NCBI GenBank assembly: GCA_029338675.1
Contig: JAQYAV010000163.1
Coordinates: 1 to 49,590, forward strand
Length of the DNA: 49,590 nt
Source of the DNA: Lachnospiraceae bacterium
Lineage (GTDB): Bacteria > Bacillota > Clostridia > Lachnospirales > Lachnospiraceae
Direction: 5' to 3'
Of the stretch, positions 1-49,590 are shown one piece after another. Within the stretch, counting starts at the first letter, position 1, and each line of letters begins with the position of its first letter. The notes under the pieces were generated by a model that ran no database searches, was not told where the DNA came from, and saw nothing but the letters and a program-made list of their open reading frames with translations. Position numbers and translations under genes: made by a program.

Positions 1-2
1 CA

Positions 3-74
3 ACAAGAAAACGAATATATGTTCGTTTTCTTGCCGGAAAAATTGTCCGTTCATATATGCGAATGGGCAATTTA
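3..74. other. Two adjacent intergenic hairpins
   Basis: The first 290 bases hold no gene. Positions 3-33 form a perfect 12-bp stem (arms CAAGAAAACGAA / TTCGTTTTCTTG). Positions about 40-74 form a 13-bp stem with two G-U type pairs (arms AAATTGTCCGTTC / GAATGGGCAATTT). A weaker stem, CTCGG/CCGAG, lies at 129-149. The first could be a terminator for a gene left of the window. The function of the rest is unknown. Confidence 0.45.
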
Positions 75-222
75 ATACATTTATTCACCAATATCATTTT
101 CGCATACGATTGGACTTAACGCTTTCATCTCGGCACTTGAAGAACCGAGGATTCCCGCTTGTCATCCTAAAAAATGCACTATGGAGGATAGAAAAAAATA
201 TGCAGATGGGATTGTAAAAATC

Positions 223-274
223 AAAAGAGGTTTATTAAAACTGTTCACAGTTACAGTTTTTATAAACCTCTTTT
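223..274 (-). terminator. Terminator downstream of rpiB, possibly bidirectional
   Basis: A 22-nt inverted repeat with one mismatch (223-244 with 253-274) begins with AAAAGAGG and ends with CCTCTTTT. Read on the minus strand it follows the rpiB stop by 17 nt and runs into a T-rich tail. The plus-strand reading also ends in T's, so it may stop transcription from both sides. Confidence 0.8.
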
Positions 275-290
275 GTTATGTGATAACCGT

Positions 291-716
291 CTAAGAATAA
301 TAACTAATTCTTCTAATATGTCTTTCCTCGTTAGAAAATTCCGTATCTAAGAAAGTATCAATTATCATAAGTGCCAAATCAGGACCAGTTGTTCTAGCTC
401 CAATACAAATGATGTTAGCATTGTTGTGCTCTCTTGTTGCCTTTGCAGAGAAGCAATCGCAACATAAGGCAGCTCTAATTCCAGCAACCTTGTTTGCTGC
501 CATTGACATTCCGATTCCAGTTCCACAGATTAAGATTCCTCGCTGGCATTCACCAGAAGTAATAGCATCTGTTACGTACTTTGCGTAAACTGGGTAGTCG
601 CAGGATTTATCAGAATCAGTACCAAAATCTTTGAATTCAAGTCCTCTTTCAGTAAGGTGTTTCATAACCTCTTGCTTAAGTGCAAATCCGCCGTGGTCAC
701 ATGCTATAGCTATCAT
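291..716 (-). CDS. rpiB: Ribose-5-phosphate isomerase B
   Basis: Interconverts ribose 5-phosphate and ribulose 5-phosphate in the non-oxidative pentose phosphate pathway, in the cytoplasm. The 141-residue protein opens with the family signature MIAIACDHGGFALK and has the catalytic cysteine motif CGTGIG (Cys64), followed by the HNNAN loop around residue 97. Its length is typical of RpiB/LacAB proteins. The start at 716 is chosen because a TGGGAGG ribosome site lies just upstream and the family signature starts there, although the frame stays open further 5'. It lies downstream of ywlC on the same strand with its own upstream signals. In Bacillus, ywlC and rpiB (ywlF) also lie near the atp operon, so this order is probably ancestral. 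A related sugar-phosphate isomerase substrate, such as allose 6-phosphate, is possible but less likely. Confidence 0.93.
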   Translation of the reverse strand: MIAIACDHGGFALKQEVMKHLTERGLEFKDFGTDSDKSCDYPVYAKYVTDAITSGECQRGILICGTGIGMSMAANKVAGIRAALCCDCFSAKATREHNNANIICIGARTTGPDLALMIIDTFLDTEFSNEERHIRRISYYS

Positions 717-795
717 AAAAAAACCTCCCAAAATAATTAAAATGTAAGAATAAATATAAGAGAAATAATAATCTCTTATTCCGTAAAACATATTA

Positions 796-806
796 AAATT
801 ATAACA
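796..806 (-). promoter_or_regulatory. Possible extended -10 promoter for rpiB
   Basis: On the minus strand TGTTATAAT is an extended -10 element about 85 nt upstream of the rpiB start. No good -35 box is seen, as expected for this promoter class. Sequence match only. Confidence 0.4.
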
Positions 807-866
807 TACTTTTTGCGTGATATATATAATAAAAGTATTGAAAAATACATTAAAGCAATATGTGTA

Positions 867-915
867 AAGAAAAAAGAAAAGCATATTACTATTAAATAAT
901 ATTATAGCAATATGC
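867..915 (-). terminator. Terminator downstream of ywlC
   Basis: On the minus strand a 12-bp stem (GCATATTGCTAT with ATAGTAATATGC, one G-U pair) is followed by TTTTCTTTTTTC. It begins about 40 nt after the ywlC stop and separates it from rpiB. Confidence 0.78.
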
Positions 916-955
916 CTTAGTTCATCTGTGAAATTAAAACAAATTATCTGATTAA

Positions 956-2011
956 TTATACATTTATTACTCTATGCCCAGCAGCCTTAAGTAATCGATT
1001 CATAATTGCTCCACCTAGTTCTCCTGCAGAATAGGCTTCACTGTAAATATAGTCAATGTCTAGCTTGTCGCATTCTCGTAAGAGCGCATATAATCTGGCT
1101 GCGATTGTGCTATCACCATTTGCTTTTCCTATAATTAAAATGGTATCACATTGGTATTTTGTTGCATTTTCTTCAGTTGCAATAACGGCAGTTTTGAAGC
1201 CCGCTAATTTTTTGGTATTAACAAGCTCGTTGATTTTGCTTATGATAGCTTGATTATCGTAGGATAAGCTTTCAATAATTGTAAGTTCGCCCTTTGGTGC
1301 ATAATGAGTATATTTCATTCCAGGAGCCTTAGGTCTTAGATTAGGATCTGGTTCAATAAGAGCCTTGTCTATTTGGACAGGTCCAATAATATTTTCTAAC
1401 ATAGCTTTAGTGATAAAGCCTGGACGAAGTATTGTAGGAATATCTCCTGTAAGATCAATTATTGTAGATTCAATTCCGATACCAACATCCCCGCCGTCGA
1501 TAATCATATCAATTTTGCCATCCATGTCCTCGATAACATGAGACGCATTAGTTGGTGATGGACGTCCTGATGTGTTGGCGCTTGGTGCTGCTATAAGCAC
1601 ACCGCTTTCCTTGATAAGAGAAAGTGCAACTGGATGTGAAGGCATACGAATTGCAACAGTGTTAAGTCCGCCAGTTGTACCATCTGGGACTATATCCTTT
1701 TTAGGGAGAATGATTGTAAGTGGACCTGGCCAGAAAGCTTCCATAAGAGCAGTGGCATTTTCAGGGACATCAGATGCAATTTTATAAACATCCTGAATAC
1801 TTGCGATATGTACAATAAGAGGGTTGTCGCTAGGTCTTCCTTTAGCTGCATATATCTTGGCAGCAGCTTCTGCGTTAAGTGCATTTGCTCCAAGACCGTA
1901 AACTGTCTCGGTTGGAAATGCTACTAAGCCGTCCTTGTTAAGGACTTTAGAAGCCATCTCTATGCAATTTTTATCATTACCGTTGCTTATAATTGTATTC
2001 AAAATAATCAT
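956..2011 (-). CDS. ywlC: L-threonylcarbamoyladenylate synthase (Sua5/YwlC type)
   Basis: Makes threonylcarbamoyl-AMP from threonine, bicarbonate and ATP, the first step of t6A formation at position 37 of ANN-decoding tRNAs. The protein has an N-terminal YrdC domain (about residues 15-200, with KGRPSDNPLIVHI and SANTSGRPSP) and a C-terminal Sua5 domain (about 235-345), so it is the long Sua5 form rather than short TsaC. About 351 residues is typical. The start is uncertain. ATG at 2011 directly abuts a GGAAGG site. A TTG at 2002 would be better spaced (9 nt), and ATG at 2029 has no ribosome site. It lies next to rpiB and near atp, as in Bacillus. Confidence 0.92.
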   Translation of the reverse strand: MIILNTIISNGNDKNCIEMASKVLNKDGLVAFPTETVYGLGANALNAEAAAKIYAAKGRPSDNPLIVHIASIQDVYKIASDVPENATALMEAFWPGPLTIILPKKDIVPDGTTGGLNTVAIRMPSHPVALSLIKESGVLIAAPSANTSGRPSPTNASHVIEDMDGKIDMIIDGGDVGIGIESTIIDLTGDIPTILRPGFITKAMLENIIGPVQIDKALIEPDPNLRPKAPGMKYTHYAPKGELTIIESLSYDNQAIISKINELVNTKKLAGFKTAVIATEENATKYQCDTILIIGKANGDSTIAARLYALLRECDKLDIDYIYSEAYSAGELGGAIMNRLLKAAGHRVINV

Positions 2012-2219
2012 CCTTCCACATATAATCAAATCGATTTTTAGTTTAGCACAATAAAAAAATAAATACTACTATATAATTGTATATAAATATGAATGGTTCT
2101 GTACGATTTTTCTTAATTAATTAACAAGAATTTTATACTATACTAATTATGATATGAATAAGATGATAAATGGTCTTGTTCTAGAATATATTAATACATA
2201 AGAAATAAAAGGTGAGGTT

Positions 2220-2668
2220 ATGAACGTACTATTTGGGTTGTTCTTGTTGTAGTAACTGCAGTGTTAGGCGTTATGTCAGAAATCTTCACTGGTTCAGTTG
2301 AGGGTATGAGTGAGAGCCTTGGCTTAAGCGAACAGTTCGTTGGTCTTATTATGATTCCTATTATTGGAAATGCTGCTGAGCACAGTACAGCAATCTTAAT
2401 GGCAATGAAGAACAAGATGACAGCAGTTATTGAGGTTAGTGTAGGTAGTACACTTCAGGTTATTTTATTTGTAATGCCAATATTAGTATTCGTAAGCTGC
2501 TTGTTCACACCAATGAACTTAATCTTTACACCATTTGAATTAGTAATACTTGTAAGTTCAGCTATTATAACAAACCGTGTAATAGAGGATGGTAGATCAA
2601 ACTGGTTTGAGGGAGTTCAGCTTTTGTTGATTTACGCGATAATAGCGGTTTCTTTCTTTATAGTCTAA
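2220..2668 (+). pseudogene. C-terminal remnant of a CaCA-family Ca2+/H+ antiporter
   Basis: The readable frame (2222-2668) encodes about 145 residues of hydrophobic membrane protein. It holds the second alpha-repeat signature of cation/Ca2+ exchangers (GNAAEHSTAI), a preceding MSEIFTGSVE helix, and three more membrane segments. Full-length relatives are about 350-400 residues with two alpha repeats; the first half is missing here. A ribosome site (AAGGTGAGG) and ATG at 2220 remain, but that ATG is in another frame and stops after ten codons. The first in-frame ATG is at 2261, inside a helix. The likely history is an internal deletion that fused the old start region to the C-terminal half out of frame. 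A functional half-size protein is unlikely. Confidence 0.75.
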
Positions 2669-2796
2669 AATCAGTCCGCACTCCCATAGCGTAAGTGGTG
2701 GAATTTAAATTTGCACTTTGGATATTGTAATATGGTCAAAAATTGACTGAAATGCAATATTTCATAGCTTTTTTATAGAAAGTTATCGAATTGTTG

Positions 2797-2836
2797 AAAG
2801 TATGGACATACTTTATTCATAAATCCTATATATAAT
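2797..2836 (+). promoter_or_regulatory. Perfect palindrome next to a -10 box
   Basis: AAAGTATG-GA-CATACTTT (2797-2814) is a perfect 8-bp inverted repeat of operator type. A consensus TATAAT lies at 2831-2836, so the palindrome covers the -35 position. The bound regulator is unknown. The next gene starts at 3031, with a terminator-like hairpin in between. Confidence 0.4.
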
Positions 2837-2886
2837 AAGAGTATAGTTTTTTTCATAAATTTCTTTAAATAATAATAGTTAATTTT

Positions 2887-2918
2887 AAAAAATGCCGAAT
2901 TCAGTTTCGGCATTTTTT
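2887..2918 (+). terminator. Intrinsic terminator in the 2669-3030 gap
   Basis: Stem AATGCCGAA / TTCGGCATT extended by A/T pairs, loop TTCAG, followed by a T-run. No gene precedes it closely. It ends either read-through from the antiporter remnant or a short transcript from the -10 box at 2831. Confidence 0.75.
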
Positions 2919-3030
2919 AATTTCTGATATAATTCATAAATGTCAAATTCAATAAAAATAAAATATCGTTCTTAGATTATTAAGATGTGAAACAGTGTGT
3001 AGAAAAAAATAAACGATGGGGGACAGTAAC

Positions 3031-3885
3031 ATGGCGCAAGCAATGACATTAATAAAAAATGTATACGCAGAAGAGTTAAAACCTATGGGATATGTAAAGG
3101 TAAAAAGTAAGCATCCATATTTTGCAAAGATGCTTACGCCAGAAATATTTGCTGTAATTGCCATTGAGAAGGAACGGTATTGTTCTATCTCTCCATACGA
3201 AGATACAGAATTTTATTTAAAGGAATGTGGAGAATTTCATATTTATTGTGGCATAGGAACAGTGTATAAAAAGAATATCGATTTTGATAAAGATATTGAA
3301 GATAATAAAAGGTGGTTATTGGGAATGCGAGATATTTATCGAGCGGACAATCCTGAGAAAATTGGTGAGTATGATGAAGAATTATATTCGTTTATTTATG
3401 ATAAAAATGATAAAGATTCAATAGTTCGATCAGCGAGAAAATCTATTGATATAATAAAAAAGTATGCATTTGGTAAATTTGATGAGATAAACTCATTGGA
3501 AAAGGCATTGAAGTTTTTGGAAAAATATAATTCATCTATATTATATTTGGGTAAATATTGTGATCAAGATATTGATTATTGTAATGTAATAGATGAGGGA
3601 ATACTTTATATAAAAACTGAGAATCACGATGATTTAAATGAGTTGTACGAGCGTAATTGTAGAAAAGAATATTATGCAGTTATTAGTCCTAATACAGGAT
3701 ATAAAATGGAAGACTATGAGGAAGTGTGTGAAATTATAGCTGAATTCAGAAAAAATATAGTTGCTAATCGAGATAAAATTTTTGAAGATCGCACTGTATA
3801 TAGTCAAGTTTTGGGTGAGTTAGAGAGAAGAAAAAACTATAATTGCGAAAAGTTGAAAAAATATGGGATTTTACATAATATTTAA
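3031..3885 (+). CDS. Hypothetical protein, 284 aa
   Basis: I do not recognise a family. The predicted product is soluble, charged and rich in Lys, Glu, Asp and Tyr, with no signal peptide or membrane segment. Start: the ATG at 3031 follows GGGGGA with a 7-nt gap; an upstream ATG at 3016 overlaps that ribosome site and is less likely. The N-terminus (MAQAMTLIKNVYAEELKPMG) suggests a short helix followed by a mixed alpha/beta domain. The next gene lies about 110 bases on and appears to have its own promoter, so this gene may be monocistronic. Confidence 0.7.
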   Translation: MAQAMTLIKNVYAEELKPMGYVKVKSKHPYFAKMLTPEIFAVIAIEKERYCSISPYEDTEFYLKECGEFHIYCGIGTVYKKNIDFDKDIEDNKRWLLGMRDIYRADNPEKIGEYDEELYSFIYDKNDKDSIVRSARKSIDIIKKYAFGKFDEINSLEKALKFLEKYNSSILYLGKYCDQDIDYCNVIDEGILYIKTENHDDLNELYERNCRKEYYAVISPNTGYKMEDYEEVCEIIAEFRKNIVANRDKIFEDRTVYSQVLGELERRKNYNCEKLKKYGILHNI

Positions 3886-3900
3886 AGACGAGATTTATAA

Positions 3901-3929
3901 TTGACAAGACATAAAAACGTATGTTAACT
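3901..3929 (+). promoter_or_regulatory. Candidate promoter for the 3996 gene
   Basis: TTGACA (3901-3906), a 17-nt spacer and TTAACT (3924-3929) fit a sigma-A promoter with a strong -35 and a weak -10. It lies about 65 nt upstream of the start codon. Confidence 0.45.
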
Positions 3930-3995
3930 TATAGAAAGCTGACAAATTAGGTAGGTCTAGGTATAGATGTAATTGTATAATGTAGGAGGGACATT

Positions 3996-4343
3996 ATGGA
4001 ATACGAATTTGATGATATGATAGGAATTAATCAATTAGAACTAGAGTATGAGGCTCATGTGGTAGGCTTTGATGGAGAGAATTTTACCTACGGCATATAT
4101 TTTGATGATGAAATAAGTGAATTGCATTGTGAGAATGTAAAAAAAGCAGTATATTCGTTGGGCGATTCTGATGATGAAGAAAGCGAAGACTACATTGGCT
4201 ATATTGATATTTCGAAAAAAGAAGATAAGATTTTTGTATTCCAAGATTTAGGCGGAAGTTTTGATTGTGAAGAAAAAGTTCATAAGCTTCTAAATGCTTT
4301 AAATAGTGTAGAGGGAATAAGTAAGGTCCTCATAAATGAGTAA
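3996..4343 (+). CDS. Hypothetical acidic protein, 115 aa
   Basis: Family not recognised. The product is small, soluble and very acidic (Asp/Glu-rich, with DSDDEESEDY near residues 56-65), probably a compact beta-rich fold, with no signal peptide. A TAGGAGGGA ribosome site precedes the ATG. It has a promoter-like sequence upstream and a terminator 40 nt after the stop, so it is probably a single-gene unit. Confidence 0.7.
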   Translation: MEYEFDDMIGINQLELEYEAHVVGFDGENFTYGIYFDDEISELHCENVKKAVYSLGDSDDEESEDYIGYIDISKKEDKIFVFQDLGGSFDCEEKVHKLLNALNSVEGISKVLINE

Positions 4344-4383
4344 AAGAAATTTGATTTAGTAGTTTTTTAAGAAAACATAGAAG

Positions 4384-4418
4384 TCCTTGTTATTGTATAT
4401 GCAGTAACAAGGGCTTTT
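4384..4418 (+). terminator. Intrinsic terminator
   Basis: CCTTGTTA and TAACAAGG pair perfectly across a short loop, followed by GCTTTTTG. It ends the 3996-4343 gene. Confidence 0.8.
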
Positions 4419-4484
4419 TGAATTTGGAGTGCATGAAAATGTTTTCTCATAATTATAATTTGTCGTGATATATACTTGAGTTTA

Positions 4485-4513
4485 TTGGGTGTAATATTTC
4501 TAATAGGTATAAT
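4485..4513 (+). promoter_or_regulatory. Candidate promoter for the lipoprotein gene
   Basis: TTGGGT (4485-4490), a 17-nt spacer and a perfect TATAAT (4508-4513), about 65 nt before the start at 4578. Confidence 0.5.
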
Positions 4514-4577
4514 ATAATTAATTCTAAAAGAGTAAATTAATTGCCCTTGGACTTGATTGTTGGACTTGGAGGTTTAT

Positions 4578-5442
4578 ATGAAAAAGAAAAGTATATTATA
4601 TTTATTGTTAGGTGCAGTGCTTATATCTGGATGTGGAAGCAAGAAACAGGATATGGATTACCAGAAGTATTTGAGGGATAACAAGATTGAAACATCTACA
4701 GTGAGTGATGTTTCTAAAACTACTGCCGAAGATAGTGCAGAGGTAACGGATGGTGAAGAGGTAGGCCGTAGCGCAGATGTTTCTTATGTAATAGAGGGAA
4801 ATAATACTATAACTGTTAATGCAGACATTGCTAGAAAAGGAAATGTAAAATTTGCTCAGGCTAAGGCATCCACCAAAGTCTACACAGAGGAAGATATCAA
4901 AAAAGATTGCTGATAACTTTTTTGATAATGCTACATATATAACCTTACTTCATCCTAGTCAGGGGACTGGAGCGTATGTAAAGGAAAGAACAACTAAGTT
5001 AGATGAGTATGAACATAGTTTAATAGGAGAAGATGGTGACTCAGTTTATGGATTTGTGACTGGAACGGATGATGAGGAAGTAGATTTTATAACAAATGAA
5101 GAATATTTAGTGGTTGCTGTAACTCCTAGTGGGGTTGATTCGGTAGTGAATATAAACCAGATGGAAGTTGACGAAATAGTTAATTCGGATGTAGAGATTA
5201 TGTCCTTTGAAGAAATCAACAAAATAGCTCAAGAAAAAATGAAGAGTAAAGAGCTTGATACGGGATATAACCAGGATATAGAGGTTAGTGAAATAAAGCT
5301 TGCATTAGCGCAGGTTGAAAAGGATGGAAGCTATGATATAGTACCAGCCTGGTACTACATGTTTGACCTTCCTGATCAAGCATTTCCAATAAAAAAATGT
5401 TTGATTTGCATAAATGCTATTGATGGAACTGTAATTAGGTAG
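4578..5442 (+). pseudogene. Secreted lipoprotein gene split by a frameshift
   Basis: The first frame (4578-4913) starts after TTGGAGG and encodes a lipoprotein signal with lipobox LISGC, then a Ser/Thr/Glu-rich linker and the start of a folded domain. It stops at TGA shortly after EEDIKK. The +1 frame continues without a break from KKIADNFFD to 5442 and ends in a plausible C-terminus (about 175 residues). Removing one A from the six-A run at about 4899-4904 joins both parts into a protein of about 287 residues. This could be a recent frameshift, a sequencing error in a homopolymer, or a gene read by slippage. No family is recognised. A good terminator follows, so the unit was once intact. Confidence 0.7.
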
Positions 5443-5477
5443 TATAATATTTATTGTTTTTTTAAAGATAGGCAATG

Positions 5478-5520
5478 GCGCTTAAGAATAATAAAATTCT
5501 TAGGCGCTTCTTTAATTTTT
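5478..5520 (+). terminator. Intrinsic terminator
   Basis: GCGCTTAAGAAT pairs with ATTCTTAGGCGC (one G-U pair), followed by TTCTTTAATTTTT. It closes the lipoprotein unit and insulates the atp operon. Confidence 0.85.
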
Positions 5521-5542
5521 TTACTAATTGTTTTGCCAATTA

Positions 5543-5571
5543 TTGAAAAAAAACTTGTGATAAGTTATAAT
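5543..5571 (+). promoter_or_regulatory. Promoter of the ATP synthase operon
   Basis: TTGAAA (5543-5548), a 17-nt spacer and a perfect TATAAT (5566-5571). The predicted start of transcription is near 5578, giving a leader of about 65 nt that contains a small ATGCAC/GTGCAT hairpin. It is the only strong promoter between the preceding terminator and atpZ. Confidence 0.7.
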
Positions 5572-5641
5572 AAATTTTGTATGCACCTAAGATTTTTTGT
5601 GCATTCTAATTAATAAATTACATGTTTAACCAGGTGATATT

Positions 5642-5941
5642 ATGGGGAACAATAATATAGCTAAGATGTTGTTTTTGATAACCCAGATAGGAATAACAAT
5701 GCTAACAACTATATTCCTATGCTTGGGGATAGGATATGCCATTGATAAGGCATTTGGAACACATCTTATGGTTTGGTTTATAGTTCTTGGAGTCTTAGCA
5801 GGCTTTAGATCTGTTGGTATATTGCTTAAGAAGTTTATAGGTAGTATGAAGGACAACAAGGAAGAGTATTTGATAGGAAGTAATCCAACGCCTGACGAAA
5901 ACGACTGGCCGGATGGTGAGTCTGAAATGAATGAGGATTAG
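5642..5941 (+). CDS. atpZ: AtpZ-type ATP synthase accessory membrane protein
   Basis: A small protein of the AtpZ/ATPase_gene1 family, which accompanies the Fo sector in many bacteria and, with AtpI, has been linked to Mg2+/Ca2+ supply and c-ring handling. The 99 residues form two membrane helices (about 10-31 and 40-60) with a short loop and an acidic cytoplasmic tail (PDENDWPDGESEMNED). First gene of the operon, with a CAGGTGAT ribosome site upstream. Identification rests on size, two-helix topology and position immediately before an AtpI-like gene and atpB. Confidence 0.8.
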   Translation: MGNNNIAKMLFLITQIGITMLTTIFLCLGIGYAIDKAFGTHLMVWFIVLGVLAGFRSVGILLKKFIGSMKDNKEEYLIGSNPTPDENDWPDGESEMNED

Positions 5942-5959
5942 GAGTATATATAGGTTTTT

Positions 5960-6355
5960 ATGGAAAGTCGCAGGGTGTTAAAGGAACTATATCTTGGAAT
6001 AATTATTGTTGAAGTATTCTTTCTAATAATCGGAATATTTCTTATGAGACCATATTATTTGTTTGCAATAGGTATAGGCATAGGAATTTTGGGAGCTTTT
6101 TTTGAGGTGTATCATATGTATGATTGCCTCGATAAAGCACTTAGTATGCCACCTAAAAATGCAAGAAGCTATGTAACGTCAAGAAGCTTTATAAGGCTTG
6201 TTTCAAGTGCAGCGTTGATGATTATAGGATTTAGCATTCACTGGGTTACATTTGTGGGGATTGCAATAAGTCTTATATCAATAAAGGTATCTGCCTTGGT
6301 TAATCCACTAGTTAGAAGGATTACTGACAAGGGTAGTAAAGAGGATACCAATTAA
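5960..6355 (+). CDS. atpI: ATP synthase subunit I (AtpI-like)
   Basis: A 131-residue polytopic membrane protein with four predicted helices (about 9-29, 31-50, 78-95 and 96-115) and basic loops. This matches the AtpI family, thought to assist c-ring assembly or ion supply. The gene starts 19 nt after atpZ, and the AGGAG overlapping the atpZ stop may serve as a distant ribosome site. Family sequences are very divergent, so the call depends partly on position before atpB. Confidence 0.78.
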   Translation: MESRRVLKELYLGIIIVEVFFLIIGIFLMRPYYLFAIGIGIGILGAFFEVYHMYDCLDKALSMPPKNARSYVTSRSFIRLVSSAALMIIGFSIHWVTFVGIAISLISIKVSALVNPLVRRITDKGSKEDTN

Positions 6356-6417
6356 TATGATTGATAGAACGTAAAAAGTTCTTCATATAATAAAAATTAA
6401 AGAAGGAGGGTGAGCAT

Positions 6418-7149
6418 ATGATTAACGGCAATGCCATTGGAAATGATTTGGTTATGCGTGAGGCTGATTTCTATGTCCACGAGCTATATCCTATCAACTT
6501 CTTTGGCACAACGGTGTATATAACCACCACTCATGTGTGTACGCTTATTGTTCTTTTAGCAATAGTAATTCTTGGCATTATGGCAAGAAGAAGCGTTATG
6601 AAAACAAAGGATGCTCCAAGTAAATTTGCTACAGGTGTTGAGATTGCCATCACAACGTTACTTAATTTTGTTGATGGTTCAATGGGCAAGGCTGGAAAGA
6701 AATATGTGAACTATGTAGGTGCATTATTTGTATTTGTATTGTTCTCTAACATTTCCGGTCTTTTTGGTTTAAGACCACCAACAGCTGACTATGGTACAAC
6801 ACTTTGTATAGCGCTTGTGACATTTGTCATGATTCAGTATGCGGCAATCAGATATCAGAAGTGGGGAGCTTTAAAGGGCTTATTCGAGCCGATCTTTTTC
6901 TTCTTCCCAATCAATGTTATCAGTGAATTTGCCACACCGGTTTCATTGTCACTTCGTTTGTTTGGTAATGTTTTGGCTGGTACAGTAATGATGGCACTTT
7001 ATTACGGTATGTTACCAGTATTTATGAAAATCGGTATACCGTCAGCACTTCATGTGTACTTTGATTTGTTCTCAGGAGCAATTCAGGCATACGTATTTTG
7101 TATGTTGACTATGGTATTTGTTGCCGATAAGAGGAAAGTTGAATCTTAA
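6418..7149 (+). CDS. atpB: ATP synthase Fo subunit a
   Basis: Stator channel subunit that carries ions to and from the rotating c-ring. The 243-residue protein has the expected set of membrane helices and the invariant arginine motif SLSLRLFGN (Arg180), followed by the usual last helices. A strong ribosome site (AAGGAGGGTGAG) precedes the ATG. It is followed 29 nt later by atpE. In combination with the sodium-type c subunit downstream it should form a Na+ path, but subunit a alone does not show ion choice. Confidence 0.96.
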   Translation: MINGNAIGNDLVMREADFYVHELYPINFFGTTVYITTTHVCTLIVLLAIVILGIMARRSVMKTKDAPSKFATGVEIAITTLLNFVDGSMGKAGKKYVNYVGALFVFVLFSNISGLFGLRPPTADYGTTLCIALVTFVMIQYAAIRYQKWGALKGLFEPIFFFFPINVISEFATPVSLSLRLFGNVLAGTVMMALYYGMLPVFMKIGIPSALHVYFDLFSGAIQAYVFCMLTMVFVADKRKVES

Positions 7150-7175
7150 AAATTATATATTTACGGAGGTATTAA

Positions 7176-7436
<261 letters not shown>

Positions 7437-7493
7437 ATATTTGCAGGCATTGTAAAAGCGTAATTACATTGTCGCACCGAAGGGAGGTTTGGA

Positions 7494-8059
7494 TTGACGG
7501 TTATGAGTACTGGAATTAGTACATTTTATAATGCAAATGCTGTTGTCCTAGCTAACGAAGGTCGTATATTTGGACTTGATGCCCAGTTGTTATTCGACAT
7601 CGTGATCCAGGGCATAGCTGTTTTCCTTGTATTCGTTTTCTTATCATATATTCTTATTGAACCAGTTAAGAAGATGCTTGAGGAAAGACAGGCTAAGATT
7701 AAAAATGATATTGCTAGTGCAGCTAGTGATAAGGAAGAAGCAGCAAAGCTTAAGGCTTTGTATGAAGAAAAGATGGAAAAAGCCGATAGTGAGGTGGATG
7801 ACATCTTGACAGCTGCTAGAAAGAAGGCTCTTAAAAACGAGGAAACTATCGTTGCAGAGGCAAAGAACGAGGCTGCAAGAATCATTTCACATGCTAATCA
7901 GGAGGCAGAGTTAGAAAAGAGCAGAGTTAAGGACGAGGTTAAGCAGGAGATTATTAGTGTTGCAACTGTTATGGCTGGTAAGTTTGTTGACGAGTCATTA
8001 GACGCAGCAAAGCAGGATGCACTTATTGATGCTACCTTGAAGGAAATGGGTGATAATAC

Positions 8060-8075
<16 letters not shown>
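7494..8075 (+). CDS. atpF: ATP synthase Fo subunit b
   Basis: Peripheral stalk subunit linking Fo to F1. The 193 residues have one membrane helix (about 30-53) followed by a long Ala/Glu/Lys-rich helical stalk with coiled-coil character. The start is TTG at 7494: GGGAGG lies 6 nt before it, whereas the next ATG at 7503 is 15 nt away. The short segment before the helix (about 28 residues) is longer than in E. coli. The 3' end overlaps atpH by 16 bp, which suggests translational coupling. Confidence 0.93.
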
Positions 8076-10167
<2,092 letters not shown>

Positions 10168-10206
10168 TTAATAACAATATTGTTATAGATAGGAAGGTGA
10201 ATAGTC

Positions 10207-11070
10207 TTGGCATCAATGAGAGACATTAAAAGGCGTAAAGAAAGCGTGCAAAGTACTCAGCAGATTACCAAGGCAATGAAGCTTGTTGCCACAGTCAAGC
10301 TTCAAAAAGCCAGAGGAAAAGCGGAGAGTAACAAACCGTATTTCAAAATGCTTTATAAAACCATCTGTTCTATACTTGCCAAATCAGAGAATATTGATCA
10401 TGAATATCTCAAGGAAAATGAAAGTAATAAAAAGGCTGTTATTGCTATAACTTCTAATAGAGGTTTAGCAGGTGGATACAATAGCAATATTGTTAAGCTA
10501 ATAGCAAGTTCTGATTTTTCTGGTGAGGACACATTAGTGTATGCGATTGGCCGAAAGGGAATTGAAGGTCTTAGTCGTAAGGGATATTCAATATATAAAG
10601 ACTATTCTGATATTATAAATGAACCACTTTTTTCAGATGCAACAGCACTAACTAAGGAGCTACTTGAACAGTACAGTAGTGGTGAGATTGGTGAAATCTA
10701 TATCGCTTATACAAATTTCAAGAACACTGTTACTCAGGAGCCGAAGCTTGTTAAGCTTCTTCCACTTAGTTCAGATGATTTTAAGGACGATGAGGAGGAT
10801 GAAGGTAAGAAGCTTCTTATGAACTTTGAACCAACTCCAGAAGAGGTTCTTGACAAGATTGTTCCAAAGTATATGTCAAATATTATTTTTGGTGCATTTC
10901 TTGAATCTGTTGCCAGCGAAAATGGTGCTAGAATGCAGGCTATGGATTCAGCAACAAGTAATGCTGATGAAATGATTTCAAGTCTGTCACTTAAGTATAA
11001 CAGAGCAAGACAGAGTGCGATTACTCAGGAGCTTACAGAGATAATTGCAGGAGCAGATGCAATAAGTTAA
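10207..11070 (+). CDS. atpG: ATP synthase F1 subunit gamma
   Basis: Central rotor shaft. The 287-residue protein has the N-terminal coiled-coil signature (RDIKRRKESVQSTQQITKAM) and the C-terminal helix (YNRARQSAITQELTEIIAGA). Start is TTG at 10207, 6 nt after AGGAAGGTGA, giving the usual MASMRDIK N-terminus; the ATG at 10216 is further from the ribosome site. An acidic insert (DDFKDDEEDEGKK, near residues 196-208) lies in the middle domain. Confidence 0.95.
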   Translation: MASMRDIKRRKESVQSTQQITKAMKLVATVKLQKARGKAESNKPYFKMLYKTICSILAKSENIDHEYLKENESNKKAVIAITSNRGLAGGYNSNIVKLIASSDFSGEDTLVYAIGRKGIEGLSRKGYSIYKDYSDIINEPLFSDATALTKELLEQYSSGEIGEIYIAYTNFKNTVTQEPKLVKLLPLSSDDFKDDEEDEGKKLLMNFEPTPEEVLDKIVPKYMSNIIFGAFLESVASENGARMQAMDSATSNADEMISSLSLKYNRARQSAITQELTEIIAGADAIS

Positions 11071-11127
11071 TTAGAAAATTGATTAACACATTAACGCATT
11101 TACAATATATGTATGTGTAAATAATAA

Positions 11128-12531
<1,404 letters not shown>

Positions 12532-12555
12532 TCTTCGCATTTTGTGGAGGATAAT

Positions 12556-12951
12556 ATGGCAGAAAAAACGATGAAAGTTAAGGTTATTTCACCTGAAAGA
12601 GTATTCTACGAAGGTGAGGTTACCTTTATGGAATTTAATACAATCGAAGGAATTATTGGAATATATCCAATGCATATTCCAACCACAGTTGTAATTGCAC
12701 CAGGAATTCTTCGATTGGTTAATCAAGAAGGCGAGAAGATTGCTGCCCTTCATTCAGGCTTTGCTGAAATACTTGGGGATAGTGTTACAATTTTGGCTGA
12801 AAGCGTTGAGTGGCCAGAAGAGATTGACTATAATCGAGCACAGGAAGCAAAGATTCGAGCTGAGCGTAAGCTTAAAGAAGGCAAGGATTCTGGAAAGGCA
12901 GAATTAGCACTTAAGAGAGCTGTGCTTAGAATACAGCTAACAAAAAAATAA
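12556..12951 (+). CDS. atpC: ATP synthase F1 subunit epsilon
   Basis: Rotor subunit that can inhibit ATP hydrolysis. The 131 residues comprise an N-terminal beta sandwich (MKVKVISPERVFYEGEV, GIYPMHIPT, HSGFAEI) and a C-terminal helical hairpin (NRAQEAKIRAERKL). Start ATG at 12556 with GTGGAGG 5 nt upstream; a GTG at 12544 overlaps that site and is rejected. Last gene of the operon. Confidence 0.95.
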   Translation: MAEKTMKVKVISPERVFYEGEVTFMEFNTIEGIIGIYPMHIPTTVVIAPGILRLVNQEGEKIAALHSGFAEILGDSVTILAESVEWPEEIDYNRAQEAKIRAERKLKEGKDSGKAELALKRAVLRIQLTKK

Positions 12952-12953
12952 TG

Positions 12954-12984
12954 GGGACGTTGCTTTTGTCACGAAGAGTGTCCC
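12954..12984 (+). repeat. Short imperfect hairpin after atpC
   Basis: GGGAC at about 12954 pairs with GTCCC ending near 12984, flanking GTTGCTTTTGTCACGAAGA. The left half resembles the GGGGACGTT-TTTTGTC arm of common intergenic REP-like hairpins in Clostridia. A degraded copy is possible, or simply a post-operon hairpin. Confidence 0.35.
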
Positions 12985-12993
12985 TTTGATTTA

Positions 12994-13035
12994 ATAAATC
13001 TCAGACTTTTAGAAGTCTGGGATTTATTTTTTGCC
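12994..13035 (+). terminator. Terminator of the atp operon
   Basis: 14-bp stem (ATAAATCTCAGACT with AGTCTGGGATTTAT, one G-U pair), followed by a T-run at 13027-13032. Confidence 0.85.
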
Positions 13036-13072
13036 GAAGAAAAATATTATTTGATTTTGCAATGCAATATGC

Positions 13073-13278
13073 TTATTTTGAAATAAATGCTTCAGTGCGT
13101 TTTGAAGTAATTCCACCCAATGGATCCTTCGTAGAATCAGTAGCACACCCAGCCACAATCATTACATTGTCTATTGCGTTTTCTTCGCGATGATCAAGAA
13201 TGTCGGAAGCAATCCTCTTTTGTCTGTTGGATTCCCAGCACAATCAGTTCCGTTAAAGAGTTCAAAGGTTTCTGTGAG
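13073..13278 (-). pseudogene. Remnant of an unrecognised gene, frameshifted
   Basis: The minus strand reads as protein-like sequence in two pieces. Frame one gives FELFNGTDCAGNPTDKR (about 13266-13216). A frameshift near 13214-13218 leads to IASDILDHREENAIDNVM, then VAGCATDSTKDPLGG and ITSKRTEAFISK, ending at TAA (13075-13073). Its composition is unlike the surrounding AT-rich spacer, and the two frames join without loss. An in-frame TAA at 13281-13279 stops it upstream and no start codon or ribosome site is present. I cannot name the family. Probably the 3' end of a decayed gene. Confidence 0.5.
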
Positions 13279-13560
13279 TTATTTCATTGTATATATAATA
13301 TTGTCACGAATCGACATAGAAGTAATATGTATACCTCAATAAATATATCGGAAATATGCCCAAAAAAAACAATAAAAAACAGCATTAAAATAGCTGCGAA
13401 TTCTTTATATAATTCATCGATAAATTTATTATAAAGTGCTAATATTCCGAGCTGAAAGCAGTTTACGTAGTTAGAAAATATTTATGTAGATAATGTAAAC
13501 AAAGAATGATAAAATAGAAAAAAATAAAAATAATAGTTGAAGAGAAAAAGTATTTTTTTT
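13279..13560. other. AT-rich spacer without a gene
   Basis: No convincing reading frame, RNA or repeat is seen between the gene remnant and the tmk promoter. Open stretches here have no ribosome site and a random-looking composition. Confidence 0.6.
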
Positions 13561-13561
13561 G

Positions 13562-13570
13562 TGATATACT
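13562..13570 (+). promoter_or_regulatory. Possible extended -10 promoter for tmk
   Basis: TGATATACT is an extended -10 element 40 nt before the tmk start. The upstream TTGAAG is spaced too far (22 nt) to be a normal -35. Confidence 0.4.
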
Positions 13571-13609
13571 TTGTGTTGTTATGGGAGGAATTATTTTCAG
13601 GAGGATGTT

Positions 13610-14230
13610 ATGACGGGAATTTTTATTTCGATGGAGGGACCGGATGGTTCTGGAAAGACTACACAGATAGAATTGTTAAAGAAGTATCTTAATGATAAAG
13701 GTTATGAGATTATTATTACGAGAGAGCCAGGTGGAACAGTAATAAGTGAGGCCGTTAGAGAGATAATTCTTAATAAAGAATATACTAATATGGGCTATAT
13801 GACAGAGGCTCTTTTATATGCTTCAGCAAGAGCCCAGCTTGTAAGTGAGGTAATTAAGCCTGCATTAGAAGCAGGGAAGGCTGTAATTAGTGATAGATTT
13901 GTTGATTCGTCAGCCGTATATCAGGGAATGGCAAGAGGTCTTGGCGTAGATACTGTTTATGAGATAAATAAATTTGCAATTCAGAAAATTATGCCAGACG
14001 TAACAATTCATTTGGATTTGCCTGCTAAGGTGGGAATCGGTAGAAAGAAGGAACAGGCAGAGCTTGATAGAATGGAGCTTGAAACAATCGAGTTTCATGA
14101 ACAGGTGGCAGAGGGATATCGTAAGCTTGCAGCACTTAATCCAGATAGAATCTATACTATTGATGCAACCTTGCCGATAGATATTATACATAACAAAATA
14201 AAAAATAAAATAGAAGAGCTTATTGGATAA
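13610..14230 (+). CDS. tmk: Thymidylate kinase
   Basis: Phosphorylates dTMP to dTDP in DNA precursor synthesis. The 206-residue protein has the P-loop EGPDGSGKTTQ (residues 9-19), the TREPGGT motif, and DRFVDSSAVYQG. Start ATG at 13610 follows CAGGAGG by 5 nt; the frame is open upstream but the family begins here. First gene of a cluster that in Bacillus reads tmk-yaaQ-yaaR-holB-yaaT-yabA-yabB-yazA-yabC. yaaQ, yabA and yazA are absent here. Confidence 0.96.
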   Translation: MTGIFISMEGPDGSGKTTQIELLKKYLNDKGYEIIITREPGGTVISEAVREIILNKEYTNMGYMTEALLYASARAQLVSEVIKPALEAGKAVISDRFVDSSAVYQGMARGLGVDTVYEINKFAIQKIMPDVTIHLDLPAKVGIGRKKEQAELDRMELETIEFHEQVAEGYRKLAALNPDRIYTIDATLPIDIIHNKIKNKIEELIG

Positions 14231-14251
14231 TTGTCTTATATAGGCAACTTA

Positions 14252-14286
14252 TTTTACTAGTAAAAACTTATTAGAAATGATATAAT
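14252..14286 (+). promoter_or_regulatory. Promoter with overlapping palindrome before yaaR
   Basis: TGATATAAT (14278-14286) is an extended -10 element. The perfect 14-bp palindrome TTTTACTAGTAAAA (14252-14265) covers the -35 position and could be an operator or a repressor-controlled -35 region. The yaaR start is 65 nt downstream. Confidence 0.45.
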
Positions 14287-14350
14287 TTATACACTAGAAG
14301 CATTGTGCTTTGCTATAGCGTTGTATGAAATATGTGAAAGGATAGTGAAT

Positions 14351-14797
14351 ATGGATCTAGATCTTAAAGTAAGTCAATTACAACAGTTAACACAGATGGA
14401 AGCACCTAAGAATTCAGCTTCGCAGACCGAAGATTTCAAGTTCACTCTTATTAAGAATATTGAAGAGGACAAGCTTCAAGAGAAGCTTTCTACTCTTATG
14501 AAGGACATTGAGGAACAAGGCGCACGAATAGCTAAACACATGGACATCAAGGATATGAAGAAGTATCGCTCATCTGTCAAGGAGTTTATGAATGAGATAG
14601 TATCAAGATCGCATGAGTTTTCAAGAGAGAATTTTCTAGATAGAAAAGGAAGACATAGAGTATACGGAATAATTAGACAGGTTGATAAGAATCTTGATGA
14701 TTTGGCAAATGAACTTCTTAAGGATGAGAAGGATAATTTGGCAATTCTTGGAAAGATAGATGATATTAGAGGATTGTTAATTGACATATCAACATAG
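14351..14797 (+). CDS. yaaR: YaaR family protein (DUF327)
   Basis: A 148-residue soluble, highly helical and charged protein of the YaaR family, whose function is not settled. Placement between tmk and holB is the classical Firmicutes order. Signature parts: [40 protein letters not shown] and a C-terminal [14 protein letters not shown] helix. ATG at 14351 follows AAAGGAT with a 7-nt gap. The last 35 bases of the gene are repeated downstream. Confidence 0.85.
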
Positions 14798-14901
14798 TGC
14801 ATACAATCAACATCAGATAACATTAGTAATATCAGATAAAATTAGTAATATCAGATAAAATTAGTAATATCAGAGGACTGTTAATTGACATATCGACGTA
14901 G
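14762..14901 (+). repeat. Duplicated yaaR 3' end with three 19-bp repeats
   Basis: Positions 14762-14797, which include the yaaR stop, recur at 14867-14901 with four changes. Between them are three tandem 19-bp units (14812-14830, 14831-14849, 14850-14868) of the form ATCAGATAAAATTAGTAAT. The array probably grew by slippage after a local duplication. It lies in the untranslated gap before holB. Confidence 0.85.
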
Positions 14902-14984
14902 CACGAGATTACATAATATAGATGACATTTTATGAATGCAACGGACTAGAATGTGCGTATGTTCAAACATGGGAGGTGTGGCTT

Positions 14985-15971
14985 ATGAATTTTAAGAGCA
15001 TAGTAGGACACGAGGATATAATAAGACACTTTAAGAGCAGTATTGAAATGAACAAGGTTGGTCATGCATATATTATTGCAGGTGAGCCTGATAGTGGAAA
15101 GAAAATGCTTTCTAGAGCATTTGCAACAACGTTGCAGTGTGAAGAGGGCGGAGTTGAACCATGCGGTGAATGTCAGTCATGCAGGCAGATGGTTTCAGGT
15201 AATCAACCAGATGTTATTATGCTTGAACCTGCCAAAGAGGGAACTATTTCTGTAGATGATATAAGAGAACAGGTTGTTGATTCTATATGTATAAAACCAT
15301 ATAAGAGCAGGTATAAGATTTATATTGTTCCTAATGCGCAGAATATGACTGTTCAGGCACAGAATGCACTTCTTAAGACAATTGAGGAGCCACCAGCATA
15401 TGGTATAGTATTGCTTTTGACAACTAATGTTGATAAAATGCTACCTACAGTTGTATCTAGATGCATTGTGCTAAATACTAAACCAATTCGTGAAAGAGAT
15501 ATGCTTGGATACCTTGAAAAGCATATGGGAATTTCAGAGGAAAAGGCATATTTTTGTTTGGATTTTGCGCAGGGTAATCTTGGCAAAGCTATTAAGCTTG
15601 CAACTAACGAAGAATATTCTCAGGTTGTTGATTCTGTAGTTTCAACACTTAAGAACATACAGAATATGGATGCAGATGATTTGGCTAAGGCTGTTTCTGA
15701 TATAGAGCAGTTTAAGATGTCTTTAGATGATTACATGGACCTTATGATGATGTGGTACAGAGATGTGCTTATGTTTAAGGTTACAGGCAACATAGACAAG
15801 CTTTTGTTCAAGGGAGAGTATTCTTCTCTTAAGAATCAGGCTAAGCTATTATCCTACAAAACAATCGAAGATAAGATAAATGCCATAGAAAAGGCAAAGA
15901 GAAGATTGGATGTTAATGCCAACTTTGATATAACAATTGAGCTACTTTTGCTCACACTGAAGGAGAGCTAA
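14985..15971 (+). CDS. holB: DNA polymerase III subunit delta'
   Basis: Component of the clamp loader that places the beta clamp on DNA. The 328-residue AAA+ protein shows GHAYIIAGEPDSGKK, a degenerate P-loop as is usual for delta', the zinc site CGECQSC, and the sensor region TIEEPP. ATG at 14985 is 6 nt after GGGAGGTG. The gene is followed after 3 nt by ricT, and both are likely cotranscribed. Confidence 0.93.
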   Translation: MNFKSIVGHEDIIRHFKSSIEMNKVGHAYIIAGEPDSGKKMLSRAFATTLQCEEGGVEPCGECQSCRQMVSGNQPDVIMLEPAKEGTISVDDIREQVVDSICIKPYKSRYKIYIVPNAQNMTVQAQNALLKTIEEPPAYGIVLLLTTNVDKMLPTVVSRCIVLNTKPIRERDMLGYLEKHMGISEEKAYFCLDFAQGNLGKAIKLATNEEYSQVVDSVVSTLKNIQNMDADDLAKAVSDIEQFKMSLDDYMDLMMMWYRDVLMFKVTGNIDKLLFKGEYSSLKNQAKLLSYKTIEDKINAIEKAKRRLDVNANFDITIELLLLTLKES

Positions 15972-15974
15972 TTA

Positions 15975-16886
15975 ATGAAAGAAGTAATAGGGGTTCGATT
16001 TAGAACCAATGGCAAAATATATTTTTTTGATCCCCTTAATTATTTAATAGAGGTAGGAAGAAGTGTTATTGTTGAAACTGCAAGAGGGATTGAACTTGGA
16101 AAGGTTGTACTTGGAAGAAGAGAGATAGATGAAGGAAAAATGTCTTCTCCAGTTAAACCAATAATTAGAATTGCCAACGAGAAAGATCTTAAAACAGCTG
16201 AAGAAAACAAGATCAAGAGTATGAAGGCATATGAAGTATGCTTAGAGAAAATTGCAAAGCATGGTCTTACTATGAAGCTTATTGACGCAGAATATACATT
16301 TGATAACAACAAAGTGTTATTCTATTTTACTGCTGATGGAAGAATTGACTTTAGAGAGCTTGTAAAGGATTTGGCGTCAGTATTTAGAACAAGAATTGAG
16401 CTTAGACAAATTGGCGTTCGTGATGAAACTAAGATTGTTGGTGGAATCGGAATGTGTGGAAGAGAATTATGCTGTAATAAGCATTTATCAGAGTTTGTTC
16501 CTGTATCTATTAAGATGGCGAAGGAACAGAACCTTTCACTTAATCCGACTAAGATTTCAGGTGTTTGTGGAAGATTAATGTGTTGTCTTAACCATGAGCA
16601 GAAAACTTATGAATACCTTAATGACAGGCTTCCTAATGTGGGAGACGTTGTTAAAACTGTAGATGGTAAAAAGGGCGAGGTTATTTCTGTTAACGTGTTA
16701 AGACAGAAGGTTAAACTGATTATTACGTTAGAGGATGACACTAAGGAAATCGAAGAATATAAGATAGAAGAGCTTAAGTTTAAGCCTAATAAGAGAAGAC
16801 ATGATGATAAGGTAAGCGATGAGGAGTTGAAGAAACTAGAAGCCTTAGAGCTTAAGGAAGGAAAATCACGTTTAGATGAAGAATAA
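15975..16886 (+). CDS. ricT: RicT/YaaT family protein (PSP1 domain)
   Basis: In Bacillus, RicT joins RicA and RicF in an iron-sulfur complex that stimulates RNase Y processing and phosphorelay functions. The 303-residue protein has the PSP1 core and a conserved cysteine cluster (GMCGRELCCNKH and GVCGRLMCCLNHE, about residues 160-208). The C-terminal 40 residues are charged (KPNKRRHDDKVSDEEL). Neither RicA nor RicF is encoded in this window. It overlaps trmN6 by 11 bp. Confidence 0.9.
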   Translation: MKEVIGVRFRTNGKIYFFDPLNYLIEVGRSVIVETARGIELGKVVLGRREIDEGKMSSPVKPIIRIANEKDLKTAEENKIKSMKAYEVCLEKIAKHGLTMKLIDAEYTFDNNKVLFYFTADGRIDFRELVKDLASVFRTRIELRQIGVRDETKIVGGIGMCGRELCCNKHLSEFVPVSIKMAKEQNLSLNPTKISGVCGRLMCCLNHEQKTYEYLNDRLPNVGDVVKTVDGKKGEVISVNVLRQKVKLIITLEDDTKEIEEYKIEELKFKPNKRRHDDKVSDEELKKLEALELKEGKSRLDEE

Positions 16887-17625
16887 TAGTTTGATTAAAG
16901 CAGGCGAAAGGTTAGATGACCTTCAGTGCAAGGGCTATTATATAATTCAGAATCCTGATGTTTTTTGCTTCGGAATGGATGCGGTGCTTTTGGCGGATTT
17001 TGTGAAGAATAAGCCAAATGCAAAAGTAATCGATTTAGGAACTGGTTCTGGAATTGTTCCTATTCTTATGGAAGGAAGAGGAAAGGGAAAGCAGTTCGTA
17101 GGATTAGAGATACAGGAATATAGCGCTGATTTGGCTTCTAGAAGTGTAGCTTACAACGATTTGCAGGATAAAATTGAAATTGTAAATGGAGATATAAGGA
17201 ATATTAAGGAGCTGTTTCAACCAGGCTCCTTTGATATTGTAACTTCGAATCCACCATACATAGACAGTGACCATGGATTGCTTAATGAGATGGACGCTAA
17301 AAATATTGCCCGTCACGAGATTCTCGTAACACTTGAGGATGTAATAAAGGCAGCATCTTACTTGTTAGGTCATGGCGGAAGCTTTTGCATGGTGCACAAG
17401 CCATTTAGGCTGGCGGAGATTATTAGACTTCTATCGGCGTATAAGCTTGAACCAAAGAGAATATGCATGGTTCAGCCATATGTGAATAAAGAGCCGAATA
17501 TGGTATTAATCGAGGCGGCAAAAGGTGGAAAGCCTATGGTTAAAATTGATCCTGCACTTATTGTATATAACGAGGATGGTTCGTATACTGAGGAATTATT
17601 AAAACGATATAATATGATTCCTTGA
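16876..17625 (+). CDS. trmN6: tRNA1(Val) A37 N6-methyltransferase (YabB/TrmN6)
   Basis: SAM-dependent N6-adenine methyltransferase of the YfiC/TrmN6 family. The 249-residue protein has a SAM-binding motif VIDLGTGSGIVPI (about residues 51-63) and the N6-adenine active-site motif NPPYID. The start overlaps the end of ricT by 11 bp, indicating coupling. The tRNA target is inferred from the family; the Bacillus equivalent is yabB. Confidence 0.85.
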   Translation: MKNNSLIKAGERLDDLQCKGYYIIQNPDVFCFGMDAVLLADFVKNKPNAKVIDLGTGSGIVPILMEGRGKGKQFVGLEIQEYSADLASRSVAYNDLQDKIEIVNGDIRNIKELFQPGSFDIVTSNPPYIDSDHGLLNEMDAKNIARHEILVTLEDVIKAASYLLGHGGSFCMVHKPFRLAEIIRLLSAYKLEPKRICMVQPYVNKEPNMVLIEAAKGGKPMVKIDPALIVYNEDGSYTEELLKRYNMIP

Positions 17626-17677
17626 TTAGGGCAATTCGTAGTTACCATGAATATATTATATGAATGAGGAATAGATA

Positions 17678-18520
17678 ATGAGTGGTACATTATATTTGGT
17701 AGCGACTCCAATAGGCAATCTTGAAGATATGACTTTTAGAGCTGTACGAGTGCTAAATGAAGTGGATTTGATTGCGGCAGAGGATACAAGAAACAGTATA
17801 AAGCTGCTTAATCATTTTGAAATAAAAACTCCTATGACTAGCTATCATGAGCATAACAAGTATGAGAAGGCAACAGAGCTTGTGTCGAAGCTGCTTCAAG
17901 GAACTGATGTGGCAGTTATTACAGATGCTGGAACACCGGGAATATCTGACCCGGGAGAAGAACTTGTTAAACAATGCTATGAGGCGGGTATAAAGGTTGT
18001 CCCAATACCAGGGGCATGCGCGGCAATCAATGCCCTTATTGCATCTGGAAGAGACACAAGAAGATTTGCATTTGAAGCTTTTCTACCAGTAGATAAAAAA
18101 GAAAGAAAATATGTGTTTGAGGAACTCAAAACTGAAACAAGAACAATAATAATATATGAAGCTCCCCATCGACTTACGAAGACCATAAGAGAGTTAAGAG
18201 AAGAGCTTGGCAACAGGAACATTACAGTATGTCGTGAGCTTACTAAAAAGCATGAAACATTTTTTAATACTACTTTAGAAAAGGCATATAATTTCTATAC
18301 TGAAAATGAACCTAAAGGAGAATGCATAATCGTTATAGAAGCATTAAGCTTTTCTGATATAGAGGCTGATGAGAGAAAAAAATGGGAAGAGCTTACTGTT
18401 GAACAGCATCTTAAAATGTACATGGAACAGGGAATGGACAAAAAGGAAGCTACAAAACAGGTTGCTAAGGACAGAGGAGTTCCCAAAAGGGAAATATATG
18501 ACATAGCTATTAATTTATAG
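17678..18520 (+). CDS. rsmI: 16S rRNA C1402 2'-O-methyltransferase
   Basis: Methylates the ribose of C1402 in the decoding centre. The 280-residue protein has the tetrapyrrole-methylase fold signatures VATPIGNLEDMTFRA, AAEDTRNS and TDAGTPGISDPGE, plus a C-terminal basic tail (KEATKQVAKDRGVPKREIY). GAGGAAT precedes the ATG. Last gene of the cluster, followed by a strong shared terminator. Confidence 0.95.
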   Translation: MSGTLYLVATPIGNLEDMTFRAVRVLNEVDLIAAEDTRNSIKLLNHFEIKTPMTSYHEHNKYEKATELVSKLLQGTDVAVITDAGTPGISDPGEELVKQCYEAGIKVVPIPGACAAINALIASGRDTRRFAFEAFLPVDKKERKYVFEELKTETRTIIIYEAPHRLTKTIRELREELGNRNITVCRELTKKHETFFNTTLEKAYNFYTENEPKGECIIVIEALSFSDIEADERKKWEELTVEQHLKMYMEQGMDKKEATKQVAKDRGVPKREIYDIAINL

Positions 18521-18543
18521 TTTGTATATATTCGTAACAGATT

Positions 18544-18608
18544 ACACAACAAAAAAAGTAGGCGTAGTGGTAATATGTACCATTATTATGCCTACTTTTT
18601 TGTTGTGT
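18544..18608. terminator. Bidirectional terminator between rsmI and the regulator gene
   Basis: Long inverted repeat: ACACAAC-A7-GTAGGC (18544-18563) against GCCTAC-T6-GTTGTGT (18590-18608). Both readings carry a T-run inside the arm, so it serves both convergent genes. Confidence 0.8.
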
Positions 18609-18644
18609 CTAATATTATTTGTGTATGTATTTTTATTACAAAAG

Positions 18645-19172
18645 TTATTTTTGATCTAAATCAAAGTGAAAGAATGGACGAAGCTTTGGATCCTTCATAA
18701 CAAAACATTTTAGGGCGTCGATATTCTCTGCGACAGAATCCATTGCATAGAAGATATCTTGTAAATCCTTAATCTCGTCTTTATCAATCTTGCCATCCTC
18801 AGTAATTGAAATTAATATCTTAGAGATATCTTCCATACACTGAGTTGAACTAAGAAACTTAAGAACCAAACGCTCAATTGATGAGGTGTCACGTGCTTCA
18901 ACCTGTGTTTCAAGCTTACGCATTCCTACTGGACAGACGTTATTACAGTAATCTGTACAAAGATGAGGATTGTTATAAGCGGTTGCCATTATATCAACTT
19001 CTTCAGCATATGGATCTATCTGATCTAATTCTATTCTTGCAAGTCGGCTACGCTCTATACCGAGTTTTGTAGCGGCTTTTTCTCTACTGGTAAATATGTC
19101 ATTCTCCTCAGCAGCTTTAATACGTGCAATATAGTATGGATTGTCAGTTGCTTTAGATGCTTTTCTTCCCAT
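18645..19172 (-). CDS. XRE-type helix-turn-helix protein
   Basis: A 175-residue cytoplasmic protein with a predicted N-terminal HTH (TSREKAATKLGIERSRLARI, about residues 28-47). A cysteine-rich patch (CTDYCNNVCPVG, near residues 73-84) may bind metal. The C-terminal helical region has an EF-hand-like stretch (DGKIDKDEIKDL) of unknown meaning. ATG at 19172 follows AGGAGG by 5 nt. It faces rsmI and shares its terminator. The target genes are unknown; the ChW genes transcribed away from it are neighbours, but no shared operator was seen. Confidence 0.75.
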   Translation of the reverse strand: MGRKASKATDNPYYIARIKAAEENDIFTSREKAATKLGIERSRLARIELDQIDPYAEEVDIMATAYNNPHLCTDYCNNVCPVGMRKLETQVEARDTSSIERLVLKFLSSTQCMEDISKILISITEDGKIDKDEIKDLQDIFYAMDSVAENIDALKCFVMKDPKLRPFFHFDLDQK

Positions 19173-19628
19173 GTTATCCTCCTGTAAAAATAGAGCTAAT
19201 AAATTATCGCAATACGATATAGCCATTCATAATCTAATATTATCACGAAAATTTACTATAATAAAGGATTAAATGGAAATATTGTTGTAATTCACTGGGA
19301 AAACTGAAAAAATATATTTAATGTAGAATAATTGTTAATTAAAATAGCTAAAAGTATATGGACAATATTAAATTATTGTGTTAATGTTTGAATATATAGA
19401 CTAAAATGAGTATGTTATGTGATTTTTTTGTAAATAGCAAGTTTATTTTAGATGAAATTTGCATAATACATATAGGGCAATTTGTTGAAAAAGTTGTATA
19501 TTCTTGGTAGACTGATGAGCAATACGTGTTTTGAAGTTCTACCATGACAATTGGCTAATAGTTATAGTCTAGGCAATATTATTTGACAATGATTTACATT
19601 GTTATATGTATAGGGGGTATGTTAAGAC
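19173..19628. other. Divergent intergenic region before the cellulase gene
   Basis: 456 AT-rich bases, presumably holding promoters in both directions. A 7-bp stem TGGTAGA/TCTACCA occurs at 19505-19511 and 19538-19544. TTGACA at 19583-19588 is a good -35, with a weak -10 (TATGTA, 19605-19610). That would place transcription start very near the GGGGGT ribosome site, so the true promoter may lie further upstream. No riboswitch was recognised. Confidence 0.45.
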
Positions 19629-21641
19629 ATGTTTAACAACAGAATATGGAAGCGCCATTCTTTTTTTGGAAGGATGATTAGCTTTCTTGTCTGTGCGTGT
19701 ATTGTTGCAGGAAGTATTTTGTTTTTACCAGCAGATAATGTAGTTAATGCAGCATCTAATCCTGTACAGGCACATGGCAGATTGTCTGTATCAGGAACAC
19801 AGTTAGTAGATAAGACAGGTAAAGCATATCAGTTAAGAGGTATTAGCACTCATGGTTTGCAATGGTTTGGTCAATATAATAATAAGGCTGCCTATAAAAC
19901 TCTTCGAGATGATTGGGGTGCTAACTGTATTAGACTTGCTATGTATTCAGATGCAGGTGGATATGTTAGTGATCCTTCTGGTATGAAGCAGAAGGTCATT
20001 GATGGTGTTAATTACGCAACAGAGCTTGGGATGTACGTGATAATTGATTGGCATATTTTAAGTGATGGCAATCCAAACCAGCATAGAAATGAGGCAAGAG
20101 AATTCTTTAGAGATATGTCTAATAGATATAAGAATCATTCTAATGTAATCTATGAGATATGTAACGAGCCAAATGGATGTAGTTGGGGAGACATTAAGTC
20201 TTATGCAGAGGATATTATTGGTGTTATTAGATCCAATGATAAAAATGCTATTATTATTGTAGGAACACCAACCTGGTCACAGTTAGGAAGTCAGGGTCAT
20301 ACTTATGAACCAGCTGATGATCCTATAAGAGGATATAGTAATTTAATGTATGCATTTCATTTTTATGCATCGGATTCTAGCCATAATCAATGGATAAAGA
20401 ATAAGATTCCAACAGCAATAAGCAAGGGCTTACCAGTATTTGTTTCAGAATTCGGTTTATCTGAAGCAAGTGGTGATGGTAATGTTGACCTTGGCAAGGC
20501 TAAGGAATGGCTTCAGATGTGTGATAATAACAAGGTTAGTTATTGTGCATGGAGCCTTTGCAATAAGGGTGAATCATCAGCTTTGATTAGTTCAGGCTGT
20601 AGCAAGTTAAGTGGTTGGTCAGAACAAGAATTATCTAAAGCAGGTAAATTTATTAGAGATTGGTATAGATCAAAGAAATCTACAGATAACGTTGACGATA
20701 CCCCTAAGATAAAAAATCAGGCTAAGGATGTTATACTTAAGTATAAAACACATGTGCAGACTTTTGGATGGCAGGAATACGTTACTGCACCACAGATGAG
20801 TGGAACAAGTGGTTTATCTAAGCGTCTTGAAGGAATATGTATTAAGATTGAGGGTAATCCTAACTTAGGAATAACATATAAGACACATGTACAAACTTAC
20901 GGTTGGCAAGATTGGAAGTCTGATGGTGATATGAGTGGAACAAGTAGACAGTCAAAAAGACTTGAAGCCATTTGTATTAAGCTAACAGGTAAAGACAAAG
21001 ACAAATATGATGTGTATTATCGAGTTCATGCCCAGACATATGGTTGGATGGGATGGGCTAAGAATGGTCAGATTGCTGGAACAGAACGTATGTCTAAACG
21101 ATTAGAGGCAATTAACATAGTAGTTGTTAAGAAGGGAATGAACCCAGGAGTAAGCACATATAAATCACATGTAAGTCCAACATCTGGAAATATTAATTAC
21201 AGAACACATGTACAGACTTACGGCTGGCAGAAATGGGTATCAGATAGTGATTTAAGTGGGACAACTCTTAAAAGCAAACGTCTTGAGGGAATAGAAATCA
21301 GATTAGGAGATAATATTTCCGGAGGAATAAAATATAAAACTCATGTTCAATCGTATGGATGGCAAGATTGGAAAACAAATGGAGACATGAGTGGAACACA
21401 AGGTAAGGCGAAGCGTCTAGAGGCAATTTGTATTAAGCTCACAGGTCAGGCTGAGAAGCAGTATGATATTTATTATCAGGTTCATGTTCAAAGCTATGGT
21501 TGGCTAGATTGGGCTAAGAATGGCCAGATGTCAGGTACATCAGGTTTATATAAGAGGCTTGAGGCAATTAGAATTGTATTAGTACCAAAGGGTGGAAAAG
21601 CTCCTGGTAAAACAACAAGACCTTCTATTGCTGTGGAATAA
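19629..21641 (+). CDS. Secreted GH5 endoglucanase with six ChW repeats
   Basis: Predicted to cleave beta-1,4-glucan outside the cell. The 670-residue protein has a long signal peptide (basic start, hydrophobic 16-34, likely cut after VNA at 41), then a GH5 catalytic domain (about 45-348), subfamily-2-like. Acid/base Glu180 is in EICNEPNG and nucleophile Glu274 is in FVSEFG; WHILSDG and HFYAS are typical. A short linker leads to six ChW repeats (about 371-656), grouped as repeats 1-3, a linker, then repeats 4-6. No dockerin, CBM or sortase motif is visible, so attachment may depend on the ChW region. GGGGGT lies 10 nt before the ATG. It is followed by two genes with the same tail. Confidence 0.93.
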   Translation: MFNNRIWKRHSFFGRMISFLVCACIVAGSILFLPADNVVNAASNPVQAHGRLSVSGTQLVDKTGKAYQLRGISTHGLQWFGQYNNKAAYKTLRDDWGANCIRLAMYSDAGGYVSDPSGMKQKVIDGVNYATELGMYVIIDWHILSDGNPNQHRNEAREFFRDMSNRYKNHSNVIYEICNEPNGCSWGDIKSYAEDIIGVIRSNDKNAIIIVGTPTWSQLGSQGHTYEPADDPIRGYSNLMYAFHFYASDSSHNQWIKNKIPTAISKGLPVFVSEFGLSEASGDGNVDLGKAKEWLQMCDNNKVSYCAWSLCNKGESSALISSGCSKLSGWSEQELSKAGKFIRDWYRSKKSTDNVDDTPKIKNQAKDVILKYKTHVQTFGWQEYVTAPQMSGTSGLSKRLEGICIKIEGNPNLGITYKTHVQTYGWQDWKSDGDMSGTSRQSKRLEAICIKLTGKDKDKYDVYYRVHAQTYGWMGWAKNGQIAGTERMSKRLEAINIVVVKKGMNPGVSTYKSHVSPTSGNINYRTHVQTYGWQKWVSDSDLSGTTLKSKRLEGIEIRLGDNISGGIKYKTHVQSYGWQDWKTNGDMSGTQGKAKRLEAICIKLTGQAEKQYDIYYQVHVQSYGWLDWAKNGQMSGTSGLYKRLEAIRIVLVPKGGKAPGKTTRPSIAVE

Positions 21642-21766
21642 CGCCGATAATACTTTAAATAATTTATAGAAACATTTGATATAGGATGTGAGGGTAAAAA
21701 CTTGCATTTATATATAACATTATCGCTATAAGATAATATAGTGAGAAAATAATATGGAGGTGTGTT

Positions 21767-23866
21767 ATGAAAATAACAAAATTATTTTTCAAAAAGTTTG
21801 CCAGTATAGTAGCAGGTACGGCAATGGTTGCAGTTTTAGCTACTCCTGCTAATATGCCAGTGGCTTTCGCTGCTGAAGATAGCAATGAGTCAATTGAATT
21901 AGAAGCAATATACAATGAAGGCTTGTTTGACTCTTATGAGGAAGCTGTTGCGGCAACAAAAGAGATTGATGCAGAAAATATTGCTGCAGACAAGAAGGAA
22001 GGGTATCTTAATGACGCAGGAGAGGTTGTAGATATCCCTAAGTATACTAATGCTACACAGGCAACAGATTTTATCAGAAAATGTATGGTTGAGAGAAGAT
22101 CTTCAATCCAATTTCAGCTTAAGTCTTCAGCAACAAATAAGTCTGCAGCAAGTAAAGAAGTAAAAAATCTAATTTATGGGGCATTTAATGAAACTCCTAA
22201 TTCATACGAAGGAGATTATTTGAAGTGGCATTTTGCTGGTTACTCTGGATCTGTTTACTATTTACGCCAAAGAACTTCTAATGGTTACGCATTTACTGGA
22301 TATAATGAGTATAGAATTAATATGAAATATTTGTCTTCGCAGTATAGAGAAGCCAAAGTAACTAAGAAGATTGAAAGCCTAATGAAAACTTCATTTAAGG
22401 ATTGGAATAAGCATACTGATTACTATAATACTCTTCAGGCATATAACTGGATATGCGATAACTTCGCTTATGATTATTCAACAACTAATGAAGATCATTC
22501 TGCAGCAGGTGGATTCTTATATGGAAAGACAGTATGTCAGGGTTATGCAACTGGTATGTATAGACTCCTTAAAGAAATGGCTGTTCCAGTAAGAATGGTA
22601 TCAAGCAAAGTTCACGGTTGGAACATTGTTAAGATTGGTGGTAAGTACTACAATGTAGATGCTACTTGGGGAGATACAATTAACAATAAAAATAATAAAA
22701 ACGATGCAGCATTTAGAAAGAGCTTCTTCTTAAGAACAGATAAGAATATTACATTCATGGATAAAGGTGAAAATGTGGGCTCACATACACGTTATAACGC
22801 AAACGGTTGGGATTGCTCTTCAAGTTCATACTATAAGCAACATCCTATGGCAACTGCTGATTATGTGGCTCCAAGTAATTACAAGAATACAATTTCAACA
22901 CCAAATGTTGGCATAGAATATAAAACTCAGATTCAGACTTATGGTTGGGAAAAAACATATAGAAAAAATGGTGCAACAAGTGGTACACAGGGAAAAGCAA
23001 AGAGACTTGAAACAATTAAGATACGATTAACTAATAAAGGAAACTTAGATTTAGGAATAGAATATAAGACTCATATACAGTCTTATGGCTGGGAAACTAA
23101 GTGGGCTAGAGATGATCAACAAAGTGGTACAGTTCGTCAGTCAAAGAGACTTGAAGCTATTATGATTAGACTTTATGGTTCGGATGCTGCAATGTATGAT
23201 GTATATTACAGAGTACATGCACAGACTTATGGCTGGCTTGGTTGGGCTAAGAATGGTGAGTGTGCTGGTACAGCAGGCCAGTCAAAGAGACTCGAAGGAA
23301 TTCAGATTAAGATTGTTAAGAAGGGTGCTGGAGCACCTGCTGGAACTCAAGGATATTCTTATATAGATTATGGTAAGACTTCTCAGGAGAACGATGCATT
23401 CTCTGGAATGATTAATTATAAGACTCATGTTCAGACATATGGTTGGCAGAATTATGTATCTGATGGAAGCTTAAGTGGTACTTATGGTGAAAGCAAGAGA
23501 CTTGAGGCTATTAGAATTTACTTGGGTGAATTTGGTGTAAGTGGTTCTGTTCAGTATAGAACACACGTACAAAAGTATGGATGGATGCCATGGAAGAATG
23601 AAGGTTCTTTAAGTGGTACAAGTAATGAAAGTAAGAGACTTGAAGCAATTGAGATACGACTTACTGGAGATGTTTCAAAACAGTACGATGTATATTACAG
23701 AGTACACGCACAGACTTATGGTTGGCTTGGTTGGGCTAAGAATGGTCAAACAGCAGGTACAGCTAAACTTTCTAAGAGACTTGAAGGAATTCAGATTGTT
23801 CTTGTAAAGAAGAATGCTGGTCCTCCAACTGTAAGCACTGCTAAATCTTTTATTAAAGGTAGATAA
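21767..23866 (+). CDS. Secreted transglutaminase-fold protein with six ChW repeats
   Basis: A 699-residue exported protein: signal peptide (about 1-36, cut near AFA-AED), an N-terminal region of unknown role (40-215), a transglutaminase-like/papain-fold domain (about 216-305) and six ChW repeats (about 382-690). The catalytic triad is present: Cys257 in TVCQGYA, His283 in KVHGWNIV, Asp298 in NVDATW. In clostridial surface proteins such domains are thought to act as peptidases or cross-linkers of wall or extracellular proteins. The ChW region has the same two-cassette layout as the upstream cellulase. ATGGAGGTGTG precedes the ATG. A strong terminator follows. Confidence 0.88.
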   Translation: MKITKLFFKKFASIVAGTAMVAVLATPANMPVAFAAEDSNESIELEAIYNEGLFDSYEEAVAATKEIDAENIAADKKEGYLNDAGEVVDIPKYTNATQATDFIRKCMVERRSSIQFQLKSSATNKSAASKEVKNLIYGAFNETPNSYEGDYLKWHFAGYSGSVYYLRQRTSNGYAFTGYNEYRINMKYLSSQYREAKVTKKIESLMKTSFKDWNKHTDYYNTLQAYNWICDNFAYDYSTTNEDHSAAGGFLYGKTVCQGYATGMYRLLKEMAVPVRMVSSKVHGWNIVKIGGKYYNVDATWGDTINNKNNKNDAAFRKSFFLRTDKNITFMDKGENVGSHTRYNANGWDCSSSSYYKQHPMATADYVAPSNYKNTISTPNVGIEYKTQIQTYGWEKTYRKNGATSGTQGKAKRLETIKIRLTNKGNLDLGIEYKTHIQSYGWETKWARDDQQSGTVRQSKRLEAIMIRLYGSDAAMYDVYYRVHAQTYGWLGWAKNGECAGTAGQSKRLEGIQIKIVKKGAGAPAGTQGYSYIDYGKTSQENDAFSGMINYKTHVQTYGWQNYVSDGSLSGTYGESKRLEAIRIYLGEFGVSGSVQYRTHVQKYGWMPWKNEGSLSGTSNESKRLEAIEIRLTGDVSKQYDVYYRVHAQTYGWLGWAKNGQTAGTAKLSKRLEGIQIVLVKKNAGPPTVSTAKSFIKGR

Positions 23867-23883
23867 ATAATTAACTATTTTAA

Positions 23884-23930
23884 AGGCTACATTTCATTGA
23901 TGCTTGCGTCGGTGAAATGTAGCCTTTTTG
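23884..23930 (+). terminator. Terminator after the first transglutaminase-fold gene
   Basis: Perfect 13-bp stem AGGCTACATTTCA / TGAAATGTAGCCT followed by TTTTTG. It separates the second and third ChW genes into different transcripts. Confidence 0.92.
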
Positions 23931-24022
23931 TATATGAATATTTTGGCGTATCAATATTCTTGTTACACAAAGTTGTTGGAAAAGCATGAATATAGATCAA
24001 AAATATATAATGTATTAAATAT

Positions 24023-24051
24023 TTGACGTTACATTGTAAAAAATATATATT
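24023..24051 (+). promoter_or_regulatory. Promoter of the third ChW gene
   Basis: TTGACG (24023-24028), a 17-nt spacer and TATATT (24046-24051). Predicted start near 24058, giving a leader of about 145 nt. Confidence 0.6.
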
Positions 24052-24064
24052 ATATTCATACTGA

Positions 24065-24096
24065 CCTTCTTGCATATTTTGCAGGGAGGTTTTATT
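24065..24096 (+). promoter_or_regulatory. Leader hairpin followed by T-rich run (possible attenuator)
   Basis: Ten base pairs (24065-24074 with 24080-24089; two G-U pairs), 5-nt loop, then TTTTATTATTAG. It lies only a few bases after the predicted transcription start, so it could end transcription early or protect the 5' end. No competing antiterminator was found by eye. Confidence 0.4.
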
Positions 24097-24201
24097 ATTA
24101 GTTTTATTAATGTGTAGTTTGGTATTGCAAATTATTATGTTGATTAATGGATTTGCATGAATATAATATATATTTGATTAAAGCGTGAAAGGGAAAATTA
24201 A

Positions 24202-26277
24202 ATGACACTGAAAAAAATATTTGTAGTGGGATTAACTTGTTGCATAATAGGAAATGCTGTTAGTGTAAATGAAGTAAATTGTTATGCAGAGAATAATACC
24301 CAAATAGAAGAAACGTACAATAGTGAACAGGAGGCATCTTCATCAGATGCGGAAGTAATAAAAGAAGAAAACAACAATGGTGAAAAGGTTGTTGAAGAAG
24401 ACAACAATGATGAAGTGATTATTGAAGATGACTACATAGTTGACCAAAATGATTTTTACAATGAAGATATTGAGAATGAATACCAGATTAGTCAGATTAA
24501 TGCTCGATATAATTCTTTAGAGGATGAAAAGAAAAATGTAATAGATGCAGAAAAGCTAGTTACATTTAATACAGTAGAGGAAGCAGGAATCTATTACAGA
24601 GACAATTTGGTTAAACGTAAGGAACATATATCTTTTGTATTAAAAGAGAGTAAGGTTGAGGATTTATATGATTATCACGTTACTCAGTATGCTAAGATGA
24701 AGGATATTGCCTTTGAGGAAACAGATAAGCCTTATGAAGGAGATTATTTATATTGGAATTGGCGTAATACATGGCATAAGGTGATTCAGATTGAAGGTGG
24801 AGTAGTGTTTGAATTTGAATGCTTTTATCAATCTACCTACGAAGAAGAATTATATGTGAATAAGGTTGTAAATAATCTGCTTGAAGAGGAATTTGAAGGT
24901 TGGCAGAAACGCTCGGATTATGAAAATGTAAAGGATATATATGATTGGATAACATACACGTATAAATATGTAGCTAGTTCAAAAAGTCATTCGTCTTATA
25001 GTGGTTTTGTTAACCATGAAACAGTTTGTCAGGGGTATTCAACATCATTTTATAGATTAGCTAGAGAAATGGGCATTTCTACAAGGGTAATAGCTAGTGA
25101 AGTACATGGTTGGAATATAGTTAAATTAGGAGATAAATATTATAATCTTGATACAACATGGGATGCAGAAAAAAGAGCTGATGAATGGGAGAATTTCTTG
25201 AAGTGTGAGGCTAATTTTGATCCAGAGGGTTCACATGTTAGAAAAAGCAGATATAAAACAGCAGCATTTAATAAGAAATATCCAATGAGCAATAAAGATT
25301 ATGCGGTAAATAAAAATGATTATGGCTTTGAGATAATGTGTATTTCGCATATTCAAAGCTACGGATGGACTTCTGCGGTTGGAGAAAACAGTATTGTTGG
25401 AACAGTTGGTGAGAGTAAAAGACTTGAGGCAGTTAAGTTCTATATTAAAAAGAATTCACGATATGATCTAGGGATTGAGTATATGGGACATACTCAAAGC
25501 TATGGTTGGAATAGAGATTGGCTTGGAGAAAATAAACTTTGTGGAAGTGAAAGAAAGAGCAAACGATTAGAAGCAATTGGTTTAAGACTTACAGGTGCCG
25601 ATAGTAGTAAATATGATTTGTACTATCAGGCCCATGTTCAAAGCTATGGATGGTTAGGCTGGGCTAAAAATGGTGAGTTTGTTGGTTCAGAAGGAATGGC
25701 TAAAAGAATGGAAGCAATTAGATTTGTTGTGCTTCCAAAGGGAGAAAAGCCTGAAGGCTTAATAGGTTATAGCTTTATTCAAAACGGTAAAAGATCTAAT
25801 TCAGACGATACGTCTCTTGGGAATGTATATTATAAGACGCATATTCAGTCCTACGATTGGCAAAAATATGTACATGATGGATCTATAAGCGGAACATTTG
25901 ATGAAGCTAAACGTATGGAGGCAATTTCTATCGGTATTAACACTAATGAAAAGGACAGTGGAATTACATATAAATCTCATATTCAAGGAATTGGTTGGGA
26001 GAATAAATGGCATGATGACGGCGAAATCAGTGGAACAACTGGTAAAGGAAAACGTTTGGAGGCTATTAGAATTAGCCTATATGGAAGCATAGAAAAGAAT
26101 TATGATATATACTATAGAGTTCACGCACAGACATATGGATGGATGGGATGGGCAAAAAATGGCGAACCAGCGGGAACAGAAGGTATGGCTAAACGACTTG
26201 AAGCAATACAGATTGTAATACTTCCAAAGGGAATGACACCATCTGAGGGCATGAATAAAATGGCATTTATTAAGTAA
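24202..26277 (+). CDS. Second secreted transglutaminase-fold protein with six ChW repeats
   Basis: Paralogue of the preceding gene, 691 residues. Signal peptide about 1-29 (NCYA-ENN), an acidic Asn/Glu-rich segment (30-98), a middle region, a transglutaminase-like domain (about 235-325), and six ChW repeats (about 383-680). The triad is kept: Cys276 in TVCQGYS, His302 in EVHGWNIV, Asp317 in NLDTTW. The repeats are more divergent than in its neighbours: GW is DW in repeat 4, and repeat 5 has IQGIGW. Codon choice is more AT-rich. The ribosome site AAAGGG is modest. It is controlled by its own promoter after the terminator at 23884. Confidence 0.87.
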   Translation: MTLKKIFVVGLTCCIIGNAVSVNEVNCYAENNTQIEETYNSEQEASSSDAEVIKEENNNGEKVVEEDNNDEVIIEDDYIVDQNDFYNEDIENEYQISQINARYNSLEDEKKNVIDAEKLVTFNTVEEAGIYYRDNLVKRKEHISFVLKESKVEDLYDYHVTQYAKMKDIAFEETDKPYEGDYLYWNWRNTWHKVIQIEGGVVFEFECFYQSTYEEELYVNKVVNNLLEEEFEGWQKRSDYENVKDIYDWITYTYKYVASSKSHSSYSGFVNHETVCQGYSTSFYRLAREMGISTRVIASEVHGWNIVKLGDKYYNLDTTWDAEKRADEWENFLKCEANFDPEGSHVRKSRYKTAAFNKKYPMSNKDYAVNKNDYGFEIMCISHIQSYGWTSAVGENSIVGTVGESKRLEAVKFYIKKNSRYDLGIEYMGHTQSYGWNRDWLGENKLCGSERKSKRLEAIGLRLTGADSSKYDLYYQAHVQSYGWLGWAKNGEFVGSEGMAKRMEAIRFVVLPKGEKPEGLIGYSFIQNGKRSNSDDTSLGNVYYKTHIQSYDWQKYVHDGSISGTFDEAKRMEAISIGINTNEKDSGITYKSHIQGIGWENKWHDDGEISGTTGKGKRLEAIRISLYGSIEKNYDIYYRVHAQTYGWMGWAKNGEPAGTEGMAKRLEAIQIVILPKGMTPSEGMNKMAFIK

Positions 26278-26365
26278 TTATTTATATCTTGTATATCGTA
26301 TATATTAATTAGGTATTGCAATATAGTGCAAAGGTATTAATTAGTTAAGATAGTGAGGGAAAGGT

Positions 26366-27694
26366 ATGAAGGAAAAGAAACAAGTTATAAGGATAGTGCT
26401 TTCTATTATTACATTTACAGTTGTACTTGTGTACATAGTAAATCATACAAGTATGATAGCAGGGATATTCGGCAAAATAGTATCTATGCTAGTCCCTTTT
26501 TTGCTAGGTGGAGCAATAGCATTTGTTATTAATATTCCTATGAAAAGTATTGAAGATAAATTCTTCAAGGACGAAACAAAGGGAATATATAAATACAAAA
26601 GAGCTATAAGTATGATAGTTGCTTATATTTTAGCATTTTTGGTGGTTGGCTTAGTTGTATTTGTTGTAGTCCCAGAGCTTGCGGCTACTGTTACCAAGAT
26701 TAAGGATAAGCTTCCTGAAATGTTTGATAAAGGTAGGGCAATCTTTATTAAATATACAGAAAAGTACCCTTCTATTAAGAAGGAGATTCAGGAAATTAAT
26801 GTTAATTGGAATGAAGTAGGCAATATATTTAAGAATAATAGCTCCACAATAATAGGAAAGACTGTATCAGTATTTTCATCGATTATTAGTGCTATAACTA
26901 ATACATTGGTTGGAATTGTTTTCTCGGCTTACATCCTTTCGCAAAAGGAACATTTGGCAAAACAGTTCAAGATGATTATATATGCTTTATTTAAAGAGAA
27001 TACTGCAGATGAGATGATGGTATTTGGAAAAATTGCCAATTCTACATTCTCCAAATTCTTTGCATGTCAGTTTAGAGAAGGTATAATTCTTGGATCTATG
27101 TTTATGGTTGCTATGGGAATTCTTCGTATGCCATTTGTCCTTACAATTGGTGTGTTAATCGCTTTTACAGCGCTTATTCCTGTATTTGGTGCATTTATTG
27201 GTTTGCTTATTGCAATATTCTTATTATTAGTTGAAGCGCCTAATATGGTTGTGTGGTTTATAGTATTGTTCTTTGTATTACAGTTTATAGAAAACTACTT
27301 TATATACCCTAAGCTTGTTGGTGGAGATATTGGATTATCGGCAATATGGGTTTTACTTGCGGTAATTGTAGGTGGCGACCTGATGGGTGTGATTGGAATG
27401 TTTGTGTTTATTCCACTTGTTTCAGTATTTTATGCTTACGGAAGAAGTATTGTATATAGAAAACTCAAGAAAAAAAGTATAAATGTAGAGGACAAGCAGG
27501 CACCAGAGGATGTTGCTCCGCTAATGGAGGGCAGAAGAAGACTCTTCACCCCTAAAAACAAGACGGGCAAGTCAAGTACAGCCAACAAGGCTTCAACAAA
27601 AAAAGATGAAAATTATACAGGTAATAATAAAATCTCAAGTGAAAAACAAACACCTGTAGAAGATACAAAAAAAGGAGGCAATGGCAATGTATAA
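26366..27694 (+). CDS. AI-2E family transporter (UPF0118)
   Basis: A 442-residue membrane protein of the AI-2 exporter/permease family, whose members have been linked to AI-2 export or Na+/H+ antiport; the substrate cannot be read from sequence. About eight helices: two near 10-50, one at 78-100, one near 180-200, and a cluster from 245 to 375. The family segment [12 protein letters not shown] and the final helices ([20 protein letters not shown]) are present. The last 65 residues are a hydrophilic Lys/Asn/Thr-rich tail, longer than usual. The 3' end overlaps the next gene by 8 bp. Confidence 0.85.
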
Positions 27695-28991
27695 AAGCAT
27701 TTCTGGATTATTATTATATCGTGAGTTAGGTGAGGATAGCATATTATACAAGTTGTCAGACATATTTAAGGATATGGATTATGAGCTTGCAAGTGTTGAG
27801 GAATTAAGAGGCCGAGTGTTTACTCAGGTTAAGAGATTACTTGATTTGGCTACAAGCTATGGATTTAACAAGAATTTATGGCATGATTATCTTGCATTTT
27901 TGCTTATTACAAATGAAAATTCATTTACACTTACATGTGAAAAAGTTGGGGCTGGAGATGGCTCTGTAAATAGCTTTGCTAAAAATGATTACCAGATATT
28001 TATGGATTTGTTTTCTTTTGATTTTAGCAAAATAGAAGAAAAATTAGGAATTGATTGTTTTACAACAATTACACATTATAAGTCACTTCCTAAAAAGGAA
28101 CAGATGTATAACCAAAATGTTAGTGAAAAGGTAAGATATATCAGTGACAGCATAAGTGAGGCGAATAATGTTGATAAAGTGTTTGATATTATGACTGGCT
28201 TCTATAAGCAATATGGTGTGGGAATGTTCGGTCTTAATAAAGCATTTAGAATTGTTCACGAAGAAGGAAAGTCTATTGAATTTGTCCCAATTAATAATAC
28301 TGACAAGGTTATGTTAGATGATTTGGTTGGATATGAGATTCAGAAGAAAAAGCTTACTGATAATACATCAGCTTTTGTTAGAGGTGATAAGGCAAATAAT
28401 GCCCTTTTGTTTGGTGATAGTGGAACTGGTAAATCTACTAGCATTAAGGCGATAATTAATGAATACTATGAGCAGGGTCTTAGAGTAATTGAAATCTACA
28501 AGCATCAATTTAAGGATCTTTCTGCTGTGATTTCACATATCAAAAATCGAAACTACAAATTCATTATATACATGGATGATTTATCATTTGAGGAATTCGA
28601 GATTGAATATAAATATTTGAAGGCGGTAATCGAAGGTGGTTTAGAGATTAAACCTGACAATGTATTAATATATGCTACTTCAAATAGAAGACATCTTATT
28701 AAAGAAACATGGAATGACAGATCAGACTATAATGTTGAAATGCATCAGTCAGATACAATGCAGGAGAAGCTTTCTCTTGTTAATAGATTCGGTGTTACAA
28801 TAAATTACTCAAAACCTACAAAGTTTGAGTTCAACAATATAGTAGTACAGCTTGCAAGAAGATATGATAAAATCACTTTGACAGATGAAGAACTTATTGC
28901 TGAAGCAAATAAATGGGAAATGGCACATGGTGGTGTTTCTGGTAGAACTGCTCAGCAGTTTATTAATTATTTGCTTGGAAAACAAGAGTAA
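27687..28991 (+). CDS. DUF815 family ATPase
   Basis: A 434-residue cytoplasmic P-loop protein of the DUF815 AAA+-like family, function unknown. Walker A is [17 protein letters not shown] (around residue 244) and Walker B is [12 protein letters not shown]; a sensor Asn lies in YATSNRRHL. The N-terminal 200 residues are helical. Start: ATG at 27687 is 8 nt after AGGAGG, while ATG at 27681 is only 2 nt away. It overlaps the transporter gene, so the two are translated together. It converges on the next gene with only 7 nt between stops and no visible terminator. Confidence 0.85.
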
Positions 28992-28998
28992 TAAGTTG

Positions 28999-29622
28999 CT
29001 ATTTATTTTCCATTTTGATATGATTAATTTTATCGAGAATTATTGGACCAGACAAAGATGTAATTTTGCTGGCTTTATGCTTAAGTTCTTTGATTTTGGC
29101 AGCTTCGTTATTTGTATTATAGATTGTGCAAAGCTTTACATACGTATTTGTAATATCAGAGCCAATATGAATGGCATATTCATAAAAGGATGCGGCACCG
29201 TCGTATTCTTCTAGGTCGTATAATGAATCGCCTATTTTATTTAAGAGCTTAATTAACTCTGTGAAGTTGTTATCGTATTCAGATAAAACGTCTAAGTTGG
29301 CAGGACCATACATAAGCTTTAGGTCTGTGTTAGAATAGCTTGATAGATTAATGATTTTCTTTGAAGAAAAGCAATTTAATTCATTGACTAGTTGTTCGAG
29401 ATTATGTTTCATTGCAATATCAATTGCAAGTGTGCTTAAGTTTAAGACTACATAATCAAGCTTAGATATATCTTTTTTTCGTGTAGAATTAGATTTTGAT
29501 TCTCTTTCTAGGTAACTTTTGAGTGCTCTGTTGTTTTTAGCACCACTTAAGTGTTCAGAACGAGCTATCATATATATAATAATTATTAACGAAGAAAATA
29601 TAGTTGCACCAAGAATTCTCAT
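28999..29622 (-). CDS. Membrane-anchored TPR-like protein
   Basis: 207 residues: one N-terminal membrane helix (about 3-19, ILGATIFSSLIIIIYMI), a basic segment, then helices with tetratricopeptide character (e.g. GDSLYDLEEYDGAASFYEYA). The family is not named with confidence. AAAGGA precedes the ATG. It converges on the DUF815 gene and diverges from the 34-residue gene with only 29 bases between start codons. Confidence 0.65.
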   Translation of the reverse strand: MRILGATIFSSLIIIIYMIARSEHLSGAKNNRALKSYLERESKSNSTRKKDISKLDYVVLNLSTLAIDIAMKHNLEQLVNELNCFSSKKIINLSSYSNTDLKLMYGPANLDVLSEYDNNFTELIKLLNKIGDSLYDLEEYDGAASFYEYAIHIGSDITNTYVKLCTIYNTNNEAAKIKELKHKASKITSLSGPIILDKINHIKMENK

Positions 29623-29651
29623 AATAAAATATTCCTTTCGGAGGTAGAAAA

Positions 29652-29756
29652 ATGATTAATTTTAATAACAAAAAAACACAAAGAACAATAGCAGGAGTTA
29701 TTGCTGGCGTAATTGCGTTTGCAATGGTTATTGGTCTTTTAGTGTCATCATTATAA
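29652..29756 (+). CDS. Small membrane protein, 34 aa
   Basis: ATG at 29652 follows CGGAGG with a 7-nt gap. The product is a basic head (MINFNNKKTQRT) and one hydrophobic helix (residues 13-32, AGVIAGVIAFAMVIGLLVSS) ending in L. Such single-helix proteins of 30-40 residues are common and often overlooked in Firmicutes. No function can be given. A good ribosome site and a clean Lys-to-helix design support it as real. Confidence 0.65.
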   Translation: MINFNNKKTQRTIAGVIAGVIAFAMVIGLLVSSL

Positions 29757-29818
29757 TTCAAAGCGCATAATATGACAACTATTTATATATTCTGTATGTA
29801 AAGAGGTATTAGATAAAT

Positions 29819-30808
29819 ATGAGAAAGGGAACAATAGAGGAAATAGTTTTAACTAGATCTGTTACCAAGCATATTAGAAAACATAATAAAGGGCTTGTTG
29901 TTGGAGCAGGAGTTGGAAATGATTACTCTGAGGTTTCTTTTCCTTTTGGAGATGTTATTTCCTGTGAGGCGACCTCTACGGACATAGAGCTTGCATTAAT
30001 AAAGGCAATGAATAATTTTGCTACTTCAGGCGGAGAGGCAATGGGGATTAGAGTGCTATTTCTTCTTTCAAAGGCTTGTGAAGAGCAGGATGTTAAGAAA
30101 TATATGTCTAAGGTTAATTCTTTTGCAGATGAAAATGGCATACAGATTATGGGTGGACATACTGAGGTGACTACTAATGAAACTACATATTTTTGCATAA
30201 CAGTTATAGGTTTATCAAAGGATTACAAAGCAAAAATCAAGACAATAAAACCTGGCTATGATATAGTTATGACAAAATATGCTGGACTTTATGGCAGTGA
30301 CTATATTGCAGACAAGAAAAAGGACAACTTAAGCAAAAGATTTGCAGGAAGTTATATTGCTAATGCATTGTTTGGATTTGAACAGTATAGTGTTGTGCCA
30401 GAGGCGAGGATTGCTTCTTTAGATGAAAATGTTTGTTATATGCATGATGTTTCTACTGGAGGAGTATATGGTGCCCTGTGGCAGCTTGGAAGCCGAATAA
30501 ATAAGGGAATTTTAGTATATAATTCGGACATTCCTATTAAGCAGGAAACAATAGAATTTTGCGAGTTATTTGACATAAATCCTTATATGCTTGAGGGAAC
30601 TGGTGCGCTTCTTGTTGTTTCTTCAGATGGACAGTCTCTTGTTGATGAGCTAATGTCCAAAGAAATTTTTGCATGTGTTATTGGAAAGGTTACTGACAGT
30701 AAGGAAAAATGTATTGATACAGGTAGCGAAAAGAGATTTTTATCACCAGTAAAGGGTGATGATATTGACAGTATAAAAAATAATAAACCACTGAAATCAA
30801 AAAATTGA
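29819..30808 (+). CDS. AIR synthase-like protein (PurM/HypE/ThiL superfamily)
   Basis: A 329-residue protein with the two-domain AIR synthase fold used by enzymes that activate a substrate with ATP. Signs: VVGAGVGNDYSEV near the N-terminus, a Gly-rich turn (ATSGGEAMGIRVLFLL), IMGGHTEVT, and MHDVSTGGVYGALWQL in the second domain. It is not PurM, PurL, SelD, HypE or ThiL by clear motif, so the substrate is unknown. AGAGG lies about 12 nt upstream of the ATG. It is followed by trmL after 21 nt. Confidence 0.78.
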   Translation: MRKGTIEEIVLTRSVTKHIRKHNKGLVVGAGVGNDYSEVSFPFGDVISCEATSTDIELALIKAMNNFATSGGEAMGIRVLFLLSKACEEQDVKKYMSKVNSFADENGIQIMGGHTEVTTNETTYFCITVIGLSKDYKAKIKTIKPGYDIVMTKYAGLYGSDYIADKKKDNLSKRFAGSYIANALFGFEQYSVVPEARIASLDENVCYMHDVSTGGVYGALWQLGSRINKGILVYNSDIPIKQETIEFCELFDINPYMLEGTGALLVVSSDGQSLVDELMSKEIFACVIGKVTDSKEKCIDTGSEKRFLSPVKGDDIDSIKNNKPLKSKN

Positions 30809-30829
30809 TATAAGTTGAGGTGTAATAAT

Positions 30830-31321
30830 ATGTTGAATATTGTGTTGCTAGAGCCAGAAATGCCCGCTAACACAGGCAATATTGGAAGAAGCTGTGTGGC
30901 AGCAGGAGCCAGACTTCATTTGATTGAGCCAATGGGGTTCATTATTAACGATAAAACCTTGAAGAGAGCAGGGCTTGACTATTGGGATAAATTAGACGTT
31001 ACAATATATGATGATTATAACGATTTTTTGGCAAAGAATCCTAATGCTAAGCTTTATATGGCAACAACTAAATCTAAACAAAAATATACAGATGTGGAAT
31101 ATGAAGAGGATGCGTATATTATGTTTGGAAAAGAAAGTGCGGGAATTCCAGAAGAAATATTGCTTGATAATAAGGAAAATTGTGTAAGAATTCCTATGAA
31201 GCCAGGAGAAAGGTCTCTTAATCTTTCTAATTCTGTTGCGATTGTTTTGTATGAAGCACTTAGACAACAGGGATTCCCTGGTTTAGAGGAAAAGGGACAG
31301 TTACATAGATATGAATGGTAA
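30830..31321 (+). CDS. trmL: tRNA (cytidine(34)-2'-O)-methyltransferase
   Basis: SPOUT-class methyltransferase that modifies the wobble base of tRNA-Leu isoacceptors. The 163-residue protein has EPEMPANTGNIGRSC, the knot-forming motifs FGKESAGIPEE and IPMKPGERSLNLSNSVAI. ATG at 30830 is preceded by TGAGGTG. It ends just before a strong terminator. Confidence 0.93.
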   Translation: MLNIVLLEPEMPANTGNIGRSCVAAGARLHLIEPMGFIINDKTLKRAGLDYWDKLDVTIYDDYNDFLAKNPNAKLYMATTKSKQKYTDVEYEEDAYIMFGKESAGIPEEILLDNKENCVRIPMKPGERSLNLSNSVAIVLYEALRQQGFPGLEEKGQLHRYEW

Positions 31322-31345
31322 AAAGTGATTAGAATATAAATAGCA

Positions 31346-31390
31346 GGGTATGATAAAACGTCACTTGTGATGCTTTATCATACCCTTTTA
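31346..31390 (+). terminator. Terminator after trmL
   Basis: Perfect 12-bp stem GGGTATGATAAA / TTTATCATACCC, followed by TTTTA. It lies between trmL and the radical SAM gene and argues against any start for the latter before 31390. Confidence 0.88.
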
Positions 31391-31411
31391 GTATGTAAGG
31401 ATGCTTTTGGT

Positions 31412-32398
31412 ATGGTTGATTGGTTAGGAAAAAATTATTATTCTTTAAATGCATATTTTAGAAATCAATATGGACAAAAATGCTATAAGATTTCTGTTTC
31501 AGCTGGTCTCAGTTGCCCAAATAGAGACGGCAAGCTGGATAATAGAGGGTGCATTTTTTGCAGTGCTGGTGGCAGTGGAGATTTTGCAGTTCAAAATGTA
31601 TGCTCCATAGACAAGCAGATTGAAGAGGGGCTTTTGCGATTTAATAAGAAGACTGGAGATTTGTTTGTTATATATTTTCAGGCATATACTAATACCTATG
31701 GTGATATTGATTATCTTAGACAGATTTGGACTAGGACTTTAAAACACCCTAAGGTAATTGGAATTTCAATAGCAACAAGACCTGATTGCCTTGGACAAGA
31801 AGTATTGGATTTGCTAGATGAATTAAATCGTGAGTATTGTAATAATAACAATTTGTGTGAAAAAGTAAACGATAATAATTATATCGTTCAAGGTCATAAA
31901 AAGTTTATCTGGGTAGAACTTGGACTTCAAACTATTCATGAAGAAACGGCTAAGTATATAAGACGTCATTACACGTTAGATGTATTTGATAAGGCGGTTA
32001 TGGATTTAAACAATATAGGCATTCCTTACATAACACATATTATTTTTGGGCTTCCTGGAGAAAACAAAGACATGATGATGGAAACGGTGAAATATGTGAA
32101 TGGCAAAAAGCCGTTTGGAGTAAAACTTCAGTTATTACATGTGCTTAAGGGAACTGATTTAGCAACAAAATATTTAGACGGCATGTTCAATACACTTGAA
32201 ATAAATGAGTACTTTGACATTGTAGCAGAAGCTCTTAAGTGGATAGATAAAGAAGTTGTTATTCACAGACTTACAGGAGATGGACCTAAAAATTTGCTTA
32301 TTGCTCCTCTTTGGTCGGCTAACAAGAAGGCTGTTCTAAATGGAATGAATAAAAAATTAACTGTGGAAAAAATAATGCAGGGTCAATATTTGGGTTAA
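31412..32398 (+). CDS. TIGR01212/YhcC-type radical SAM protein
   Basis: A 328-residue radical SAM enzyme of the YhcC family, function not established. The cluster-binding cysteines are in CPNRDG and GCIFC, the spaced arrangement of this family. The start of the barrel is YFRNQYGQKCYKISVSAG, and LGLQTIHEETAKYIRRHY is conserved. Start ATG at 31412 with AAGGA about 10 nt before; an upstream in-frame GTG lies inside the preceding terminator and is rejected. Confidence 0.85.
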   Translation: MVDWLGKNYYSLNAYFRNQYGQKCYKISVSAGLSCPNRDGKLDNRGCIFCSAGGSGDFAVQNVCSIDKQIEEGLLRFNKKTGDLFVIYFQAYTNTYGDIDYLRQIWTRTLKHPKVIGISIATRPDCLGQEVLDLLDELNREYCNNNNLCEKVNDNNYIVQGHKKFIWVELGLQTIHEETAKYIRRHYTLDVFDKAVMDLNNIGIPYITHIIFGLPGENKDMMMETVKYVNGKKPFGVKLQLLHVLKGTDLATKYLDGMFNTLEINEYFDIVAEALKWIDKEVVIHRLTGDGPKNLLIAPLWSANKKAVLNGMNKKLTVEKIMQGQYLG

Positions 32399-32431
32399 TT
32401 TTTATTTACGTATAATATGTACATTATTTCC

Positions 32432-32460
32432 TTGAAAAATAATAGAAAATATAATATGAT
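32432..32460 (+). promoter_or_regulatory. Candidate promoter for the DHH gene
   Basis: TTGAAA (32432-32437), a 17-nt spacer and TATGAT (32455-32460). It lies about 80 nt before the start codon and may also drive the following SPFH gene. Confidence 0.5.
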
Positions 32461-32545
32461 TGAATTGTGTGATTGGTCGTATAAAACAGTTTTATGTCGA
32501 AATGTTTTTATGATTTTACGATGACTGTAAGGAGGACTTGGATAT

Positions 32546-33463
32546 ATGAGATTAGTAACAAGATCTGATTTTGATGGTTTGGCTTGCGGAGCACTTCTTA
32601 AAGAGGCTGGAATAATTGATAGTTGGACTTTTGCACATCCAAAGGATTTGCAGGATGGCTTAATTCCAGTAGATGAGAACGATTGTCTTGCTAATGTACC
32701 ATTTGTACCAGGCTGTGGTTTATGGTTTGATCATCATTCAAGTGAACATGAGAGAATAGAGCTTGAAGGAAAATATAAAGGTGAGAGTAGAATTACTCCT
32801 TCGTGTGCCAGAATTATATATGAATATTATGGTGGAGAAGAGAAATTTTCACATCTTAATGAGATGATGGAAGCTGTTGATAAGGTTGATTCGGGTTGCC
32901 TTACAATTGATGAGATTCTTAATCCTACAGGTTGGATTTTGATTGGATTTTTAATGGATCCACGTACAGGTCTTGGAAGATGGAGAAACTTCACAATTCC
33001 TAATTACAGACTTATGGAAGAATTGATAGATGCATGTAGAACTATGACTACTGAAGAGATTCTTGAACTTAGAGATGTAAAAGAACGTATAGAGGTTTAC
33101 AATGAACAAACTGAAAAGTTCAAGGAGATGATTAAAGCACATACAAGGGTTGAGAAGGACGTTATTATTTCTGATTTAAGAGGCGTTGATCCAATTTACA
33201 CTGGCAACAGATTTCTTATATATAGCTTGTATCCAGAACAAAATATTTCTGTCTGGATAGTAAATGGAAAAGGTGGAAAAGGATGTTCTGTCGCAGTAGG
33301 TTACAGCATTCTTAATAGGACTTCTAATGTGGATGTGGGAAGCCTTATGTTGAAATATGGCGGTGGTGGTCATAGAAAGGTTGGTACATGCCAGTTTAGT
33401 GATGAAACAATGGATGAACAGATTCCAAAGCTTTTGGATGAAATTGTTAACTATAGAGTTTAG
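32546..33463 (+). CDS. DHH/DHHA1 phosphoesterase-like protein
   Basis: A 305-residue cytoplasmic protein of the DHH superfamily, which includes exopolyphosphatases and oligonucleotide or cyclic-dinucleotide phosphodiesterases. Metal-site motifs: SDFDGLACG near residue 8, FDHHSSE (about 72-78), and a DKVDSG aspartate. The C-terminal DHHA1 signature is GGGGHRKVGTCQ (about 272-283). Substrate cannot be told. AAGGAGG precedes the ATG. The SPFH gene follows 32 nt later with no terminator between, so they may be cotranscribed. Confidence 0.82.
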   Translation: MRLVTRSDFDGLACGALLKEAGIIDSWTFAHPKDLQDGLIPVDENDCLANVPFVPGCGLWFDHHSSEHERIELEGKYKGESRITPSCARIIYEYYGGEEKFSHLNEMMEAVDKVDSGCLTIDEILNPTGWILIGFLMDPRTGLGRWRNFTIPNYRLMEELIDACRTMTTEEILELRDVKERIEVYNEQTEKFKEMIKAHTRVEKDVIISDLRGVDPIYTGNRFLIYSLYPEQNISVWIVNGKGGKGCSVAVGYSILNRTSNVDVGSLMLKYGGGGHRKVGTCQFSDETMDEQIPKLLDEIVNYRV

Positions 33464-33495
33464 ATGTATTTTATGAATACAGAAAGGGGACTATT

Positions 33496-34830
33496 ATGGG
33501 TTTAATTAAAGCAGCATTAGGATCTGCTGGCGGTGTAATGGCAGACCAGTGGAAAGAGTTTTTTACATGTAATGCTATGTCATTTGATGTACTTGTAACT
33601 AAGGGTGAGAAGGTTGTTGGAGGAAGATCTTCTAATACTAAGGGAACAGATAATGTAATCACAGATGGCTCTATCTTTACAGTTGCTGATGGTCAGTGTG
33701 CTATTATTACTGATCAGGGGCAGGTCGTTGATATTTGTGCTGTTCCAGGTGAATATAAATATGATGCATCATCAGAGCCATCATTATTCAGTGGAAGTCT
33801 TTCTAAGAGCATTCCAGCTGTATTTAAGAATATTGGTAAGCGTTTTACTTATGGTGGAACTGCTCCTAAGGATCAGAGAATTTATTATGTTAATACTAAG
33901 AACATAGAAGGAAATAAGTATGGTACTCCTTCACCTATTCCATTTAGAGTAGTAGATAATAATGTTGGATTAGATATTGATATATCTATTCGTTGCAATG
34001 GTGAGTATTCATATAAGATTACAAATCCTATCTTGTTTTATACTAATGTTTGTGGCAATGTTAATGGCTCGTTTGAGCGTTCAAGCATTGAAAGTCAGCT
34101 TAAGAGCGAATTCTTAACTGCTTTACAACCAGCATTTGCAAAGATTTCTGAGATGGGGATTCGTTATTCGGCTCTTCCAGGACATGCGACTGAAATTGCT
34201 ACAGCAATGAATGAAGTGTTGTCTGAAAAGTGGGGAGCATTAAGAGGTATTGAGATTGTATCTGTAGGTGTTAACAGCGCTACTGCTTCTCCAGAGGATG
34301 AGCAGATGATTAAAGAATTACAGCGTAATGCTGCATTCCGTAATCCAACTATGGCAGCAGCTCAGCTTGTAGGAGCTCAGTCGGCAGCTATGCAGTCAGC
34401 AGCTCAAAATCAAAGTTCAGGTGGAGCAGCTATGGCATTTATGGGAATGAATATGGCTAGTGCAGCAGGGGGAATGAATCCTCAGGCTTTATTCCAGATG
34501 GGACAGCAACAGCAGATGCAGCAAGCTCCTGCTCAGCAGACGTTGGCTCAACAAGTAACTGGATGGACATGTGCATGTGGTTCAACTGGTAACACAGGCA
34601 AGTTCTGTGCAGAGTGTGGAAAGCCACAACCAGTTCAGGCTGAAGGTTGGACTTGTTCATGTGGGGCTATTAATAAAGGTAAATTCTGTGCAGAATGTGG
34701 TTCGCCAAAGCCAGCAGGAGTACCACAGTATAAATGTGATAAGTGTGGTTGGGAGCCAGCTGATAAGGCTCATCCACCTAAGTTTTGTCCAGAATGTGGT
34801 GATCCATTTGATGATGGTGATTTGGTATAA
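33496..34830 (+). CDS. SPFH/Band-7-like protein with three zinc ribbons
   Basis: A 444-residue protein of the 'virion core protein-like' SPFH branch. The SPFH domain spans about 20-260, followed by an Ala/Met/Gln-rich linker (270-350). Three C-terminal zinc ribbons follow: CACG...CAEC, CSCG...CAEC and CDKC...CPEC. No membrane helix is obvious, so membrane contact may be peripheral. The gene lies before a lipoprotein, a zinc-ribbon membrane protein and a TPM protein, a combination that suggests an envelope-organising role. GGGGAC precedes the ATG. Confidence 0.82.
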   Translation: MGLIKAALGSAGGVMADQWKEFFTCNAMSFDVLVTKGEKVVGGRSSNTKGTDNVITDGSIFTVADGQCAIITDQGQVVDICAVPGEYKYDASSEPSLFSGSLSKSIPAVFKNIGKRFTYGGTAPKDQRIYYVNTKNIEGNKYGTPSPIPFRVVDNNVGLDIDISIRCNGEYSYKITNPILFYTNVCGNVNGSFERSSIESQLKSEFLTALQPAFAKISEMGIRYSALPGHATEIATAMNEVLSEKWGALRGIEIVSVGVNSATASPEDEQMIKELQRNAAFRNPTMAAAQLVGAQSAAMQSAAQNQSSGGAAMAFMGMNMASAAGGMNPQALFQMGQQQQMQQAPAQQTLAQQVTGWTCACGSTGNTGKFCAECGKPQPVQAEGWTCSCGAINKGKFCAECGSPKPAGVPQYKCDKCGWEPADKAHPPKFCPECGDPFDDGDLV

Positions 34831-34879
34831 TATTTTCCAAAAGGAAATTTATTATAAATAAATAAAAGGGGAAAAAGAG

Positions 34880-35212
34880 ATGAAAAAGTACTTAAAGTTT
34901 TTGGTTGTTGCCGTGTTAACAGTTGTTATGATGACAACTTTAACAGGTTGTGGTGGAAAGGGCAAATTTGTTATTGACCACGCAGAAGCTATGGGCATGA
35001 CAGTAACACCTGAAGATGTTGGGTTTGTAGGAAGCTACATTGAACTTAAGGCACTTGGAAGAGGTTATGCAAAGATTGGTGTCAACGAAGGTAACATTAA
35101 GTGGTCTAAAGACAAAATCGAGGATGCATCTGGAAAGTATGATTATACTATAGAGGGTGATACGCTCACTATTGAGGCAACAGGTGTAAAGCTGGTCTTC
35201 AAGAAACAATAA
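34880..35212 (+). CDS. Small lipoprotein, 110 aa
   Basis: A signal peptide with lipobox LTGC (Cys24) is followed by an 86-residue beta-rich domain ending GDTLTIEATGVKLVFKK, reminiscent of small lipocalin-like or DUF-type lipoproteins but not assignable. AGGGG lies 8 nt before the ATG. It sits 50 nt after the SPFH gene and before a terminator, so it probably ends the first transcript. Confidence 0.75.
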   Translation: MKKYLKFLVVAVLTVVMMTTLTGCGGKGKFVIDHAEAMGMTVTPEDVGFVGSYIELKALGRGYAKIGVNEGNIKWSKDKIEDASGKYDYTIEGDTLTIEATGVKLVFKKQ

Positions 35213-35238
35213 TGTGAAGTAAGGTTAAATACTTTCTA

Positions 35239-35273
35239 ATAGGGTTGTCTGTTATAGGCAGCCCTATCTTTTG
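35239..35273 (+). terminator. Intrinsic terminator
   Basis: ATAGGGTTGTCT pairs with AGGCAGCCCTAT (two G-U pairs), followed by CTTTTG. It lies between the lipoprotein and the zinc-ribbon membrane protein; read-through may still couple them. Confidence 0.75.
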
Positions 35274-35293
35274 TATTAAGGAGGGTGTATAGT

Positions 35294-36379
35294 ATGGCAG
35301 ACTTAATTGATTATAAGTGTCTTAACTGTGGGGGCGGACTTATTTTTGATAGTCAGTCTCAAAAGTTAAAATGTGAATATTGTGATGCGCAATTTGAATT
35401 AGACGCATTAAAGGCACTAGAAGAGGATGTGAAGATTACAAATCAAAATAGTGCAATGACATGGGATACTATGGCAGGTGGTCAATGGCAGGAAGGAGAA
35501 GAAGCTGGCTTAAAAACCTATGTATGTAATTCTTGTGGTGGACAGATTATTGGTGATGATACATTAGGCTCAGTGAATTGTCCGTATTGTGATAGTCCAA
35601 TTGTTATGAAGGGACAGTTTGCAGGAGAATTAAAACCAGATTTAGTTATTCCATTTAAATTAGATAAAAATGCAGCATTGGCAGGATACAACAAGCATAT
35701 TGAAGGCAAGAAATTATTGCCTAAGATATTTAAGGATAAGAATCACATAGATGAGATTAAAGGTGTATATGTTCCATTTTGGTTGTTTGATGCAGATGTT
35801 GATGCAAATATAAGATATAAGGCAACTAAGGTAAGAACTTGGCAGGATTCGCAAAAAATATATACTGAAACAAAACATTTCTCTGTGGTAAGAAGTGGTA
35901 AAATTGGATTTTGTAATGTTCCTGAAGATGGTTCTTCCAAAATGCCTGACGATATGATGGAGTCAATTGAACCATTTAATGTTAATGAGGCTAAACCATT
36001 TACACCTGCATATCTTGCTGGATATATGGCTGATAAGTATGATGTATCTGCTGAAGATAGTATTGATAGAGCTAATAAAAGAATTAAGCATAGTACAGAA
36101 ATGGAATTTGCTAAGACTGCAACAGGATATGCTTCGCTTGTTCCAGAATCTAGCAATGTAATGCTTTCAAATGGAAAAGCTAGATATGCTTTGTATCCTG
36201 TATGGCTACTTAATACTACATATGAAGGCAAAAGATATTATTTTGCTATGAATGGTCAAACAGGAAAATTTGTAGGTGATTTACCAGTTGACAATGCAGC
36301 ATATTGGAGCTACTTTGCAAAGTTTACAGGTATTTTTAGTTTAATTGCAATGTTTGTATTTTATTTCTTTGTTAGATAG
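35294..36379 (+). CDS. Zinc-ribbon membrane protein (TFIIB-type ribbons)
   Basis: 361 residues: two zinc ribbons at the N-terminus (CLNCGG...CEYC and CNSCGG...CPYC), a central soluble domain beginning with DLVIPFKLDKNAALAGY, a conserved IKGVYVPFWLFDADV segment, and one C-terminal membrane helix (about 341-360, FTGIFSLIAMFVFYFF). This architecture is frequent in Firmicutes but its role is unknown. Start ATG at 35294 is 8 nt after GGAGGG. The TPM gene follows after 14 nt. Confidence 0.8.
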   Translation: MADLIDYKCLNCGGGLIFDSQSQKLKCEYCDAQFELDALKALEEDVKITNQNSAMTWDTMAGGQWQEGEEAGLKTYVCNSCGGQIIGDDTLGSVNCPYCDSPIVMKGQFAGELKPDLVIPFKLDKNAALAGYNKHIEGKKLLPKIFKDKNHIDEIKGVYVPFWLFDADVDANIRYKATKVRTWQDSQKIYTETKHFSVVRSGKIGFCNVPEDGSSKMPDDMMESIEPFNVNEAKPFTPAYLAGYMADKYDVSAEDSIDRANKRIKHSTEMEFAKTATGYASLVPESSNVMLSNGKARYALYPVWLLNTTYEGKRYYFAMNGQTGKFVGDLPVDNAAYWSYFAKFTGIFSLIAMFVFYFFVR

Positions 36380-36393
36380 GAGGGGAGGCAAAT

Positions 36394-37188
36394 ATGAAAA
36401 AAAGAGTTCTTGCGTTTTTATGTGTAATAATGCTTTGTATGATGAATCTTATGACTGTGTTTGCTAGTGATACCCATCCTTCTAGAGTGGTAGATGATGC
36501 TTCGTTATTATCTTCATCACAGCAAGCAGATTTACAGTCAAAGCTAGATTCTATAAGTAATAAATATTCGGTTGATGTTGTAATAGTAACTACAGACTCC
36601 TTAAAGGGCAAAAATGTTACTGCTGCAGCGGACGATTACTTTGACTATAATGGTTATGGATTTGGAAGTGAAGGCGATGGAATCCTACTTTACATAGCTA
36701 TGGATGAACGAGAGTGGGCTATGTCTACAAAGGGCTTTGGTATTACAGCTTTTACAGACAGAGGTTTATCGTATATTGAAGACAAATTTAAGCCTATGTT
36801 AAGCGAGGGTGAATACTATAAGGCTTTTGATACATTTGCTGACTTGTGTGATGACTTTATTAAAGAGGCAAAAAATGGCAAACCTTATGATTCTGGTCAT
36901 ATGCCAAAGGGGAAATTCAAAGTGATTTATATTTTTGAATCTTTAGTAATTGGCGTGGTTATGTCATTTATTGTTGTTTCATGCATGAAGGGACAGCTTA
37001 AATCAGTTAGAGCGAAGGCAGAGGCTACTGATTATATTAAGCAGGGAAGTTTTAATTTAACTACTCAAAGAGATACTTTCCTATATTCAAATGTTACTTC
37101 TAAGCCTAAGCCACAGAATAACTCTGGAAGCAGTACTCATAGCTCTTCGTCTGGGTCTTCCCATGGCGGTTCAAGTGGACGCTTTTAA
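36394..37188 (+). CDS. TPM-domain protein with Gly/Ser-rich tail
   Basis: 264 residues: signal peptide (about 1-24), TPM (YgcG-type) domain (about 28-160, RVVDDASLLSSSQQADL and GDGILLYIAMDEREWA), a membrane helix (about 178-196) and a Ser/Gly tail ending SSHGGSSGRF. TPM domains include some with phosphatase activity (plant TLP18.3), and bacterial forms occur beside LemA or zinc-ribbon proteins. The tail glycine motif is typical for the family. It is cotranscribed with the upstream zinc-ribbon gene. Confidence 0.85.
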   Translation: MKKRVLAFLCVIMLCMMNLMTVFASDTHPSRVVDDASLLSSSQQADLQSKLDSISNKYSVDVVIVTTDSLKGKNVTAAADDYFDYNGYGFGSEGDGILLYIAMDEREWAMSTKGFGITAFTDRGLSYIEDKFKPMLSEGEYYKAFDTFADLCDDFIKEAKNGKPYDSGHMPKGKFKVIYIFESLVIGVVMSFIVVSCMKGQLKSVRAKAEATDYIKQGSFNLTTQRDTFLYSNVTSKPKPQNNSGSSTHSSSSGSSHGGSSGRF

Positions 37189-37362
37189 GCAATATGTACA
37201 CAAGCTTTTGCTTTGCGGGAAATTCACCAAGATGGTGCAATGTAGTTTTAGCAAATTTGTTTTAAGAAAATAAATTTAAATTAGGTACATAGCCAGAAGC
37301 TGTTACAGCAATGGAATAATAATTTGATTATTAGAAGAATAAGAAACAGATATAGTTATACA

Positions 37363-37416
37363 AAATCCTTTAGGTAAATTGGATGAGCAAATACAATTTA
37401 CTTAAAGGATTTTTTG
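37363..37416 (+). terminator. Intrinsic terminator
   Basis: 19-nt arms AAATCCTTTAGGTAAATTG / CAATTTACTTAAAGGATTT with one mismatch, then a T-run. It lies 175 nt after the TPM stop and closes that unit. Confidence 0.82.
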
Positions 37417-37529
37417 ATATATAGGGGTAAAGTATCAACTATAAAATTATTTTGTAATTTACTATTGTGCTTTTTTATAGGGAAATAAAATATAAATATT
37501 AAGAAAAAAATATAAATATTAAATATATC

Positions 37530-37557
37530 TTGCAAAATATTACAAATATGTTACAAT
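37530..37557 (+). promoter_or_regulatory. Candidate promoter for the C39 peptidase gene
   Basis: TTGCAA (37530-37535), a 16-nt spacer and TACAAT (37552-37557). It gives a leader of about 135 nt that contains the repeats at 37577. Confidence 0.5.
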
Positions 37558-37576
37558 AATGTTATCTTGATATAAC

Positions 37577-37660
37577 GAATAAATATTTTAATAAAATTAA
37601 AGAATAAATACTTTAATAAAATCAAGGGATAAATTTTTTAATGTAATCAAAGAATATATA
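37577..37660 (+). repeat. Three imperfect ~25-bp tandem repeats in the leader
   Basis: Consecutive units of the form AATAAATACTTTAATAAAAT-CAAAG, with changes in each copy, lie in the leader of the peptidase gene. The spacing and the AAAGAATA junctions are regular enough to exclude simple AT composition. Confidence 0.65.
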
Positions 37661-37698
37661 AAGAAAAATTTATACATTCATATGAAGAGGTGGCATTT

Positions 37699-38676
37699 AT
37701 GAGTAAGGGCATGAGTAGGAAAAACAGAAAATATTTTAGAATGTTCAAAGGAATAATTCTATTTGAATGTGCAGTTATATCTGTGTTGACAGTTCAGATA
37801 ATTGCCTGGATGAAGAATGGAAATGATAATTATGATAACATTTATGTGACGCAGATTAAAGATAAAGTAGAAAGCACAGTTGCTTCTGAAATTACTGAAA
37901 TTATAACTGAAAGTACAACAGAAAGCATGCTTGAAGTATCAGTTGAGAGCAGTTTAGATAATTTGGATGTTACAACTACAATTACTGACAATGATGATTT
38001 TGTAAGAGTATATACACGAAATGATGTATATAATTATGCCAGCATTGAAAAACGTGACGATTATGAATATCCAGATTATATGGAAAGTATGTTAGAAAGA
38101 TATAATCAGACGATAATGTTTTATAATGATTTTCCTGACAAGAGAAATGTTTCTCCAGCTAACAATGTAGGCACTCTTGTTGAAGGAGAGATTCCATTTA
38201 TGCTTCAGTGGGATGAAAGATGGGGTTATAGTGAATTTGGTGATAATATTATTGGTTGTGCAGGATGTGGTCCTACATGTCTTTCCATGATAATATCTGG
38301 GTTAACAGGCGATAATACAGTTACTCCTTATGTTGTAGGCAAATATATTGATGAAAATGGATATTATACTTATGGCGAAGGGACTGCTTGGAGTGCGATG
38401 ACGGATGTGGCAAGCCATTTTGGTATTCAAGCCGAAAATATTTCTAATGTAAGGGATTATGTTTATGAGAGTCTTGAAGATGGACATCCTATTATCTGTA
38501 GTGTTGGACCTGGTTCTTTTACAACAGGAGGACATTTTATTGTCTTAGCTGGTCTAAAAGATGGAAAGATAATTATTAATGATCCAAATAGTATTGAAAA
38601 TAGTAAGAAATTATGGGATTTAGATGAGTTCCAGGATGAGATTAGTAATATGTGGTCTTACAGCTTAGAAGAGTAA
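37699..38676 (+). CDS. Membrane-anchored C39-like cysteine peptidase
   Basis: 325 residues: a basic N-terminus and one membrane helix (about 17-37) serve as signal anchor. An Ile/Thr/Ser/Glu-rich stalk (about 50-105) follows, then a Peptidase_C39_2 domain (165-322). Catalytic residues: Cys190 in AGCGPTC, His279 in TGGHFIVL, Asp295 in INDPN. Such domains cleave leader peptides or wall peptides; no bacteriocin or ABC exporter gene is nearby. ATG at 37699 is 8 nt after AAGAGG; a GTG at 37690 overlaps that site. It lies before the Tad locus but is separated by a terminator. Confidence 0.85.
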   Translation: MSKGMSRKNRKYFRMFKGIILFECAVISVLTVQIIAWMKNGNDNYDNIYVTQIKDKVESTVASEITEIITESTTESMLEVSVESSLDNLDVTTTITDNDDFVRVYTRNDVYNYASIEKRDDYEYPDYMESMLERYNQTIMFYNDFPDKRNVSPANNVGTLVEGEIPFMLQWDERWGYSEFGDNIIGCAGCGPTCLSMIISGLTGDNTVTPYVVGKYIDENGYYTYGEGTAWSAMTDVASHFGIQAENISNVRDYVYESLEDGHPIICSVGPGSFTTGGHFIVLAGLKDGKIIINDPNSIENSKKLWDLDEFQDEISNMWSYSLEE

Positions 38677-38746
38677 TTTATACATTTTGTAGATTTTTAT
38701 GATACAAAACGGAACTTTACAAATAAATATTCTTAGTGATATAGTG

Positions 38747-38795
38747 ACGTTGTGGTTGTTAGCGTGGTGCTAGTGACTGCAACGTTTCTTTTTTA
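38747..38795 (+). terminator. Terminator after the C39 peptidase gene
   Basis: Seventeen consecutive pairs in RNA (38747-38763 with 38769-38785), of which five are G-U, loop GTGGT, then TTCTTTTTT. The many G-U pairs make it stable only in the plus-strand transcript. Confidence 0.85.
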
Positions 38796-38923
38796 TCTAA
38801 CAATGCTGTTTTAGCAAGGTTGAAAGTTATTTTAGACTGTAACTCTTAGGCTTTAATCTAAGCCCAATATCACAATTAGAAACAGAATTTACAAACTTAA
38901 AATATGTTGAGTGCTTAATATTT

Positions 38924-38952
38924 TGACCAAATAACAATGACGAGAATATATG
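38924..38952 (+). promoter_or_regulatory. Candidate promoter of the Tad locus
   Basis: TTGACC (38924-38929), a 17-nt spacer and TATATG (38947-38952). Transcription would start about 25 nt before the tadV ATG. Confidence 0.5.
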
Positions 38953-38984
38953 AATATCACATAAATATATGATGAGTTGGAGGG

Positions 38985-39434
38985 ATGAGTATCGAGTTAT
39001 GTACAATTATTATTGTGCCATTGATGTTACTTATGGCAGTTTTTTATGATTTGAAGAGCTTTCGTATTCCCAATCGGCTGAATGCGGTTTTGACAGTGTT
39101 AGGATTATTTACAAGTCTGGTGTATGGTGGTGTTGGCTACTTTGGATATGGAGCAATTGGTGTAATTTTACCGTTTTTTATATTGTATTTTCTATTTTAT
39201 GTAAGAATAGTTGGTGCAGGAGATATTAAGCTATTATGTGGAATTGGAAGCTTTGTTCATCTTGGTATTGTAAAGATAATTATTTTAAGCTTTATTTTGA
39301 CTGCTTGCATGGGTGTACTCATTGTTACAGTTAATATTGTGTCTGCATATTATACAAGAACAAAGCAGCTTACAAGAATTCACTTATCTATTCCAATTGC
39401 GTTGGCAACAGCAATTTATTTGTGTGTGGGATAA
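38985..39434 (+). CDS. tadV: Prepilin peptidase (TadV/CpaA, A24 family)
   Basis: Aspartic membrane protease that cleaves the leader of the Flp prepilin and pseudopilins. The 149-residue protein has six hydrophobic segments and both catalytic aspartates: Asp22 in YDLKSFRIPN and Asp80 in the GxGD motif GAGDIKLL. It lacks the methyltransferase domain, as in TadV. The GGAGGG site directly abuts the ATG, an unusually short spacing that may limit translation. First gene of the Tad cluster; its stop lies in a tandem repeat. Confidence 0.9.
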   Translation: MSIELCTIIIVPLMLLMAVFYDLKSFRIPNRLNAVLTVLGLFTSLVYGGVGYFGYGAIGVILPFFILYFLFYVRIVGAGDIKLLCGIGSFVHLGIVKIIILSFILTACMGVLIVTVNIVSAYYTRTKQLTRIHLSIPIALATAIYLCVG

Positions 39435-39545
39435 GAGGGTTACTTGCATGTGAGATAAGAAGGTTGCTTGTGTGTGGGATAAGAGGGTTGCTTGCATGTG
39501 AGATAAGAAGGTTGCTTGTGTGTGGGATAAGAGGGTTGCTTGCAA
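39419..39545 (+). repeat. 24-bp tandem repeat across the tadV stop codon
   Basis: Five units alternate between two versions, with GATAAG at 39430, 39454, 39478, 39502 and 39526, so the larger period is 48 bp. Units 2 and 4 are identical; units 1, 3 and 5 differ by one base. The first unit includes the last codons and the stop of tadV, so the gene's 3' end has been copied. As 24 is a multiple of three, one frame on each strand stays open through the array. Confidence 0.9.
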
Positions 39546-39586
39546 GATGAAGGGATATAGATTATGGAAGAAGGAGACATTAGATT

Positions 39587-40444
39587 ATGCTGCGGGTTGG
39601 AATAGTTGATAACAACAATGAATATGTTATGAATCTTATGAAATACATTAATGAGCATTTTTTTGATTTGAAGCTTATTATGTTTTCTGGTATTGATAAG
39701 GCAAGAAATTATTATGAAAACAACTCATTGGATGGATTAATTGTTGATGAAGAAAACTATGAATTGGATTTTATAAATGAAAATCAAGTGGCGTTTTTTT
39801 GCGAGGAAAAGCTTACTGGAGAGCACAATATATTTCGGTATCAAAATATGGATGTGATTCATAATAAAATAGTTGATATGTTTTTGATAGATGGCTGTTT
39901 ATGTGATGAAGACTATATTATTGCTGTATATTCGCCTATAGGTAGAAGTGGCAAAACCAAGTATGCAATTGATATATGCAACAAATCTGAAAAGGGAATA
40001 TATATTGGCTGGGAGGATTATTCTGGCATGGTGAGTGGAAGCGAACATGATAAAAGAATATTTAATGAGTTCATGTATTATCTGACTGAGAAGAATATTA
40101 AATTATTTGATGTTTTAGATAATGCTAAAGCAAATCAAAATGGAAAATATATACGCAGTACTTGTATTGAAAACGATGTAAAATGCATAGATGCTTCTAT
40201 GATAAAATGGCTTTCTAAGGAATTAAAGCAAGAAGGAAGATTTAAGCTGTGCTTTGATGTTGGAATAGGAGCTATAGACGATTTAAAAATCTTAAGTTGT
40301 ATGGATAAAGTATATGTTCCTTATTTGGATGATGAGCTTTCTAAACGAAAAATCACACAGTTCAGAAATAGATTAAAGAATATGAATATTAATTTTGATA
40401 ATTTCCTTTTGGTAGATACAGATAATAATTTAACTAGATTGTAG
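39587..40444 (+). CDS. tadZ: TadZ/CpaE-like pilus assembly ATPase
   Basis: A 285-residue protein with an N-terminal receiver-like domain (RVGIVDNNNEYVMNLMKYIN) and a ParA/MinD-like domain. The deviant P-loop VYSPIGRSGKTKYA lacks the usual KGG lysine, as in many TadZ proteins, which place the pilus machine in the cell. GGAG lies 10 nt before the ATG. Sequence identity to known TadZ cannot be measured here; position directly before tadA supports the call. Confidence 0.8.
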   Translation: MLRVGIVDNNNEYVMNLMKYINEHFFDLKLIMFSGIDKARNYYENNSLDGLIVDEENYELDFINENQVAFFCEEKLTGEHNIFRYQNMDVIHNKIVDMFLIDGCLCDEDYIIAVYSPIGRSGKTKYAIDICNKSEKGIYIGWEDYSGMVSGSEHDKRIFNEFMYYLTEKNIKLFDVLDNAKANQNGKYIRSTCIENDVKCIDASMIKWLSKELKQEGRFKLCFDVGIGAIDDLKILSCMDKVYVPYLDDELSKRKITQFRNRLKNMNINFDNFLLVDTDNNLTRL

Positions 40445-40455
40445 TAGGTTAGAAA

Positions 40456-41703
40456 ATGATGGAAAATTATAAAGAAGAAATAGAGCTAAAGGTTAGAGAA
40501 CGTTTGGATTTATCCATGTCTCAAACGGATGAAGATATAAAGAGAATAATAGATGATTGCATCGTAAATTTTGAGAAGAATTTAGCTTTGCAAGAAAAGA
40601 TACGGCTTAGGCGTGAGATATTTAATTCATTTAGACGACTAGATATTTTGACAGATTATTTAGAGGATGATGAAGTGACAGAAATAATGATAAATGGACC
40701 GAACAATATTTTTATTGAGAAAAAAGGAAGGCTATACAAAACGAATGCGCATTTTGAATCAGAAGAGAAGCTAAGAAGTGTTATTCAACAGATAGTAGCA
40801 TCCTGCAATAGAAGAATTAATGAGGCAGATCCTATTGTAGATGCCAGAATAGATAATTCAAGAGTTAACATTGTACTTAATCCGATTTCCTTAGTAGGAC
40901 CAGTTGTCACAATTAGAAAATTCTCTAAGGATTTTATGGACTTGAAAAAACTATCTGAATTAGGAGCATTTAGTCCAGAATTAATAGGTGTTTTAGATGC
41001 TTTGGTGAAAGCAAAATACAATATTTTTATATCAGGTGGAACCGGATCAGGTAAGACCACTTTTCTTAATGCATTATCAGATTTAATCCCAAAGGATGAA
41101 AGAATTATTACAATTGAAGATTCAGCAGAGCTTAAAATAAGGGGAATTGGTAACCTTGTAAGATTAGAATCTCGAAACTCGAATGTAGAGGGAGAAAATA
41201 GTATTACTATTCGGGATTTAATAAAATCTAGTTTGCGTATGCGTCCGGATAGAATTATTGTCGGTGAGGTGCGTGATGGTGCTGCGGCAGATATGCTTGC
41301 TGCGATGAACACAGGGCATGATGGTAGTCTTAGTACCGGACATGCAAATTCTGCTGAGGATATGATTAGCAGATTAGAAACTATGACATTAATGGCAATG
41401 GATATTCCACTTATTGCAATTAAGAAGCAAATTGCTTCCGCGGTGGATATAATTGTTCATTTAGGGAGAATGAGAGACAAATCTAGAAAAATTTTGAAAA
41501 TATGTGAGGTAGTGGGAATGGACAAATCAAATACGGAGATATTTCTAAATACATTATTTGAATTTGTGGAAACGGAAGAGGTAGACGGGAAAATACAGGG
41601 ATATCTAAGAAAAGTAAATGACATGATTAATACAAGAAAGATGAATGATTTTGGACTTATGGCATCATACAAAAAAAGCATAAGAGAGCTCTCAGATGTA
41701 TAG
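40456..41703 (+). CDS. tadA: Tad pilus assembly ATPase (TadA/CpaF)
   Basis: Secretion-type ATPase that drives pilin assembly at the inner face of the membrane. The 415 residues comprise an N-terminal helical region, the CpaF-type segment DDEVTEIMINGPNNIFIEKKGRLY, Walker A ISGGTGSGKTTFLNAL, the Asp box TIEDSAELKI, Walker B RPDRIIVGEVRDGAAADML and the His box STGHANSAEDMISRLE. A second ATG at 40459 could also be used. It overlaps tadB by 8 bp. Confidence 0.95.
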   Translation: MMENYKEEIELKVRERLDLSMSQTDEDIKRIIDDCIVNFEKNLALQEKIRLRREIFNSFRRLDILTDYLEDDEVTEIMINGPNNIFIEKKGRLYKTNAHFESEEKLRSVIQQIVASCNRRINEADPIVDARIDNSRVNIVLNPISLVGPVVTIRKFSKDFMDLKKLSELGAFSPELIGVLDALVKAKYNIFISGGTGSGKTTFLNALSDLIPKDERIITIEDSAELKIRGIGNLVRLESRNSNVEGENSITIRDLIKSSLRMRPDRIIVGEVRDGAAADMLAAMNTGHDGSLSTGHANSAEDMISRLETMTLMAMDIPLIAIKKQIASAVDIIVHLGRMRDKSRKILKICEVVGMDKSNTEIFLNTLFEFVETEEVDGKIQGYLRKVNDMINTRKMNDFGLMASYKKSIRELSDV

Positions 41704-42427
41704 TCCAGAGAGAAAGTGGGTGGCAAAAACTGTAGCTATCCTTATAGCGTTTGCTTCCTTTGTTGGGTGTGTGTTTTATGATAGCGTACTATGGGGAGCT
41801 GTTACCCTTCCTGTGATGCCCATGCTATATAAACAGTTTAAGGTAGAGTATATAAATTCTCAAAAACAGATTATGAGAAAAGAGTTCAAAGAAGCAATAG
41901 AAGTAATGTCAGGAAGTCTAAGTGCAGGATATTCTTTGGAAAGCGCAGTTATTGCAGCGGAAAAGGAGCTGTCAAAGGCAGGAAGAAATAGCGTCTATAT
42001 GATAGATATGTTAGGACATATTAATAATGGTGTGAAATGTGGATATAGTGTAGAAAATTTATTTGTTGCTTTAGGAGAAGAAAGTGAGATATCTGAAATA
42101 TCTGAATTTGGACAGCTTATAGCGGCTGCAAAAAAATACGGCGGTAACATTATTTTGCTCATAATGAAAACACGAGACAGTATTACGCAGAAAAGTGTAA
42201 TTGAAATGGAAATAAATACGGCTATAGCACAAAAAAGCTTAGAAGGGAAAATAATGCTTTTTATGCCATTTGGAATAATTCTATATATGAAGCTTACAGA
42301 TTCTTCATATATTGATGGACTCTATCAAGGTATTTTTGGAAGAGTGATTATGACAGTGGCGTTTTATTTGTGGTTTTTAGCAAAATGTATGATAGATAAA
42401 ATTATTAGGAGTGTAGAAAATGATTAA
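41696..42427 (+). CDS. tadB: Tad pilus platform protein TadB
   Basis: Inner-membrane platform protein of the type II secretion F family, which works with TadA and TadC. At 243 residues it has membrane helices near 10-45 and at the C-terminus (about 190-235), and the T2SSF core EFKEAIEVMSGSLSAGYSLESAV. It starts inside the end of tadA and overlaps tadC by 8 bp, so all three are translationally coupled. Confidence 0.9.
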   Translation: MYSPERKWVAKTVAILIAFASFVGCVFYDSVLWGAVTLPVMPMLYKQFKVEYINSQKQIMRKEFKEAIEVMSGSLSAGYSLESAVIAAEKELSKAGRNSVYMIDMLGHINNGVKCGYSVENLFVALGEESEISEISEFGQLIAAAKKYGGNIILLIMKTRDSITQKSVIEMEINTAIAQKSLEGKIMLFMPFGIILYMKLTDSSYIDGLYQGIFGRVIMTVAFYLWFLAKCMIDKIIRSVEND

Positions 42428-43823
42428 ATATATTGTTTTTTTAATAGTGCTGCTTATTATGGCTATTTTAAGCAGGGAGCACTATAGCAAGTATAAGGGC
42501 ATTAATGGGGGAATAGCAGCCATGTTCTTTTATGGAATGGCTGAAACTATTTATACAAAATTTGAAGACTTTATTAATCTTGATATGTTGGTTAGGAGGG
42601 TTCGAAAGCTATATGTTGTCTCGCCTAAAAAAGCATATGAAATTGCAAAAGAATATATAATAAAAAGTATTACTTGTACCTTGTTAGTTGTATTCTTTGG
42701 AGTAGTGTTGGCTGGAATAGTCGAGATAACACGAAAAGAGGATGGATTAAATCTAATAAAAAGAAGTGATTATCAGGGTAACACAAAAGAGGAAAAAATA
42801 TCTTTGGATGTGGATAATCAAATATACGAATATATGTTACAGGTTGAGCCTGTTGAATATTCAAAAGAAGAATTTGAACAAAAGGCTTCTGATATATTTC
42901 TCGAGTTAGAGAGTCAGATTCTTGGAAATAATACATCTCTTGATAGCGTGACAGAGGATTTAGAACTTGTCACAGTAAGTGATGATGGAGAATTTACCAT
43001 TAGATGGGAATCAGGTGATACAGATTATATTTCCTCGTATGGAAAAATAGAATATGAGCAAAATGATTTACCGAAGAAAACATTTATTAGTGCAACTATA
43101 TGCTATTTGGAATACGAGCAATCGCACACATACAATATTACAATCTGTAGAAAAGAAACTGTAAACAAATATATTCAAAGTGCAACGGATGCTTTAGACA
43201 AATTAGAAATAAATGATAGAACCAGCAAAGAAATAGTACTTCCCAGCGAGATTGATGGAGTTAAAGTATCGTTAGTTCATGGAAAAACCAATACGCTATT
43301 TTTCATCATAATAGGAATAGTGGTAGGTGTAGCTTTGATTATATTCCGACAGGAAAAATTAAAGGAAAACGTTGAAAAACGAGATCAGGAATTATTAGAA
43401 AAATATCCAGTTTTTGTAAATAAAATGTGGCTTTTAATAGGAACAGGAATGAATATTAAGGATGCACTTATAAGAATAGTAAAAGATAATAGAGAAAAAG
43501 ATATATTAGAAAAAGAAATTATGTATACGATTAATCAAATTGAATCGGGTTATAGTGAGTTTGCTGCTTATGAAGAACTAGGAGCAAGATTAGGACTTGC
43601 ACCATACAGCCGAATTATGAATAGGATTAGTCAAAATATTAGGAAAGGAAATAAAGATTTGCGAAAACTAATGGAAGAAGAAGTGTTTTTGGCATTAAAT
43701 GAACGAAGAGAGTGTGTTAAGAAAAAAGGTGAGGAAGCATCCACTAAAATGTTATTTCCAATGATTATTTTACTTGGAATTGTAATGGTAATAGTTATGT
43801 TTCCAGCACTAAGTAATTTTTAA
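42420..43823 (+). CDS. tadC: Tad pilus platform protein TadC with a large inserted domain
   Basis: 467 residues, longer than the usual ~300 of TadC. Helices at 2-18 and about 80-103 are followed by a hydrophilic domain of about 185 residues (108-292, predicted outside the membrane). A third helix (295-315) and the T2SSF core (NKMWLLIGTGMNIKDALIRI, about 340-359) come next, with a last helix at 445-467. The insert is rich in Glu, Asp, Thr and Tyr and matches nothing I know. It could contact pilins on the outer face. Confidence 0.88.
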   Translation: MIKYIVFLIVLLIMAILSREHYSKYKGINGGIAAMFFYGMAETIYTKFEDFINLDMLVRRVRKLYVVSPKKAYEIAKEYIIKSITCTLLVVFFGVVLAGIVEITRKEDGLNLIKRSDYQGNTKEEKISLDVDNQIYEYMLQVEPVEYSKEEFEQKASDIFLELESQILGNNTSLDSVTEDLELVTVSDDGEFTIRWESGDTDYISSYGKIEYEQNDLPKKTFISATICYLEYEQSHTYNITICRKETVNKYIQSATDALDKLEINDRTSKEIVLPSEIDGVKVSLVHGKTNTLFFIIIGIVVGVALIIFRQEKLKENVEKRDQELLEKYPVFVNKMWLLIGTGMNIKDALIRIVKDNREKDILEKEIMYTINQIESGYSEFAAYEELGARLGLAPYSRIMNRISQNIRKGNKDLRKLMEEEVFLALNERRECVKKKGEEASTKMLFPMIILLGIVMVIVMFPALSNF

Positions 43824-43848
43824 TAAGTTAGAAGAAAGGATGAGGTTT

Positions 43849-44016
43849 ATGTTAAGAAAATTTTTCTTTGAGGAAGATGGAATGGGTGTTGTAGAAGTAA
43901 TTCTTATAATGGTGGTACTTATTGCAATGGTTGCCATTTTTCGTGAGCAGATTAAAGATTTAGTGGATAATATCTGGAAGTCAATAAATAAATCGGCAAA
44001 GAAGATTTATTCTTAA
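43849..44016 (+). CDS. flp: Flp-type IVb pilin (55 aa)
   Basis: The main structural pilin of the locus. MLRKFFFEEDGMGVVEVILI shows a short basic leader and the prepilin site. Cleavage after Gly11 puts Glu16 at position 5 of the mature protein, as in Flp pilins; the usual Tyr at position 6 is Val. One hydrophobic helix (14-31) is followed by a basic tail (NKSAKKIYS). GAGG and AAGGA lie upstream. It follows tadC by 25 nt and is then separated from the other Tad genes by an IS remnant. Confidence 0.88.
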   Translation: MLRKFFFEEDGMGVVEVILIMVVLIAMVAIFREQIKDLVDNIWKSINKSAKKIYS

Positions 44017-44130
44017 ATTAATAATTAATTCTTATCATATCAAATATTAATTCAAAATTGATTCAGTAATCAAATTTATAAAACAATAAAATCAAAAAAC
44101 AAAATTTCAAAAAAGATAAAATCAAAAAAA

Positions 44131-44932
44131 GAAAAACATAAAATCAAATTAAAAAAATCAAAAACTTATAATAAACAAGTAACTAAATTATTTCAATACG
44201 CAGGAACAGCCAGATTTGCTTATAACTGGGCTTTAGCAAAAGAACAAGAAAAGAATTACGTTTGATGGTATTAACTGGTGGATTTCAGTTGGTATTGATA
44301 TGAATGAATGTAATTATCAGCTTAATAATGAAGGTATTGGAATAGATTTAGGTGTTAAAGATTTAGCAGTATGTTCTGATAATAGCATATATAAGAATAT
44401 AAACAAATCTCAGACAGTTAAAAAACTAGAAAAACAAAAGCGTAGATTACAACGCAGTATTTCTCGTAGCTACGAGATGAATAAAAAGAAAGGAAAATAC
44501 TGTAAAACTAATAATGTAATCAAGAAGGAAAAACTTTTATTAAAAGTAAATCACAGACTGACAAATATTCGTAAAAATTATTTGCATCAAACTACTACTG
44601 ATATTATAAATCGAAAACCAAGATTTGTATGTATTGAAGATTTAAATGTTAGTGGAATGATGAAAAATAAACATTTATCCAAAGCTGTTCAAAATCAAGG
44701 ATTTTATGAGTTTCATAGACAACTTGAATACAAATGTCAAGCTAAAGGAATTAAGATTATAGTTGCTGATAGATTTTATCCATCATCAAAGCTTTGTAGT
44801 TGTTGTGGAAACATAAAGAAAAATTTAAGATTATCAGAGAGGATTTACAAGTGTGGTTGTGGAAATGTTATTGATAGAGATTTTCAAGCAGCATTAAATC
44901 TAAAAGCTTACGGAGAACAATTTGCATCTTAG
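44131..44932 (+). pseudogene. tnpB: IS200/IS605 tnpB with internal deletion
   Basis: The N-terminal part (KTYNKQVTKLFQYAGTARF, then AYNWALAKEQEKNY) runs to a TGA at 44263. A second frame starts at FDGINWWISVGID (44261) and runs to 44932, keeping the C-terminal half. About 100-120 residues of the middle are missing and the frames do not match. The RuvC-like residues are kept in GIDLGVKD, CIEDLNV and DRDFQAALN, as is the zinc finger CSCCG...CGCG. No start codon is seen for the first part. No tnpA is present. It interrupts the Tad locus between flp and the DUF5702 gene. Confidence 0.88.
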
Positions 44933-45095
44933 CACATAAAAGCGAATGCAGATATGTACTGATACGTTAGTCAGGAATTTACGCCTATGGAGAGTACTTG
45001 AATTTGTGAGTAGATTGATATTCGTATCGTTAAAAGCATACTCGTTGAAGTAGGAATAAAACATAAAAGTTTATAGCTTTTTATAAGTTTTCAGT
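44933..45095 (+). mobile_element. Right end of the IS605-type element, probable omega-RNA region
   Basis: The 160 bases after tnpB contain the structured AT-rich tail usual for IS200/IS605 elements, ending in GTTTATAGC-TTTTTATAAG-TTTTCAGTAAC near 45095. In intact elements an omega-RNA covering the 3' end of tnpB and this right end guides TnpB. The exact end is a judgement from resemblance to related elements. It stops about 10 bases before the next ATG. Confidence 0.5.
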
Positions 45096-45105
45096 AACGG
45101 AGAAT

Positions 45106-46518
45106 ATGAATAATAAAGGAAAAGTAACAATATTTTTGTGCCTTTTTATGAGTGCATTGCTTTGCCTGATTACAACTACATATGATGTCTCTAACCTATA
45201 TGCGGCAAAAGCAAAGGTCGCAATGGCAACTAGAACAGCCTTATCCTGCGTTAAGGCGGAATACAATCAATATATATTTGACCAGTATCATATTCTCCTT
45301 TTTGATATGAATAATGAGGGTTTAGGACGAGGTGGTGTTGAGGAAAAGATAGAGAAGAATCTGCAAGAAAACTTAGGGGATGGATTCACTGTTAATGAAG
45401 TGGCAATTATTGAGGAGAAAGGTCTGCTAGATGATGATTATAGTAATTTCAAAAAACAGATTAAAGAAATTGTTCCCTATGTTGAAGCAGAATCATGCAT
45501 AGATAAGCTGCAGGAAGAAACTGGTGGAAAGGATGGTAAGCTACCTGACGATGTGGTTTATGATATGGATGCAGCTGAAAATGAAAAAACAGAAGAAGCA
45601 GAAGAAAAAGAAGAAACAGAAGATAAACCCCATGGAAAAAAGAAGAAGGACCCACGAAAGTTTACAAAAAAACTAAAAACAAGCGGATTGTTAAAAATTG
45701 TTGCACCTACTGATTTAGAAATTAATTCTACATGTATAGATTTATCAGATACAGTATCAGTTCGGCATGGAAAAACGTCATCTTTTTTTGAACAGGCAAA
45801 TATGGAATTTGATGACTATGATGCATTGAAAAAAGATTTAAATAATCATGCTTCTTGGAGTGAACAACTTATTAATGCTGGAGAAGGAGTAATATATGCA
45901 TCTAAAGTGTTTAATTGTGCAGTTGGTGAGAAGAAAAATGATACAACAGTTTTTGACTTTGAACAGGAATATTTGATATGCGGATATAGTAGTGACTATC
46001 AAAACTTAAAAAATGTTGTAAATAGGTTAGTAGCAATTAGATTTCCCTTGGATTATGTGTGTCTTGTTAAGGATGCATCAAAGATGACAATATTATATGA
46101 CATAGCATTTCCATTATCCTTTTTGACGATGATTCCAGCATCGGTATTAAAGTATCTTTTGGCAGGAGGATGGGCTTATGTTGAAGCTATTGCAGATGTT
46201 AGGCAATTGCTTCATGGGAGAAAAATAGAATTTGTAAAAAGATCTGAGAATTGGATAACTGATATTGATAATCTGGGCGATAGCGTAATGAGTGACGTGG
46301 ATAGTGAAAAAGGAATGGACTATTCGGAGTATCTTCTTATTTTGTTAGCAATTGAAAAATCAAATATTTACAATAGAATGCTTGATTTAATTGAAATGAA
46401 TACCAGGCTTGTTGACGAAGATTTTTCCTTGGATAATTGTGCTATTTTCGTTGGAGTTGATGTTGAGGTTTCTTTTGGAGGACGCAAAATATATGTAAAT
46501 GAAAGCTTTGAATATTAG
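45106..46518 (+). CDS. DUF5702 family Tad-associated protein
   Basis: 470 residues. A TadE/TadG-like N-terminal helix (GKVTIFLCLFMSALLCLITTT) with a short positive head is followed by a long extracytoplasmic region. This includes a charged Glu/Lys-rich stretch (about 155-195, EEAEEKEETEDKPHGKKKKD) and a hydrophobic segment (about 328-350). DUF5702 proteins occur in Tad loci of Clostridia and probably act as minor pilins or tip proteins. GGAG lies 3 nt before the ATG, at the border of the IS right end, so the element may have altered the ribosome site. Confidence 0.82.
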   Translation: MNNKGKVTIFLCLFMSALLCLITTTYDVSNLYAAKAKVAMATRTALSCVKAEYNQYIFDQYHILLFDMNNEGLGRGGVEEKIEKNLQENLGDGFTVNEVAIIEEKGLLDDDYSNFKKQIKEIVPYVEAESCIDKLQEETGGKDGKLPDDVVYDMDAAENEKTEEAEEKEETEDKPHGKKKKDPRKFTKKLKTSGLLKIVAPTDLEINSTCIDLSDTVSVRHGKTSSFFEQANMEFDDYDALKKDLNNHASWSEQLINAGEGVIYASKVFNCAVGEKKNDTTVFDFEQEYLICGYSSDYQNLKNVVNRLVAIRFPLDYVCLVKDASKMTILYDIAFPLSFLTMIPASVLKYLLAGGWAYVEAIADVRQLLHGRKIEFVKRSENWITDIDNLGDSVMSDVDSEKGMDYSEYLLILLAIEKSNIYNRMLDLIEMNTRLVDEDFSLDNCAIFVGVDVEVSFGGRKIYVNESFEY

Positions 46519-46708
46519 TTGTTGTTATCCCTTGTGCCTTCCCTTGTGATAATAAAAAACCTCTCCAGGTGCTAACCATTAAATATCAATAAATCAAGGA
46601 ATATAAAGTAGTTTAGTTCTAGATGGCGCAAACGTCCTTAAATAATTGCGTACATAGATTTGTTGGATAAAACCATATAGGTGTCAATAACAAGAGGAGG
46701 TGCTAGGA

Positions 46709-47443
46709 ATGATAACAACTACAAACAACAAAGGAAGTGCAGTTCTTGAGGCTACACTTGCTTTTCCAATTTTTATTTTTGCAGTGCTTACAATGTACTT
46801 TATTGGACAATGTAAGCTTGCAGAACAAAACGTATACGAAGCTTGCGTTGAAACTGCAGAATATCTTGCGGAATATGGCTATTTCAAGAAGCCAGATACT
46901 CTGCTGGCGGGGTATAAATTTTCTAGTTATATAGATGATGAAGAATTAATTTCTAAATATGTTAAGGGCGGTTCTAAGGGGGTTAAATTTTATAGCTCGT
47001 ATTTTGGAGAAGATGATTTTAAACTTAGGGCAAAGTATAAAATAGGCTTTGATGTGCCATTTGTTGGGGCTTTATCCTATGATAAAACAATAACAATTAA
47101 GCAGAGATATTACACTGGAAAACAATTTGAGAAAAAACAAGAGAAGGCTTCGGAGGATGAAGAATATGTGTATGTTACTGATAATAGGGATGTGTATCAT
47201 TCCTCAAGAAAATGTACACATCTTATGCTCTCTGTAAGTACATGTAATTATGACTATGCAAAAAAGAATGGTTATACTTCTTGTGAAAGATGTAAGGGAT
47301 ATCCGAGAGGGACTGTTTACATAACAGATAGTGGGGACAGATTTCACTGTAACGAGAAATGCAGTGGGTTAAAGAGAACGATATACAGAGTGAAAAAGAA
47401 GGAGGTGGCAGGCCTTTCGGGCTGCTTAAGGTGTGTAAATTAA
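46709..47443 (+). CDS. TadE-like pseudopilin with tandem Cys/His modules
   Basis: 244 residues. The pseudopilin start NNKGSAVLEATLAFPIFIF (Glu14 at the pilin-like position) and one helix are followed by a globular region. The C-terminal 95 residues contain two similar modules: YVTDNRDVYHSSRKCTH...SCERC and YITDSGDRFHCNEKCSG...GCLRC. Each offers one His and three Cys, resembling the small Ada-like metal-binding module. ATG at 46709 is 6 nt after AGGAGGTG. The second pseudopilin gene overlaps its end. Confidence 0.82.
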   Translation: MITTTNNKGSAVLEATLAFPIFIFAVLTMYFIGQCKLAEQNVYEACVETAEYLAEYGYFKKPDTLLAGYKFSSYIDDEELISKYVKGGSKGVKFYSSYFGEDDFKLRAKYKIGFDVPFVGALSYDKTITIKQRYYTGKQFEKKQEKASEDEEYVYVTDNRDVYHSSRKCTHLMLSVSTCNYDYAKKNGYTSCERCKGYPRGTVYITDSGDRFHCNEKCSGLKRTIYRVKKKEVAGLSGCLRCVN

Positions 47444-47853
47444 ACAAAAAGATAATAAATAATAAGGGTAGTGCAGTACTTGAAATGTGCCTCATAATGC
47501 CTGTAGTGATAATTATTTGCTTCGGGCTTATTACTTTATTTTTTGATAACATAAATGATGCTTTAGTAAGAGGGAATATATATACAGCTTTATATTCGTA
47601 TTCTGAAGATAAGTCGGACAATATATGTGATGAAGTTTATAGTGACATAAGCGAAGAGGCAATTGGGACACTTCGGCTAAATATTTCTCATAATCAAAAC
47701 AAAAATTCGGTGAGCCTTGTAACGAAGGATGAAGAACAAGGAATAGGCGCATATATTTACGAGAATAAAGGGTTGGAATATAAAACGGAATATGGAATAT
47801 GTACAAAACGATTGAGAGGATGGCAGTTTTATGGCGATAAATTTTGTGAGTAG
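47431..47853 (+). CDS. Second TadE-like pseudopilin (140 aa)
   Basis: From GTG at 47431 the protein starts MCKLNKKIINNKGSAVLEMC, with the same NNKGSAVLE signature as the previous gene, then one helix and a soluble domain of about 100 residues. Start choice: an ATG at 47359 would add 24 residues that mirror the Cys-rich coding region and lack a ribosome site. GGAGGTG (47401-47407) is 23 nt from the GTG, but a hairpin between them (47408-47425) would bring them within about 5 nt. Overlaps the FHA gene by 23 bp. Confidence 0.75.
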   Translation: MCKLNKKIINNKGSAVLEMCLIMPVVIIICFGLITLFFDNINDALVRGNIYTALYSYSEDKSDNICDEVYSDISEEAIGTLRLNISHNQNKNSVSLVTKDEEQGIGAYIYENKGLEYKTEYGICTKRLRGWQFYGDKFCE

Positions 47854-49501
47854 AGGGACTGAAAACTATGTTGAAATAAGCAATCCTGTAAATAAATTTA
47901 GTAATCAAATTAATATGCTTCAGTCATGTAATATAAGTGGAATGTTAAGACCAGTAGATTACAATATTGATGGGGAAGATTATTTGCGATATCCTGTTTC
48001 TGGAATGTATATTATGGAAAGGTATTTTCTTAAACAAAAGCCTAATGGAGTCATACTTAAGAGATTTATTTCTCAGTTAGTAAACTGTATTTTAGAATTG
48101 GAAAAATATATGCTTGTTTCAGATGATTTGGTTATTGAAATGAACTATATTTTTGTGGATGAAAAGCAAGAGGAGTTTAAGTTTATATATATTCCAGGGT
48201 ATGGGGTAAATGCTAAGGAACAGCTTAGAAAGGTCCTTGAGAAGCTTATGGTTAATTTTGATCATAAGGATTATGGCGGTGTAGAATATTTATATAGAAT
48301 CTATCATGAGATAATAGAGGATAATTTTGTTATTACTAATTTGTGTTCTGCTGTGTGTAAAGAAAGCAAGAATAATTTTTCAGATAATAATCTATTTCGT
48401 AAAGAAGGAGAGAGAAAGCTCTCAGATGATAATCTATTTCGCAAAGAAGGAGAAGGAAAGCTCTCAGATGATAATCTATTTCGCAAAGAAGGAGAGAAAA
48501 AAATCTCGAATAATAATCAATTGCGTAAAGAAGGTGAGAAAAAAATCTTGGATTATAATCTATTTTGGAAAGAAAGCAGTGTTCTTAAATCAGATAATGT
48601 ATTAGAGGAACCTTACTATATAAAGTCAGAAAATAATATAAAAAAGAATTTAAAAACTGTAGATAGAAAAAAGAGAAAATCAATAATAAAATATGTTCTT
48701 GTTGGAATTAATATGCTGTTTATTATAGCATTATTTACACTTTTTGTAGTGAGAGGGCAAGATAAAAGATTTGCCTACGGAATAATATTTTTAATGACTA
48801 TACTTATTATACAAATTGTAGGGGTGTCCTTAGAAGAGGATGAAGATGAGGATGTTGCTATGACAGAATACATTATGGAAAATAATAAACGACAAGAAGA
48901 AAATAAAACAACGCTTAAGCAAAACAAATTCATATCAGAACAAGAAAGAACAATGTTTAAGCAAAACAAATCCATATCAGAACAAGAAAGAACAATGTTT
49001 AAGCAAAATAAATCCATGTCAGAACAAGAAAGAACAATGTTTAAGCAAAATAAATCCATCTCAGAACAAGAAAGAACAACGCTTAAGCGAAACAAATCCA
49101 TGTCAGAAGGAAATAGAACAATATTAGATGAGTATAATTCAATAGATAATAGTAAAAATTTTGATGTAAAAGAACAAATTAAAGTACTAGATACAGGTTC
49201 CAGAGTAAAAAGCTTAATGCCCCTTTCTAATGGAGGTTTATCAAAAATTGACTTAACTAATCGACAGGGGGAGATTACCTTTGGTCGAGAAGAAGGAGAG
49301 GTTGATTATGGTCTTAAAACAACACAGATTAGCAGACTTCATGCTAGCCTTATTTGCAAAGAAGGAAGATATTATCTTAGGGATAACAGTTCTACAAATG
49401 GAACATATGTAAATAATAAAAGGCTAAGTGGAAATGAATTGATTAATCTGAAAAGTGGTGATTTAATAAGATTTGCCAATGAAGAATTTTTGGTAATATA
49501 G
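47831..49501 (+). CDS. FHA-domain membrane protein of the Tad locus (DUF6382-like)
   Basis: 556 residues. The N-terminal domain (about 1-175, DUF6382-like) is followed by a first array of 14-residue repeats (184-250, DNLFRKEGE type) and two membrane helices (about 285-305 and 311-333). Then come an acidic stretch (EEDEDEDV), a second array of 14-residue repeats (360-429, FKQNKSISEQER type) and a C-terminal FHA domain (about 479-556). The FHA site is complete: FGREEG, SRLHASL, DNSSTNGTYVN. FHA domains bind phosphothreonine, so it may link a Ser/Thr kinase to pilus assembly; no kinase is in the window. Both arrays have a 42-bp DNA period. Confidence 0.85.
   Translation: MAINFVSRGTENYVEISNPVNKFSNQINMLQSCNISGMLRPVDYNIDGEDYLRYPVSGMYIMERYFLKQKPNGVILKRFISQLVNCILELEKYMLVSDDLVIEMNYIFVDEKQEEFKFIYIPGYGVNAKEQLRKVLEKLMVNFDHKDYGGVEYLYRIYHEIIEDNFVITNLCSAVCKESKNNFSDNNLFRKEGERKLSDDNLFRKEGEGKLSDDNLFRKEGEKKISNNNQLRKEGEKKILDYNLFWKESSVLKSDNVLEEPYYIKSENNIKKNLKTVDRKKRKSIIKYVLVGINMLFIIALFTLFVVRGQDKRFAYGIIFLMTILIIQIVGVSLEEDEDEDVAMTEYIMENNKRQEENKTTLKQNKFISEQERTMFKQNKSISEQERTMFKQNKSMSEQERTMFKQNKSISEQERTTLKRNKSMSEGNRTILDEYNSIDNSKNFDVKEQIKVLDTGSRVKSLMPLSNGGLSKIDLTNRQGEITFGREEGEVDYGLKTTQISRLHASLICKEGRYYLRDNSSTNGTYVNNKRLSGNELINLKSGDLIRFANEEFLVI
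48380..48589 (+). repeat. 42-bp repeat array 1 inside the FHA gene
   Basis: Four full units plus a partial one start at 48380, 48422, 48464, 48506 and 48548, each coding 14 residues of the type SDDNLFRKEGEGKL. Copies 2 and 3 are nearly identical at the DNA level; the last is decayed. In-frame, so copy number can change without breaking the gene. Confidence 0.9.
48908..49117 (+). repeat. 42-bp repeat array 2 inside the FHA gene
   Basis: Five units from 48908, each coding 14 residues of the type TMFKQNKSISEQER. The outer copies begin TTLK, the inner three TMFK. Unrelated in sequence to array 1 but with the same period, and on the other side of the membrane helices. Confidence 0.9.
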
Positions 49502-49552
49502 CTTATCCTAATAAATTTACAAAGGAAAAGAGAATAATAAATCTGTAGTAGG

Positions 49553-49590
49553 CAAAATAACATATTTATGACACAAAATAACATATTTAT
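49553..49590 (+). repeat. 21-bp direct repeat at the window edge
   Basis: CAAAATAACATATTTATGACA (49553-49573) is followed at once by a second copy (49574-49590) cut by the end of the window. The array may continue beyond. The 89 bases after the FHA gene hold no gene or terminator. Confidence 0.7.

Follow-up and report, generated by a model that had tools for sequence, protein, structure and literature searches.

Three adjacent genes of a Lachnospiraceae bacterium encode predicted secreted enzymes that end in the same six-repeat tail, which raises the question of what unit the tail is built from and what it holds on to. The window, meaning the whole stretch of DNA that was analysed, is 49,590 nucleotides long, and all features given here lie on its forward strand; the host is a gut-type bacterium. 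The first gene (19629..21641) encodes a GH5 cellulase-family protein of 670 aa with a catalytic domain at 19806..20570 (PF00150, E 2.1e-66 / 2.3e-67). The second (TG1; 21767..23866, 699 aa) and third (TG2; 24202..26277, 691 aa) encode transglutaminase-fold proteins (PF01841, E 6e-8 for each), whose transglutaminase-like cores are located at 22406..22663 (residues 214-299; the Cys, His and Asp positions are present by eye) and 24907..25152 (residues 236-317), respectively. A hydrophobic N-terminal leader was seen in all three proteins by eye only, and their C termini, also inspected by eye, read SIAVE, SFIKGR and MAFIK. The TG2 gene may be transcribed apart from the upstream genes, as suggested by a terminator-like hairpin at 23883..23927 (20 pairs followed by a T run; consensus match only).

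The tails consist of Clostridial hydrophobic W (ChW) repeats, family PF07538 (Nolling 2001 and Sullivan 2007, as cited in excerpts of PMC5817068). PF07538 matched six stretches in each protein, with E 2.2e-106, 3.3e-94 and 5.3e-80 and scores of 347.7, 308.8 and 263.3 bits for the cellulase, TG1 and TG2 against a Pfam gathering score of 22 bits; all 18 individual repeats exceeded the family's cut-off. This bears out the order A-B-C, linker, A-B-C that the sequence-only reading had assigned to all three tails. In the cellulase, triplet 1 spans 20727..21152 (A 20751-20855, B 20886-20990, C 21027-21131) and triplet 2 spans 21180..21605 (A 21207-21305, B 21342-21446, C 21483-21584). The corresponding positions in TG1 are 22904..23338 (A 22928-23035, B 23072-23179, C 23216-23320) and 23399..23827 (A 23426-23524, B 23564-23668, C 23705-23809), and those in TG2 are 25321..25761 (A 25348-25443, B 25489-25596, C 25633-25725) and 25816..26247 (A 25840-25932, B 25978-26085, C 26122-26220). 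At E ≤ 0.001 in Pfam, the three proteins contain just ChW and a catalytic domain; at that threshold there was no dockerin, no carbohydrate-binding module (CBM) family and no anchor domain of an LPXTG-type sorting signal. The earlier statement that the tails work without dockerins or sortase is therefore true of these three proteins but not of the genome, in which one match to sortase and three to dockerin were found.

The repeats of a tail fall into types. Repeat starts are 45-48 residues apart from A to B, 47-48 from B to C, and 59, 69 and 69 from C to the next A. As had been read from the sequence, B runs into C through Y-D-[VIL]-Y-Y and the third repeat carries WAKNG, each in 6/6 window triplets. 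The nearest neighbour in another protein was of the same type for 16/18 window repeats. Mean between-protein identity was 0.557 for repeats of the same type versus 0.447 for different types, a gap that no within-protein label shuffle out of 1000 reached. When the 18 repeats were placed in a maximum-likelihood tree, with bootstrap not yet settled, type C formed one clade (99/99), while A took three changes and B four; the three labels jointly required 4 changes versus a shuffled mean of 8.9, and 0/200 shuffles were as low. The repeat types are real, although A and B are separated only partly, so that the expected clustering by position is clean for C and not for the other two. Consistent with this, type models that left out one protein at a time were right for C in 27/28, B in 22/28 and A in 19/29 own-genome repeats, and for whole frames in 6/14; typing A versus B from a single repeat thus fails. 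Whether first and second cassettes are position-specific was also considered. The nearest neighbour held the same position for 18/26 own-genome and 161/209 pooled cassettes, a weak signal from which no claim is made.

A short motif after C was a further element of the sequence-only reading. GYSYI, SFIK, GYSFI or AFIK does follow 4/4 C repeats of TG1 and TG2, but the motif is not special to transglutaminase-fold proteins. A GYSFI/SFIK-like regular expression matched 127/299 distinct post-C stretches versus 4.9% of shuffles, including 9/27 in the own genome, where an amidase, GHL10, YkuD and a third transglutaminase-fold protein are among the bearers; it was absent from both post-C stretches of the cellulase. 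Because pLDDT in the one-triplet model drops to 59 over this stretch, the motif is treated as a linker motif and was rejected as a part of the domain.

The triplet phase is maintained well beyond the window. Among the 14 own-genome frames with at least three repeats, the junction motif occurred on 28/28 third repeats and 0/57 others. Fixed triplet order, whose absence elsewhere in the genome would have counted against the sequence-only reading, thus extends to 14/14 frames when judged by repeat number and junction motif, but is less clean when judged by spacing or by the type models. Just 8/14 frames have C-A as their longest step, and spacing fails as a sole triplet mark in the other six, where that step is 48-50 residues. 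Relatives were located with a type-C peptide pattern, which biases the search toward frames with a C repeat; 79 loci in named genomes and 14 viral ones gave 99 complete frames with at least two repeats. With the single-repeat model, the repeat count was a multiple of three in 89/99, and in those 89 the junction motif fell on 166/169 third repeats and 1/338 others. Of the remaining 10, eight can be read as complete triplets in which one repeat is weak (for L107, from profile position 14), and the other two stay off the triplet count. The A-B and B-C steps of the relatives have a median of 47 residues, and the C-A step has a median of 60 and a maximum of 93. In three further genomes searched with Pfam's single-repeat model, 22/26 full-size frames were exact multiples of three, and the other four (5, 8, 8 and 11 repeats) also resolve to whole triplets. 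The fixed phase spans genera and phyla, and proteins of Streptomyces (178 aa) and Nostoc (183 aa) consist of a leader and exactly one triplet.

Structure prediction yielded a single confident domain for one A-B-C triplet of the cellulase (21174-21638; pLDDT 94.5, pTM 0.88), and two units joined by a linker for the two-triplet tail of TG1 (pTM 0.77; linker block 161-170 with a mean pLDDT of 59). In the model, each repeat supplies a pair of long strands; the loop region between them, of ~23 residues, bears the conserved W and the G positions that follow it. The six long strands, two per repeat, form the body of the triplet, which suggests that it is pseudo-threefold symmetric. Structure searches gave no clear match of the predicted shape to any solved fold, and no sequence relatives were found in the PDB at E ≤ 1 with a single triplet or at E ≤ 10 with a 95-row profile. 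A beta-trefoil, considered because of the three repeats of ~47 residues, may still apply, although the searches listed no clear match to a solved fold. Among the 512 matches listed in a BFVD search with the triplet model, five had E ≤ 0.001, and three of these are named endolysin, lysin or lysozyme. That the cassette is a folding or binding unit, as had been proposed, is now well supported by the fixed phase, the single-triplet proteins and the confident one-domain model.

A link to phage lysins was also found at the profile level. Endolysins of L. casei and lactococcal phages (A2, PL-1, 949) carry Lc-LysBD, a cell-wall-binding domain described in excerpts of PMC4033162 as specific for the amidated D-Asp cross-bridge, a statement made for L. 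casei. The binding domain of the L. casei phage A2 endolysin aligned to the triplet profile with an hhalign probability of 95.7 (E 9e-9; 94.9 in a second alignment), versus 0.1 for the reversed control and 4.4 for the best of 60 shuffles. The alignment points to common ancestry of Lc-LysBD and the ChW triplet, and covers 109 columns, ending before repeat C does. Like the triplet, Lc-LysBD is a C-terminal three-repeat region, present in one copy on a peptidoglycan amidase, and its homologues include the phage CL1 and AM12 lysins, whose domains are called ChW in print and bind cells or peptidoglycan (excerpts of PMC10610939 and PMC6700490). After lysozyme/mutanolysin digestion, the AM12 anchor was missing from the wall fraction, and it may therefore attach to a different surface component (PMC6700490, in excerpt). 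The two domains differ in that the A2 lysin is unmatched by Pfam's ChW model at E 1, many ChW signature residues are replaced, and the ligand of the phage domain is not a known feature of this Lachnospiraceae species. Lachnospiraceae are expected to have a different cross-link, and the ligand of the lactic acid bacterial (LAB) domain is therefore not simply transferable to the ChW triplet.

We consider it likely that three ChW repeats fold jointly as a domain of ~140 residues, that each tail has two of these domains connected by a flexible linker, and that they tether the protein non-covalently to the wall of the bacterium itself, with a gain in avidity. The triplets would most likely hold each enzyme on the wall, with peptidoglycan or a polymer on it as the probable ligand by analogy; the three loops may form the ligand sites, and triplet duplication may provide the avidity. 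Several partner domains point to the wall: an N-acetylmuramoyl-alanine amidase (Amidase_3) and an L,D-transpeptidase-fold protein (YkuD) in the own genome, and GH25, Amidase_2 and Glucosaminidase in relatives (Amidase_3, GH25 and YkuD three each, Amidase_2 and Glucosaminidase two each, among 49 hand-picked frames). Subtilases and LRR_5 proteins also bear the tail and, like the GH5 enzyme, give no indication of the wall on their own.

On balance, the wall is a better candidate for the ligand than plant fibre or a scaffold. Use of the triplet as a carbohydrate-binding module that places the cellulase and its neighbours on plant fibre would fit the GH5 partner, which has no other binding module at E ≤ 0.001, and three repeats with a conserved Trp could bind glycans; the same tail on wall-active partners, however, and the phage lysins among the best BFVD matches, to which plant fibre would be of no obvious use, make this improbable. 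Docking to a surface-located protein scaffold, cellulosome-like and without dockerins, is also unlikely, if marginally less so. Anchoring or protein-protein contact was the role first proposed for ChW (PMC5817068, in excerpt), and within one genome the portable tail occurs with many catalytic domains that are unrelated, its bearers including a 1732-aa protein with Big_2 domains; yet the triplet occurs in phage lysins, which act on walls, and the LAB relatives bind cells when supplied externally. The idea that a shared ligand holds the three window enzymes together survives in part: with the tail on 14 own-genome frames, including the amidase, the L,D-transpeptidase-fold protein and a CAP protein, it marks a wider surface-protein set and not a three-enzyme complex. 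Very improbable, finally, is that the repeats are independent binding beads whose order is merely a trace of array duplication. Cassettes are more alike within one protein (identity 0.596) than between proteins (0.52-0.56), showing that whole-triplet duplication happens, and A and B separate poorly in the tree, but single-triplet proteins exist, the triplet is modelled as one domain, and few repeat counts fall off multiples of three.

Non-covalent anchoring to the wall through repeats borne by many enzymes, as predicted here for ChW, is familiar from LysM, CW_binding_1 and 2, and SLH. Those families had zero Pfam matches in the window proteins at E ≤ 0.001. The Pfam ChW family contains all 18 window repeats but takes one 35-residue repeat as its unit, whereas the evidence here is for a triplet domain whose B-C junction is constant and whose repeat types are specific to their position, clearly for C and partly for A and B. 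Triplet grouping for surface contact was suggested earlier (Sullivan 2007, as cited in PMC5817068, in excerpt). The function of the family was said in 2021 to remain unknown (excerpt of PMC8051824), ChW stands among modelled repeat families with dashes in its post-score columns (excerpt of PMC8078820), and no literature joining ChW with AlphaFold and endolysin was found. A wider reading, which we put forward tentatively and regard as slightly more apt to fail than to hold, is that the triplet is a wall-binding domain of unsolved fold, pseudo-threefold, with three equivalent loops as ligand sites and type C (WAKNG) specialised, and that ChW of clostridia, actinobacteria and cyanobacteria and Lc-LysBD of LAB phages form one superfamily reading different wall features.

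Treating the triplet as the domain shows where construct boundaries lie, explains a possible failure of single repeats and provides a target for structure determination; the tail could also be used as a protein-display anchor. In some gut bacteria, ChW proteins form a large group of surface proteins that have been little characterised, and the tie to a phage lysin domain of known ligand class makes the question of their ligand directly testable.

All three proteins of the plus-strand cluster, a GH5 cellulase-family protein (19629-21641) and the two adjoining transglutaminase-fold proteins TG1 (21767-23866) and TG2 (24202-26277), were found by Pfam scan to end in six ChW (PF07538) repeats, the catalytic domain being the only further Pfam family in each (E ≤ 0.001). 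The tails are laid out as A-B-C, linker, A-B-C, where the letters denote the first, second and third repeat of a triplet; as read from the sequence, Y-D-[VIL]-Y-Y joins B to C and WAKNG is present on the C repeat in 6/6 window triplets. TG1 and TG2 are predicted transglutaminase-fold enzymes that may either cut or link, in which Cys, His and Asp are, by eye, kept at the positions of the family motif. A terminator-like hairpin of 20 pairs (23883-23927; a consensus match only) lies between TG1 and TG2, setting the third gene apart from the other two. In the congeneric genome G281, relatives of the cellulase and TG1 frames (catalytic-part identity 64-69% and 36%, respectively) adjoin each other. 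Downstream of these ChW genes, L202:4390-5499 resembles by eye the DUF815 AAA protein of the window (27681-28991); relative to this order, the window has two additional genes at this site, one for a second transglutaminase-fold protein and one for an AI-2E-family transporter.

The sequence-only reading expected repeats to cluster by position and not by protein, which was true of type C in full and of types A and B in part. In a tree of the 18 window repeats, C formed one clade (99/99), and A and B were mixed, needing 3 and 4 changes, respectively. Across the window proteins, identity was 0.557 for same-type versus 0.447 for different-type repeats, a gap reached by 0/1000 within-protein label shuffles; over the genome's 85 repeats the type effect was 0.060 (largest shuffled value 0.018).

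The genome (2.85 Mb, 171 contigs) gave 83 PF07538 matches, and 14 frames with at least three repeats were extracted, of which 12 contain six repeats and one contains nine; the last runs off its contig after A-B-C-A. The fixed triplet order expected of the other ChW proteins was borne out by the junction motif, composed after the window had been seen, which marks 28/28 third repeats and 0/57 first or second repeats. Spacing followed it less closely, the C-A step being the longest in only 8/14 frames and 48-50 residues, not distinct from other steps, in the remaining six. These counts leave out an edge frame of contig C105, which by eye duplicates the end of the C79 frame, and two near-identical stubs (L043:1144-1335 on C41; L044:1026-1247 on C83), each a C-repeat end and tail behind an unrelated start, which resemble gene remnants, or copies of a single one.

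Triplet phase extended to a wider sample of 79 named-genome and 14 viral loci. Its 99 complete frames with at least two repeats have 2 (1 frame), 3 (18), 5 (1), 6 (62), 7 (1), 8 (7) or 9 (9) repeats, a multiple of three in 89. Within those 89, the junction motif precedes 166/169 third repeats and 1/338 first or second repeats; A-B and B-C steps have a median of 47 residues and C-A steps a median of 60 (range 48-93). A triplet profile (143 positions, 95 sequences) recovered 247 full and 12 partial triplets over all locus frames, including cut and duplicate ones, and resolved 8 of the 10 odd frames into whole triplets with one weak repeat, the exceptions being L134 and L123. At L134:3833-5165 (Hespellia MAG) the ChW gene seems split into two overlapping frames. 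Because the locus search relied on a type-C pattern, three genomes were checked with the Pfam single-repeat model: by hand count, exact multiples of three occur in 22/26 full-size frames (G281 12/15, G032 7/8, G043 3/3; a broken gene of G043 and two short frames of G281 were not counted), and the other four (5, 8, 8 and 11 repeats) resolve to whole triplets. In L083 and L094, from a distant family of the same phylum, units of 148-151 residues in which the single-repeat model recognises just one repeat are again whole triplets. Both frames are very large (L083:1-3102, 2370 aa; L094:1-2025, 1669 aa), with three and four tandem triplets, respectively, in the part examined; in L083 these precede YD/RHS-repeat-like sequence (by eye), an unusual partner. 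ChW is patchy, occurring in 11/60 sampled genomes of the family and 7/398 of the phylum, the genome under study being counted in both.

The triplet also occurs singly. In plasmid proteins of Streptomyces (178 aa) and Nostoc (183 aa), a leader (by eye) is followed by just three repeats, and the chain stops a few residues past the last. An AlphaFold2 model of the second cellulase triplet (mean pLDDT 94.5, pTM 0.88) has six long strands (7-13, 37-44, 51-58, 82-90, 97-105, 129-138), two per repeat about 23 residues apart, and positions that recur in each repeat, each at least 80% conserved (Y9/Y54/Y101, H12/H57/H104, Q14/Q59/Q106, G17/G62/G109, W18/W63/W110, G29/G74/G121, R36/R81/R128, E38/E83/E130). 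The TG1 tail model (pTM 0.77) contains two triplet units, the second at 174-306, with a poorly predicted linker around 161-170, and can be read as two domains on a string.

The Lactobacillus phage A2 endolysin pairs an Amidase_2 domain with a C-terminal region that has no Pfam match at E 1. Against the triplet profile this region scored an hhalign probability of 95.7, compared with 0.1 when reversed and at most 4.4 in 60 shuffles; a profile of its relatives (six sequences) scored 94.9. Such relatives occur in 51 phage records, including CL1 and AM12. A review describes the A2-type domain as binding peptidoglycan with amidated D-Asp cross-bridges and as lacking identity to known wall-binding domains (PMC4033162). 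According to two further papers, the AM12 domain displays proteins on Lactococcus, the CL1 domain binds many lactic acid bacteria (LAB), and both are labelled ChW (PMC6700490, PMC10610939). We infer that ChW repeats and the LAB phage domain form one triplet-built superfamily.

Pfam partners were scanned in the window proteins and 9 of the other 11 genome frames; the nine include Amidase_3, a third transglutaminase-fold domain, GHL10, CAP, YkuD and a 1732-aa protein with Big_2 domains, and three have ChW as sole family. The repeats are N-terminal in some genome frames and C-terminal in others. Five loci (L031 on C79, L032 on C111, L033 on C118, L038 on C38, L042 on C105) form a sub-family with two N-terminal triplets; beyond these, the C-terminal part of L032 and L038 has no Pfam match. 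Since several copies run into the end of a contig and have identical stretches in common, these repeats have probably broken the assembly. The genome also has three dockerin matches (C74:11401-11565, C114:37310-37474, C110:4693-4773; one with an internal stop) and one sortase match (C52:80795-81310), and so may use further attachment systems beside the ChW tails.

Earlier work had already put forward ChW repeats, a role for them in anchoring and their grouping by threes (PMC5817068). As far as the literature was searched, the analysis adds a measure of how regular the triplet phase is, two proteins with a single triplet, a confident triplet model for which the libraries searched gave no clear solved relative, and a profile match that ties the triplet to the LAB phage domain. 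Since peptidoglycan enzymes bear the same tail, the wall is most likely its ligand, as the most economical candidate. The proposal that a shared anchor joins the three window enzymes survives in that such an anchor would concentrate them; a private complex is not indicated, because eleven other ChW frames were found in the genome. Each window enzyme would be secreted and then held on the wall by its two triplets, which would keep the cellulase on the cell surface and its products within reach of uptake.
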